43,013 nucleotides of DNA from Gammaproteobacteria bacterium (lineage in GTDB: Bacteria; Pseudomonadota; Gammaproteobacteria; Thiohalomonadales; Thiohalomonadaceae). The stretch spans positions 1 to 43,013 of the forward strand of contig JAPHTQ010000065.1 of the NCBI GenBank assembly GCA_026196275.1, written 5' to 3'. Made by a program: the position numbers and the translations under genes. The notes under the pieces were generated by a model. The model worked only from the letters and a program-made list of their open reading frames with translations, was not told the origin of the DNA and did no database searches. Below, piece by piece: positions 1 to 43,013 of the stretch. Numbering within the stretch: position 1 is the first letter of the stretch; each line of letters starts with the position of its first letter.

Positions 1-356
1 CGGCCGAGCCCGCTCCGCAGCAGCCCGCTGCCGAGGAAAAGCCGAAACCGGCCGAGCCCGCTCCGCAGCAGCCCGCTGCCGAGGAAAAGCCGAAACCGGC
101 CGAGCCCGCTCCGCAGCAGCCCGCCGCCGAGGAGAAACCGAGACCGGTCGATCCCGCTCCGCAGCCGCAGCAGCCCGCCGCCGAGGAAAAACCGAATAAG
201 CCGGCATTACAACAGCCGGAAGATGAGGGTACAGAGATACCTGTGGCGGCAAAGTCTGAGCCCAGGCTCCGGCAGGTGGAAACACGGAAACCTGCCGAGA
301 GTGCGACAGAGAAACCTTCGGCAACTTCCGGGCCGGACAGGGAAACTGAAGATTAA
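1..356 (+). CDS. C-terminal part of a Pro/Ala/Glu-rich repeat protein (5' truncated by the window)
   Basis: The open frame enters from the left edge (first full codon at base 3) and ends at TAA 354-356. It encodes about 117 residues. The first part is 16-residue repeats of the type AEPAPQQPAAEEKPKP, three near-perfect and a fourth degenerate copy (VDPAPQPQQPAAEEKPNKP); then comes a charged, low-complexity tail rich in E, K, P and T that ends in ETED. There is no catalytic motif and no cysteine in the visible part. Such Pro/Glu/Lys tracts are usually extended, flexible linkers or tails of envelope or scaffold proteins, but the functional domain lies outside the window, so no function is assigned. 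A strong terminator follows 21 bases after the stop. Confidence 0.85.
   Translation, partial: AEPAPQQPAAEEKPKPAEPAPQQPAAEEKPKPAEPAPQQPAAEEKPRPVDPAPQPQQPAAEEKPNKPALQQPEDEGTEIPVAAKSEPRLRQVETRKPAESATEKPSATSGPDRETED
3..146 (+). repeat. Three tandem 48-bp in-frame repeats
   Basis: Copies lie at 3-50, 51-98 and 99-146. The first two are identical at the DNA level; the third differs at a few bases. Each codes for 16 residues. A fourth, diverged copy with an extra PQ-type insertion follows. The array may begin further upstream outside the window. Confidence 0.95.
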
Positions 357-377
357 AGCGTAACGCTAACGATGCAG

Positions 378-407
378 GGGGTAGTGGTTTTCCACTACCC
401 CTTTTTT
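378..407 (+). terminator. Rho-independent terminator of the repeat-protein gene
   Basis: A perfect 10-bp stem (GGGGTAGTGG / CCACTACCCC) with a TTTT loop is followed directly by six T. It sits just after the stop at 356. Confidence 0.95.
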
Positions 408-508
408 GTCTCTTTACCTTCCCCACGCCACCTGTGTTAGTATTTTCGGCAGATAATAAGCTTTATATAAAAAGAACTATGCCTAGTATTCGCCAGGGGG
501 AACGTACA

Positions 509-1309
509 ATGTCGCGCAACTATTTTTGCCAGAGCACCCTGCTCTTCGCTGCCACCTTTTTTCTCTCCACAACACTGAGCGCTAAAGAGTACACGCTGGC
601 GATCCACCCGGTGCTGCCGGCCAAGGAGACTCGGGGGATCTATCAGCCACTGGCCGATTACCTGTCACAGAAAACCGGCCATCAGATCACTCTCGTCACC
701 AACAGCAACTTCCTGACCCACTGGCAAACGATCAAAAGAGGCGCCTATGACCTGGTCCTGGACGGTCCCCAGTTCACCGGTTACCGACTGGAAAAACTCG
801 ACTACACCGTGCTCGCCAAGTTTCCCAGCGTCGTCAGCTATACCCTGGTGGCGAATGAGGATGAAATGATCATGGACCCCGCCGAGCTGATCGGCAAAAA
901 AGTTGCCACCACACCTTCACCCGCACTGGGTGCGTTACGCCTGGACCAGCTCTATCCCAATCCATTGCGCCAGCCGATCATCGTCGAAACCAATGACTCG
1001 GAAGCCGCTGCACAAGCGGTTATTCAAGGGAAATCTCACGCGGCGATGATCCCCGCCGCCATGGTGGGTAACTACCCGCAACTGCTGACCGTCGCCAATA
1101 CCGAGCAGATCCCGGCACCGGCACTGTCGGCCTCACCGGGTGTGGAAGAGTCCGTGCAGGCAGCCATCCGCGAGGCACTGCTCAAGGCCGGGGAAAACGA
1201 AGAGGGAAAAGCGGTGCTGGAACAGATCAGAATCGAACGCTTTGTCGCCTCGGACGGCAGTGAATACCGTCCCCACGCTGCGCTGCTGCAGAATATGTGG
1301 GCATATTAA
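509..1309 (+). CDS. PhnD-like periplasmic substrate-binding protein
   Basis: A 266-aa protein of the phosphate/phosphonate ABC transporter binding-protein type (PhnD family). The ATG at 509 is chosen because AGGGGGAA precedes it at good spacing and because it gives a clean signal peptide (MSRN, hydrophobic core, cleavage near LSAKE). An upstream GTG at 434 would add about 25 unlikely residues. The mature part starts YTLAIHPVLP and contains the typical YQPLADYLSQKTG segment followed by an inner lobe (ADLIGKKVA-like, here AELIGKKVATTPSPALG). No permease or ATPase gene is adjacent, so it may be an orphan binding protein feeding a sensor, or serve a transporter elsewhere. The ligand cannot be read from sequence. 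It converges on the phosphatase gene with 8 bp between stops. Confidence 0.85.
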   Translation: MSRNYFCQSTLLFAATFFLSTTLSAKEYTLAIHPVLPAKETRGIYQPLADYLSQKTGHQITLVTNSNFLTHWQTIKRGAYDLVLDGPQFTGYRLEKLDYTVLAKFPSVVSYTLVANEDEMIMDPAELIGKKVATTPSPALGALRLDQLYPNPLRQPIIVETNDSEAAAQAVIQGKSHAAMIPAAMVGNYPQLLTVANTEQIPAPALSASPGVEESVQAAIREALLKAGENEEGKAVLEQIRIERFVASDGSEYRPHAALLQNMWAY

Positions 1310-1317
1310 AGGACAAG

Positions 1318-1797
1318 TTATAAATGGCGGTTGCGGATCTCTTCCAGTAGCCCTGCCGCCGCGGCCTCGACCAGGTCATAGACGCGGTCAAAGCCGTTGG
1401 CACCACCGTAATAGGGATCGGGTACCTCCTCCTCATTCATCTGTGGTGCGAACTCCAGGAACATACGGAGTTTGTGCCGGTGCTGCACCGGTGCACTGCG
1501 CTGCAGAATAGTGAAATTATCCCGGTCCATCGCCAGGATATAATCGAAACGTTCAAAATCCTCATCGGCCACACGCCGCGCCCGCTGCATGCTGAGATCA
1601 ATGCCATGACGCAGCGCCGTCTGCTGCGAACGCGGGTCCGGCGTCTCACCCACGTGATAGGCATGGGTTCCCGCCGAATCGACCCATATTGAGTCGGACA
1701 AACCCGCCTTTTCCACCAGCCCCTGGAACAGCCCGTGAGCCAGTGGTGAGCGGCAGATATTGCCCATACATACCATCAAAACGTTAACTTTATTCAT
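1318..1797 (-). CDS. Low-molecular-weight protein tyrosine phosphatase
   Basis: A 159-aa cytoplasmic phosphatase of the LMW-PTP family, which removes phosphate from tyrosine in proteins. The P-loop is at the N-terminus (residues 10-17, CMGNICRS, the C-x5-R-S signature with the nucleophilic Cys10 and Arg16). The general-acid aspartate lies in EVPDPYYGG near residue 126-132, as the family requires. Length is standard. In many bacteria such enzymes pair with a BY-kinase in exopolysaccharide control, but no kinase or polysaccharide cluster is present here, so the substrate is unknown. The leader is AT-rich and has no clear Shine-Dalgarno. The toxin gene ends 36 bp upstream on the same strand, so read-through is possible. 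Confidence 0.95.
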   Translation of the reverse strand: MNKVNVLMVCMGNICRSPLAHGLFQGLVEKAGLSDSIWVDSAGTHAYHVGETPDPRSQQTALRHGIDLSMQRARRVADEDFERFDYILAMDRDNFTILQRSAPVQHRHKLRMFLEFAPQMNEEEVPDPYYGGANGFDRVYDLVEAAAAGLLEEIRNRHL

Positions 1798-1833
1798 TTA
1801 ATTTAACAACTTAACTAATGATAAATATTTATT

Positions 1834-2154
1834 CTATCGAATGATTTTAATATCTGCTGCTCGACGCTTTTTGGCCTCTTTGTAGAAATTTTCATGGGGG
1901 CCGGCATTCATCAGGGTGATCACCAGGCCCACTTCATTCCATGAATAGCCGAGTAAAATTTGCTGACCTTCCATCTTAAACTTGTGCACCCACAGGTGCG
2001 AAAGGTCGCCTTTTTTCCGTTCCCCAATCTCAGGATCGGCAACGATTTTATCAATCTCATCGTCTACCAAATCCTTTTGTTTCTCGCTGAGGCGCTTTAC
2101 GGCCTTTTTGAAAGTCGGGGTTTGCTGGATTTCAATCTCGTTTTCTTCGGACAT
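1834..2154 (-). CDS. RelE/ParE-family toxin of a type II toxin-antitoxin pair
   Basis: A 106-aa basic protein whose layout fits the RelE/ParE toxin fold: N-terminal helix (TPTFKKAVKRLSEKQK), then KKGDLSHLWVHKFKMEGQQILLGYSW strands, then the C-terminal GPHENFYKEAKKR segment common in this group. The internal ATG at 2154 is chosen over the upstream one at 2193: it gives a 23-bp overlap with the antitoxin gene, as expected for translational coupling, and GAG lies just before it. Known members cut mRNA at the ribosome or poison gyrase; which applies here cannot be told, since catalytic residues vary. It is partnered with the gene at 2132-2359. Confidence 0.85.
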   Translation of the reverse strand: MSEENEIEIQQTPTFKKAVKRLSEKQKDLVDDEIDKIVADPEIGERKKGDLSHLWVHKFKMEGQQILLGYSWNEVGLVITLMNAGPHENFYKEAKKRRAADIKIIR

Positions 2155-2359
2155 ATTTCTCGACTGCTCCCGCGTTAATCTCTGCGGTGGCAATCAGCGC
2201 ATCCCTGATGAACTCATAGGGCAGATCAGGGTTATCCTCGGCAATACGTCCGATCAAAGCCCAGTGTTCGATCTGCTTAGGGACAGAGCGGTGATTGGCC
2301 TCCGCGTACACATGTGCTTCTTGGACGAAACCCTCGTCTAAACGAATGCTCTTGGCCAT
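2132..2359 (-). CDS. ParD-like antitoxin
   Basis: A 75-aa protein read from ATG 2359, preceded by AGGAGA at 8-base spacing; an upstream ATG at 2425 lacks a ribosome site and would lie inside the operator. It begins MAKSIRLDEGFVQEAHVYAEANHRSVPKQ, resembling ribbon-helix-helix ParD-like antitoxins (short strand, then helix with conserved SVPKQIEHWA). The C-terminal half is probably the toxin-binding part. It overlaps the toxin start and should be co-transcribed. A perfect inverted repeat 39 bp upstream is the likely autoregulatory operator. Confidence 0.85.
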   Translation of the reverse strand: MAKSIRLDEGFVQEAHVYAEANHRSVPKQIEHWALIGRIAEDNPDLPYEFIRDALIATAEINAGAVEKYVRRKRD

Positions 2360-2397
2360 GGCCTTGGTCTCCTGGATTACTCGGTTCTGTGCTTTGT

Positions 2398-2414
2398 TGC
2401 GACAATTTGTCGCA
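2398..2414 (-). promoter_or_regulatory. Inverted-repeat operator of the toxin-antitoxin operon
   Basis: TGCGACAA-N-TTGTCGCA is a perfect 8-bp inverted repeat with a 1-nt spacer, 38 bp before the antitoxin start. Antitoxins of this type normally repress their own promoter through such a site; binding here is inferred. Confidence 0.65.
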
Positions 2415-2474
2415 TTACGAAACAAATGTACTCTATCATGATGAAAGCGTCAATATAGCGTACAGCTTTGCTAT

Positions 2475-3668
2475 TCAGGAGGTTGACTTACTAAGACCCT
2501 GCCAACGAGACTCCCACTGTTGCATCCAGGGGGCCACCGCACGGGCCGACATGGGCTTGGCGATAAAATAGCCCTGGGCGATGTCACAACCGGCGGTTTG
2601 GAGAAAATTCCAGTCTCTATGATCTTCAACCCCCTCGGCCACGGTTTTCATTCCCAGGTGTTGGGCCATGTCCAGGCTGGCCTCGACGATGGCCCGCTGG
2701 GGGGGATCCTCATGCGCACCATGGACGAAACTGCGATCGATCTTCAGTTCGTCAAAAGGAATGTCACGCAATTGCGCCAGTGATGAGTGGCCGGTACCGA
2801 AATCATCGATGGAAAGCCTTATACGCTTAAGGTGCAGACGCGTGAGGATATCCAGCGGTGTCAGCGGATTCTTCATAAGGCGGCTTTCCGTCACCTCCAA
2901 TACAATGCTGGAGAGCGGGATACCGGCCTTTCCCACCTGATGGGCGACATCATCGGCAAAATCCAACGTTACGAGATTGTCCATGGAAACATTAACGGAC
3001 ACCTGAAGAGCAACGCCGCCCTCATGCCAGTGCCGCGCTTGACGCAAGGCATTCGCCATAACGGCTTGCGTCAAATCATCAATTAAATCGTGCTCTTCCG
3101 CCATGCTGACAAACTGAGCGGGATACACGAGACCATCGTCCGGGTGCTGCCAGCGCACCAGCGCCTCGACCCCGACAACACGCCCGGAACCCATTTCGAC
3201 CTGCGGCTGGTAGTGATTTACCAACTCTCGATTGTTCAGTGCCCGCCTCAGCTCATCAGGGGCATATATTTTGCGTGAATTATGCTCTGTACGTTGCGGT
3301 GCGTATTCGATGACCTCCTTTAACAACACGGGAATGACCGGCTTATGCAGGGCACCCAAAACCCGTAATTTATATGCCTTGGCCAATTTTTCCACTGTAT
3401 GAAGGATGCGCTGATCCTCGCCGCTGATCAGCACCAGCCCACCGGTATAATTGATGCGCGTGAGATGGCGCACAAACTCGACGCCATCCATGTCAGGCAT
3501 CTGGATATCCATCAATACCATGTCAATGTCGTTGGCATCCTCCTCAAGCAGCGCCAGTGCATCGTGCGGATGCTCCATCGCGATAACCTGTTCAAATCCC
3601 AGATTGGCCAATTGCCACGAAAGCAACTTCAGTACGAACGGCTCGTCATCCAGCACAAGAAATTTCAT
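2475..3668 (-). CDS. Response regulator with EAL cyclic di-GMP phosphodiesterase output
   Basis: A 397-aa two-domain protein. Residues 1-120 are a receiver with the acidic pair DDE, phospho-acceptor Asp54 (LMDIQMPDMDG) and the conserved Lys in LHKP. Residues about 140-385 are an EAL domain with EALVRWQHP, the EVTES, DDFGTG, KIDRSFV and VAEGVE motifs all intact, so phosphodiesterase activity is expected. ATG 3668 is used because the protein then starts at the receiver ([10 protein letters not shown]) and its ATG overlaps the kinase stop by 4 bp (ATGA). This overlap makes it the probable partner of the hybrid kinase: phosphate relayed through the kinase's Hpt domain would control cyclic di-GMP breakdown. 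Confidence 0.93.
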   Translation of the reverse strand: MKFLVLDDEPFVLKLLSWQLANLGFEQVIAMEHPHDALALLEEDANDIDMVLMDIQMPDMDGVEFVRHLTRINYTGGLVLISGEDQRILHTVEKLAKAYKLRVLGALHKPVIPVLLKEVIEYAPQRTEHNSRKIYAPDELRRALNNRELVNHYQPQVEMGSGRVVGVEALVRWQHPDDGLVYPAQFVSMAEEHDLIDDLTQAVMANALRQARHWHEGGVALQVSVNVSMDNLVTLDFADDVAHQVGKAGIPLSSIVLEVTESRLMKNPLTPLDILTRLHLKRIRLSIDDFGTGHSSLAQLRDIPFDELKIDRSFVHGAHEDPPQRAIVEASLDMAQHLGMKTVAEGVEDHRDWNFLQTAGCDIAQGYFIAKPMSARAVAPWMQQWESRWQGLSKSTS

Positions 3669-6600
3669 CCGCCCTCCCGGGGTTCCTGCCCGGTATCTGT
3701 CAGCAGGGTGCAAATCTCACTTTCCACCGCACTCCGGGTAGCCTCTAGTTCAGCCATCTGTTCGGCAATATATGCCCGGCCACCCTCTTTTCCGGCGTTT
3801 TGCAGCCCGGCGTAAAGGTCGCCCAGCGTCAGCGCCCCGACCGAGCGTGATGACGATTTGAGCTTGTGGGCAATAGCACTCACATGCCCCATATCTCCCG
3901 CCTCAAATGCCGCTTTCATCTCCTGAAACAGCTTTCGTGTTGTTTTCAGGTATTCCGACAGGAACTCCTGCACGGTCTCGCGATCATCGCCTACCAGTTG
4001 TTTTAGCACATTCACATCGACAAGGAGAGCGGCATCTGACGCCGTTCTCTCTTCTTCCAGGCCCTCCTGGGTTAAGGGCAAGGCGGGCCGAGGCAGCCAC
4101 CGCTCCAACGTCGCCCTGAGTTTATTAAGCGGAACCGGTTTAGTCAGATAGGCGTCCATCCCCTGGGCCGTTGCCCGGTTCTCTTCACCACGCAGGGCAT
4201 TGGCAGTCAGGGCGATGATCGGCAACCGACCTGCTCCTCGCTCCTCCTGCCGGATGATCCGGGCCAGCGTGTAACCATCCATCTCCGGCATATGCAGATC
4301 CGTCAACAACAGTGCATAATGCCCTTCCCGCCAGAGGCGAAGGGCGTCCGCGCCGTTTCCGGCAACCTCCCCGGCATAACCCAGCAGGCGGAGCTGCTGC
4401 AGGATGACGCGTTGGTTGAGATCATCATCTTCAGCGATCAGGATCAGTCGACCTTGAGACCGGGCCTCGGCCACCGTCGGCGGTATCACCGCCTCCGCGC
4501 GTGAGAAATCGTCCTGGTCGTGGTCATGGAACACCTCGGGAGAGATCCTGCCCGCGGCCACTGCCACCGCACGCAACAGCGCATACCGGCGCAGTGCATC
4601 ACCGTCCAGAGTGACCACGTTGGGCCCCTCCACGCGGGCACGCCGACGCCGTCCCTGGGTAAGCCAGAGATGGCGTATTTGTGGCAGCTCGTCGAAGGCC
4701 GAGATCCCGCTCGGCTGCCCGCGCCCGGCATACTGGACAACGACCACAGCATCGTCCTTCCCCGCTGCGATCCGTGCAGCGGCATCGGCGTCATCCACAA
4801 TATCAACCTGCGCCCCGGCATGTTCGAGGTAGACGTGGAGATCTTCCGTATTAAACCGGCTCTCCTCTACCAGGATGCAAACGAGGCCGGTGAGGGAGAC
4901 GGTATCGGGCTCCGGCTGTTCTTCCGGCACCTCAAGCGGCAGGGTCACGGTAAAGATGCTACCTTCGCCAACGGTGCTTTGCGCATCGATCTGCCCCTCC
5001 ATCAGATCGACCAGGCGCTTGCAGATGGCAAGCCCCAGGCCGGTACCGCCAAAGCGTCGTGTCGTCGCCACTTCGGCCTGGGTGAACGGTGTAAACAGAT
5101 CTTCCAGCGTCTCCGGTTTCATACCGATGCCGTTATCGGCGATGCGAAACGACAGGCGGAACGGAGAGTCCGAGTGGATCTCCACCCTGATGGATACCAC
5201 GCCCGGGCGCTCGGGGTTTCCTGCGCAAAACTTGATGGCATTGCCGATCAGGTTGTAGAGCAGTTGGCGCAGGCGCACATCGTCAGACAGCAGCCGTTGG
5301 GGTATATACGGCGAAACAAACAGTGTCAGTGCGACCCCTTTTGCCGCGGCCACCGGCACCAGAGAGTTACACAACCCCTCGACGAGATCGGGGACGGAGA
5401 TGGGGATATGTTCGATCTCCATCCGGCCGGCCTCAATCTTGGAAAAATCGAGGATGTCGTCAATGATGCCGAGCAGCGTGGTGGCTGATTCACGGATGAT
5501 GTTGATCAACTCAGTCTGGTGAGCTGACAGACGGCTCTGCGACAGGACCTCCACCATGCCGATTACGCCATTCATCGGAGTGCGGATCTCATGGCTCATG
5601 GTAGCGAGGAAGGCGGACTTGGCACGATTCGCCTGCTCGGCATCGGCCCTGGCCTGAATCAGTTGTTCCCTGGCCTCCTTTCTTGCAGAAACATCCTGCA
5701 GGAACACCAGCGAACAGTGGTTCCCTTCGTGTATATAGGGAACCCCGTTTGTCTCACCATAAAACGGGGTGCCATCCCGACGCAACCACCTGGCCTCCAG
5801 TGTCGGGAGTGCATTGGAGAAATCAACGCGGCGCTGGCGTAAGCGCTCCGCTATCAAATCGTGGCTGTCGGGGTGAATAAAATCCAGCACCTGGCGCCCC
5901 ACAATCTGTTCCGATGACTGCGCACCGAGCAGCCTGACGGCCTTTGGATTAATGAACACGAACTCACCGTCACACTGGACAAATATGCCCAGTGGCGAAG
6001 ATTCGACAAGATTCCGATAGCGTGCCTCACTGGCCTGCAGAGCGCGCCCCGCTTCGTGTTCCCGGCTGACATCGCGGAATACCAGCACCACGCCACGAAC
6101 ATGGCCGTTCTGATCGAGGATGGGGGCGGCACTGTCAGCAATGGGGTTCTCGCGGCCATCGCGGGCGATGATAATTGTATGATTGGCCAGTCCATGGATC
6201 TCCCCCGTGCGCAGCACCCTCTCAACCGGAATAGGGGCTGGCTGGCGAGTCTTCTCATTGATAATGTGGAACACCTCATCGACAGGGCGGCCCGCGGCCT
6301 CAGCCAGGGACCAACCTGTGAGCTCTTCAGCAACAGGATTCATACGGGTGACATAGCCGCTGTCATCGGTGGCGAGTACGGCATCGCCGATGGAGTGAAG
6401 CGTGATATCCAGATCACTCTCGCTCTCCCGCAGTGCCACTTCGGCCGCACGACGTGCCCGCAACTCGTTTTCCAACTCAGCGGTGCGCGCGACGACGGTG
6501 GCCTCGGTGGCCGCCTGCCTCCCTGCGGCGCCCAAGGCGGCGAAGGCGATGAGGAGCGCGGCCAATATCGAGAAACCGAAGTAGATACGCGACTGCAGGG

Positions 6601-8065
6601 AGGCCCCGGGCTGCCAGTAGCCCCCAATGGGATACATCTCCAGCAACCAGTGCCGATTGCCGACCCTGAACGTCCGGCGCCACTGCACCGCCGCATCGGC
6701 CGCCAGATCGCCTGCCAGGACGTCTGGCGTAGCTGCGGACGTGACATCCGTGATGCGAAATGCCAGGCGATGCTCTTCGGCCCCGCGCGCCAGCGGTGCG
6801 AACAACGTGTCAATATCAAAGGCCCCGACAATGAACCCTTGCAGGAGCGCCTCGCGTGTAGCCGCAGTGGCCCCCTTTGGCTCAAAGCCGTATGGGTAGA
6901 CCGCCTGAAAGGCCAGCAGCGTACGTCGCTGGGTGCGCAGTAACGGCACGACCGAGGCGGTAACGATTTCACCCGATTCCGCGGCACGCGCCATCGCCTT
7001 GCGGCGCGGCTCTTCGAACCCGTGATCCAGACCAATGACCACCTCGTTAGCCGCCGCTGGCGCAGTGTAGCGTACCGGGAAATAGGCGTTGCGTTCGCTG
7101 GGGGGGCGCCGCTTCCGGGACGCATCAAGCTCGAATATATGGTAGTTCGTCAGCCCCTCATTACGCTGTGCGATCTCGAAAGAGGACCGTTCTGCCGCCG
7201 CTATGCGAGGTGCCCAGTCGACTGAAATAATGCCCTCATACTCGCCTACCCTGGCAGTAAAGGCGGCGTACTCCTCACGGGTTACCTCATCGCTGGCAAC
7301 AAAGAAACGCTCCAAACCCCGCAAAGGCTCGGTAATCGCCGTCAGGGAGTGCAGGCCGTTCTCGTACACGCCCTCCATCAGGTTGTCAGTTTCAGCTTTT
7401 GCCCGACTCGCCTCCAAATGGACAAGCCCCACGTGACCGGCCCCCATCAAGAGAGCCGTAACCAGCAGCGGCAGTGCCACACGTTTTCCCCAACGTGGCC
7501 ACAGCGAACGGGGCCCCGGCCAAATCAGCAGCACAAGGGGGGTGAACAGCAGAACCCCCAGGGTATCGCCCGTCCACCACAACAGCCATTGAGACTGAAC
7601 ATCTTCCGCCATCATGCGGCCAAAACCGGCCAGTACCACCACCGCGACGCTGGCCGCCACCAGACTGGCCACCGGGCCGCCCAGGATCAGGAAGCGCCAG
7701 ACATCCCCCTCCTGTGCAAGCGGGTGGCTAATGGTGAGAAAGCGGCGTGTCAGGCGTGCGCCGAGAAGTGCCTGGAGCGTCACACCTGTAGCCAGGAGTG
7801 CAGCCACCACAGCGCCCGAAAGTGAGAGATCCAGCAGAAGATCGACGAGAAAGGCACCCAGCCAGATACCCGGCCAGCAGCGGGTGCCACACATCAGGAT
7901 CACTGCCAGGGCCAACCCCGCAGCAGGCCACAGCGGCGCGGTATACCCCGATGAAGGGAGCAGCACCAGGCTCACCCCGGCGAGCGCAACGTAGCTCAGC
8001 GCAATCAGTACGATACGTACAATCAGCCAGTCCATTACCGTTGCAACGGTACCCGGTGCCTTCAC
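3665..8065 (-). CDS. Membrane hybrid sensor kinase: MASE1-CHASE-PAS-PAS-HisKA-HATPase-REC-Hpt
   Basis: A 1466-aa multi-step phosphorelay kinase. Residues about 12-220 form a multi-spanning MASE1-type membrane sensor ([14 protein letters not shown]). About 250-430 is a periplasmic CHASE domain ([18 protein letters not shown]), followed by another membrane segment near 505. Two PAS domains lie at about 550-665 and 675-795. HisKA has the phospho-histidine His825 (SHEIRTPMN). The ATPase has [14 protein letters not shown] and [10 protein letters not shown] degenerate receiver lacking the acceptor Asp (about 1055-1170) precedes an intact one with Asp1256 ([12 protein letters not shown]). The C-terminal Hpt domain has His1400 (IAHKLKSSS). 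The GTG start is supported by AAAGGAAG just upstream. The gene overlaps the EAL regulator by 4 bp. Confidence 0.95.
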
Positions 8066-8309
8066 TATTCACTTCCTTTCAAACAGAGCAATCACACAAC
8101 GTCGACAGGTTGTTCCCTTACACCCGGGACGCAGAGGGTGCCAGTACGGCCATCCAGAACCGCTGTCTGTTGCTATACGGCATCCCTGCAGGCGAAGCGC
8201 GAGCGGCAAGAATTATCGACACCCTCTAAAATCGTCTATTTGAAGATGATAGTTCAGATGAAGAGTCCACGCCATATGACGGTACAATAAGGAAAAAACG
8301 GGTGGATGG

Positions 8310-11165
8310 TTATTTTTCCGACTGCAGGAAGGCCTGCTCCAGTTCCTGTAACAGCTCCTTATCATCCCAGGGTTTGGTGAGAAACCGGTAGACCCAGCCG
8401 CGGTTGACCGCCTCGGTGACGGTCTCCAGGTCGGCATGGGCGCTGAGAATGATGCGAATAGTGGCCGGATAGAGCTCCTTGATCCGGCTCATGAATTCCA
8501 CGCCGCTCATTTTGGGCATGCGCTGATCGGAGACCACCACCTGTACGGAGTGGCGCGCCATCAGGGTCATAGCCTCATCCGGCTCCGTAGTGGTCAACAC
8601 CCGCCAGCCATGGCCGCGCAGGGTGCGCTGCAGGGCGCGCAGGATGTTCTCCTCATCATCCAGGAACAGGACGGTACGCTGCTCCTCCTTGGGGAAGAGT
8701 TCAGTGATGCACTGCAATCTGTTGTCGATGGGAAAGAGCTGTTCGATCTCCCCGGCAGGCAGTGGCCGGCTAAGGTAATAGCCCTGTACCGCATCGCAGC
8801 CGTTGCGCCCGAGGAAGGTGATGGTCTCGGCCGTCTCCGCCCCTTCGGCGATGGTCTCACTGCCAAGCAGCCGCGCCATGGCGATAACGGTGCGTACGAT
8901 GGCGGCATTGCCCGGATTGCGGATCGCATCGGCGACGAAAGAGCGATCGATCTTGATGAGATCGAAGGTGTAGCGCTGCAGATAGGCCAGCGAGGAGTAG
9001 CCGGTGCCGAAATCATCCAGCGCCAGCCTGACCCCCAGTTCATGTATGGCACTGAGCCGTTGTACGCTCTGTTGCGGATTGGCGATCAACGCCGTCTCGG
9101 TCAACTCCAGCTCCAGCCTCTCCGGCGCCAGTCCGGTCTGCTCCAGGATATCCCGAATGGTGTCGTCCAGCTTCGGGTTGTCAAACTGCCGGGCCGAGAG
9201 GTTGACGCTGATCCGCAGCGGCATGAAACCGGCCCGGTCCCAGGCCACCCCCTGACGACACGCCTCCCGCAACACCCATTCGCCAATCGGCTCGATCAGC
9301 CCGCTCTCCTCGGCCAGCGGAATGAACTCGGCCGGCGAGACCATGCCCAGCTCCGGGTGTTGCCAGCGCACCAGCGCCTCCACCCCGAGCAGGCGACCGC
9401 CCGGCAGCGAGGCCTGCGGCTGGTAATGGAGGCACAGCTCGTTGCGCTCCACTGCCTGGCGCAGCTGGCTGAGCATCATCAGCCGCTTGCTCAGACTGAG
9501 GTTCATCTCCTCGGAGTAAAATTGCAGATTGTTGCGGCCCAGATGCTTGGCGCGGTACATGGCGGCATCGGCGTTGCGCAGCAGGGTATCGGTGTCAGTG
9601 CCATCACGTGGGAAGAGGCTCACCCCGACACTGGCGGTGGTATAGAGTTCATGTTCATCGATCCAGACCGGCTCGGCGATCCTCTGCAGCAGGCGCCGGC
9701 CGATCTCCGCGGCATCCTCACCGTTGTCCGGCTCGGAGAGGACGATCACAAACTCATCTCCGCCGTGCCGTGCCACGGTATCCGCCTCGCGTACCACCGT
9801 CTGGAGGCGCTGCGCGATCGCCACCAGCAGCCGGTCGCCACAGGCATGGCCGAGACCGTCGTTGACGATCTTGAACTGGTCCAGATCGAGAAACAGCACC
9901 GCCGCCGACTTGCCGTGGCGGTGGGCCTGGGCAATGGTCTGTTGCAGGCGCGCCTTGAGCAGCACGCGGTTGGCCAGCCCGGTCAGCTCGTCAAAATGGG
10001 CGCGCCGTTCCAGTTCACGCTCATAGGAGATTCGCTCGCTGATATCACGAAAGGTCAGTACCGCGCCGATGATCACCCCGTTCTCATCCTCAATGGCCGA
10101 TCCGTTCATCTCCACCGGAAGGGGGCCTCCATCCCTGTGCCGCAGTGTTTCGTGGCCCGAATGGTAGTGGCCACCGAACCGCAGGAGTTGCCAGAGACCG
10201 CACTCCTCTTTCGGATGCCCTTTAGCCGCCTTGCAGAGGTGGATCAGCGCGTGCAGGTCCTCCCCCTGCAGCGCCTCGGCGGAGTAGCCGAACAGGGCAG
10301 TGGCCGCCGGATTGCTGAAGGTGACCCGGCCCTGGTCATCCAGGCCGACAATCGCATCGGCGGTCGCATCCAGAATCATCCGCTGTTGCTGCCCCAGCTG
10401 TCGCGCCTGGTGCAGCGCCTGTTGTGTCTCGCCGGCCATCTGGTGCAATTGCCGCTCCCGGCCGATCTCGAAGGCGTGCAGCACGTACCAGATCGCGGCG
10501 CCGGCCGTCAGCGCACAGAGGGCACGAAACAGCTGCACAGGTACACCGGTCTGCTCGAGGAACCATTGGCTGTTCAGGCTCCGTGCCAGCGGGATATCCA
10601 GCGGCGGCACGATCAATCCGGTCAGTAGCCCGTAGATGGCCAGGGCAAGACCGACGACTACCAGTGCGGCCCGCACCCGGCCATAATCGGCCCAGGGTTC
10701 ATCGGTGCGGCTGTAGCGCAGCAGGCCGACCCCGGCCAGCAGGGCGCCGGGCAGGCCGATGGCGTAACGGCTGGCCACGCTGTTCGCGGGCCAGTCCAGC
10801 TGGCTGATGAAAGCGGTCAGCACCACCACCGCGATCGGCACGCTCAGCAGCCAGGGTGAGGCCCAACGGCCCAACCAGGGCTGCAGCAGGCGGCGTGCGA
10901 ACTCCAGCAGTGGCAGGAAGGAGAGCGGCAGAATCAGGCCACGGATGGCATCGAGCAGCGGGGTTCCTCCATGGACCACATTCAGCAGGTCCAGCCACTC
11001 ATTGGTGCCGTGGAGCAGGCCGAACAGCGCCAGCAGCCAGATGATCTGCCCGAGACGGCAACCCTCCACGGGCTTGGGCTGACGCAGGATACTGACCCCC
11101 ATCAGAATGAAGGCGGCGCCATAGACGAAGTAGATCAGTGACATATCCGTGGCCCATGCGGCCAT
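8310..11165 (-). CDS. Membrane PAS-GGDEF-EAL protein with C-terminal receiver
   Basis: A 951-aa protein. The first about 240 residues hold about seven hydrophobic spans. A PAS domain follows (about 265-385, ILDATADAIVGLDD). The GGDEF motif is intact at 468-472, and an EAL domain (EALVRWQHP with Glu596; DDFGTGYSS; KIDRSFV) ends near 815. The last 120 residues are a receiver with acceptor Asp880 (SDQRMPKMSG) and LTKPWD, resembling RpfG-type receivers. Both catalytic sites look competent, so the net direction of cyclic di-GMP turnover cannot be predicted. A receiver at the C-terminus is less common than at the N-terminus. ATG 11165 follows a strong GGAGAGGAGT. A class I cyclic di-GMP riboswitch lies in the leader about 110 bp upstream, implying product feedback. 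Confidence 0.94.
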   Translation of the reverse strand: MAAWATDMSLIYFVYGAAFILMGVSILRQPKPVEGCRLGQIIWLLALFGLLHGTNEWLDLLNVVHGGTPLLDAIRGLILPLSFLPLLEFARRLLQPWLGRWASPWLLSVPIAVVVLTAFISQLDWPANSVASRYAIGLPGALLAGVGLLRYSRTDEPWADYGRVRAALVVVGLALAIYGLLTGLIVPPLDIPLARSLNSQWFLEQTGVPVQLFRALCALTAGAAIWYVLHAFEIGRERQLHQMAGETQQALHQARQLGQQQRMILDATADAIVGLDDQGRVTFSNPAATALFGYSAEALQGEDLHALIHLCKAAKGHPKEECGLWQLLRFGGHYHSGHETLRHRDGGPLPVEMNGSAIEDENGVIIGAVLTFRDISERISYERELERRAHFDELTGLANRVLLKARLQQTIAQAHRHGKSAAVLFLDLDQFKIVNDGLGHACGDRLLVAIAQRLQTVVREADTVARHGGDEFVIVLSEPDNGEDAAEIGRRLLQRIAEPVWIDEHELYTTASVGVSLFPRDGTDTDTLLRNADAAMYRAKHLGRNNLQFYSEEMNLSLSKRLMMLSQLRQAVERNELCLHYQPQASLPGGRLLGVEALVRWQHPELGMVSPAEFIPLAEESGLIEPIGEWVLREACRQGVAWDRAGFMPLRISVNLSARQFDNPKLDDTIRDILEQTGLAPERLELELTETALIANPQQSVQRLSAIHELGVRLALDDFGTGYSSLAYLQRYTFDLIKIDRSFVADAIRNPGNAAIVRTVIAMARLLGSETIAEGAETAETITFLGRNGCDAVQGYYLSRPLPAGEIEQLFPIDNRLQCITELFPKEEQRTVLFLDDEENILRALQRTLRGHGWRVLTTTEPDEAMTLMARHSVQVVVSDQRMPKMSGVEFMSRIKELYPATIRIILSAHADLETVTEAVNRGWVYRFLTKPWDDKELLQELEQAFLQSEK

Positions 11166-11274
11166 ACTCCTCTCCTCTCTCCAGCGGCAGCGCAGGGAAG
11201 GCTGCGCAGATTCTGATTCTAGCTATGAAGATACAACAAAAACCGGCAGGGAGAAGGCGTACAGCGCTGACAGG

Positions 11275-11369
11275 GCTGGTCCGGCAATCCCGCTGTCATA
11301 GGGCATAGGTATATATGCCCCGTAGACCGGTAACTTTGTGTCCCCGACTTTCGTGCGGGTTTACCCAGC
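11275..11369 (-). promoter_or_regulatory. Cyclic di-GMP-I (GEMM) riboswitch
   Basis: Read on the minus strand, the segment carries the class I aptamer hallmarks in order: P1 GCTGG (11365-11369), GGGTAAACC, a hairpin closed by a CGAAAG tetraloop, the conserved GGGGACACAAAG segment, a second hairpin (GGGCATA / TATGCCC), then ATGACAGCGGGATTGCCG and the P1 partner CCAGC (11275-11279). This parallels the V. cholerae Vc2 aptamer closely. It sits about 110 nt upstream of the GGDEF-EAL-receiver gene. A further hairpin (GCGCAG / CTGCGC) lies just before that gene's ribosome site. No clear terminator is seen, so translational control is more likely, but this is inference. Confidence 0.92.
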
Positions 11370-11425
11370 AAAAATAATACCATAACGGCACCGTGGAGCG
11401 TCCAGTAACCAAAACCCCGCAATTG

Positions 11426-14164
11426 TCATGCCGTCTGCTCCCCCGCTGAAACGTTCTGGCGGATGGGGAGCCAGACGCGGAAGCGGCTTCCCACCCCCTC
11501 TTCGCTGTCCACCTCGATACGGCCATGGTGCTTTTCCACGATACGGTGCGACAGCGGCAGGCCGATGCCGGTCCCCTGCCCCACCGGCTTGGTGGTGAAA
11601 AAGGGCTCGAACAGCCGTTTGAGGTGCTGCGGCGGAATCCCTTTGCCGGTATCCGATATCTCTATCCAGACCTCCTCCCCCTGCTGCCCGGTGCGGATCA
11701 CGATCACCCCGCGTTGCTCGATCGCCTGCGCCGCATTGACCAGCAGATTCAAAAAGACCTGATTGAGCTGACCGGGCAGGCACTCCACCCGCGGCAGCTC
11801 GCCGAACTGGCAGACCACCTTGGCCTTGTGCTTGAGTTCACTGCGGGCGATATTCAGGGTGCTGTTCAGCCCCTTGTGCAGATCGGCAAGCTGCCACGCA
11901 TCCTCGCCGGCGGGGTGCGAGAGCTCCTTCAAATCGGTGACGATATTACGGACCCGCTCCACCCCCTCGCGGGTCTCCTGCAGCAACTCGTCGATATCGC
12001 GGCGCAGGGAGTCGGGGGCGTCTGACGACTGCGGGTGCTGCGTGGGGCTCTCCATCTCGTCGCGGTCGAGCGGCTGGAACAACTCCGCCATGTAGCGCTC
12101 CAGGCTGTTCAGGTTGGCACGGACATAGCCGATGGGATTGTTGATCTCATGGGCCACGCCGGCGGCCAGCATCCCCAGGGAGGCCAGTTTTTCCGACTGC
12201 TGCATCTGCTCGTCGATCCGACGCTGGGCAGTGACATCCTTGGCGGTACTGGCGAAGTGGGTGATCCAGCCATCGGCATCGCGCAGCGGGGTGATGGTCT
12301 GCTCGATGTGCAGCAGTTCACCATCCTTGCGGCGGTCGATCATCGCGGCCTGAAAGGGCTCACCGGCGCTGATGGTCTGCCAGAGTTGTTGGTAGAAGGC
12401 GTCGCTGTGCATACCGGATTTGAGCAGCCGGGTGTGCTGGCCGATGACCTCGTCGGACCGGTAGCCGGTGGCCTCTTCAAAACCGCTGTTGACGTACTCG
12501 ATGATCCCCTCCTGATTGGCGATCAGGATCAGATCGCCGCTCTGGTCGAGGATGCGTAACAGGCGCTGTCGCTCTACCTCCGCCTGGCGGCGCCAGCTGA
12601 CATCGCGGGTAATACCGCGGTAGCCCCGGAAGTTTCCCTGTTCATCGAATATGGGGGTCGCACTGCTCTCCAGGAATACCGGATGACCATCCTTGTGGTG
12701 GTTGATATGTTCCACACCCTGGCAAGGCTGATGTCGCTCAACTGCCTCTGTAGACCCATCGCGCAGCCAGGCACACTCTGCGACGGGCATTAACGTCAAA
12801 AACTCTCCCCCCAGCCACTCCTCCGGGGCGTAGCCGAGGATGCTCTCGAGCTGGGGGCTAAGATAGGTGTAGCGATTCTGGTCGTCGATCTCCCAGACGA
12901 TCTCGTCAAGCCCTTCGACCAGATTACGGAACCGCCGGGTACTGGCCTCCAGCCGGGCTTCGGCCCGACGGCGCTGTTGCTGCTGCTCATTCAGCCCGGT
13001 ACGCATCGTCTCGAAGGCGCTGCCGAGCTGGGTCAGTTCGTCATCGCCGCGCATCCGCAACGGGCGTGAGAGATCACCCCGGCCGATGGTCAGCGCTGCC
13101 TGCTCCAGTTGCTGCAGCGGCAGGATAAAGCGTAGCCGGGCCAGCAGGACCGTCCCGACAATAATCAGTACGATCAGTACGGCCACCCCGCCCACCAGAT
13201 AGTTCATGGTATTGGCGATTTCCCACCGCCGCTCCAGCTGTTTCTCAATCAACCGGTTGATGGTGTCACCATAGGCAAGTACCGCGTCGATGGCGGCGGT
13301 CGCCTCGCGGTACCAGGTGGCGGCATCGACCGGATAGGCGCTCCCCTTCCTGCCGGCCAGGAGAACGGTCTCCCGCAGCGAGCCGAAATCGCCCTCAAAG
13401 GCCTGCTCCATGCGGGCCCGCGCGGCGTCCACCCCCGCCAGCCCGGCATATCTCCGGGTTGCACGGGTAAATTTTTCCCGAGAACCCTCAAAGACCCCGC
13501 GGATCATCCACAGGGTCTGCAGCTCGTTGTCCGTCAGCGGCCGCTGCGCGGCGATGACGCCGCCGAGCAGGGCGCGCTCGCGGCCTGCCATCTCGGTGAC
13601 GGTATGGAGCGTCTCATGGAAGATCGGATTGTCCGGGGTTATATCACTATCAGGAGCCTGGCTGATGTGACGCAGCGTGGCCATGGCGCCGATAAGCGCA
13701 GTGGTGGCGTCGATAAACGCAGCCGTCCCCCCGGTTTGCGGCTGTTGCAGCAGCGCGTCGGCCTGCCGGCGCGCCTGGCGCAGCGCATCGATACGTTCAC
13801 CCAGCTGCTGCAGGGCTGCACTCAGCTGCGGCGAGCTGGTGTGACGGGCGAAGTTGGTCGCCGCCGCCATGACCGCATCGAGACGCCGATCGTTCTCCTC
13901 GCGCAGCTGCACCAGCGCGGCGAGCTCCTCCGCGGAGATATTCCGGGGCCTCATCAGCGCGATCGTCGTCAGGCCGCGCTCCTGGGCGATCCGGGTGTTG
14001 GCCCACACCAACAGATCGGCAAGGAGATCGGCAGCAAGGTGGCGCTGGGCGGTGCGCGACTCCTTGAGCGCCGAGGTGCCAAAACTGAAGACCAGCGCCA
14101 GGGTGATGACGGCCAGCAGACCGATGGTGGTAAAGAGGATGTGGCGCAACTTGAATCGATACAT
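11426..14164 (-). CDS. Membrane histidine kinase: NIT-like sensor-HAMP-PAS-PAS-HisKA-HATPase
   Basis: A 912-aa sensor kinase. A transmembrane segment (about 8-30) leads into a helical periplasmic domain (about 45-310) with the sequence WANTRIAQERGLTTIAL, which resembles nitrate/nitrite-sensing (NIT) domains; this assignment is moderate. A second membrane span (about 322-345) precedes HAMP (about 350-400). Two PAS domains (about 420-535 and 545-660) follow. HisKA has His672 (GVAHEINNP), and the ATPase has LLVNAAQA, DTGKGI and GTGIGLPLS. There is no receiver. No response-regulator gene is adjacent, but the receiver of the next downstream gene (8310-11165) is a possible partner. It diverges from the small gene at 14314. 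Confidence 0.92.
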   Translation of the reverse strand: MYRFKLRHILFTTIGLLAVITLALVFSFGTSALKESRTAQRHLAADLLADLLVWANTRIAQERGLTTIALMRPRNISAEELAALVQLREENDRRLDAVMAAATNFARHTSSPQLSAALQQLGERIDALRQARRQADALLQQPQTGGTAAFIDATTALIGAMATLRHISQAPDSDITPDNPIFHETLHTVTEMAGRERALLGGVIAAQRPLTDNELQTLWMIRGVFEGSREKFTRATRRYAGLAGVDAARARMEQAFEGDFGSLRETVLLAGRKGSAYPVDAATWYREATAAIDAVLAYGDTINRLIEKQLERRWEIANTMNYLVGGVAVLIVLIIVGTVLLARLRFILPLQQLEQAALTIGRGDLSRPLRMRGDDELTQLGSAFETMRTGLNEQQQQRRRAEARLEASTRRFRNLVEGLDEIVWEIDDQNRYTYLSPQLESILGYAPEEWLGGEFLTLMPVAECAWLRDGSTEAVERHQPCQGVEHINHHKDGHPVFLESSATPIFDEQGNFRGYRGITRDVSWRRQAEVERQRLLRILDQSGDLILIANQEGIIEYVNSGFEEATGYRSDEVIGQHTRLLKSGMHSDAFYQQLWQTISAGEPFQAAMIDRRKDGELLHIEQTITPLRDADGWITHFASTAKDVTAQRRIDEQMQQSEKLASLGMLAAGVAHEINNPIGYVRANLNSLERYMAELFQPLDRDEMESPTQHPQSSDAPDSLRRDIDELLQETREGVERVRNIVTDLKELSHPAGEDAWQLADLHKGLNSTLNIARSELKHKAKVVCQFGELPRVECLPGQLNQVFLNLLVNAAQAIEQRGVIVIRTGQQGEEVWIEISDTGKGIPPQHLKRLFEPFFTTKPVGQGTGIGLPLSHRIVEKHHGRIEVDSEEGVGSRFRVWLPIRQNVSAGEQTA

Positions 14165-14313
14165 GGTTTGAGCTCTTTATCGTGTCCTGAACAGGGACAA
14201 TCCCTTGTATTTACCGCATCCTACCTAAATATTAAAGGATACCCCGCGTTGCGGCATCGCTCGCAAAAGAGTCTAAATACGCGTTCCGATCAGAACATCT
14301 ATTTAACCCTAAC

Positions 14314-14610
14314 ATGACGACCTGGACACAAAAGATGGCCCTCGACACCCGGCTGAGAAGTGAACTGCAAAGGCTTATCGGCCAGACCGTGAACCACTAC
14401 GGGACAAGCTGCAGGGTGGTTGAGCTACTCGAGAACGAACCGGCACTGGTGCTGGAGGTCTGTCACGCCCGCTCCTCGCTGCAGGAGACCCAGTACGGCG
14501 ATCCCGGACGACGGGTGGCGGAGATCGTCACCATCCCCCTGTTCGCTGAGCCAGGCTCTGCCGCGCTGCATCCGGAGCTGCTGCGTCTCGGCCTACTGGC
14601 CGGCAAATAG
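14314..14610 (+). CDS. Conserved small protein of unknown function
   Basis: A 98-aa acidic/amphipathic soluble protein with no signal peptide, no membrane span and no motif I recognise. It starts MTTWTQKMALDTRL; a Met at residue 8 is an alternative start, and neither has a good Shine-Dalgarno. Codon use and base composition match the neighbours, and the frame is open across the whole interval between two opposed genes. Its 3' end overlaps the kdsB 3' end by 18 bp in convergent orientation. The small size and odd placement leave some doubt, but the protein reads like a real folded chain (VNHYGTSCRVVELLENEPALVLEV). Confidence 0.65.
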   Translation: MTTWTQKMALDTRLRSELQRLIGQTVNHYGTSCRVVELLENEPALVLEVCHARSSLQETQYGDPGRRVAEIVTIPLFAEPGSAALHPELLRLGLLAGK

Positions 14611-15354
14611 CTTCCGTACCCGCTCCAGGTCCTCCGCCGTATCCACACCCGGGCCGGGCAGCTCCTCCGCCTCGGCCACATGAATGCGCCCGCCATACCA
14701 GAGCACACGCAGCTGCTCCAGTGACTCCATGCGCTCGAGCTCACAGGGCGGCTGTTTGACATACCCCTGCAGGAAACCGACGCGATAGGCGTAGATGCCG
14801 AGGTGTCGATAGTGCAGCGCCTGCTCCGGCAACTCCTCGGTGGTGACGGCGAAGGCCTCGCGATCCCAGGGGATCACGGCGCGGCTGAAATAGAGCGCAT
14901 TGCCCCGGCTATCCATCACCACCTTGACCACGTGCGGGTCAAACAGCTCCGCCGCGGTATGGATGCGGCTGCAGAGGGTCGACATGTCCGCACCGTGGTC
15001 ACCTTCCAGAACAGTGGCCACCTGCTGTACCAGCGCCGGTGGCATCAACGGCTCGTCACCCTGCAGGTTCACCACGATATCCTGCTCATCCAGTCCAAGC
15101 TGGGCAGCCGCCTCGGCCAGGCGCTCGGTGCCGGAGGCGTGGTGCGCGCCGGTCATGCAAACCGTGATCCCCAGTGGCGCCATCGCCTCGGCGATGCGCC
15201 TGTCGTCGGTGGCGACGCTCACCGATGCCGCCCCACTCTCCTGCGCCCGCTCGCAGACATGCTGCAGCATCGGCTTGCTGGCTATCGTCCTCAGCGGCTT
15301 GCCCGGCAACCGGCTCGAGGCGTAACGGGCCGGGATGATGACGTGGAAGCTCAA
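14593..15354 (-). CDS. kdsB: 3-deoxy-manno-octulosonate cytidylyltransferase
   Basis: A 253-aa cytoplasmic enzyme that activates Kdo with CTP to CMP-Kdo for the lipopolysaccharide inner core. The N-terminus has the nucleotide-binding signature IIPARYASSRLPGKPL, then VSVATDDRRI, MTGAHHASGTERLAEA and VNLQGDEPLMPP, all typical of KdsB. Length matches the family. The start is TTG: it lies directly after the ycaR stop and is preceded by a strong GAGGAGG at 5-base spacing, while the next ATG would remove the signature. It is the last gene of the comEC-to-kdsB operon. Confidence 0.97.
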   Translation of the reverse strand: MSFHVIIPARYASSRLPGKPLRTIASKPMLQHVCERAQESGAASVSVATDDRRIAEAMAPLGITVCMTGAHHASGTERLAEAAAQLGLDEQDIVVNLQGDEPLMPPALVQQVATVLEGDHGADMSTLCSRIHTAAELFDPHVVKVVMDSRGNALYFSRAVIPWDREAFAVTTEELPEQALHYRHLGIYAYRVGFLQGYVKQPPCELERMESLEQLRVLWYGGRIHVAEAEELPGPGVDTAEDLERVRKLFAGQ

Positions 15355-15534
15355 TCAGACCTCCTCGTCCGCGGCCAGGGTCCGGGCCTCTTCCTCCAGC
15401 ATCACCGGAATATCATCACGTATCGGATAGGCCAGGCGATCGGCCTTGCAGATCAACTCCTGATGCGCCTTGTTGTAGATCAGCGGACCTTTGCAAACAG
15501 GACAGACAAGAATTTCAAGCAGTTTTTTATCCAT
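15355..15534 (-). CDS. ycaR: Trm112/YcaR family protein
   Basis: A 59-aa protein beginning [18 protein letters not shown], with one CPVC knuckle and a second region ([21 protein letters not shown]) typical of the bacterial YcaR/Trm112-like family. The position between lpxK and kdsB is conserved in Gammaproteobacteria. Eukaryotic Trm112 activates methyltransferases; the bacterial role is not established. ATG 15534 is chosen: the longer open frame upstream lies inside lpxK. It overlaps the lpxK stop by 8 bp and its own stop abuts the kdsB TTG start. Confidence 0.95.
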
Positions 15535-16504
15535 TAACCTTCTCCAAAGCAGCGAGTAGTCTGTGACCGAATTCATCAGGCAGTGAAGCCGAGACCGGCA
15601 CGAACCAGTGCCGTTCACTGGCGTGATCGAGGTATTTTACCGCATCTTTTTCCGTCATCAGCACCGGATAGGGATCGGCAAAATCGAGCTCTCCCGGGGC
15701 AAACGGGTGGTGATCGGGGTAGTCATGACCAATCACCTCAAGCCCCTTGGCTCGCAAAAAATCGAAAAAACGCTGCGGGTTGCCGATAGCGGCGACCGCA
15801 TGGACCGGCGTCGCGGCAAAGTCGTTCAGGGCGCAGCGCCGGTCGCCCGACAGCGACAGCGCCTCGTCACCATCGAGGGAGAGGGGCCACTCCCCCGTCC
15901 TGGCCGGCCCGTTGGCAACGATAAAATCGACACTGGCAAGACGGGCCGGCGGTTCCCGCAGCGGCCCGGCCGGGAGGCAGTGGCCATTGCCCAGGCGGCG
16001 CTCCCCGTCGAGCACCGCGATCTCGATATCCCGCTGCAGGCGATAGTGTTGCATGCCATCATCGGAGATGATCACATCCACCAGGTGTTTCGCCAGCAGC
16101 TGCTCGGCGGCGGCCACCCGATCAGGCCCGACCACCATCGGGCAACCACTGCGCCGGGCCAGCAGCACCGCCTCATCCCCCACCTGTCCGGCCTCACTCT
16201 GCGCGGTGACCGATTGGGGCCAGTACCCGGTCTGCCCGCCATACCCCCGGCTGATCAGCCCCGGCCGATAGCCGTGCTGTTTGAGATAGTCCGCCAGCCA
16301 CAGCACCGTGGGGGTCTTGCCGCTGCCGCCAACGGTAATGTTGCCGACAATAATCACCGGCACCGGCATGCGATAGGCGCGCCGCAGACCGCCGGCAAAC
16401 AGCCCGCGACGAAGGAGCACCAGCAAACAAAACAGGGCCGAGAGCGGCCACAGCAACAGTAGCCAGGGACTTTTTCTGTACCAGTAGTAGTCCAGGCGCT
16501 TCAT
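15527..16504 (-). CDS. lpxK: Tetraacyldisaccharide 4'-kinase
   Basis: A 325-aa inner-membrane-associated kinase that phosphorylates the 4' position of the lipid A disaccharide precursor. A hydrophobic N-terminal anchor ([17 protein letters not shown]) is followed by the P-loop [12 protein letters not shown] near residues 55-66. Later blocks include [32 protein letters not shown] and MTEKDAVKY, all family hallmarks. It lies 8 bp after msbA, with which it is functionally linked: MsbA flips the finished lipid A core. It belongs to the same minus-strand operon as kdsB. Confidence 0.97.
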
Positions 16505-16512
16505 CGCACTGC

Positions 16513-18264
16513 TCAGCTTTTTTCCTGAAACTGCATCGCATAAAGGGCGGCGTACTGGCCGTTTTTCTCCAGCAGTTCGGTATGCGTGCCGCTCTCGATC
16601 ATCCGCCCCCTCTCCATCACGACAATCGTATCGGCATGTTCGATGGTCGACAGCCGGTGGGCGATCACCAGCGTCGTGCGGTTTCGCATCACCTGCTCCA
16701 ACGCCGCCTGTATGTGGCGCTCCGATTCGGTATCCAGTGCCGAGGTCGCCTCATCGAGGATGAGGATCGGCGAATCCTTGAGCAGGGCACGGGCAATGGC
16801 CAGACGCTGACGCTGTCCGCCGGAGAGCAGTACCCCGTTCTCCCCCACCATGGTATCGAGCCCTGCAGGGAGTTCGCGGATAAACTCCATCGCATGGGCC
16901 GCCTCGGCGGCGGCAATGATCGCCTCGCGGTCGGCCCCCTCGAGCCTGCCGTAGGCGATGTTGTTGGCAATGGTGTCATTGAACAGGGTGATGTGCTGGC
17001 TGACCAGGGAGATCTGATCGCGCAGATTCGCCAGCGGCAGCTCGCGGATATTCTCGCCATCGAGCAGGATCTGCCCCTGGCTGACATCGTAGAAGCGCGG
17101 CAACAGGCCGACCAGGGTCGATTTTCCGCTGCCGGAGCGCCCCACCAGGGCAACGACCTGTCCCGGTGCGACACGCAGCGAGATCTGCTGCAGCACATCC
17201 CCCTGGCTCTCGGGATAGCTGAAACTGACCCCACGGTACTCCACCTCGCCGGTGGCGCGCGTGATCGCCCGTGTGCCGTGGTCGGGTTCCGCCGGTGAGT
17301 CGATCAGACTGAAGATACTCGCCGAGGCGGCGATCCCGCGCTGCAGGTTGGCGGTCACATTGGTCAGCCGCTTCATCGGCGAGTGGATCATCATCATCGC
17401 GGTGATGAAGGACATGAATGAGCCGACACTCAACGCCCCCTTGTCCACCTCCTGCAGGGCAAAATAGATCACCCCGCCCGAGGCCGTCGCGGCCACCAGC
17501 TCCACCACCGGCACGCTCGCCGCATTGGTCTTGAGCAGCTTCATGTTGAGCATGCGGTTTTTCTCATTCGCCGCCTCAAAACGCCCCGTCTCGTAACCCT
17601 CGCCGCCGAAGGTCTTGACTACACGCTGCCCCTCGATCGCCTCCTCGGCGATCTGGGTGACATCCCCCACGGAGTCCTGAATACGGGTGCTGTAGCGACG
17701 GAAGCGACGGTTGATGACGTTGATCACCTGGGCAATAAACGGTGCGCCAATCATCAATACCAGCGCCAGGCGCCAGTTGAGCAAGAACATCCAGCCCAGT
17801 AGCCCCACCACCGTGACGCTGTCACGTACCAGGATCGTGATCGAGTCGGTAGTGGCGCGTGCGACCTGCTCAACATCGTAGATCAGCTTGGAGAGCAGGG
17901 TTCCGGAGGGGATGGCGTCAAAGAAGGAGACCGGCAGACGCAGCAGTTGACTGAACATCTCGCCGCGCAACACGTTGATCACCTTGCGCGCCACCCAGGA
18001 CATCCAGTATTTGGAGAGGTAGGTGGCAATGCCACGCACCAGAAAGAGTCCGATGAGCACCAGCGGCGCCCATTTAATCACCTCCGGATCCCGCTCCACA
18101 AAGCTGCCATCCATCAACGGCTTGATAAAGGCGGCAAAACCCACCTCGGTTGCCGAGACCACCAACAGCGCCACGATGGAGATGACAAAGGCACGCCAGT
18201 GCGGGACCACATAGCCCAACAGGCGGCGATAGAGACGCTTCCCGTCGGTTGTCGTTGCTGTCAT
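16513..18264 (-). CDS. msbA: Lipid A export ATP-binding/permease protein MsbA
   Basis: A 583-aa ABC exporter half-transporter that flips core-lipid A across the inner membrane as a homodimer. Residues about 20-310 hold six membrane spans. The nucleotide-binding domain has Walker A (GRSGSGKST), the Q-loop (SLVSQHITLFNDT), the ABC signature LSGGQRQRLAIARALL, Walker B (ILILDEATSALD) and the switch histidine in IAHRLST. Length is that of E. coli MsbA. It follows exbD by 5 bp and precedes lpxK by 8 bp, so the three are surely co-transcribed. Confidence 0.97.
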   Translation of the reverse strand: MTATTTDGKRLYRRLLGYVVPHWRAFVISIVALLVVSATEVGFAAFIKPLMDGSFVERDPEVIKWAPLVLIGLFLVRGIATYLSKYWMSWVARKVINVLRGEMFSQLLRLPVSFFDAIPSGTLLSKLIYDVEQVARATTDSITILVRDSVTVVGLLGWMFLLNWRLALVLMIGAPFIAQVINVINRRFRRYSTRIQDSVGDVTQIAEEAIEGQRVVKTFGGEGYETGRFEAANEKNRMLNMKLLKTNAASVPVVELVAATASGGVIYFALQEVDKGALSVGSFMSFITAMMMIHSPMKRLTNVTANLQRGIAASASIFSLIDSPAEPDHGTRAITRATGEVEYRGVSFSYPESQGDVLQQISLRVAPGQVVALVGRSGSGKSTLVGLLPRFYDVSQGQILLDGENIRELPLANLRDQISLVSQHITLFNDTIANNIAYGRLEGADREAIIAAAEAAHAMEFIRELPAGLDTMVGENGVLLSGGQRQRLAIARALLKDSPILILDEATSALDTESERHIQAALEQVMRNRTTLVIAHRLSTIEHADTIVVMERGRMIESGTHTELLEKNGQYAALYAMQFQEKS

Positions 18265-18269
18265 CGCGT

Positions 18270-18692
18270 TCAGTTACCTTCGGCGGGTTTGCTGGTGGCA
18301 AAGGTCAGATTGACGAAACCCAGCTGACGGGCCACATCCATCGCCGAGATCACCGACTGGTGCGGGGTATTGCGATCGGCACTGAGAATGACACGGGGTT
18401 TCTGCTCATCACCCGCTGCCGCCGCAATGGCACGCTTGAGTGTTTCAGGCTGGGTGTTGATCACCTCCTGCCTGTTGACGAAGTAACGGCCCTTTTCATC
18501 GATGCTGATCTCAACCACCCTCTTCTCACCCTGCAGCGCCGGCCCGCTGGCCTCAGGCAGCTCGATGCTGATCTCGGTCTCGCGCTCAAAGGTAGTGGAG
18601 ACCATGAAGAAGATCAGCAGCAGGAAGACCACGTCGATAAGGGGCGTCAGGTTGACATCCGGCTCCTCGCGACGACGGAATTGCAGCCGCAT
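18270..18692 (-). CDS. exbD: ExbD/TolR-family energy-transducing protein
   Basis: A 140-aa protein with a short cytoplasmic N-terminus (MRLQFRRREEPDVNLTPLIDVVFLLLIFFMVST) containing the conserved aspartate in the single membrane span that conducts protons, then a periplasmic domain (ILSADRNTPHQSVISAMDVARQLG). Its start overlaps the exbB stop in a TGATG arrangement. With ExbB it forms the motor that energises outer-membrane processes. In this operon position, between comEC and msbA, the partner TonB/TolA is not present, so the exact client is unknown. Confidence 0.93.
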   Translation of the reverse strand: MRLQFRRREEPDVNLTPLIDVVFLLLIFFMVSTTFERETEISIELPEASGPALQGEKRVVEISIDEKGRYFVNRQEVINTQPETLKRAIAAAAGDEQKPRVILSADRNTPHQSVISAMDVARQLGFVNLTFATSKPAEGN

Positions 18693-19318
18693 CAGACCGT
18701 CCCCTCATCCGCTTCGCGCTCACCGTGGATCACCTCGACCAGCTTGAGCGCCTGCTCCTCCATCTTGATCACCAGCATCTCCACCTTGCCGCGGAAATAG
18801 CGGTAGAACATCAGGCTGGGAATGGCCACGGAGAGGCCGGCTGCAGTGGTGATCAACGCCTCGGAGATCCCCCCGGCGAGCACCGCCGGATTGCCGACCC
18901 CCTGGGAGGTGATCGCCGCAAACACCTTGATCATGCCGATCACGGTGCCGAGCAGCCCCAGCAGCGGGGTGATCGAGGCGATGGTGCCGAGGGTGTTGAG
19001 AAAGCGTTCAAGTTCGATCACAACCTGGCGACCGGTCTCCTCGATCGCCTCCTTCATTACCTCCCGCTCATGCTGCATGTTGACCAGGCCCGCCGCGAGG
19101 ATCCGCCCCAGCGGTGAGCTGTCGCGCAGCAGTGTGAGCCGCTGATTGTCCAGTTCCTGCCGCTGGTGCAGTTGCCAAATCTGCGCCACCAGATTGGCCG
19201 GAACGACCTTCTCCTGCTTCAGCGCCCAGAATCGCTCGCCGATAATGGCCACAGCCACTATCGAGCAAAGGATAATAGGCACCATCAACCAACCGCCAGC
19301 GGTAACCAATTCAAACAC
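18692..19318 (-). CDS. exbB: MotA/TolQ/ExbB proton channel family protein
   Basis: A 208-aa integral membrane protein. The first membrane span is near the N-terminus (LVTAGGWLMVPIILCSIVAVAII), and two more lie in the second half, including the conserved segment TLGTIASITPLLGLLGTVIGMIKVF and the SEALITTAAGLSVAIPSLMFYRYF block. The start is GTG with AAGGGAAGG at about 7-base spacing. It forms the channel subunit with the following exbD gene. An 83-bp gap separates it from comEC. Confidence 0.94.
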   Translation of the reverse strand: MFELVTAGGWLMVPIILCSIVAVAIIGERFWALKQEKVVPANLVAQIWQLHQRQELDNQRLTLLRDSSPLGRILAAGLVNMQHEREVMKEAIEETGRQVVIELERFLNTLGTIASITPLLGLLGTVIGMIKVFAAITSQGVGNPAVLAGGISEALITTAAGLSVAIPSLMFYRYFRGKVEMLVIKMEEQALKLVEVIHGEREADEGTV

Positions 19319-19401
19319 AGTTTAGCCTTCCCTTAACACCTTAAAAAACAGCGGGATAATGTAACAAAGTCCAGCCACGGCGCCTAGTGGCAGGCATCAC
19401 A

Positions 19402-21699
19402 TTAATGCGCATGCCAGATCCTTCGATGTGCCGGCCGGTAGGCCTCGAAGTGGCGCTGCGCCGCCCCCAGGGTGATGCTCAGCGCACCGCTTTCGTCGCT
19501 ACGCCAGAGCCGCGCCCCCGCAGCATCATAACGCTGTACCACCTGTGGGTGGGGAAAACCGTAGCGGTTGCGATAGCCGACGGAGAAAAGCACATGCTCC
19601 GGCGCCACCGCGGCAATAAAGGCCGGGCTGGATGAGCTCTTGCTGCCGTGGTGCGGCGCCACCAGAATATCCGCCGCCAGCGGCTCGCCACTGGCCAGCA
19701 GCGACTGCTCCGCGCCCGCCTCGATATCGGCGGTGATCAGCAGTGAATCCCCGCCGGCATCGACACGCAACACACAGGAGTGATCATTATGTTCGCCGGA
19801 GAGGGCCTCGTCATCGGGGTGAAGAATGCGAAACGCCACACCGTCCCACTGCCAGCCATCACCGCGCCGGCAGGGCTCTGCGGGATTTCCACCCGGCAGG
19901 GTTTCTATACTGCTCACCATTCGCTCTACCGGCAGTTGCCCCAGCACCGAACGGGCACCTCCGGCGTGATCATTGCCACCGTGGCTGATCAGTAACAGAT
20001 CGATCTGACGAAGGCCCCGCTCGCGCAGGAACGGCACCACCACCGCCTCCCCGGTATCGAAACCCGAGCGATAGCGCGGTCCGCTATCGAACACCAGCAG
20101 ATGGTGGCGGGTCTGCACCACCGCGGCGAGCCCCTGCCCCACATCCAGCAGGGTAAAACGGGCCTCACCCGGCTGCGGCAACGGCGGCTGCCACAGCAAC
20201 AGGGGCAACAACAGCACTATCCCGGCCGGCCGCAGGGGCCAGCCGTGCGGGGCGAACAGCCACACCAGCCCCGCCAGCGCGGGCAGCAGCGTCCAGCCCG
20301 CAGCGGTGCCGGGCAGCAGCGGAATGGTTTCACTCAGCCACTGCAGTAGCGGCCAGAGCCACTGCAGCAACTGCGCGGCAAGGCCCAGCAGCGCCGTGCC
20401 AAGCGGCGGCCACCACAACAGCACCACCCCCAGCAGCGTCAAAGGCACCACCAGCAGGCTGACCCAGGGCACGGCGATCAGGTTGGCCAGCGGCGAGCTG
20501 AGCGAGCCCTGCTGGAAAAAGAGCAGCAACAGCGGCAGCAGACCCGCCGCAACCAGAAACTGCACCCGCCCCCAGCGCCACCACAGCCCCCCTGCCGTGA
20601 GCCGCCCGCTCATGCCGTAAAGGATCCACGTCACGGCCGCAAACGAGAGCCAGAAACCTGCCGAGAGCACCGATACCGGATCGAGCAGCACCACCGCCCA
20701 CAAGGCCAGCAACAACACCCTGCTGCGCTGCAGCGGTCTTTGCCACCATAGCGCCCCCAGCACTACCGCCAGCATCACCAGCGCCCGCTGGGTGGGGATG
20801 GCGAAGCCCGCCAGTGCAGCGTAGGCCGCGCCCGCCAGCAGTGCCAGCAGGCTGGCCGCACGCGGCGCCGGTAGCCAGTGACAACATAGCGAAGAGAGCC
20901 GCCACAGGCGCCGGACCAGAAGGAAGATCAGCCCCGCCACCAGACCGACATGCAGCCCCGAGATCGCCACCAGATGGTTGGTACCGCTGGCCAGCAGGAC
21001 ATCCCACTGCTCATCAGTGATGGCACTGCGCTCACCGATAGCCAGGGCGGTGACCAGCCCCCGCATCGGGTGGTCCTCCAGGGCCGAGGCGATCGCCTGC
21101 TGCAGACCGTGGCGCAGGCGCGCCAGCCGATACCCCGCCACCACCGGTGCCAACAGGCGGTTATCCCCGGCCTGACGCACATAGCCGGTGGCGCGGATAC
21201 CCTGCTGAAAGAGCCACTGCTCGTAATCGAATCCGCCGGGATTGCGCATCGCCCAGGGACGCTTGAGCTTCACCCGCAGCTGCCAGCGCTGCCCCGGCAC
21301 CATGGTTGAGGGAAAATCGTTATACCAGGAGAGACGCAGCCTCTGCGGCAACACGATCCGCTCCCCCTTCAGGGTGCGGCCCTCCTCCACGGCAAGCTCA
21401 AAGCGCAGGATCGGCCCCTCGTAGCGCGGCAGTGAATCGACCACTCCGATCACCTCTACGGGTATTCCCTCCAGCGCCGGGTCCAGTGCGGGCTGGAGAC
21501 GCCGCGAGGCGTCCAGGGCCGCCAGCGTGAAGCCGAGGGTGAACAGCAGCAGCCAGAGCGCAAACCGGCGAACGGGGGGAAAACAGAGCAGCGGCCAGGG
21601 GACCAGCCAGAGGAGCAGCAGGAACAGCGAGCCGGGCAGATCAGCCAGCTGATAAAGCGCGACAGTCCCGAGCAGTAGTGCGATCGTCCCTGAAAGCAT
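19402..21699 (-). CDS. comEC: ComEC/Rec2 DNA-uptake channel protein
   Basis: A 765-aa inner-membrane protein for transport of single-stranded DNA during natural transformation. The N-terminal part holds the ComEC soluble domain after two spans. The central part is the multi-span competence domain (LVAISGLHVGLVAGLIFLL, about residues 225-490). The C-terminal third is a metallo-beta-lactamase-like domain (LLDVGQGLAAVV, SHGGNDHAGG, VAPHHGSKSSSS). ATG 21699 is chosen because AAGGG sits 6 bases upstream and the hydrophobic N-terminus starts there; the longer frame begins with an unsupported TTG at 21741. No pilus genes are in the window, so competence itself cannot be concluded. It is the first gene of the envelope operon. 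Confidence 0.95.
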   Translation of the reverse strand: MLSGTIALLLGTVALYQLADLPGSLFLLLLWLVPWPLLCFPPVRRFALWLLLFTLGFTLAALDASRRLQPALDPALEGIPVEVIGVVDSLPRYEGPILRFELAVEEGRTLKGERIVLPQRLRLSWYNDFPSTMVPGQRWQLRVKLKRPWAMRNPGGFDYEQWLFQQGIRATGYVRQAGDNRLLAPVVAGYRLARLRHGLQQAIASALEDHPMRGLVTALAIGERSAITDEQWDVLLASGTNHLVAISGLHVGLVAGLIFLLVRRLWRLSSLCCHWLPAPRAASLLALLAGAAYAALAGFAIPTQRALVMLAVVLGALWWQRPLQRSRVLLLALWAVVLLDPVSVLSAGFWLSFAAVTWILYGMSGRLTAGGLWWRWGRVQFLVAAGLLPLLLLFFQQGSLSSPLANLIAVPWVSLLVVPLTLLGVVLLWWPPLGTALLGLAAQLLQWLWPLLQWLSETIPLLPGTAAGWTLLPALAGLVWLFAPHGWPLRPAGIVLLLPLLLWQPPLPQPGEARFTLLDVGQGLAAVVQTRHHLLVFDSGPRYRSGFDTGEAVVVPFLRERGLRQIDLLLISHGGNDHAGGARSVLGQLPVERMVSSIETLPGGNPAEPCRRGDGWQWDGVAFRILHPDDEALSGEHNDHSCVLRVDAGGDSLLITADIEAGAEQSLLASGEPLAADILVAPHHGSKSSSSPAFIAAVAPEHVLFSVGYRNRYGFPHPQVVQRYDAAGARLWRSDESGALSITLGAAQRHFEAYRPAHRRIWHAH

Positions 21700-21766
21700 A
21701 GGTTTCCCTTGGATGGAATTTGTGGATAATACGGGGCTCAACCACTCCTTTGAACGCCCCTGTGTT

Positions 21767-22312
21767 ATGCCGAAAAAGTTTATCAGACGCTACATGCCGG
21801 ATCACCGTACCATTCGTGATCACAGGCATCTGCGTTTTTTCGGTACCCTGCTGCACGACCCCAACCTGTTCCACCTGAACCGGCGCTCAGCCTCCGGGGC
21901 CTTCGCCGTGGGGCTGTTTGTCGCCTTCGTGCCACTGCCGCTGCAGATGCTGCTGGCCGCCGCCGCGGCCATTTTGTTCCGGGTCAACCTGCCCATATCG
22001 ATGGCGCTGGTGTGGGTGACCAACCCCCTGACCATCCCGCCGATGTTCTATTTTGCCTACCTGGTGGGGACCTGGATCCTCGGCGCGCCGGTGCATCTCG
22101 AGCAGAGCTCGTTTGAATTGAGTTATGAATGGGGCCGGCATGAGCTGGCTGTGATCTGGCAACCGTTTCTGTTGGGCTGTTTCGTCGCCGGGACGGTCAG
22201 CGGGATCATCGGTTACTTCACGGTACGAGGGTTGTGGCGGCTGCATCTGGTCCGCTACTACCAGAACAGGAAGCTACAGCGCCGGCTGCGGGAGACGCGA
22301 AATAATAAATAA
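21767..22312 (+). CDS. DUF2062 family membrane protein
   Basis: A 181-aa protein beginning MPKKFIRRYMPDHRTI, the usual start of this family, followed by FFGTLLHDPNLFHLNRRSASGAFAVGLFVAFVPLP, a glycine-rich loop and three or four membrane spans, with the conserved VTNPLTIPPMFYFAYLVG block. An ATG at 21713 in the same frame would add 18 residues without a better ribosome site. Function is unknown; relatives are often found beside lipid or envelope genes. It diverges from comEC (67 bp between the starts, which must hold both promoters) and converges on lolD. Confidence 0.92.
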   Translation: MPKKFIRRYMPDHRTIRDHRHLRFFGTLLHDPNLFHLNRRSASGAFAVGLFVAFVPLPLQMLLAAAAAILFRVNLPISMALVWVTNPLTIPPMFYFAYLVGTWILGAPVHLEQSSFELSYEWGRHELAVIWQPFLLGCFVAGTVSGIIGYFTVRGLWRLHLVRYYQNRKLQRRLRETRNNK

Positions 22313-22341
22313 CATTAAATAAACGTTATAACAGATTGTTT

Positions 22342-23016
<675 letters not shown>

Positions 23017-23026
23017 CTCGCCCCCC

Positions 23027-24274
23027 TTACTCATAGCGCAGTGACTCCGCCGGCTGGGTACGCGAGGCGCGCAGCGCCGGATAGATGGTGGCGACGACAC
23101 TGATCAGGAAAGAGACCGCGGTGATCTTGGCCACATCCTCCCAGTGCAGCTCCGAGGGCAGGTCACTGATGTAGTAGACATCGGCGGGCAGGAACTTCTG
23201 GCCGAGCAGCTGCTCGATGGCCGGCACGATGGTCTCCACATTGAGCGCCAGTGCCACACCGCCGGCGAGCCCCAGCACGGTGCCGATAAAGCCGATCACC
23301 GTCCCCTGCACCATAAAGATACCGAGGATGCTGCGCGGCGTGGCCCCGAGGGTGCGCAGAATGGCGATGTCGGTGGTCTTGTCGGTGACTACCATCACCA
23401 GGGTGGAGACGATATTGAAGGCTGCCACCGCCACGATGAGCAGCAGAATGACGAACATCACCGTCTTTTCAGTCTTGATCGCGCGGAAAAAATTGGCGTG
23501 ATACTGGGTCCAGTCACGCACCTGGTAGATGCCGGGGAGTCTCTCCGCCAGCTCCCGGCTCACCAGCGGGGCGCGGAACATGTCATCGAGTTTGAGGCGC
23601 AGGCCGGTAACCTCATCCTCCATGCGGAACAGCCGCCGCGCATCGTCCAGGTGGATCAGCGCCATGGCACTGTCGTATTCGTACATTCCCACCTCGAAGA
23701 TGCCGCTGACGGTGAAGCGCTTCATCCGCGGCGTGACGCCGGCGGGGGTGACGTTGGCACTGGGGGTGACCAGGGTGACCTTGTCGCCCGGCATCACGCC
23801 GAGAATACGCGCCAGATCGACACCAAGGATGATGCGAAACTCCCCCGACTGCAGGTCATCGAGGCTGCCATGCAGCATATCCTCACCCACCGATGAGACC
23901 TTCGGCTCCTGTTGCGGCAGGATGCCCCGCAGGATGCTGCCGTTCACCTCCTGACCGTGGACCAGCATCCCCTCCTTCTGGATATAGGGTGCGCTACCCG
24001 ACACCTCGGGATGTGTGTCGGCAATATCGGAGAGCGCCTGCCAACGGGTCAGCGGCTGGCCATAGCCGCTGATGGTGGCGTGGGAGGTCATCCCCAGAAT
24101 ACGCTGACGCAGCTCGGTCTCAAAGCCGTTCATCACCGACAGCACAGTAATTAGCGCCGTCACTCCCAGCGCGATGCCCAGCATCGAGGTCAGGGAAATA
24201 AAGGAGATAAAGTGATTACGGCGCTTGGCACGGGTGTAGCGCAGGCCGATAAAGAGTTGAAGTGGTCGGTACAT
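23027..24274 (-). CDS. Lipoprotein-releasing ABC transporter permease (LolC/LolE family)
   Basis: A 415-aa inner-membrane permease of the FtsX/MacB fold: one N-terminal span ([29 protein letters not shown]), a large periplasmic domain (about 50-260) and three C-terminal spans. The periplasmic part has a Pro-containing loop ([16 protein letters not shown]) in the place of the LolC hook that contacts LolA. Only one permease gene flanks lolD: the next gene downstream of lolD is convergent and unrelated. Many bacteria use a single hybrid permease, called LolF, as a homodimer with LolD; that is the likeliest reading, but a second permease elsewhere cannot be excluded. Confidence 0.93.
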
Positions 24275-24302
24275 GGCGATGCATTAAACCATAATTAGCG
24301 GC

Positions 24303-25040
24303 TCAGGTAACGGTCCCTTTGTCGACAGCGGGACAGACAACCGAAAGGGCCCTGTTCAGGGTGATCGCATCGGGCGAGACCTCGGCCCGATAGGCCAGCG
24401 CCTCAACGCCGGCATCCAGTGCCCGGCGCAGGGTTTTTCCATAGAGCGGGTCAATATCATCGGCGGGACGGACCCGCACCACATCTCCGCGCTGGACACA
24501 GAAAAAGATGACCGCCCTCTGCCCCTGTGCCACCATCGCCATCAGCTCCCGCAGGTGCTTGCTGGCCCTGCTGCTTACCGCATCCGGAAAATAACCGACC
24601 CCCTGCCCGTCACAGGTGGTGACGTTTTTTATCTCCACATAGCAGTCACGCCCATCGGCGTGCCCCTGTAACAGCAGATCGATGCGGCTGCGCTCCTCAC
24701 CGTAACACACCTCCTGGCGGATGGACTGATATCCCTGCAACTCGGCGACCACCCCCGCCTCGACGGCTTCACGCACCAGGGTATTGGTTATGCCGGTATG
24801 CACGCCGACCATCACCCCCTGCAGATTCTCGGTTACCTCCCAGCTATAGCGGTACTTGCGCCTGGGATTGTTCACATCCCGCAACCATGCAGTGCTTCCC
24901 GGTTCGGCGCAGCCGGTCATGGCACCGGTATTGGGGGTATGGACGGTCAGTATCCGTCCATCGGGCATTTGCACATCCGCCAGAAAGCGCTTGTAGCGAC
25001 ACAGCAGTTTGGCGGGACGCAGTGCGGGGATTAATTTCAT
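24303..25040 (-). CDS. sfsA: DNA/RNA nuclease SfsA family protein
   Basis: A 245-aa protein starting MKLIPALRPAKLLCRYKRFLADV, with HTPNTGAMTGCAEPGSTAWL, the YSWEVTE segment, RSRIDLLL, YVEIKNVT and FPDAVSSRASKHLREL, all conserved in SfsA. The D/E-x-K arrangement in RIDLLL and VEIKNVT is the nuclease-like core. SfsA was named as sugar fermentation stimulation protein; nucleic-acid binding or nuclease activity is reported for the family, but its cellular role is unclear. ATG 25040 is used since the 38-residue upstream extension is not family-like. It lies 28 bp upstream of the lol permease gene on the same strand. Confidence 0.95.
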   Translation of the reverse strand: MKLIPALRPAKLLCRYKRFLADVQMPDGRILTVHTPNTGAMTGCAEPGSTAWLRDVNNPRRKYRYSWEVTENLQGVMVGVHTGITNTLVREAVEAGVVAELQGYQSIRQEVCYGEERSRIDLLLQGHADGRDCYVEIKNVTTCDGQGVGYFPDAVSSRASKHLRELMAMVAQGQRAVIFFCVQRGDVVRVRPADDIDPLYGKTLRRALDAGVEALAYRAEVSPDAITLNRALSVVCPAVDKGTVT

Positions 25041-25066
25041 GATATTTAATGTGTGTTTGTATTTGT

Positions 25067-25094
25067 ACAACCCGGGTGCCACAATACGGGTTGT
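25067..25094. promoter_or_regulatory. Inverted repeat between sfsA and the HD-GYP gene
   Basis: ACAACCCG and CGGGTTGT form a perfect 8-bp inverted repeat around a 12-nt spacer in the 131-bp divergent intergenic region. It could be an operator or an RNA hairpin; nothing more can be said. Confidence 0.5.
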
Positions 25095-25171
25095 GCCGGC
25101 AAGCGGATTGTAGTCCGGGGATTGACGGCAGATTTCATGTTGCAGGGACGCCACTATAACGGTGACGTGGT

Positions 25172-26464
25172 ATGAATGCCAAAACCAGCTCCCTGCTTGA
25201 ACATCCCCTCATCAAGGTCGACCTTCGCCAGGCGGTGCTGTCACTGGCCGAAGCACTGAGTCTGGTCGGTATCGATGAGCACCAACACGGTGAAAGAGTG
25301 GCCTATATGGCCATGATCTGCGCCCAAAAACTGGGGTGGGATGGCGCCGCCCTCGACGACCTGTTTCATGCTGCCCTGCTGCATGACTGTGGGGTCTCCT
25401 CCAGCACCGTGCATAAAAAACTGATTGCCGAAATGGACTGGGAGGGTGCCGAACTCCACTGTGTTCTCGGTGAGTACTATCTGAAGGGTTTCCCCCCGCT
25501 CAGCCACCTGACCCCGATTATCCGTTACCACCACACCCACTGGCGGGAACTTCGTGAGTTGCCATTGGCTGGCAACATCGCACTGGCCAGCAACCTCATT
25601 TACATGGTTGACCGGGTCGATGCCCTCAAGACGCAACTGCAAAACTCTCAGGATGTAGCGCCCCTCGCTGTCACCGAACAGATACGTAGCCGGATCAGCG
25701 ATGCCGCCGGTGAACATTTCTCTCCGGAACTGGTCGATGCCTTCCTCACTGTCTCGGACAACGATGTCTTCTGGTTGACGCTGGAGCCGCTGCACCTGGC
25801 GGGCTTTCTTGCGTCCGTAAAGGGTGAGGGGAAAACACAGCTCAGCCACTACGAGGATATCCATAAACTGGCGCGTATCTTCGCCCATATCGTCGATGCC
25901 AAGAGCTCCTTCACCTTTGACCATTCACTGGGTGTGGCACAGGTAGCCAGACATCTGGCTACCCTGCTGGAGTTGCCGCAACCCCGTGTCGCCCTGATCG
26001 AACTGGCGGGACTGTTACACGACCTGGGTAAGCTGGGCGTACCGGACGAAATCCTGGAGAAACCGGGACCGCTGGATGCGCAGGAGAGTGCCATCATGCA
26101 CCGCCACAGCTACGAAACCTTCCGTATCCTGAGTCATATCGAAGGCTTTGAGCAGATCGCCGAGTGGGCCGGCAGTCATCACGAAACGCTAGTGGGCGAC
26201 GGCTACCCGTTCCAGCGCGAGGAGACCGAATTGTGCATCGAGGCACGCATTATCGCCGTAGCGGATATCTTTCAGGCCCTGGCCCAGGAGCGCCCTTACC
26301 GCGCGGCGCTACAGGCAGAGGCCATCCTGGCCCAACTGCAGCAGTTGGCTGACGCGGGAAAGATTGACGCCGCTCTGGTACAGCTGGTCGAGCAGAACCT
26401 GGAAAGTGTCTGGCAAGCCGCGACCAGTGACGAGGGGGACTGGATGCCGACCCTTGTCGATTGA
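25172..26464 (+). CDS. HD-GYP domain protein, probable cyclic di-GMP phosphodiesterase
   Basis: A 430-aa soluble protein with two HD-type modules. The first (about 35-165) has HGERVAYMA and HDCG, a diverged HD unit. The second (about 230-415) has the HD-GYP set: H-S-L-G-V-A-Q near residue 253, HDLGKLGVP with His283-Asp284, then HRHSYET, HHE and GDGYPF with the GYP at 344-346. The metal ligands needed for cyclic di-GMP hydrolysis thus look present. No receiver or sensor domain is attached; the N-terminal HD half may be regulatory. Its stop codon directly abuts the stop of the convergent relA gene, with no base between. Confidence 0.92.
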   Translation: MNAKTSSLLEHPLIKVDLRQAVLSLAEALSLVGIDEHQHGERVAYMAMICAQKLGWDGAALDDLFHAALLHDCGVSSSTVHKKLIAEMDWEGAELHCVLGEYYLKGFPPLSHLTPIIRYHHTHWRELRELPLAGNIALASNLIYMVDRVDALKTQLQNSQDVAPLAVTEQIRSRISDAAGEHFSPELVDAFLTVSDNDVFWLTLEPLHLAGFLASVKGEGKTQLSHYEDIHKLARIFAHIVDAKSSFTFDHSLGVAQVARHLATLLELPQPRVALIELAGLLHDLGKLGVPDEILEKPGPLDAQESAIMHRHSYETFRILSHIEGFEQIAEWAGSHHETLVGDGYPFQREETELCIEARIIAVADIFQALAQERPYRAALQAEAILAQLQQLADAGKIDAALVQLVEQNLESVWQAATSDEGDWMPTLVD

Positions 26465-28678
26465 TCAGAATTTGCGTCTCACCTCGACAATATTCGGCAG
26501 CTGATTGATCCGTCCCAGCACCCGGCTAAGCTGATCAATATTGGCGATCTCCAGCGTCAGATCGATACGCGCCGTGTGGCTTTTTTTATCGGTTAGGGTA
26601 TTGGTGGCGAGGATATTGATCTTCTCGTTGGCCAGCACCGAATAGACATCGATTAACAGCCCCTGCCGGTCGATGGCCTCAACCTCCACATCCACCGGAT
26701 AGGTCGTCTCCTCACCCATACCGCCCCACTCCACCTCGATCAGGCGCGCGCGTTTGTTCTCCGGCAGATTGAGCACGTTCCTGCAGTCGCTGCGATGGAT
26801 AGTGACGCCGCGTCCCTGGGTGATGAAACCGATGATCGGATCGCCCGGCGCCGGCTTGCAGCAGCGTGCCAGATTGGTCAGCAGGTTGCCGACACCGCGG
26901 ATCTTGATGCTCTCGCCGTGTCCCTTCTCCTTACGCCGCGGCTTTTTCCTCATCTCCTCTTCGGCGCTTTTTTCCGGGGTGGTGAGCTTATGCACGGCAC
27001 CGGCGATCTGAGCGGGGTTGATGTCGCCGCGACCGATGGCAAGCAGCATCTCATCGGCGGACTGGAAGTGGAAGTAGTCGCACAGCTTCTCATAGCCCAG
27101 TGAGGAGACCCCCAACCGGTGCATCTCCCGGTCGAGGAGGTTCTTGCCGTCGACCAGGTTCTGCTGCTGGTCCTGCTGTTTGAACCAGCCGCGCGCCTTG
27201 GAACGGGCGCGGGAGGTCCTCAGATAACCCAGGTGAGGATTGAGCCAGTCGCGGCTCGGGCCGCCCTGCCTGGTGGTGAGTATCTCCACCTGCTCGCCCG
27301 ATTTGAGCTCGTAGGTAAGCGGCACGATGCGGCCGTTGACCTTGGCGCCGCGACAGCGGTTGCCCACCTCGGTGTGTACGTAGTAGGCAAAGTCGAGCGG
27401 GGTGGCCCCCTGCGGCAGATCGAACACCTCGCCGTTGGGAGTCAGGATGTAGACCCGGTCTTGGAAGACCTCGGATTTAAAGCGATCGATAAAGTCGCCG
27501 GCATTGGCCTCCTCCTCCTTCCAGTCGAGTAGCTGGCGCAACCAGGCGATCTTCTGCTCGAAGCCCTTGTCGTGGCGGCCGCCCTCCTTGTAGCGCCAGT
27601 GGGCGGCGACACCGAGCTCGGCGTGCTTGTCCATCTCCCAAGTGCGGATCTGCACCTCCAGGGTCTTGCCGCCGGGTCCGACCACCGCGGTGTGGATCGA
27701 CTGGTAGTTGTTCTCCTTGGGGGTGGCGATGTAGTCGTCGAACTCCTTGGGGATATGCGGCCACAGGCTATGGACCACCCCGAGTACGTGGTAACAGTCC
27801 GCCACCGAATCGACCAGCACCCGCACCGCGCGGACATCATAGAGGTCGTGAAAACTCAACCCCTTGTTTTTCATCTTCTTCCAGATACTGAAGAGGTGTT
27901 TGGGGCGCCCCTTGATATCGGCCTTGACCCCGGCCTTGCCCAGCTGCTTCTCCAGGATACCGATCACATTGTCGATATAGCCCTGGCGATCGACCCGTCG
28001 CTCGTCGAGAAATTTGGCCACCTGCTTGTAGCTAACGGGGTCGAGATAACGGAAGGAGAGGTCCTCCAGCTCCCATTTGATCTGCCAGATGCCGAGGCGG
28101 TTGGCCAGCGGCGCGTAGATATCCATCGTTTCGCGGGCGATACGCCGCTGCTTCTCCGCGGACAGATGCTTGAGGGTGCGCATGTTGTGCAGACGATCGG
28201 CCAGCTTGATCATCACCACCCGCACATCCTCGGCCATCGCCAGCAGCAGCTTGCGCAGACTCTCCGCCTTGATCTGCTCCTTGCCCTGCTGGGCGCCGTT
28301 GAGCTGGTAAGCACCGATGTAGCTCATCTTGGTCACACCGTCGACCAGGTGCGCCACCGCCGGGCCACACTGTTCGGCGACCTGCTCCAGGGTGATATCG
28401 GTATCCTCCACTACATCGTGCAGGATCGCCGCGGCAATGCTCTCATGATCCAGACGCAGTCCCGCGACGATGTCGGCCACCGCCATGGCGTGGGTCAGGT
28501 AGGGCTCGCCCGAGGCGCGCAGCTGCTCGACATGCGCCTTGTCGGCGATCTCCAGCGCGGTACGGATCAGCGTGATCTCCTCCTCGCTGCGCCCTTCGGC
28601 CAGCGAGGCGATCCAGATCGACTTGCTGTCCTCACGGTCGTGCGAGGGCGAGGGGAGCTGACTTTCTACATAAACCAT
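26465..28678 (-). CDS. relA: RelA/SpoT-family (p)ppGpp synthetase with RelA-type synthetase and intact HD motifs
   Basis: A 737-aa alarmone enzyme. The order is HD (about 40-190), synthetase (about 230-350), TGS (about 400-460), conserved helical/zinc-finger-like region, and ACT (about 665-737). The N-terminus (VYVESQLP, IWIASL) and the synthetase motif EFDD (312-315) are of the RelA type; SpoT/Rel proteins normally have RFKD there. Yet the hydrolase residues are complete: His63, His87-Asp88 in HDVVEDTD, and Asp161 in IKLADRLHNM, which are degenerate in classical RelA. It may therefore both make and degrade (p)ppGpp. ATG 28678 has only a weak ribosome site. A second RSH gene is expected elsewhere in the genome. 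Confidence 0.93.
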   Translation of the reverse strand: MVYVESQLPSPSHDREDSKSIWIASLAEGRSEEEITLIRTALEIADKAHVEQLRASGEPYLTHAMAVADIVAGLRLDHESIAAAILHDVVEDTDITLEQVAEQCGPAVAHLVDGVTKMSYIGAYQLNGAQQGKEQIKAESLRKLLLAMAEDVRVVMIKLADRLHNMRTLKHLSAEKQRRIARETMDIYAPLANRLGIWQIKWELEDLSFRYLDPVSYKQVAKFLDERRVDRQGYIDNVIGILEKQLGKAGVKADIKGRPKHLFSIWKKMKNKGLSFHDLYDVRAVRVLVDSVADCYHVLGVVHSLWPHIPKEFDDYIATPKENNYQSIHTAVVGPGGKTLEVQIRTWEMDKHAELGVAAHWRYKEGGRHDKGFEQKIAWLRQLLDWKEEEANAGDFIDRFKSEVFQDRVYILTPNGEVFDLPQGATPLDFAYYVHTEVGNRCRGAKVNGRIVPLTYELKSGEQVEILTTRQGGPSRDWLNPHLGYLRTSRARSKARGWFKQQDQQQNLVDGKNLLDREMHRLGVSSLGYEKLCDYFHFQSADEMLLAIGRGDINPAQIAGAVHKLTTPEKSAEEEMRKKPRRKEKGHGESIKIRGVGNLLTNLARCCKPAPGDPIIGFITQGRGVTIHRSDCRNVLNLPENKRARLIEVEWGGMGEETTYPVDVEVEAIDRQGLLIDVYSVLANEKINILATNTLTDKKSHTARIDLTLEIANIDQLSRVLGRINQLPNIVEVRRKF

Positions 28679-28732
28679 GAGCGCTGTGCTTTTCCGTTGT
28701 TTCCTGCCTGAATTTTAACCCAATACGACAAA

Positions 28733-30886
28733 TTAACGACCGCCACGGCCGTGAGGCTTGCGTGCCCTTTTCTTCACCGCAGCAGGCTTGCCCTTACGCT
28801 TGTCGGCGGGACCCGCCCCCTTGCGCTGCAGGCGTTGGCCTGTTTTGGTCACGCCCGACTCCTTCGGTTGCCAGGCCGGCACCAGGTGGCGCTTGCCGTT
28901 ACCGATGAGATCCTCACGGCCCATCCGCTTGAGCGCCTCACGCAGCTGCGGCCAGTTTTTCGGATCGTGATAGCGCAGAAAGGCCTTGTGCAGCCGACGA
29001 CGGCGCTCACCGATGGGGGTCTCCACCTCTCCGCCCAGGCGGTGTACCTTGCGCAGCGGATTCCTGCCGCTGTAGTACATCGCCGAGGCGATCGCCATCG
29101 GCGAGGGGATGAAGGACTGCACCTGATCCAGGCGAAAGCCGTTCTGCTTGAGCCACAGCGCCAGGTTCATCATGTCGGCATCGCTGGTGCCGGGGTGTGC
29201 GGCGATAAAGTAGGGGATCAGGTACTGCTCCTTGCCCGCCTCCCTGGAGTATTTTTCGAACATCGTCTTGAACCGCTCGTAGCTGCCCATGCCCGGCTTC
29301 ATCATGTGGCTCAGCGGACCGCTTTCACTGTGCTCCGGTGCGATCTTCAGATAGCCACCCACATGGTGGGTAACCAGTTCACGAACATAGTCGGGCGTGC
29401 GCACCGCCAGGTCGTAGCGCAGTCCGGAGGCGATGAAGACCCGTTTGACGCCATCGAGCCCGCGTACCCGCCGGTAGAGGTGAATGAGCGGGGTCTGATC
29501 GGTGTTGAGGTTGATGCAGATATCCGGGTAGACGCAGGAGAGACGCCGACAGGCCGACTCGATCTTCACCTCCTTGCAGCGCAGGCGCCACATATTGGCG
29601 GTGGGGCCGCCGAGATCGGAGATATTGCCGCTGAAGCCGGGGGTAAGGTCGCGGATCGCCTCGACCTCGCGCACGATGGAATCTTCCGAGCGGTTCTGCA
29701 CGATGCGCCCCTCATGCTCGGTGATCGAGCAGAAGGTACAGCCGCCAAAACAGCCGCGCATGATATTGACCGAGAAGCGGATCATCTCGTAGGCGGGAAT
29801 GCGTGCCTTGCCATAGGCGGGGTGGGGCTTGCGGGTATAGGGCAGCTCAAACACCCGATCCAGCTCTTTTGTGCTCAGTGGTAGCGGCGGCGGGTTGAGC
29901 CACACCTGGCGATTGGCGTGGGCCTGCACCAGCGGACGGGCATTGCCCGGATTGGTCTCCAGGTGAAATACCCGCGAGGCGTGGGCGTACATTACCGGGT
30001 CGTCCTTGATCTGCTCATAGGAGGGGAGCCGCACCACCACCCTGCCCCGCTGCTCACGCGGCACCTCGCGGAGGTTGTGCACCACCGGCCGCTGTGTGCA
30101 TTCCGGCTCATGGGCGTAGGGGTCCGGATGGGAGGGCAGTTCGCCCGGCTCATCCAGTTCACTGGAGTCGAGCTCGACCCAGTCCGAGGGGCTCTGTTTG
30201 AGAACAAAGGCGGTACCACGGATCTCGCGCATCTCCTGCAGACTCTTGCCTGCGGCCAGACCATGGGCCAGTTCAACAATGGCACGCTCGGCATTGCCGT
30301 AGAGCAGCAGGTCAGCCTTGCTATCGATCAGTATCGAGCGGCGGATCTTGTCCGACCAGTAGTCGTAGTGGACGATACGGCGCAAACTCGCCTCGATACC
30401 ACCGATAACAAGCGGTACCTCCTTGTACGCCTCACGGCAGCGCTGGGCGTAGACGATAACCGAACGATCGGGGCGCGTATTGCCTCTGCCATCGGGCGAG
30501 TAGGCGTCGTCCGAACGGATCTTGCGTTCCGCGGTGTAGCGGTTGATCATCGAGTCCATGTTGCCGGCGCTCACGCCGAAGAAGAGAGTAGGCTTGCCCA
30601 GGCGGCGGAAATCCTCCGCCGAGGTCCAGTCGGGCTGGGAGATGATCCCCACACGGAAGCCCTGCGCCTCGAGCACACGACCAATCACCGCCATACCGAA
30701 GCTGGGGTGATCGACATAGGCGTCCCCGGTCACCAGGATGATGTCGCACGCGTCCCAACCGAGAAGGTCCATCTCCTCGCGGGACATCGGCAGCACCGGT
30801 GCAGGCAGCAGCCTTTTTGCCCAGTACTGCCGGTAGGAGAAGAGGTCTGTGACGTGTTGCATGCTATTTTGAGAGGGGATCGACAA
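28733..30886 (-). CDS. ygiQ: YgiQ-family radical SAM protein
   Basis: A 717-aa protein with an N-terminal UPF0313 domain ([41 protein letters not shown]) and a central radical SAM domain whose iron-sulfur motif is CFGGCTFC (C-x3-C-x2-C, about residue 378-385). The C-terminal region ([28 protein letters not shown]) and a basic tail complete the family pattern. The reaction is not known. The start TTG 30886 is favoured because AGGAACC precedes it, while the internal ATG at 30862 has no ribosome site. It is divergent from the small secreted protein gene at 30981. Confidence 0.95.
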
Positions 30887-30980
30887 GATGGTTCCTCAGG
30901 GGTTTTACTCTGTGGGGTCAAATGGCGTATATTTCAATCAGATAGTTATTATACTTGAAGAAAAACCACGGAGCCGGACA

Positions 30981-31274
30981 ATGCGACTTTTTTCTGCCCC
31001 CCCACTGCTGCTGCTGCTCTCTTTCGGCCTCGCTGCCCCGCTGTCGGCGGAGCAGTTGCAAATGCCTGCCGAGGGGCAGAGCGCTCCGCACAGCCGCACC
31101 GCGATGGATATGCCGGTCAAGGGGATGTCCAAGGCGCAGGTTGAACAAGTTTTTGGCAAACCCAGGCAGATACTGGCCCCGATCGGCGATCCACCGATCA
31201 GCCGCTGGGTCTATGAGAGCTATACCGTCTATTTCGAGTACTCCCACGTCATCCACAGCGTAGCCCACCGCTGA
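30981..31274 (+). CDS. Small secreted protein, possibly BamE/SmpA-like
   Basis: A 97-aa protein with a clear signal peptide (MRLFSAPPLLLLLSFGLAAPLSAEQ) and a mature domain of about 73 residues. The mature sequence VKGMSKAQVEQVFGKPRQI followed by WVYESYTVYFEYSHVIHSVAH resembles the helix-then-sheet layout of the BamE/SmpA/OmlA fold (G-M-S-x-x-Q-V-x-x-x-F-G-x-P), but it lacks a lipobox. ATG 30981 has GGAG 9 bases upstream; the longer frame from 30888 would bury the signal peptide. Function is unknown. It lies 83 bp before the ureohydrolase gene and may be co-transcribed. Confidence 0.85.
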   Translation: MRLFSAPPLLLLLSFGLAAPLSAEQLQMPAEGQSAPHSRTAMDMPVKGMSKAQVEQVFGKPRQILAPIGDPPISRWVYESYTVYFEYSHVIHSVAHR

Positions 31275-31357
31275 GCCGGTTCCGGCTCCCCGGGCCGCAG
31301 CCCGGAGCTATGGCTCAGGGAGAAAACCGTCTGATTCCCCTCCCCTGGAGATAACCC

Positions 31358-32434
31358 TTGTCGAAAACATTCACACTCCCCGAGGTTATTGCCCGGCTTG
31401 AGACAGGACAGCCGCCCCTGGCCGATGCCGGCTTTCTCGGCGCCAGCCTCTCCCCTGAACAGGCGGCACTGGTGCTCATCCCGGTTCCCTGGGAGGCCAC
31501 CACCTCCTACGGCGGCGGTACCAGCCAGGCACCGGTGGCGATCATCAGCGCAAGTCATCAGCTGGATCTGGAAGACAGCCTCTTCGACCGACCCTATCGT
31601 GCGGGGATCGCCTTCACCGAGGCCGATCCGCTGATCGCACGCCTCAATGCCGACGCCAAACCGGTCGCGGCCTCGGTAATCGAGGCACTGGAACAGGGCA
31701 GCCACGACGAGGAGGATCTGGCACTGGTCAATGCGGCCAGCGCCAGGGTCAACGAGCTGATCTATAAACAGGCCATGACACAGCTCAAGGCGGGCAAACA
31801 GGTGGCACTGGTCGGCGGCGATCACTCCTGCCCCGAAGGATTACTGCGCGCCCTGGCAAAGACTCAGCAGGAGCCCTTTGCTATCCTCCACTTCGATGCC
31901 CATCACGACCTGCGCCAGGCGTTCGAGGGTTTCAGCAGCTCCCACGCCTCGATCTTCTACAATGTCATGGAGGGGATCCCCGCCATCGAAAGATTGGTGC
32001 AGGTCGGTATCCGGGACTACAGTCGGGAAGAGAAGGCGTATGCCAACAAGCTGGGCGATCGCTGTCGCGTCTTCTACAGCAGCGGGCTGTTTCGTCGACG
32101 GGCTGGCGGCGAGAGCTTTGCGCAGATCACCAAAAGCATTCTCGATGCGTTGCCGCAGCGGGTCTACATCTCCTTCGATATCGACGCCCTCGACCCGCCC
32201 TACTGCCCATCCACCGGCACCCCTGTGCCCGGGGGAATGAGTTATGCCGAAGCCTGCTACATCATCGAGGAGCTGGCACTGTCGGGGCGCACGATCGTCG
32301 GCTTTGATCTCTGCGAGGTCAGCCCCGCAGCAGACGGTAACGAGTGGGATGCCAATGTCGGGGCGCGGATCTTATACAAACTCTGCGGCGCGCTGCTGCA
32401 CAGCCAGGGGCTTTGTCAGACCCGCAGCCCGTAG
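31358..32434 (+). CDS. Ureohydrolase (agmatinase/arginase family)
   Basis: A 358-aa metalloenzyme of the family that hydrolyses guanidino compounds to urea. The binuclear manganese ligands are all present: GGDHS (153-157), HFDAHHD (Asp180, His182, Asp184) and SFDIDALDP (Asp274, Asp276). The segment PSTGTPVPGGMSYAEA is also conserved. It is longer than standard agmatinase because of an N-terminal extension of about 35 residues. The true substrate (agmatine, arginine, guanidine or another) cannot be assigned. The start is TTG at 31358, with GGAG 8 bases upstream; the next ATG lies far inside the protein. A short GC-rich hairpin precedes it. Confidence 0.92.
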   Translation: MSKTFTLPEVIARLETGQPPLADAGFLGASLSPEQAALVLIPVPWEATTSYGGGTSQAPVAIISASHQLDLEDSLFDRPYRAGIAFTEADPLIARLNADAKPVAASVIEALEQGSHDEEDLALVNAASARVNELIYKQAMTQLKAGKQVALVGGDHSCPEGLLRALAKTQQEPFAILHFDAHHDLRQAFEGFSSSHASIFYNVMEGIPAIERLVQVGIRDYSREEKAYANKLGDRCRVFYSSGLFRRRAGGESFAQITKSILDALPQRVYISFDIDALDPPYCPSTGTPVPGGMSYAEACYIIEELALSGRTIVGFDLCEVSPAADGNEWDANVGARILYKLCGALLHSQGLCQTRSP

Positions 32435-32497
32435 CGGGACAAAGGCACAGCAATGGACGCTGTCAGTAGCTGCCACCATCCTGCCACAAGTTGACGA

Positions 32498-32522
32498 ATG
32501 ACATGACGTGACATGCATGTCA
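32498..32522 (+). promoter_or_regulatory. Candidate activator-binding sites (UAS) upstream of the sigma-54 small RNA promoter
   Basis: Two overlapping elements: ATGACATGACGTGACAT (32498-32514) and the perfect palindrome TGACATGCATGTCA (32509-32522). They are centred about 90-100 bp before the predicted transcription start, the usual distance for a sigma-54 activator. The first element recurs (15 of 17 identical, same orientation relative to transcription) upstream of the sigma-54 activator gene. Binding by that activator is inferred. Confidence 0.7.
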
Positions 32523-32578
32523 TGTAAAAATACAGAAAAAACCGTACAACTATTCAGCATTCGACATAACAGCTCTAT

Positions 32579-32593
32579 TGGCACAGTAATTGC
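32579..32593 (+). promoter_or_regulatory. Sigma-54 promoter (-24/-12), perfect core match
   Basis: TGGCAC-N5-TTGC matches all ten core positions of the sigma-54 consensus (TGGCAC at 32579-32584, TTGC at 32590-32593). Predicted start of transcription is near 32605. An AT-rich stretch lies between it and the upstream palindromes. Confidence 0.85.
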
Positions 32594-32604
32594 CTCTTAC
32601 TGAG

Positions 32605-32693
32605 TGTGGGTCTGGATAAAGGAATCCCTTCTCCAGACATTCCCTCCACACTGTGGTGTTTTTATCACGCCCCTCTTGGGGCGTGTTTTTTTT
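32605..32693 (+). ncRNA. Predicted sigma-54-dependent small RNA (about 89 nt)
   Basis: The interval runs from the predicted sigma-54 start to the T-run of a strong terminator. No open frame with a ribosome site fits inside it. The RNA would fold into a 5' hairpin (GTCTGGA 32610-32616 with TCCAGAC 32632-32638, inner AAGG/CCTT), a single-stranded pyrimidine-rich segment UUCCCUCC (32640-32647), a small hairpin (CCAC/GTGG) and the terminator hairpin. The unpaired CCCUCC could pair with Shine-Dalgarno sequences. The alternative is a short attenuated leader whose read-through reaches the lipoprotein operon about 430 bp downstream. Confidence 0.7.
32666..32693 (+). terminator. Rho-independent terminator of the predicted small RNA
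   Basis: Perfect 8-bp stem CACGCCCC / GGGGCGTG with a TCTT loop, followed by eight T. Confidence 0.95.
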
Positions 32694-32990
32694 ACCCCGC
32701 CAGCTCCCAGTCCCCATTTGTAAACTTATTTGTACTATCCGCGTCCCCTTGACGCAGCTCCCTATTCCCGGCCATTGGCGGCGTCCATGGGCTGCCCTAT
32801 ATATGCCGCGATCCGGGAAACCCTATGGGCCTGCCTCTCGCCAAGCCGCCAAGTGCGCAAAGAGAAACAAGCCCTTTCTTGGCGAGCTTTGCGGCTTGGC
32901 GAGAGTATTGGATAGGGGTATAGGGCCGTGCACGCCATGAAAATGCAAACAGGGGCGAGTAGTTACCTTATTTTTATATCATACAAAATC
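32694..32990. other. Intergenic stretch without a gene, between small RNA and lipoprotein operon
   Basis: Part of the 686-bp gene-free interval 32435-33120. Open frames here are short, have no ribosome site and cross a long inverted repeat (32835-32905), so I do not call a gene. The flanks of that repeat also show weaker pairing (GCCCTATA near 32794 with TATAGGGC near 32920), as if the whole 32770-32940 block were one imperfect palindromic element. Confidence 0.6.
32835..32905. repeat. Long inverted repeat with 19-bp arms
   Basis: CTCTCGCCAAGCCGCCAAG (32835-32853) and CTTTGCGGCTTGGCGAGAG (32887-32905) are complementary at 18 of 19 positions around a 33-nt spacer. The spacer repeats pieces of the arm (GCGCAAAGAG, CTTGGCGAG). 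The look is that of a dispersed palindromic intergenic repeat rather than a terminator (no T-run). Confidence 0.9.
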
Positions 32991-33006
32991 TGGCATATAT
33001 GTTGCT
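32991..33006 (+). promoter_or_regulatory. Candidate sigma-54 promoter of the lipoprotein-rhodanese operon
   Basis: TGGCAT-N5-TTGCT matches the sigma-54 core at 9 of 10 positions with correct spacing and a preceding C. The start would be near 33017, leaving a leader of about 104 nt. No private activator site is evident; the sites at 32498-32522 may serve at a distance. Confidence 0.65.
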
Positions 33007-33041
33007 CTTGATATAGGGTCACAGAACAGTGTTGAAATCCA

Positions 33042-33079
33042 TATCTTTTGTGGCATTATCTTTAGGTGCCACAAAGATA
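33042..33079 (+). promoter_or_regulatory. Stem-loop in the leader of the lipoprotein-rhodanese operon
   Basis: TATCTTTTGTGGCA (33042-33055) pairs with TGCCACAAAGATA (33067-33079) with one bulged T and an 11-nt loop. It lies between the predicted start and the lipoprotein ribosome site and has no T-run, so it is more likely a stability or control element than a terminator. Confidence 0.6.
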
Positions 33080-33120
33080 AAAACCAACCCGAAATCATTC
33101 GGGTAACAGATGGAGGAACC

Positions 33121-33291
33121 ATGAAACACCCCTACGCGCTTCTGTCCGCCATATTGATTGGCACTTCCCTGCTCTCCGGCTGTGCCTCTACCGGTACCAC
33201 ACCGGCAAGCAGTAACGAGCCGGCACCGGCAGCAGCTCCCAGCGAACCCGAACCGGCAGCAGTACCTGCCGCCGAACCCGAGTGTGACTGA
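33121..33291 (+). CDS. Small Pro/Ala/Glu-rich lipoprotein
   Basis: A 56-aa protein with ATG 33121 behind a strong GGAGG (33112-33116). Residues 1-20 are a lipoprotein signal (MKHPYALL, hydrophobic core), and the lipobox LSGC gives the acylated Cys21. The mature 36 residues are low complexity (Ser/Thr, then repeats of E-P-A-P-A type) and end in ECD, leaving a single free cysteine two residues before the end. It is the first gene of a unit with two rhodanese-like proteins; the spacing to the next gene is 99 bp. No known family is recognised. A role as membrane tether or sulfur carrier through the terminal cysteine is conceivable but unproven. Confidence 0.85.
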   Translation: MKHPYALLSAILIGTSLLSGCASTGTTPASSNEPAPAAAPSEPEPAAVPAAEPECD

Positions 33292-33390
33292 GTTTCCGTC
33301 ACCCTTATCATAACGTCATCTGACGAGACATAACTTACAAGGCCAAAGGCCAAACAAAACAGCACCCACAAACCAAAGGAGAAGCTGGTA

Positions 33391-34044
33391 ATGAAGATCA
33401 AAAAACTCATTACATCCACCGCCCTGATGGCATGCCTTTCATTCACGGCCGCCACTGCCTCGGCAGCTGATGTCGCTGTGAAGATCACCCCGGATATGGC
33501 CCATGCCATGGTGATGCACAACGGCAAGCAAGCCCATATCATGCGCAATCAGGATCAGAAAAATAAGGTCAACCCCGCCTTCGCCAAAACCTCCCGCAAA
33601 TGTCCGCCCTTCTGCATCAAACCGATGGAGCTGGGTCACGGTGTCGAAACCCTGGGCGAGCTGGAGGTTATCCACTATGCGGTCAAGATGAGCCACGGGG
33701 ATGACTCCATCATTCTGGTCGACAACCGCACCCCCGACTGGCACGCACGCGGCTCCATCCCCGGCGCTATCAACATCCCCTTCACCAAGATGAGCCGTGC
33801 CAAGGGCGCCGATGCCCTGACCATCGCCGAAACCCTGGAGACTCTGGGTGCCAAGGAGACCGGCAAAGGCTGGGACTTCAGCAACGCCAAGACCGCCGTC
33901 TTCTTCTGCAACGGCATGTGGTGTGGCCAGTCCCCCGCCGGTATCGCCGGTCTGCTCGCAGAGGGCTACCCGGGTGACAAGATCAAATGGTATCGCGGCG
34001 GCATGCAGAGCTGGGAGATTCTCGGCCTGACCACCGTTAAGTAA
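33391..34044 (+). CDS. Periplasmic rhodanese-like protein with extended CNGMWCGQS loop (paralog 1)
   Basis: A 217-aa protein with a Sec signal peptide (cleavage near ASAAD, residue 26). The N-terminal region carries KCPPFC (70-75). The rhodanese domain spans about 80-215: VDNRTPDWHARGSIPGAINIPFT matches the CH2A region, and the active loop is C173-NGMWC-GQS with a second cysteine at 178. Classical single-domain rhodaneses such as PspE have a shorter loop (CNAGRQS). Sulfurtransferase or persulfide chemistry is expected, with a possible internal disulfide. AAAGGAG precedes the ATG. It is followed by a close paralog, about 60 percent identical by eye, and is probably driven by the sigma-54 site at 32991. 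Confidence 0.9.
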   Translation: MKIKKLITSTALMACLSFTAATASAADVAVKITPDMAHAMVMHNGKQAHIMRNQDQKNKVNPAFAKTSRKCPPFCIKPMELGHGVETLGELEVIHYAVKMSHGDDSIILVDNRTPDWHARGSIPGAINIPFTKMSRAKGADALTIAETLETLGAKETGKGWDFSNAKTAVFFCNGMWCGQSPAGIAGLLAEGYPGDKIKWYRGGMQSWEILGLTTVK

Positions 34045-34050
34045 AAAACG

Positions 34051-34064
34051 ATAATCGCGATTAT
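34051..34064. promoter_or_regulatory. Perfect 14-bp palindrome between the two rhodanese genes
   Basis: ATAATCGCGATTAT reads the same on both strands. It lies 7 bp after the first rhodanese stop and just before the ribosome site (TGGAGG) of the second, so as RNA it could set the ratio of the two products, or as DNA it could bind a regulator. Confidence 0.55.
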
Positions 34065-34079
34065 TTGGAGGATTCAAGA

Positions 34080-34757
34080 ATGAGTAAGAAACCGTTTATC
34101 CGTACCCTCGGCACCCTGATTGCCGCCGCCGGCATCGCCGCCCTCAGCGGTTGCGCCACCACTGCCCCGTCCGACAAGGACATTGCAGTCAAGATCACCC
34201 CTGAGATGGCCAGCGCCACCGTCATGCACAAGGGTGAGAAGGTTACGCTGATGCGTAACCAGGATCAGAGCAACGAGATCAACCCGGCGTTCCAGATGAC
34301 CTCACGCAAGTGCCCGCCCTTCTGCATCAAGCCAATCAAGCTGCATGAAGGTGTAGAGACTGTGGCTGAGCTGGAGATGATCGATGCCCTGGAGCGTATC
34401 GCTGCCGGCGACACCACGGTGATGGTGGTGGATAACCGCACCCCCGACTGGCACGCCCGCGGCTCCATCCCGGGCTCAGTGAACATTCCGTTCACCAAGA
34501 TCAGCCGTGCCAAGGGTGCTGATGACCTCTCCATCGCCGAGTCCCTGGAGAAGTTCGGCGCCAAGGAGACCGCCAACGGTTGGGACTTCAGCAACGCCAA
34601 GACCCTCTACCTGTTCTGTAACGGTATGTGGTGCGGCCAGTCCCCTGCAGGTATCGCGGGTCTGCTCTCTGAAGGCTATCCCGCGGAGAAGATTAAATAC
34701 TACCGCGGTGGTATGCAGGATTGGGAGGTACTGGGCCTGACCACCTTCAAGCCCTGA
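34080..34757 (+). CDS. Rhodanese-like lipoprotein (paralog 2)
   Basis: A 225-aa protein. ATG 34080 has TGGAGG at 8-base spacing; an in-frame TTG at 34065 lies on the ribosome site itself. It has a lipoprotein signal with lipobox LSGC (Cys25), unlike its neighbour, so one copy is soluble and the other membrane-anchored. The remainder is a close copy of paralog 1: RKCPPFCIKP (77-82 region), DNRTPDWHARGSIPG, IPFTKISRAKGADDL, and the active loop Cys180-NGMW-Cys185-GQS, then KYYRGGMQDWEVLGLTT. Tandem duplication followed by change of the export signal is the simplest history. A strong terminator closes the operon 24 bp later. Confidence 0.92.
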   Translation: MSKKPFIRTLGTLIAAAGIAALSGCATTAPSDKDIAVKITPEMASATVMHKGEKVTLMRNQDQSNEINPAFQMTSRKCPPFCIKPIKLHEGVETVAELEMIDALERIAAGDTTVMVVDNRTPDWHARGSIPGSVNIPFTKISRAKGADDLSIAESLEKFGAKETANGWDFSNAKTLYLFCNGMWCGQSPAGIAGLLSEGYPAEKIKYYRGGMQDWEVLGLTTFKP

Positions 34758-34780
34758 TACAGACCAACGCAGCAAAACAA

Positions 34781-34810
34781 AAGGCGGCCGGAAACGGCCG
34801 CCTTTTTTAT
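34781..34810 (+). terminator. Rho-independent terminator of the lipoprotein-rhodanese operon
   Basis: Perfect 10-bp stem AAGGCGGCCG / CGGCCGCCTT with GAAA tetraloop and a following T-run. The A-rich left flank makes it partly bidirectional, so it may also end the opposing activator transcript. Confidence 0.93.
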
Positions 34811-34837
34811 TTGCCCCCTTAACTGGGTGTACGGGAA

Positions 34838-36226
34838 CTAATCCGCGCCAACTTCACGCAAACGCTGCACATAACGATAGAGGGTCCGTTCGCTCACACC
34901 CAACTGCTGTGCAGCGCGGGCACGGTGGCCCTCACACTGTTCCAGGGCACGCAGTACCGCGGTCTCATTGAGGCGTCCGTTGCGCCGCCTGATCAGATTA
35001 TTGAACTGCTCCCCACCCCGTTGCGCAGTGCATCCCGAGGCCTCCTTCACGCTCTCTTCGGCTGACGCTGCCACGAAGCCCTCAGCGGCGTCTGACTCCA
35101 GCAAAATATGCTCCGGACGCAGCAGCTCCTCGCCATAGGCCAGTATTGCCGCGCGCTCGATGATATTGCGCAACTCCCTGACGTTACCCGGATAGTGGTG
35201 GGAGAGCAGTGTCTCGATAACATCCGGCGACAGGGGCACGAAACGATCCCCCTCCTCTATCTGAGTGAGGAATTTCTCCGCCAGTGCGGGAATATCATCG
35301 GGACGATCACGCAACGGCGGAATGTTCACCGGAAAGGCGGAAAGGCGATAGTAGAGATCCTGGCGGAAGGCGCCGTTTTCCGACATCTCCTTGAGATTTT
35401 TATTGGTGGCGGCAAGCACGCGTACATTGACCTGGATGTAATCCGTGCCGCCCAGGCGGCGAAAGGTGCCGGTCTCCAGCACCCGCAGCAGCTTGGTCTG
35501 CAGTGACAGGGGCAACTCCCCGATCTCATCGATAAGCAAGGTACCGCCATCGGCCATCTCAAACAGCCCTTTTTTGCGGCTGTTGGCGCCGGTAAAGGCC
35601 CCCTTTTCGTGACCGAACAGCTCACTCTCGATCAGGTTCTCACCCAGGGTGCCGCAGTCAACAATGACAAATGGCATGTTGGAGCGGTTTGAATACTGGT
35701 GCAGGTATTGCGCTACCCGCTCCTTGCCGACACCGCTCTCGCCCAGCAGCAGTACGCCGGTCTGGGTGGGCGCTACCCGCTGCAACAGACTGGTCAGGCG
35801 CAGCATCGGGCGCGAACGGCCGATAAGAATCGCATCGTCGCCCGGTTTGCTGACCGGGTAGATATACTCGCCGACGTAGATCACATTACCCTGATGATCG
35901 AACAGCGGATTGGAGTGCAGCTGCACATGCTCCTCGCCACCATGACGATCATAATGGATATGCATGACCTGTGTGGCCTGGGCGGTTTCAAACACCGTCT
36001 CCAGCGGACAGTGCTCTCCGTGTTCACTGCAGGGGGCATCGACATGATGGGAAACCTCATAGCAGTGACGACCCACCACATCCTCGGGACGTGAATGGCC
36101 GTAGTGCTTGAGGTAATTACGATTGGCAGCAATGATTTTGTAATCCCGATCGATCACCACAAAGGGATCGGGCAGGATATTGATGATCTGTTCACAAGAC
36201 GGTTTGGTAATGTCATTGTCCGTCAT
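34838..36226 (-). CDS. Sigma-54-dependent transcriptional activator (PAS, AAA+, Fis-type HTH)
   Basis: A 462-aa enhancer-binding protein. Residues about 12-125 are a PAS domain holding an unusual Cys/His cluster (Cys55, Cys66, Cys73 with His54, 60, 61, 69, 72 in [13 protein letters not shown] and HCPL), suited to metal, iron-sulfur or redox sensing. The AAA+ domain has Walker A GESGVGKE (162-169), the sigma-54 contact loop GAFTGA (209-214), and Walker B LLIDEI (230-235). The C-terminal Fis-type HTH is near 420-460 ([19 protein letters not shown]). ATG 36226 is used because GGGGA precedes it; the longer frame starts with TTG 36244. There is no receiver domain, so the PAS is the likely sensor. 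It sits between rhodanese genes and sqr, and likely controls them. Confidence 0.94.
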
Positions 36227-36259
36227 ATCGGTGTCCCCGTTCAACGTTGCCAGCCATAC

Positions 36260-36318
36260 ATGTCACGTATTGTCATGCCAGATAGTGACAATATGTCAGG
36301 TAAGTCAGATTCTGTCAA
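36260..36318 (-). promoter_or_regulatory. Promoter and operator region of the sigma-54 activator gene
   Basis: On the minus strand a sigma-70-like promoter is visible: TTGACA (36313-36318), 17 bp, CATATT (36290-36295). The -10 box lies inside the near-palindrome TGACATATTGTCA (36286-36298). Just downstream lies ATGACAATACGTGACAT (36260-36276), 15 of 17 identical to the element before the small RNA promoter. The overlap suggests that the activator represses its own gene; this is inferred. No -24/-12 element was found here. Confidence 0.65.
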
Positions 36319-36351
36319 AAGATGTTGCGGACTAATGGGCATGACGGACGC

Positions 36352-36387
36352 AAAAAAACCGGTGAACCGGAGCACGGCCCACCGGTT
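36352..36387 (-). terminator. Rho-independent terminator of sqr
   Basis: On the minus strand AACCGGTG (36380-36387) pairs with CACCGGTT (36357-36364), followed by a T-run (36352-36358). It sits 15 bp after the sqr stop and separates sqr from the activator gene. Confidence 0.85.
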
Positions 36388-36402
36388 GCTGTCCCTGCGG
36401 CC

Positions 36403-37677
36403 CTACTTAAGTTTCATAATCCCCAGCGCCTTGAGAATATATTTCTCAAAGACCGGCTCATTAGAGCCCTTTTTCATCTTGCTGATGAAATATTTCTCGA
36501 AGGCCACCTTGGCCATGTGGACCCATTTTCCCTTTTTCATCCAGGAGACATTACGCGGCGGGATTTGCGGCATGGCGACAAAAGCCGCGCCGGTGTCGCC
36601 CATGTCTGCCAGACAGATGGCGTTCCAGGTTGCCTTCTGATCCGCCGCCTTGCCGGCAATATCGTTGGCGATATTGTGGGCCGTGGCGAGCACCATGGAC
36701 TCGATCATATAACCGGTTTTCGGCGTGCCGGTCGGCACCGGGGTAGGCTCTACCGGCGGAATGGCAATGCCGACGCCAATGCCGTAGATGTTCTTCCACT
36801 TCGGATTCTGCTGGAAATCGTTGACCTTGACGAAACCACGCGGGTTGACCAGGTCCTCGCCTACGGCGTTGACCGCATCGACGCCCTTGAACGCCGGCAG
36901 CATCATGGAGTACTTGAACTCAAGTTCGTGGGTCTTCTTCACCTCACCCTTGTCGTCCAGCTCCTCGACGGTCATCTTGCCGGGCTCGACCTTGGTGGTC
37001 CTGGCGTTGGTGATCCACTTGATGTGGCGATCGCGCATCTCAGACTCTAGCATTCCCTTGGAGTCGCCCACGCCACCCAGGCCCAGATGGCCGATATAGG
37101 GTTCGGAGGTAACAAAGGTCATCGGCACCCGGTCACGCATCTTGCGCTTGCGCAGGTCGGTATCCATGATGAAGGCAAACTCGTAGGCCGGACCGAAGCA
37201 GGAGGCAAACGGCGCGGCACCCACGACAATGTGGCCCGGATCCTCGACGAACTGCTGCCACTTGTCGTAGGCCTCTTCGGCGTGGTCGGTGGTGCAGACG
37301 GAGACAGTATTGCCGGTTCCGGGTCCCATGCCCTCGACCTCATCGAACACCAGCTTGGGGCCGGTGGCGAGGATCAGGTAGTCGTATTTAACCTCGCTAC
37401 CGTCGGCCACGATGACGGTATTCTCATCGGGCTTGATCTCGGTCGCCGCCTGAGGGATAAAGTTGATACCCTTGCGCTTGAGGTAGGGCTCCAGCGGGAA
37501 GGAGATATCGCTACGGGTACGCCAGCCCACGGCAACCCACGGGTTGGAGGGGACGAAAGTAAAGTTCTCCTTGTCGGAGATCACGGTAACCTCATGCTCC
37601 TTGCCCAGAATCTCGCGCGTGTCGTACGCGGCGGGTAAGCCCCCTGTGCTGGCCCCGATGATAACAACATGTGCCAT
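36403..37677 (-). CDS. sqr: Sulfide:quinone oxidoreductase
   Basis: A 424-aa membrane-peripheral flavoprotein that oxidises sulfide to polysulfide or sulfane sulfur and passes electrons to quinone. The FAD-binding start is VVIIGASTGGLPAAY. The three cysteines fall at 128, 160 and 355, the places of Cys128, Cys160 and Cys356 in the Acidithiobacillus ferrooxidans enzyme. Other shared blocks are FVPSNPWVAVGW, SCFGPAYE, SEPYIGHLGL, PPVEPTPVPTG and the amphipathic C-terminus with VAFEKYFI. Length is normal. Transcribed alone: a sigma-54-like promoter lies 63-78 bp before the start and a terminator follows. Neighbouring rhodanese genes suggest that the sulfur product is handled in the periplasm. 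Confidence 0.95.
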   Translation of the reverse strand: MAHVVIIGASTGGLPAAYDTREILGKEHEVTVISDKENFTFVPSNPWVAVGWRTRSDISFPLEPYLKRKGINFIPQAATEIKPDENTVIVADGSEVKYDYLILATGPKLVFDEVEGMGPGTGNTVSVCTTDHAEEAYDKWQQFVEDPGHIVVGAAPFASCFGPAYEFAFIMDTDLRKRKMRDRVPMTFVTSEPYIGHLGLGGVGDSKGMLESEMRDRHIKWITNARTTKVEPGKMTVEELDDKGEVKKTHELEFKYSMMLPAFKGVDAVNAVGEDLVNPRGFVKVNDFQQNPKWKNIYGIGVGIAIPPVEPTPVPTGTPKTGYMIESMVLATAHNIANDIAGKAADQKATWNAICLADMGDTGAAFVAMPQIPPRNVSWMKKGKWVHMAKVAFEKYFISKMKKGSNEPVFEKYILKALGIMKLK

Positions 37678-37739
37678 ATTACTGACTCCTTAAAGTTATG
37701 CTAATAATCTTTCTCAGCCATCGGCTGGTATATCAATTA

Positions 37740-37755
37740 AGCAATTACCTTGCCA
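37740..37755 (-). promoter_or_regulatory. Candidate sigma-54 promoter of sqr
   Basis: On the minus strand TGGCAA-N5-TTGCT matches the sigma-54 core at 9 of 10 positions. The predicted start near 37729 leaves a 51-nt leader before the sqr ATG. No clear copy of the 17-bp activator element is seen upstream. Confidence 0.6.
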
Positions 37756-37959
37756 TAAGTAGCAAAGCTGTGGCCGCACTGGCCCAGGAGCGACAGAGTC
37801 CCCGATGAGCAAAGTGCATGACTGCACCGGCTGCTGCGACCGGCCCGGATGACTATTAGAGTTATAGCTTACACAGCCGACTTCTGACAGTGCTTTATTG
37901 ATAGCTGAGAGCCGCCTACAATACGCGGCTTTATCCTGTACGAGAGCAGCGTCAAGCCC

Positions 37960-40900
37960 ATGAGTCCCGAGTACCCGTCGCCCATTCACCCCCAGCCGAT
38001 CCAGCGGTCCGGCGGCAAATCCCGTTGGGGGCGGCTCTATGGCAGCAGTTTCGGACTGGTGATCAGTCAAACCGCAAGCGCTGCCGAAGGGGTTGTGCTG
38101 GTCGTCACCCCCGATACCCCCTCTGCGACCCGACTGGAGGATGAACTGCGGTTCTACAACCGCGGACAGGACGAGATACCGGTACTCGGATTTCCCGACT
38201 GGGAAACCCTCCCCTATGACACCTTCTCGCCCTACCAGGACATTATCTCCGAACGCCTGGCCACCCTCTATCAACTGCCGGGGCTCAAGCGCGGCATCCT
38301 CATTCTGCCGATCGCCACCCTGATGCATCGTATTGCGCCACGGGACTACATCGAGGGCAGCAGCCTGATGCTGGACGTGGGCGACACCCTGGAGCTGGAA
38401 TCGATGCGCCGCCGGCTCGAATCGAACGGCTACCGCTGTGTCTCCCAGGTCATCGAACACGGTGAGTTCGCGGTGCGGGGCAGTCTTCTGGATCTCTATC
38501 CGATGGGCAGCCGTACCCCGTTCCGCATCGAGCTGTTCGACGATGAGGTGGAGAGCATCCGTACCTTCGATCCCGACAGCCAGCGAACGGAGGAGAAGGT
38601 CGAACAGATACGCCTCTTGCCGGCACGGGAGTTCCCGCTGCACGATGAGGCGATCAAGCGCTTCCGCGAAGCATATCGCAGCCGGTTCGAAGGCGACCCG
38701 CAGAAGAGTATTGTCTATCGTGATGTCAGTAACGGCCTGGCCCCACCCGGGGTCGAGTACTACCTGCCGCTGTTCTTCGCGCAAACCGCCACCCTGCTCG
38801 ACTACCTGCCCGAGAACACCCGCCTGTTCACTCTCGACGGCGTCGATGAGGGTGCCGAACAGTTCTACCGGGAGTGTCAGGAGCGCTTTGAGGTGGCCCG
38901 CTACCACACCGAGCATCCGCCGCTTCCCCCTACCCGGCTGTTTCTCACCGTCCCCGATCTGTTCAGTCGACTCAAGGCCCTGCCGCGTACCGAGCTGCAG
39001 CATTTCGCCTTGCACGATACCGCTCACGGCGTCAATTACGCCACGGAGCAACCGCCGCCGCTCACCCTCGACGCCCGCGCCAGCGAGCCCAGCGCCACCC
39101 TGCGCCGCTTTGTCGGCGAATTCGATGGACGCATCCTGTTTGCCGCAGAGTCGCCGGGGCGAAGGGAGACCCTGTTACAGACACTGAAAGGTTGTGATAT
39201 CCACCCGAGCGAGGTGGAGAGCTGGCAGGCGTTTCTGCACAGTGAAACCCGCCACGGCATCGTCGTGGCACCGCTGGAACACGGCCTGCTGTTGCGCGAT
39301 CCGCCCATCGCGGTGGTCGCCGAAACCCAGCTCTACGGTGAGCGGGTTATGCAGCGGCGCCGGCGCAGAAAGGGGCGCAAGGGTGACCCCGAGGCGGTGG
39401 TACGCAACCTGGCCGAGCTGCAGCCAGGTGCCGCAGTGGTACACGAAGACCACGGCGTCGGCCGCTACCTTGGGCTGCAGAAGCTCACCGTCGGTGATAG
39501 CGAGGCCGAGTTTCTCACCCTGGAATACGCCGGTGGCGACAAGCTCTATGTTCCCGTCGCTTCGCTGCATCTGATCAGCCGCTACAGCGGCGCCTCCAGT
39601 GAACACATCCCCCTGCACAAGCTGGGCAGCGGACAGTGGGAAAAGGCCAAACGCAAGGCTGGCGAAAAGATCCGAGATGTCGCCGCCGAACTGCTGGAGA
39701 TCTACGCCAAGCGGGAGGCGCGCCAGGGCCATCGCTACCCAATCGATGAGGCCCAGTACGCCGCCTTCTCCGCCGCCTTCCCCTTTGAGGAGACCCCGGA
39801 CCAGCAGGATGCCATTGATGCGGTGCTGGCAGACATGCGCGCCGAACAGCCGATGGACCGGCTGATCTGCGGCGATGTGGGCTTCGGCAAGACCGAGGTG
39901 GCGATGCGCGCCGCCTTTGTCGCGGTGATGGGGGGCCGGCAGGTGGCGGTACTGGTGCCCACCACCCTGCTGGCCGAGCAACACACGCAAAATCTGCGTG
40001 ACCGCTTTGCCGACTGGCCGGTGCGCATCGAGTCCTTGTCGCGCTTTCGCTCCAGCAAGGAGCAACAGCAGGTACTCCGGGGGCTTGAGGAGGGCTCGGT
40101 GGATATCGTCATCGGTACCCACAAGCTGCTGCAGGAGGGGATCCGCTACAAGCGCCTGGGGATGGTGATCATCGATGAGGAGCACCGGTTCGGCGTACGC
40201 CAGAAGGAGCGCTTCAAGGCGCTGCGCGCCGAGGTCGATGTGCTGACCCTCACCGCCACCCCTATCCCCCGTACCCTGAACATGGCGATGGGCGGGATCC
40301 GCGAGCTGTCGATCATCGCCTCCCCTCCCGCCCGCCGGCTGGCGGTCAAAACCTTTGTTCACGAGTGGAATCCGGAGCTGATCAAAGAGGCGTGCCTGCG
40401 CGAGGTCAGGCGCGGCGGCCAGGTCTACTTCCTGCACAACGAGGTGGATACGATCGAGAAGATCTCCCGCGACCTTGAGGAGCTGCTGCCCGAGGCAAGC
40501 ATCGGTGTCGCCCACGGACAGATGCCCGAACGGGAGCTGGAGCGGGTGATGTCCGACTTTTATCACCAGCGTTTCAATCTACTGGTCTGCACTACCATTA
40601 TCGAAACCGGCATCGATATCCCCAGCGCCAACACCATCATCATCAACCGTGCCGATCGCCTCGGCCTGGCGCAGCTCTATCAACTTCGCGGCAGGGTCGG
40701 CCGCTCCCACCACCGTGCCTACGCCTATCTGCTGGTCCCCTCCAAGCGCAGCATGACCAAGGATGCGGGCAAGCGACTGGAGGCGATCGAGTCGATCGAG
40801 GAGCTGGGCACCGGCTTTACCCTCGCCACCCACGACCTGGAGATCAGAGGTGCCGGTGAGCTGCTGGGCGAGGAGCAGAGCGGCCAGATGCACGAGATCG

Positions 40901-41427
40901 GTTTCAGTCTCTACACCGAGCTGCTGGAGCGGGCGGTCAAGTCTCTCCGGGAGGGGCAGGAACCGGAACTGGAAAAACCACTGCTGCACGGCACCGAGGT
41001 GGACCTGGGGGTTCCCGCCCTGATCCCCGATGATTATCTGCCCGATGTCCACAGTCGACTGCAGCTCTACAAGCGCATCGCCAATGCCGCCTCGGTCGAG
41101 CAGCTGGAGGAGTTGCAGGTGGAGATGATCGACCGGTTCGGCCTGCTGCCCGAACCGGTCAAAAACCTCTTCACCCTGACCGGCCTCAAGCTCAGGGCAA
41201 CCCCCTACGGTATCACCAAGATCGAACTGGGTGCCCCCGGCGGGCGCATCAACTTCAACAAGGAGCCCGATATCGATCCGATGCACCTGATCCGCCTGCT
41301 GCAACAACGGCCACAGGACTTTCGCCTCGACGGCCAGGAGCGTCTCAAGGTGCTCAAGAGGCTTCCCACGCTGGAGGCACGCCTCGCCATTGTCGAAGAG
41401 CTGTTAGCCACGTCACAGAACGGATGA
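37960..41427 (+). CDS. mfd: Transcription-repair coupling factor
   Basis: A 1155-aa ATP-dependent translocase that removes stalled RNA polymerase from damaged DNA and recruits UvrA. The N-terminal UvrB-like region (about 30-340; FPDWETLPYDTFSP) is followed by the polymerase-interacting domain (about 485-590; VVHEDHGVGRYLGL). Translocase motors follow with Walker A GDVGFGKTE (about residue 637), DEEH (about 735), TLTATPIPRT and the TRG segment with LRGRVGRS. The C-terminal D7 domain completes the length. Only a weak ribosome site precedes ATG 37960; a TACAAT at 37917-37922 could be its -10 box. It shares the intergenic region with divergent sqr but is probably not part of that regulon. Confidence 0.97.
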   Translation: MSPEYPSPIHPQPIQRSGGKSRWGRLYGSSFGLVISQTASAAEGVVLVVTPDTPSATRLEDELRFYNRGQDEIPVLGFPDWETLPYDTFSPYQDIISERLATLYQLPGLKRGILILPIATLMHRIAPRDYIEGSSLMLDVGDTLELESMRRRLESNGYRCVSQVIEHGEFAVRGSLLDLYPMGSRTPFRIELFDDEVESIRTFDPDSQRTEEKVEQIRLLPAREFPLHDEAIKRFREAYRSRFEGDPQKSIVYRDVSNGLAPPGVEYYLPLFFAQTATLLDYLPENTRLFTLDGVDEGAEQFYRECQERFEVARYHTEHPPLPPTRLFLTVPDLFSRLKALPRTELQHFALHDTAHGVNYATEQPPPLTLDARASEPSATLRRFVGEFDGRILFAAESPGRRETLLQTLKGCDIHPSEVESWQAFLHSETRHGIVVAPLEHGLLLRDPPIAVVAETQLYGERVMQRRRRRKGRKGDPEAVVRNLAELQPGAAVVHEDHGVGRYLGLQKLTVGDSEAEFLTLEYAGGDKLYVPVASLHLISRYSGASSEHIPLHKLGSGQWEKAKRKAGEKIRDVAAELLEIYAKREARQGHRYPIDEAQYAAFSAAFPFEETPDQQDAIDAVLADMRAEQPMDRLICGDVGFGKTEVAMRAAFVAVMGGRQVAVLVPTTLLAEQHTQNLRDRFADWPVRIESLSRFRSSKEQQQVLRGLEEGSVDIVIGTHKLLQEGIRYKRLGMVIIDEEHRFGVRQKERFKALRAEVDVLTLTATPIPRTLNMAMGGIRELSIIASPPARRLAVKTFVHEWNPELIKEACLREVRRGGQVYFLHNEVDTIEKISRDLEELLPEASIGVAHGQMPERELERVMSDFYHQRFNLLVCTTIIETGIDIPSANTIIINRADRLGLAQLYQLRGRVGRSHHRAYAYLLVPSKRSMTKDAGKRLEAIESIEELGTGFTLATHDLEIRGAGELLGEEQSGQMHEIGFSLYTELLERAVKSLREGQEPELEKPLLHGTEVDLGVPALIPDDYLPDVHSRLQLYKRIANAASVEQLEELQVEMIDRFGLLPEPVKNLFTLTGLKLRATPYGITKIELGAPGGRINFNKEPDIDPMHLIRLLQQRPQDFRLDGQERLKVLKRLPTLEARLAIVEELLATSQNG

Positions 41428-41454
41428 GACAAAACTTACACTACCGTACAAATA

Positions 41455-41470
41455 TGGAACATAAATTGCA
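41455..41470 (+). promoter_or_regulatory. Candidate sigma-54 promoter for the 131-aa protein and third rhodanese
   Basis: TGGAAC-N5-TTGCA matches the sigma-54 core at 9 of 10 positions; start expected near 41481, about 140 nt before the gene. The same stretch also allows a sigma-70 reading (TTGCAG, 16 bp, TAAAAT at 41488), so the call is weaker than the others. Confidence 0.45.
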
Positions 41471-41619
41471 GTGCTTAGGCATTAGGGTAAAATACCAACA
41501 GATACCATTTTATTTTTGCGTGCAATAGATGGATGCTTAGCAAATGAGGCGCGCACAATAGTTCGTTGACAGTTTTTGCCACATAATGGACAGAAGCCGT
41601 GTACAGGAGGGATATAGCA

Positions 41620-42015
41620 ATGATGAACAACCGGAAACGGAAGGGAGTGGATGCCATGCCCCTTGGCCTGCTTGCAGTCCTTCTGCTTTGTCTGACACAA
41701 AGCGTAACGGCTGCCACCAGTTATCTGCAAGAGCTCGAGGCCGAGGCGACCCGCGGTGAGGATACCGAACAGGGCACGTCAGCGGCGCCGAGCAGGTTCG
41801 AGGATTCAAGAGCACTGGTACAGAACGCCGAGAATATCGAGGCCGGTCTGAGCAAGGAGCAGTTCGAGTCCTCCCTGCAAAATGCCTTTTACGGCAGTTA
41901 CCTCTTCTACTCCACCCTTGATGAAGGCAAAAAGCAGCGGGTTTATGACGATTACAATAACGACAACAACATCGAAAGTATCCGCGAATCCATCAAGCAA
42001 CAGATGAAAAACTGA
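41620..42015 (+). CDS. Secreted protein of unknown function, co-transcribed with rhodanese paralog 3
   Basis: A 131-aa protein with AGGAGGGA 9 bases before ATG 41620 (ATG 41623 is also possible). It has a long signal peptide with basic start (MMNNRKRKG) and hydrophobic core, with cleavage near VTAATS. The mature part begins SYLQELEAEA, has an acidic linker, then a helical region with LSKEQFESSLQNAFYGSYLFYSTLDEGKKQRVYDDY and ends in a charged helix. There are no cysteines. I do not recognise a named family. It lies 40 bp before the third rhodanese gene, so a partner or scaffold role for that protein is a reasonable guess only. Confidence 0.8.
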   Translation: MMNNRKRKGVDAMPLGLLAVLLLCLTQSVTAATSYLQELEAEATRGEDTEQGTSAAPSRFEDSRALVQNAENIEAGLSKEQFESSLQNAFYGSYLFYSTLDEGKKQRVYDDYNNDNNIESIRESIKQQMKN

Positions 42016-42055
42016 TCAGCGCCATACGCAACAACCCTATCGAAGGAAAACCACT

Positions 42056-42778
42056 ATGAAGTTTAGCCACCGACTCAGTATTTTCGCTCTGGTCATGATG
42101 CCGCTGTTCTCACAGTCAGCGCTTGGTGACGACCGTGAGGTCAAGCTCACCCCGCAGCAGAGTACACTCCAGGTAAAGCACCAGGGCAAGATGGTGACGA
42201 TTGAGCGGATCCAGGATCCGACGCATACCCTCGAGGAGACCTGGGCGAAAACTGCGCGCAAGTGCCCACCCTTCTGCCCGCAGCCACTGCAGGTTGCTCC
42301 CGGTGTCACCACAGTGGGTGAGGTAGAGGTTTTTGACTTCATGCGCGACAAGGTCAACAACGGTAGCGGTCTTATCATCGACGCTCGCGTTGAGTCTTGG
42401 CACAAAAAGGGCACCATCCCCAGCTCGGTCAATATCCCCTTCACCGAGTTCGAACGGCTGCCCTCCGATCCGCGACTGGAAAAGCCGATGGCGATCATCG
42501 GCGCCAAGCGGCGCGGACAGGTCGGTTTTGTCGAGAACACCTGGGACAAAACCCTTGAAACAGTAGGGGTGAATACCCAGCGCACCGGATTCTGGGACTT
42601 CAGCGAATCACCGGATCTACTGCTCTGGTGCAACGGCCCCTGGTGCGGGCAGTCACCGCATGCGATTAAGGGACTGCTGAAACTGGGCTTCCCGGCAGAG
42701 AAGATCTATTACTACCGTGGAGGGATGCAGATGTGGGCCCTGCTGGGTCTGACCACCATCTTGCCGGAAGACGAATAA
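42056..42778 (+). CDS. Periplasmic rhodanese-like protein (paralog 3, diverged)
   Basis: A 240-aa protein with a Sec signal peptide (cleavage near SALGDD). It shares the family marks of the two rhodaneses at 33.4-34.8 kb: RKCPPFC (68-74), GVTTVGEVEVFD, IDARVESWHKKGTIPSSVNIPFTEF, and the active loop Cys192-NGPW-Cys197-GQSP, then KIYYYRGGMQMWALLGLTT. It differs in the middle, where about 15-20 extra residues (GAKRRGQVGFVENTWDKTLETV) replace the AKGADDL segment. GAAGGAAAA precedes the ATG. It is much less similar to paralogs 1 and 2 than these are to each other, so the duplication is older. Substrate and partner are unknown. Confidence 0.9.
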   Translation: MKFSHRLSIFALVMMPLFSQSALGDDREVKLTPQQSTLQVKHQGKMVTIERIQDPTHTLEETWAKTARKCPPFCPQPLQVAPGVTTVGEVEVFDFMRDKVNNGSGLIIDARVESWHKKGTIPSSVNIPFTEFERLPSDPRLEKPMAIIGAKRRGQVGFVENTWDKTLETVGVNTQRTGFWDFSESPDLLLWCNGPWCGQSPHAIKGLLKLGFPAEKIYYYRGGMQMWALLGLTTILPEDE

Positions 42779-42786
42779 TTCCCCTT

Positions 42787-42809
42787 GGGGCGGTCATTGC
42801 GACCGTCCC
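42787..42809 (+). other. Terminator-like hairpin without T-run
   Basis: GGGGCGGTC pairs with GACCGTCCC (one G-T pair) around ATTGC, 8 bp after the third rhodanese stop. The lack of a T-run means it may be a transcript-stabilising hairpin or a weak terminator. Confidence 0.45.
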
Positions 42810-42858
42810 GGTCAGACACTAGTGTAGTGTTTCATACTGATTGACGTTTTCAGCGTGA

Positions 42859-43013
42859 CGAGAAGCCGTTAGCTGCAAGGCGCGTTGCGCAGGGAATGGC
42901 GTGCCCTTTCCAATCAACGCAACGCCGCAGATGACGGCTTCTCGCCGCGCCCGCAGGGAGGCCCGCAAATGCCCCAATCCTGCGTTGCAGCCCTTGAAAA
43001 GGGCGGGCCATTC
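42859..43013. repeat. Palindromic repeat element, cut by the window end
   Basis: CGAGAAGCCGTTAGCTGC (from 42859) is repeated in inverted form as GCAGATGACGGCTTCTCG (to 42944) with further pairing of the inner GCGTTGC/GCAACGC parts. A second pairing joins GAATGGCGTGCCC (42894-42906) with GGGCGGGCCATTC at the window edge (43001-43013). No gene is seen from 42779 to the end. The nested palindromes suggest a dispersed repeat or non-autonomous element; the other half lies outside the window. Confidence 0.7.

Follow-up and report, generated by a model that had tools for sequence, protein, structure and literature searches.

The predicted small RNA unit and its neighbours

The window analysed here is a contig of 43 kb from a gammaproteobacterium whose genome (G000) has 2.54 Mb. 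It carries on its forward strand a sigma-54 promoter, a short predicted RNA and an intrinsic terminator, followed by a small lipoprotein gene and two rhodanese-domain genes on the same strand and by the genes of an activator and a sulfide:quinone reductase-like protein on the other. The promoter, TGGCACAGTAATTGC at 32579-32593 (+), has the full -24/-12 consensus TGGCAC-N5-TTGC, and a scan of the 43 kb finds two sites of this type with 0.34 expected. From the usual distance of 11-12 nt past the GC element, the RNA is predicted to start at A32603 or G32604 and to run over about 90 nt, at 32603-32693 (+); homologues of it are found in 12 genomes. The fold of 32602-32692 reaches -40.3 kcal/mol, compared with -22.5 +/- 3.0 for shuffled sequences (z -5.9). 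The terminator at 32666-32693 (+), an 8-bp stem CACGCCCC-TCTT-GGGGCGTG at 32666-32685 with eight T at 32686-32693, is present in all the homologues. The 5' part is predicted to form a stem-loop at 32603-32652 (+), with a closing stem 32603-32609/32646-32652 and an inner hairpin 32610-32615/32633-32638; in this fold AUUCCCU is left unpaired by the closing stem, and the C-rich strand is mostly unpaired. The sequence-only reading of this DNA had described a perfect sigma-54 promoter, a perfect 8-bp terminator with eight T and an RNA of about 89 nt with a strong 5' hairpin, lying alongside an activator and sulfur genes, and our analysis bears out each of these observations.

The lipoprotein gene (56 aa) starts about 430 nt downstream, and the two rhodanese-domain genes that follow it (33391-34044 and 34065-34757, both +), arranged in the same way in genome G013, are presumed to belong to the same regulon as the RNA. 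A second sigma-54 site, TGGCATATATGTTGC at 32991-33005 (+), precedes this small lipoprotein/rhodanese unit, which consequently does not need the promoter of the small RNA. The activator gene lies at 34838-36244 (-) and is adjoined by the gene for a FAD-dependent sulfide:quinone reductase-like protein at 36403-37677 (-), a neighbourhood found also in G007, G019 and G006. Two further features of the window may be mentioned: the 5' region behind the second sigma-54 site (32991-33120) holds a long inverted repeat, TTTTGTGGCATTATCTTTAGGTGCCACAAAGATAAAA, at about 33046-33083, and a c-di-GMP-I riboswitch (67.3 bits) occurs at 11280-11375 (-), upstream of a 951-aa ORF at 8310-11165.

Conservation in the family

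When 95 related genomes were searched with BLAST, eight further members of the family gave matches to the 3' half of the RNA (32641-32694). The promoter lies outside the matched part, and yet in every case a sigma-54 site precedes the conserved core by 53-72 nt. A covariance model built on the RNA alone, again without the promoter, added three members (G001, G015 and G006), each with a sigma-54 site, that of G006 being TGGCAC-N5-TCGC with a mismatch at -12. The unit of promoter, RNA and terminator is thus present in 12 of the 20 genomes of the order, all of them of one family, with RNA lengths of 90-111 nt, and the sigma-54 site stands at the equivalent place in 12 of 12, degenerate at -12 in G006.

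The constant part of the RNA across the homologues consists of UUCCCUCC-ACACUGUGGUGUUUUU and the terminator. Alignments and unpaired probabilities define a core, UUCCCUCCACACUGUGGUGUUUU at 32641-32663 (+), which combines a C/U-rich strand resembling an anti-Shine-Dalgarno sequence (CCUCC at 32643-32647) with a ACUGUGGUG-U tail, and which is probably a seed followed by a U-rich stretch of the Hfq type. The C/U-rich strand varies as UUCCCUCC, UUCCCCUCCUUCC, CUCCCUCC and similar, each followed by ACACUGUGGUGUUUUU, and across genera neither the promoter spacer nor the letters of the terminator are as well conserved as the 23-nt core as a whole. The 5' half differs among the homologues in both length and sequence; a hairpin is usual there, and for several of them the predicted fold is unlike that of the RNA of the window. 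Covariation of the closing stem in the homologue alignment is not above that of shuffles, and the same is true for an alternative small hairpin, CCAC-ACU-GUGG, which competes with it; a swap test of the 5' arms gave p = 0.13. The covariation analysis proposed along with the sequence-only reading gave a weak result: the helix of the 5' stem has no significant covariation, and the support comes from the conservation of sequence. Since the closing stem is without such support and has a competitor, our claim is confined to a conserved sequence core and does not extend to a proven structure.

Among the matches read from 369 genomes of the class we found no sigma-54-linked homologue outside the family, and no plasmid copy of the RNA was found. 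The class-wide search had apparently reached 60 genomes; the weak matches read from outside the family turned out to be mostly a different CCUCC element, located upstream of rplM. Many orders of Gammaproteobacteria have this second CCUCC-loop element directly in front of rplM-rpsI (L155 3590-3760, that is G000:C59, about 17590-17750; L099-L124; L156-L161). Its parts are a sigma-70-like promoter TTGACA-N17-TATATTAG, a core CTCCTCCATCCTCCTTTGGTGG and a terminator. It is below the Rfam gathering score, with RF02278 as the best match (34 bits, E 1.5e-5), and may be an unlisted gammaproteobacterial counterpart of RF02278 or a leader or attenuator of rplM. One more element, CCTCCTTCCCTTCCACAGG with a terminator, occurs in G007 (L050 1501-1601; G007:C1:355539-355639, minus strand); it is unlike both the RNA family and the rplM element, and a sigma-54 site was not seen at it.

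The FisR-like activator and the control region

The protein encoded at 34838-36244 (-) has a PAS domain with Cys61, Cys72 and Cys79, an AAA+ domain of sigma-54 activators with GAFTGA and a Fis-type HTH. The three regulatory-domain cysteines, with spacing of 11 and 7, are invariant in 24 aligned proteins, which include orthologues and paralogues, the aligned paralogues that carry them being at 40-44% identity. This spacing matches that of Cys53, Cys64 and Cys71 in Cupriavidus FisR. We call the activator FisR-like by its domain make-up and cysteine spacing. In Cupriavidus and Acinetobacter the FisR regulon comprises a sigma-54 activator that adjoins sulfide-oxidation genes and turns them on upon sulfide (PMC7315123, PMC9774590), and the locus described here is alike in having a sigma-54 activator next to sulfide-oxidation genes. 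Cupriavidus FisR senses reactive sulfur species via three conserved cysteines (reviewed in PMC9774590); as a point against the likeness, the FisR of A. baumannii is without them (PMC7315123). We found no small RNA of this regulon in the FisR literature that was searched. A paralogue of the activator, with about 44-46% identity and the same three cysteines, is encoded at G000:C53:28926-30185 (minus; L089), on the same contig as rpoN.

Orthologues of the activator (65-81% identity, E < 1e-189) occur in exactly those 12 of the 20 genomes of the order that bear the RNA; the other eight have neither, and the next-best matches are at 48% identity or less. Such a perfect split has p = 1/125970 when counted by genome and p = 1/462 when counted by genus (six with both, five with neither). 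In four of the 12 genomes (G001, G005, G009 and G015) the RNA and the activator are on different contigs, so their association is not a matter of linkage only. The RNA was not recognised in 27 genomes of other families that have an orthologue of the activator, which means that the activator does not require the RNA; on the sequences compared, the latter seems to have been added within the family to a sigma-54 regulon that is older and wider.

A predicted enhancer, consisting of half-sites TGACATGAC and a palindrome TGACATGCATGTCA, lies at 32499-32522, at a distance of 57-80 bp before the sigma-54 site. TGACA/TGTCA is observed 55 times in the 220-bp regions that precede the 12 promoters, with 4.8 expected from mononucleotide shuffles, and every one of the 12 genomes has at least two of these half-sites upstream of the promoter. 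The searches by which the homologues were collected used neither the sigma-54 site nor the half-sites, and the comparison of sequences confirms that the preservation of the unit in 12 genomes, with its promoter and enhancer sites, goes beyond chance. In several genomes the activator gene, too, is preceded by these half-sites, as would be expected of the binding site of an activator that acts also on its own gene, and their presence at both places strengthens the link between the activator and the RNA. Together with the exact co-occurrence this puts the connection drawn by the sequence-only reading on firmer ground, and the FisR-like protein is likely to be the regulator of the RNA.

A scan of the order for the combined enhancer and promoter pattern returned the known RNA promoters and scattered matches, so that no wider regulon is defined by it. 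In other families TGACA/TGTCA half-sites also stand upstream of sigma-54 sites beside orthologues of the activator. The sigma-54 sites and half-site clusters at L182, L183, L185, L186 and L187, in other gammaproteobacterial families, precede genes of apparent small exported proteins, which suggests that they may represent a wider regulon of the activator.

A probable sigma-54-dependent RNA with a putative anti-Shine-Dalgarno seed

Several sigma-54-dependent, enhancer-activated small RNAs are known, such as Qrr in Vibrio, GlmY/GlmZ in enterics, and CrcZ and NrsZ in Pseudomonas; each is encoded by a stand-alone gene, about 100 nt long or more, that has a -24/-12 promoter, sites for an activator upstream and a terminator, and each provides a signalling activator with an RNA arm. 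The unit described here has the -24/-12 promoter, the upstream half-sites and the terminator of this class, and likewise no conserved reading frame, but its activator is a PAS three-cysteine FisR-like protein and not LuxO, GlrR, CbrB or NtrC, and its seed is CCUCC-like. At the gathering score Rfam gave nothing for the RNA of the window or for its 11 homologues, and Qrr, GlmY/GlmZ, CrcZ and NrsZ were not among the matches to E 10 in Rfam 15, which may not include all of them. The sub-threshold matches are Hrs13 (E 0.0006), RF02278 (E 0.0017), ncS54, anti-hemB and suhB/mmgR. Those to RF02278, Hrs13, ncS54 and anti-hemB have 21-25 bits and E 0.0006-0.0044 for a short stretch, with gathering scores of 43-52 bits; RF02278, the Betaproteobacteria toxic small RNA, scores 25.4 bits in the window and 25.7 bits in L035 against a threshold of 50 bits, and RF00519 (suhB/mmgR) 22.2 bits against 41. 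All of them being well below the gathering scores, we regard these matches as likeness and not as membership.

The likeness to RF02278 and to the Burkholderia RNAs Hrs13, ncS54 and anti-hemB consists in a CCUCC-rich strand, a GGUG-U segment and a GC-rich terminator, and the differences are the sigma-54 promoter, the larger 5' stem-loop and the ACUGUGGUG of the core. With the alpha-proteobacterial suhB/mmgR (RF00519), ar14/NfeR1 and 'cuckoo' RNAs our RNA shares an anti-Shine-Dalgarno motif, CCUCC, which a hairpin presents in unpaired form, although it has one C-rich strand where they have three CCUCCUCCC loops, and NfeR1 has a sigma-70 promoter in place of sigma-54. NfeR1 of Sinorhizobium, an anti-Shine-Dalgarno small RNA, masks the ribosome site of ntrB and thereby silences that mRNA (PMC10746234), and by analogy we infer a similar action at ribosome sites here. 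The sub-threshold resemblance to the CCUCC RNAs of beta- and alpha-proteobacteria thus supports an anti-Shine-Dalgarno mechanism, and not membership in their families.

The promoter, terminator, fold, conservation, enhancer sites and co-occurrence with the activator, with genes for RpoN and Hfq encoded in the genome, are read from the DNA itself, and the best reading of them, at a probability of roughly three in four, is a stand-alone gene for a trans-acting small RNA, sigma-54-dependent and activated by the FisR-like protein, with a seed resembling an anti-Shine-Dalgarno sequence. The sigma-54-dependent small RNA proposed from the single sequence is supported, as promoter, RNA and terminator are kept as a unit in the 12 genomes.

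Among other explanations the best surviving one, to which we give a small share of probability, is an RNA that titrates a protein, that is a sponge for Hfq or CsrA/RsmA, and does not act as antisense. The conserved U-rich tail would fit it, and so would the GGA motifs that several homologues have in their variable 5' hairpin and the precedent of CrcZ, reported in PMC4063720 as a regulator of Hfq. However, the GGA motifs have no conserved number or loop position, the repeated A-rich Hfq motifs of the CrcZ kind are absent, and the best-conserved part is a single C-rich strand with its tail, which is seed-like. An attenuated 5' leader, the alternative allowed for by the sequence-only reading, is about half as probable as that: the promoter would serve the lipoprotein/rhodanese unit, with the terminator at 32666-32693 read through under some condition, in agreement with the same-strand lipoprotein start about 430 nt downstream and the rhodanese genes 3' of the RNA in G013. 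Apart from the downstream unit having its own sigma-54 site at 32991, the next gene differs among the genomes, being the activator, in convergent orientation, in all five members of genus g8 (G007, G014, G017, G018 and G019) and others in G001, G005, G009 and G015, and a conserved alternative antiterminator is absent; promoter, RNA and terminator travel together as their neighbours change, which excludes a leader as a general explanation.

That the transcript is an inert spacer, conserved through its promoter and terminator alone, is very improbable: it is short and no target was found, but no part of the unit is better conserved across genera than the 23-nt core that separates promoter and terminator. 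Least credible of all is an mRNA for a very small protein: GTG-initiated frames do run through the RNA in some genomes, but among the 12 RNAs neither a start codon nor a reading frame keeps its position relative to the core, indels disrupt the frame and the terminator follows directly, in line with the earlier judgement that no credible reading frame exists.

For the favoured trans-acting RNA the following course of events can be proposed. The FisR-like activator would bind the TGACA/TGTCA sites 50-180 bp upstream and switch the gene on, the trigger being probably sulfane sulfur (persulfide or polysulfide) that modifies its three PAS cysteines; sigma-54 RNA polymerase would then make from the RNA's own gene a transcript of about 90 nt (90-111 nt in the relatives), predicted to end at its own terminator. 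The mostly unpaired UUCCCUCC strand, complementary to Shine-Dalgarno sequences, and the ACUGUGGUG-U tail would act in trans and, most likely together with Hfq, cover the Shine-Dalgarno regions of target mRNAs and so block their translation during sulfide exposure. Our target search was confined to adjacent genes. In four genomes of genus g8 (shuffle fraction 0.03-0.07), and not in the window (0.54), the RNA pairs better than shuffles with the fisR ribosome site, so a feedback on the activator would be at most lineage-specific. The fuller picture, to which we would give slightly less than an even chance, is a sulfane-sulfur-responsive RNA arm of a FisR-type sigma-54 regulon, found wherever the activator orthologue occurs in the family, which silences mRNAs at their Shine-Dalgarno sites upon sulfide oxidation and in one genus also damps the activator mRNA.

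We suggest that this is a new small RNA family whose function is of a known kind and whose input is probably new, sulfane sulfur acting through a FisR-like activator. Responses of bacteria to sulfide and persulfide have been described so far as protein regulators inducing oxidation enzymes; as the switch of the RNA matches the binding site of a nearby activator resembling a sulfur sensor, sulfide is probably answered in this group of sulfur-oxidizing bacteria by a small regulatory RNA besides proteins. If this is true, the physiology of sulfur oxidizers would gain post-transcriptional control through a conserved RNA that is tied to a three-cysteine FisR-like activator, and persulfide sensing would be connected with translation control in a way open to testing, for which the locus offers a compact set of promoter, enhancer and activator.
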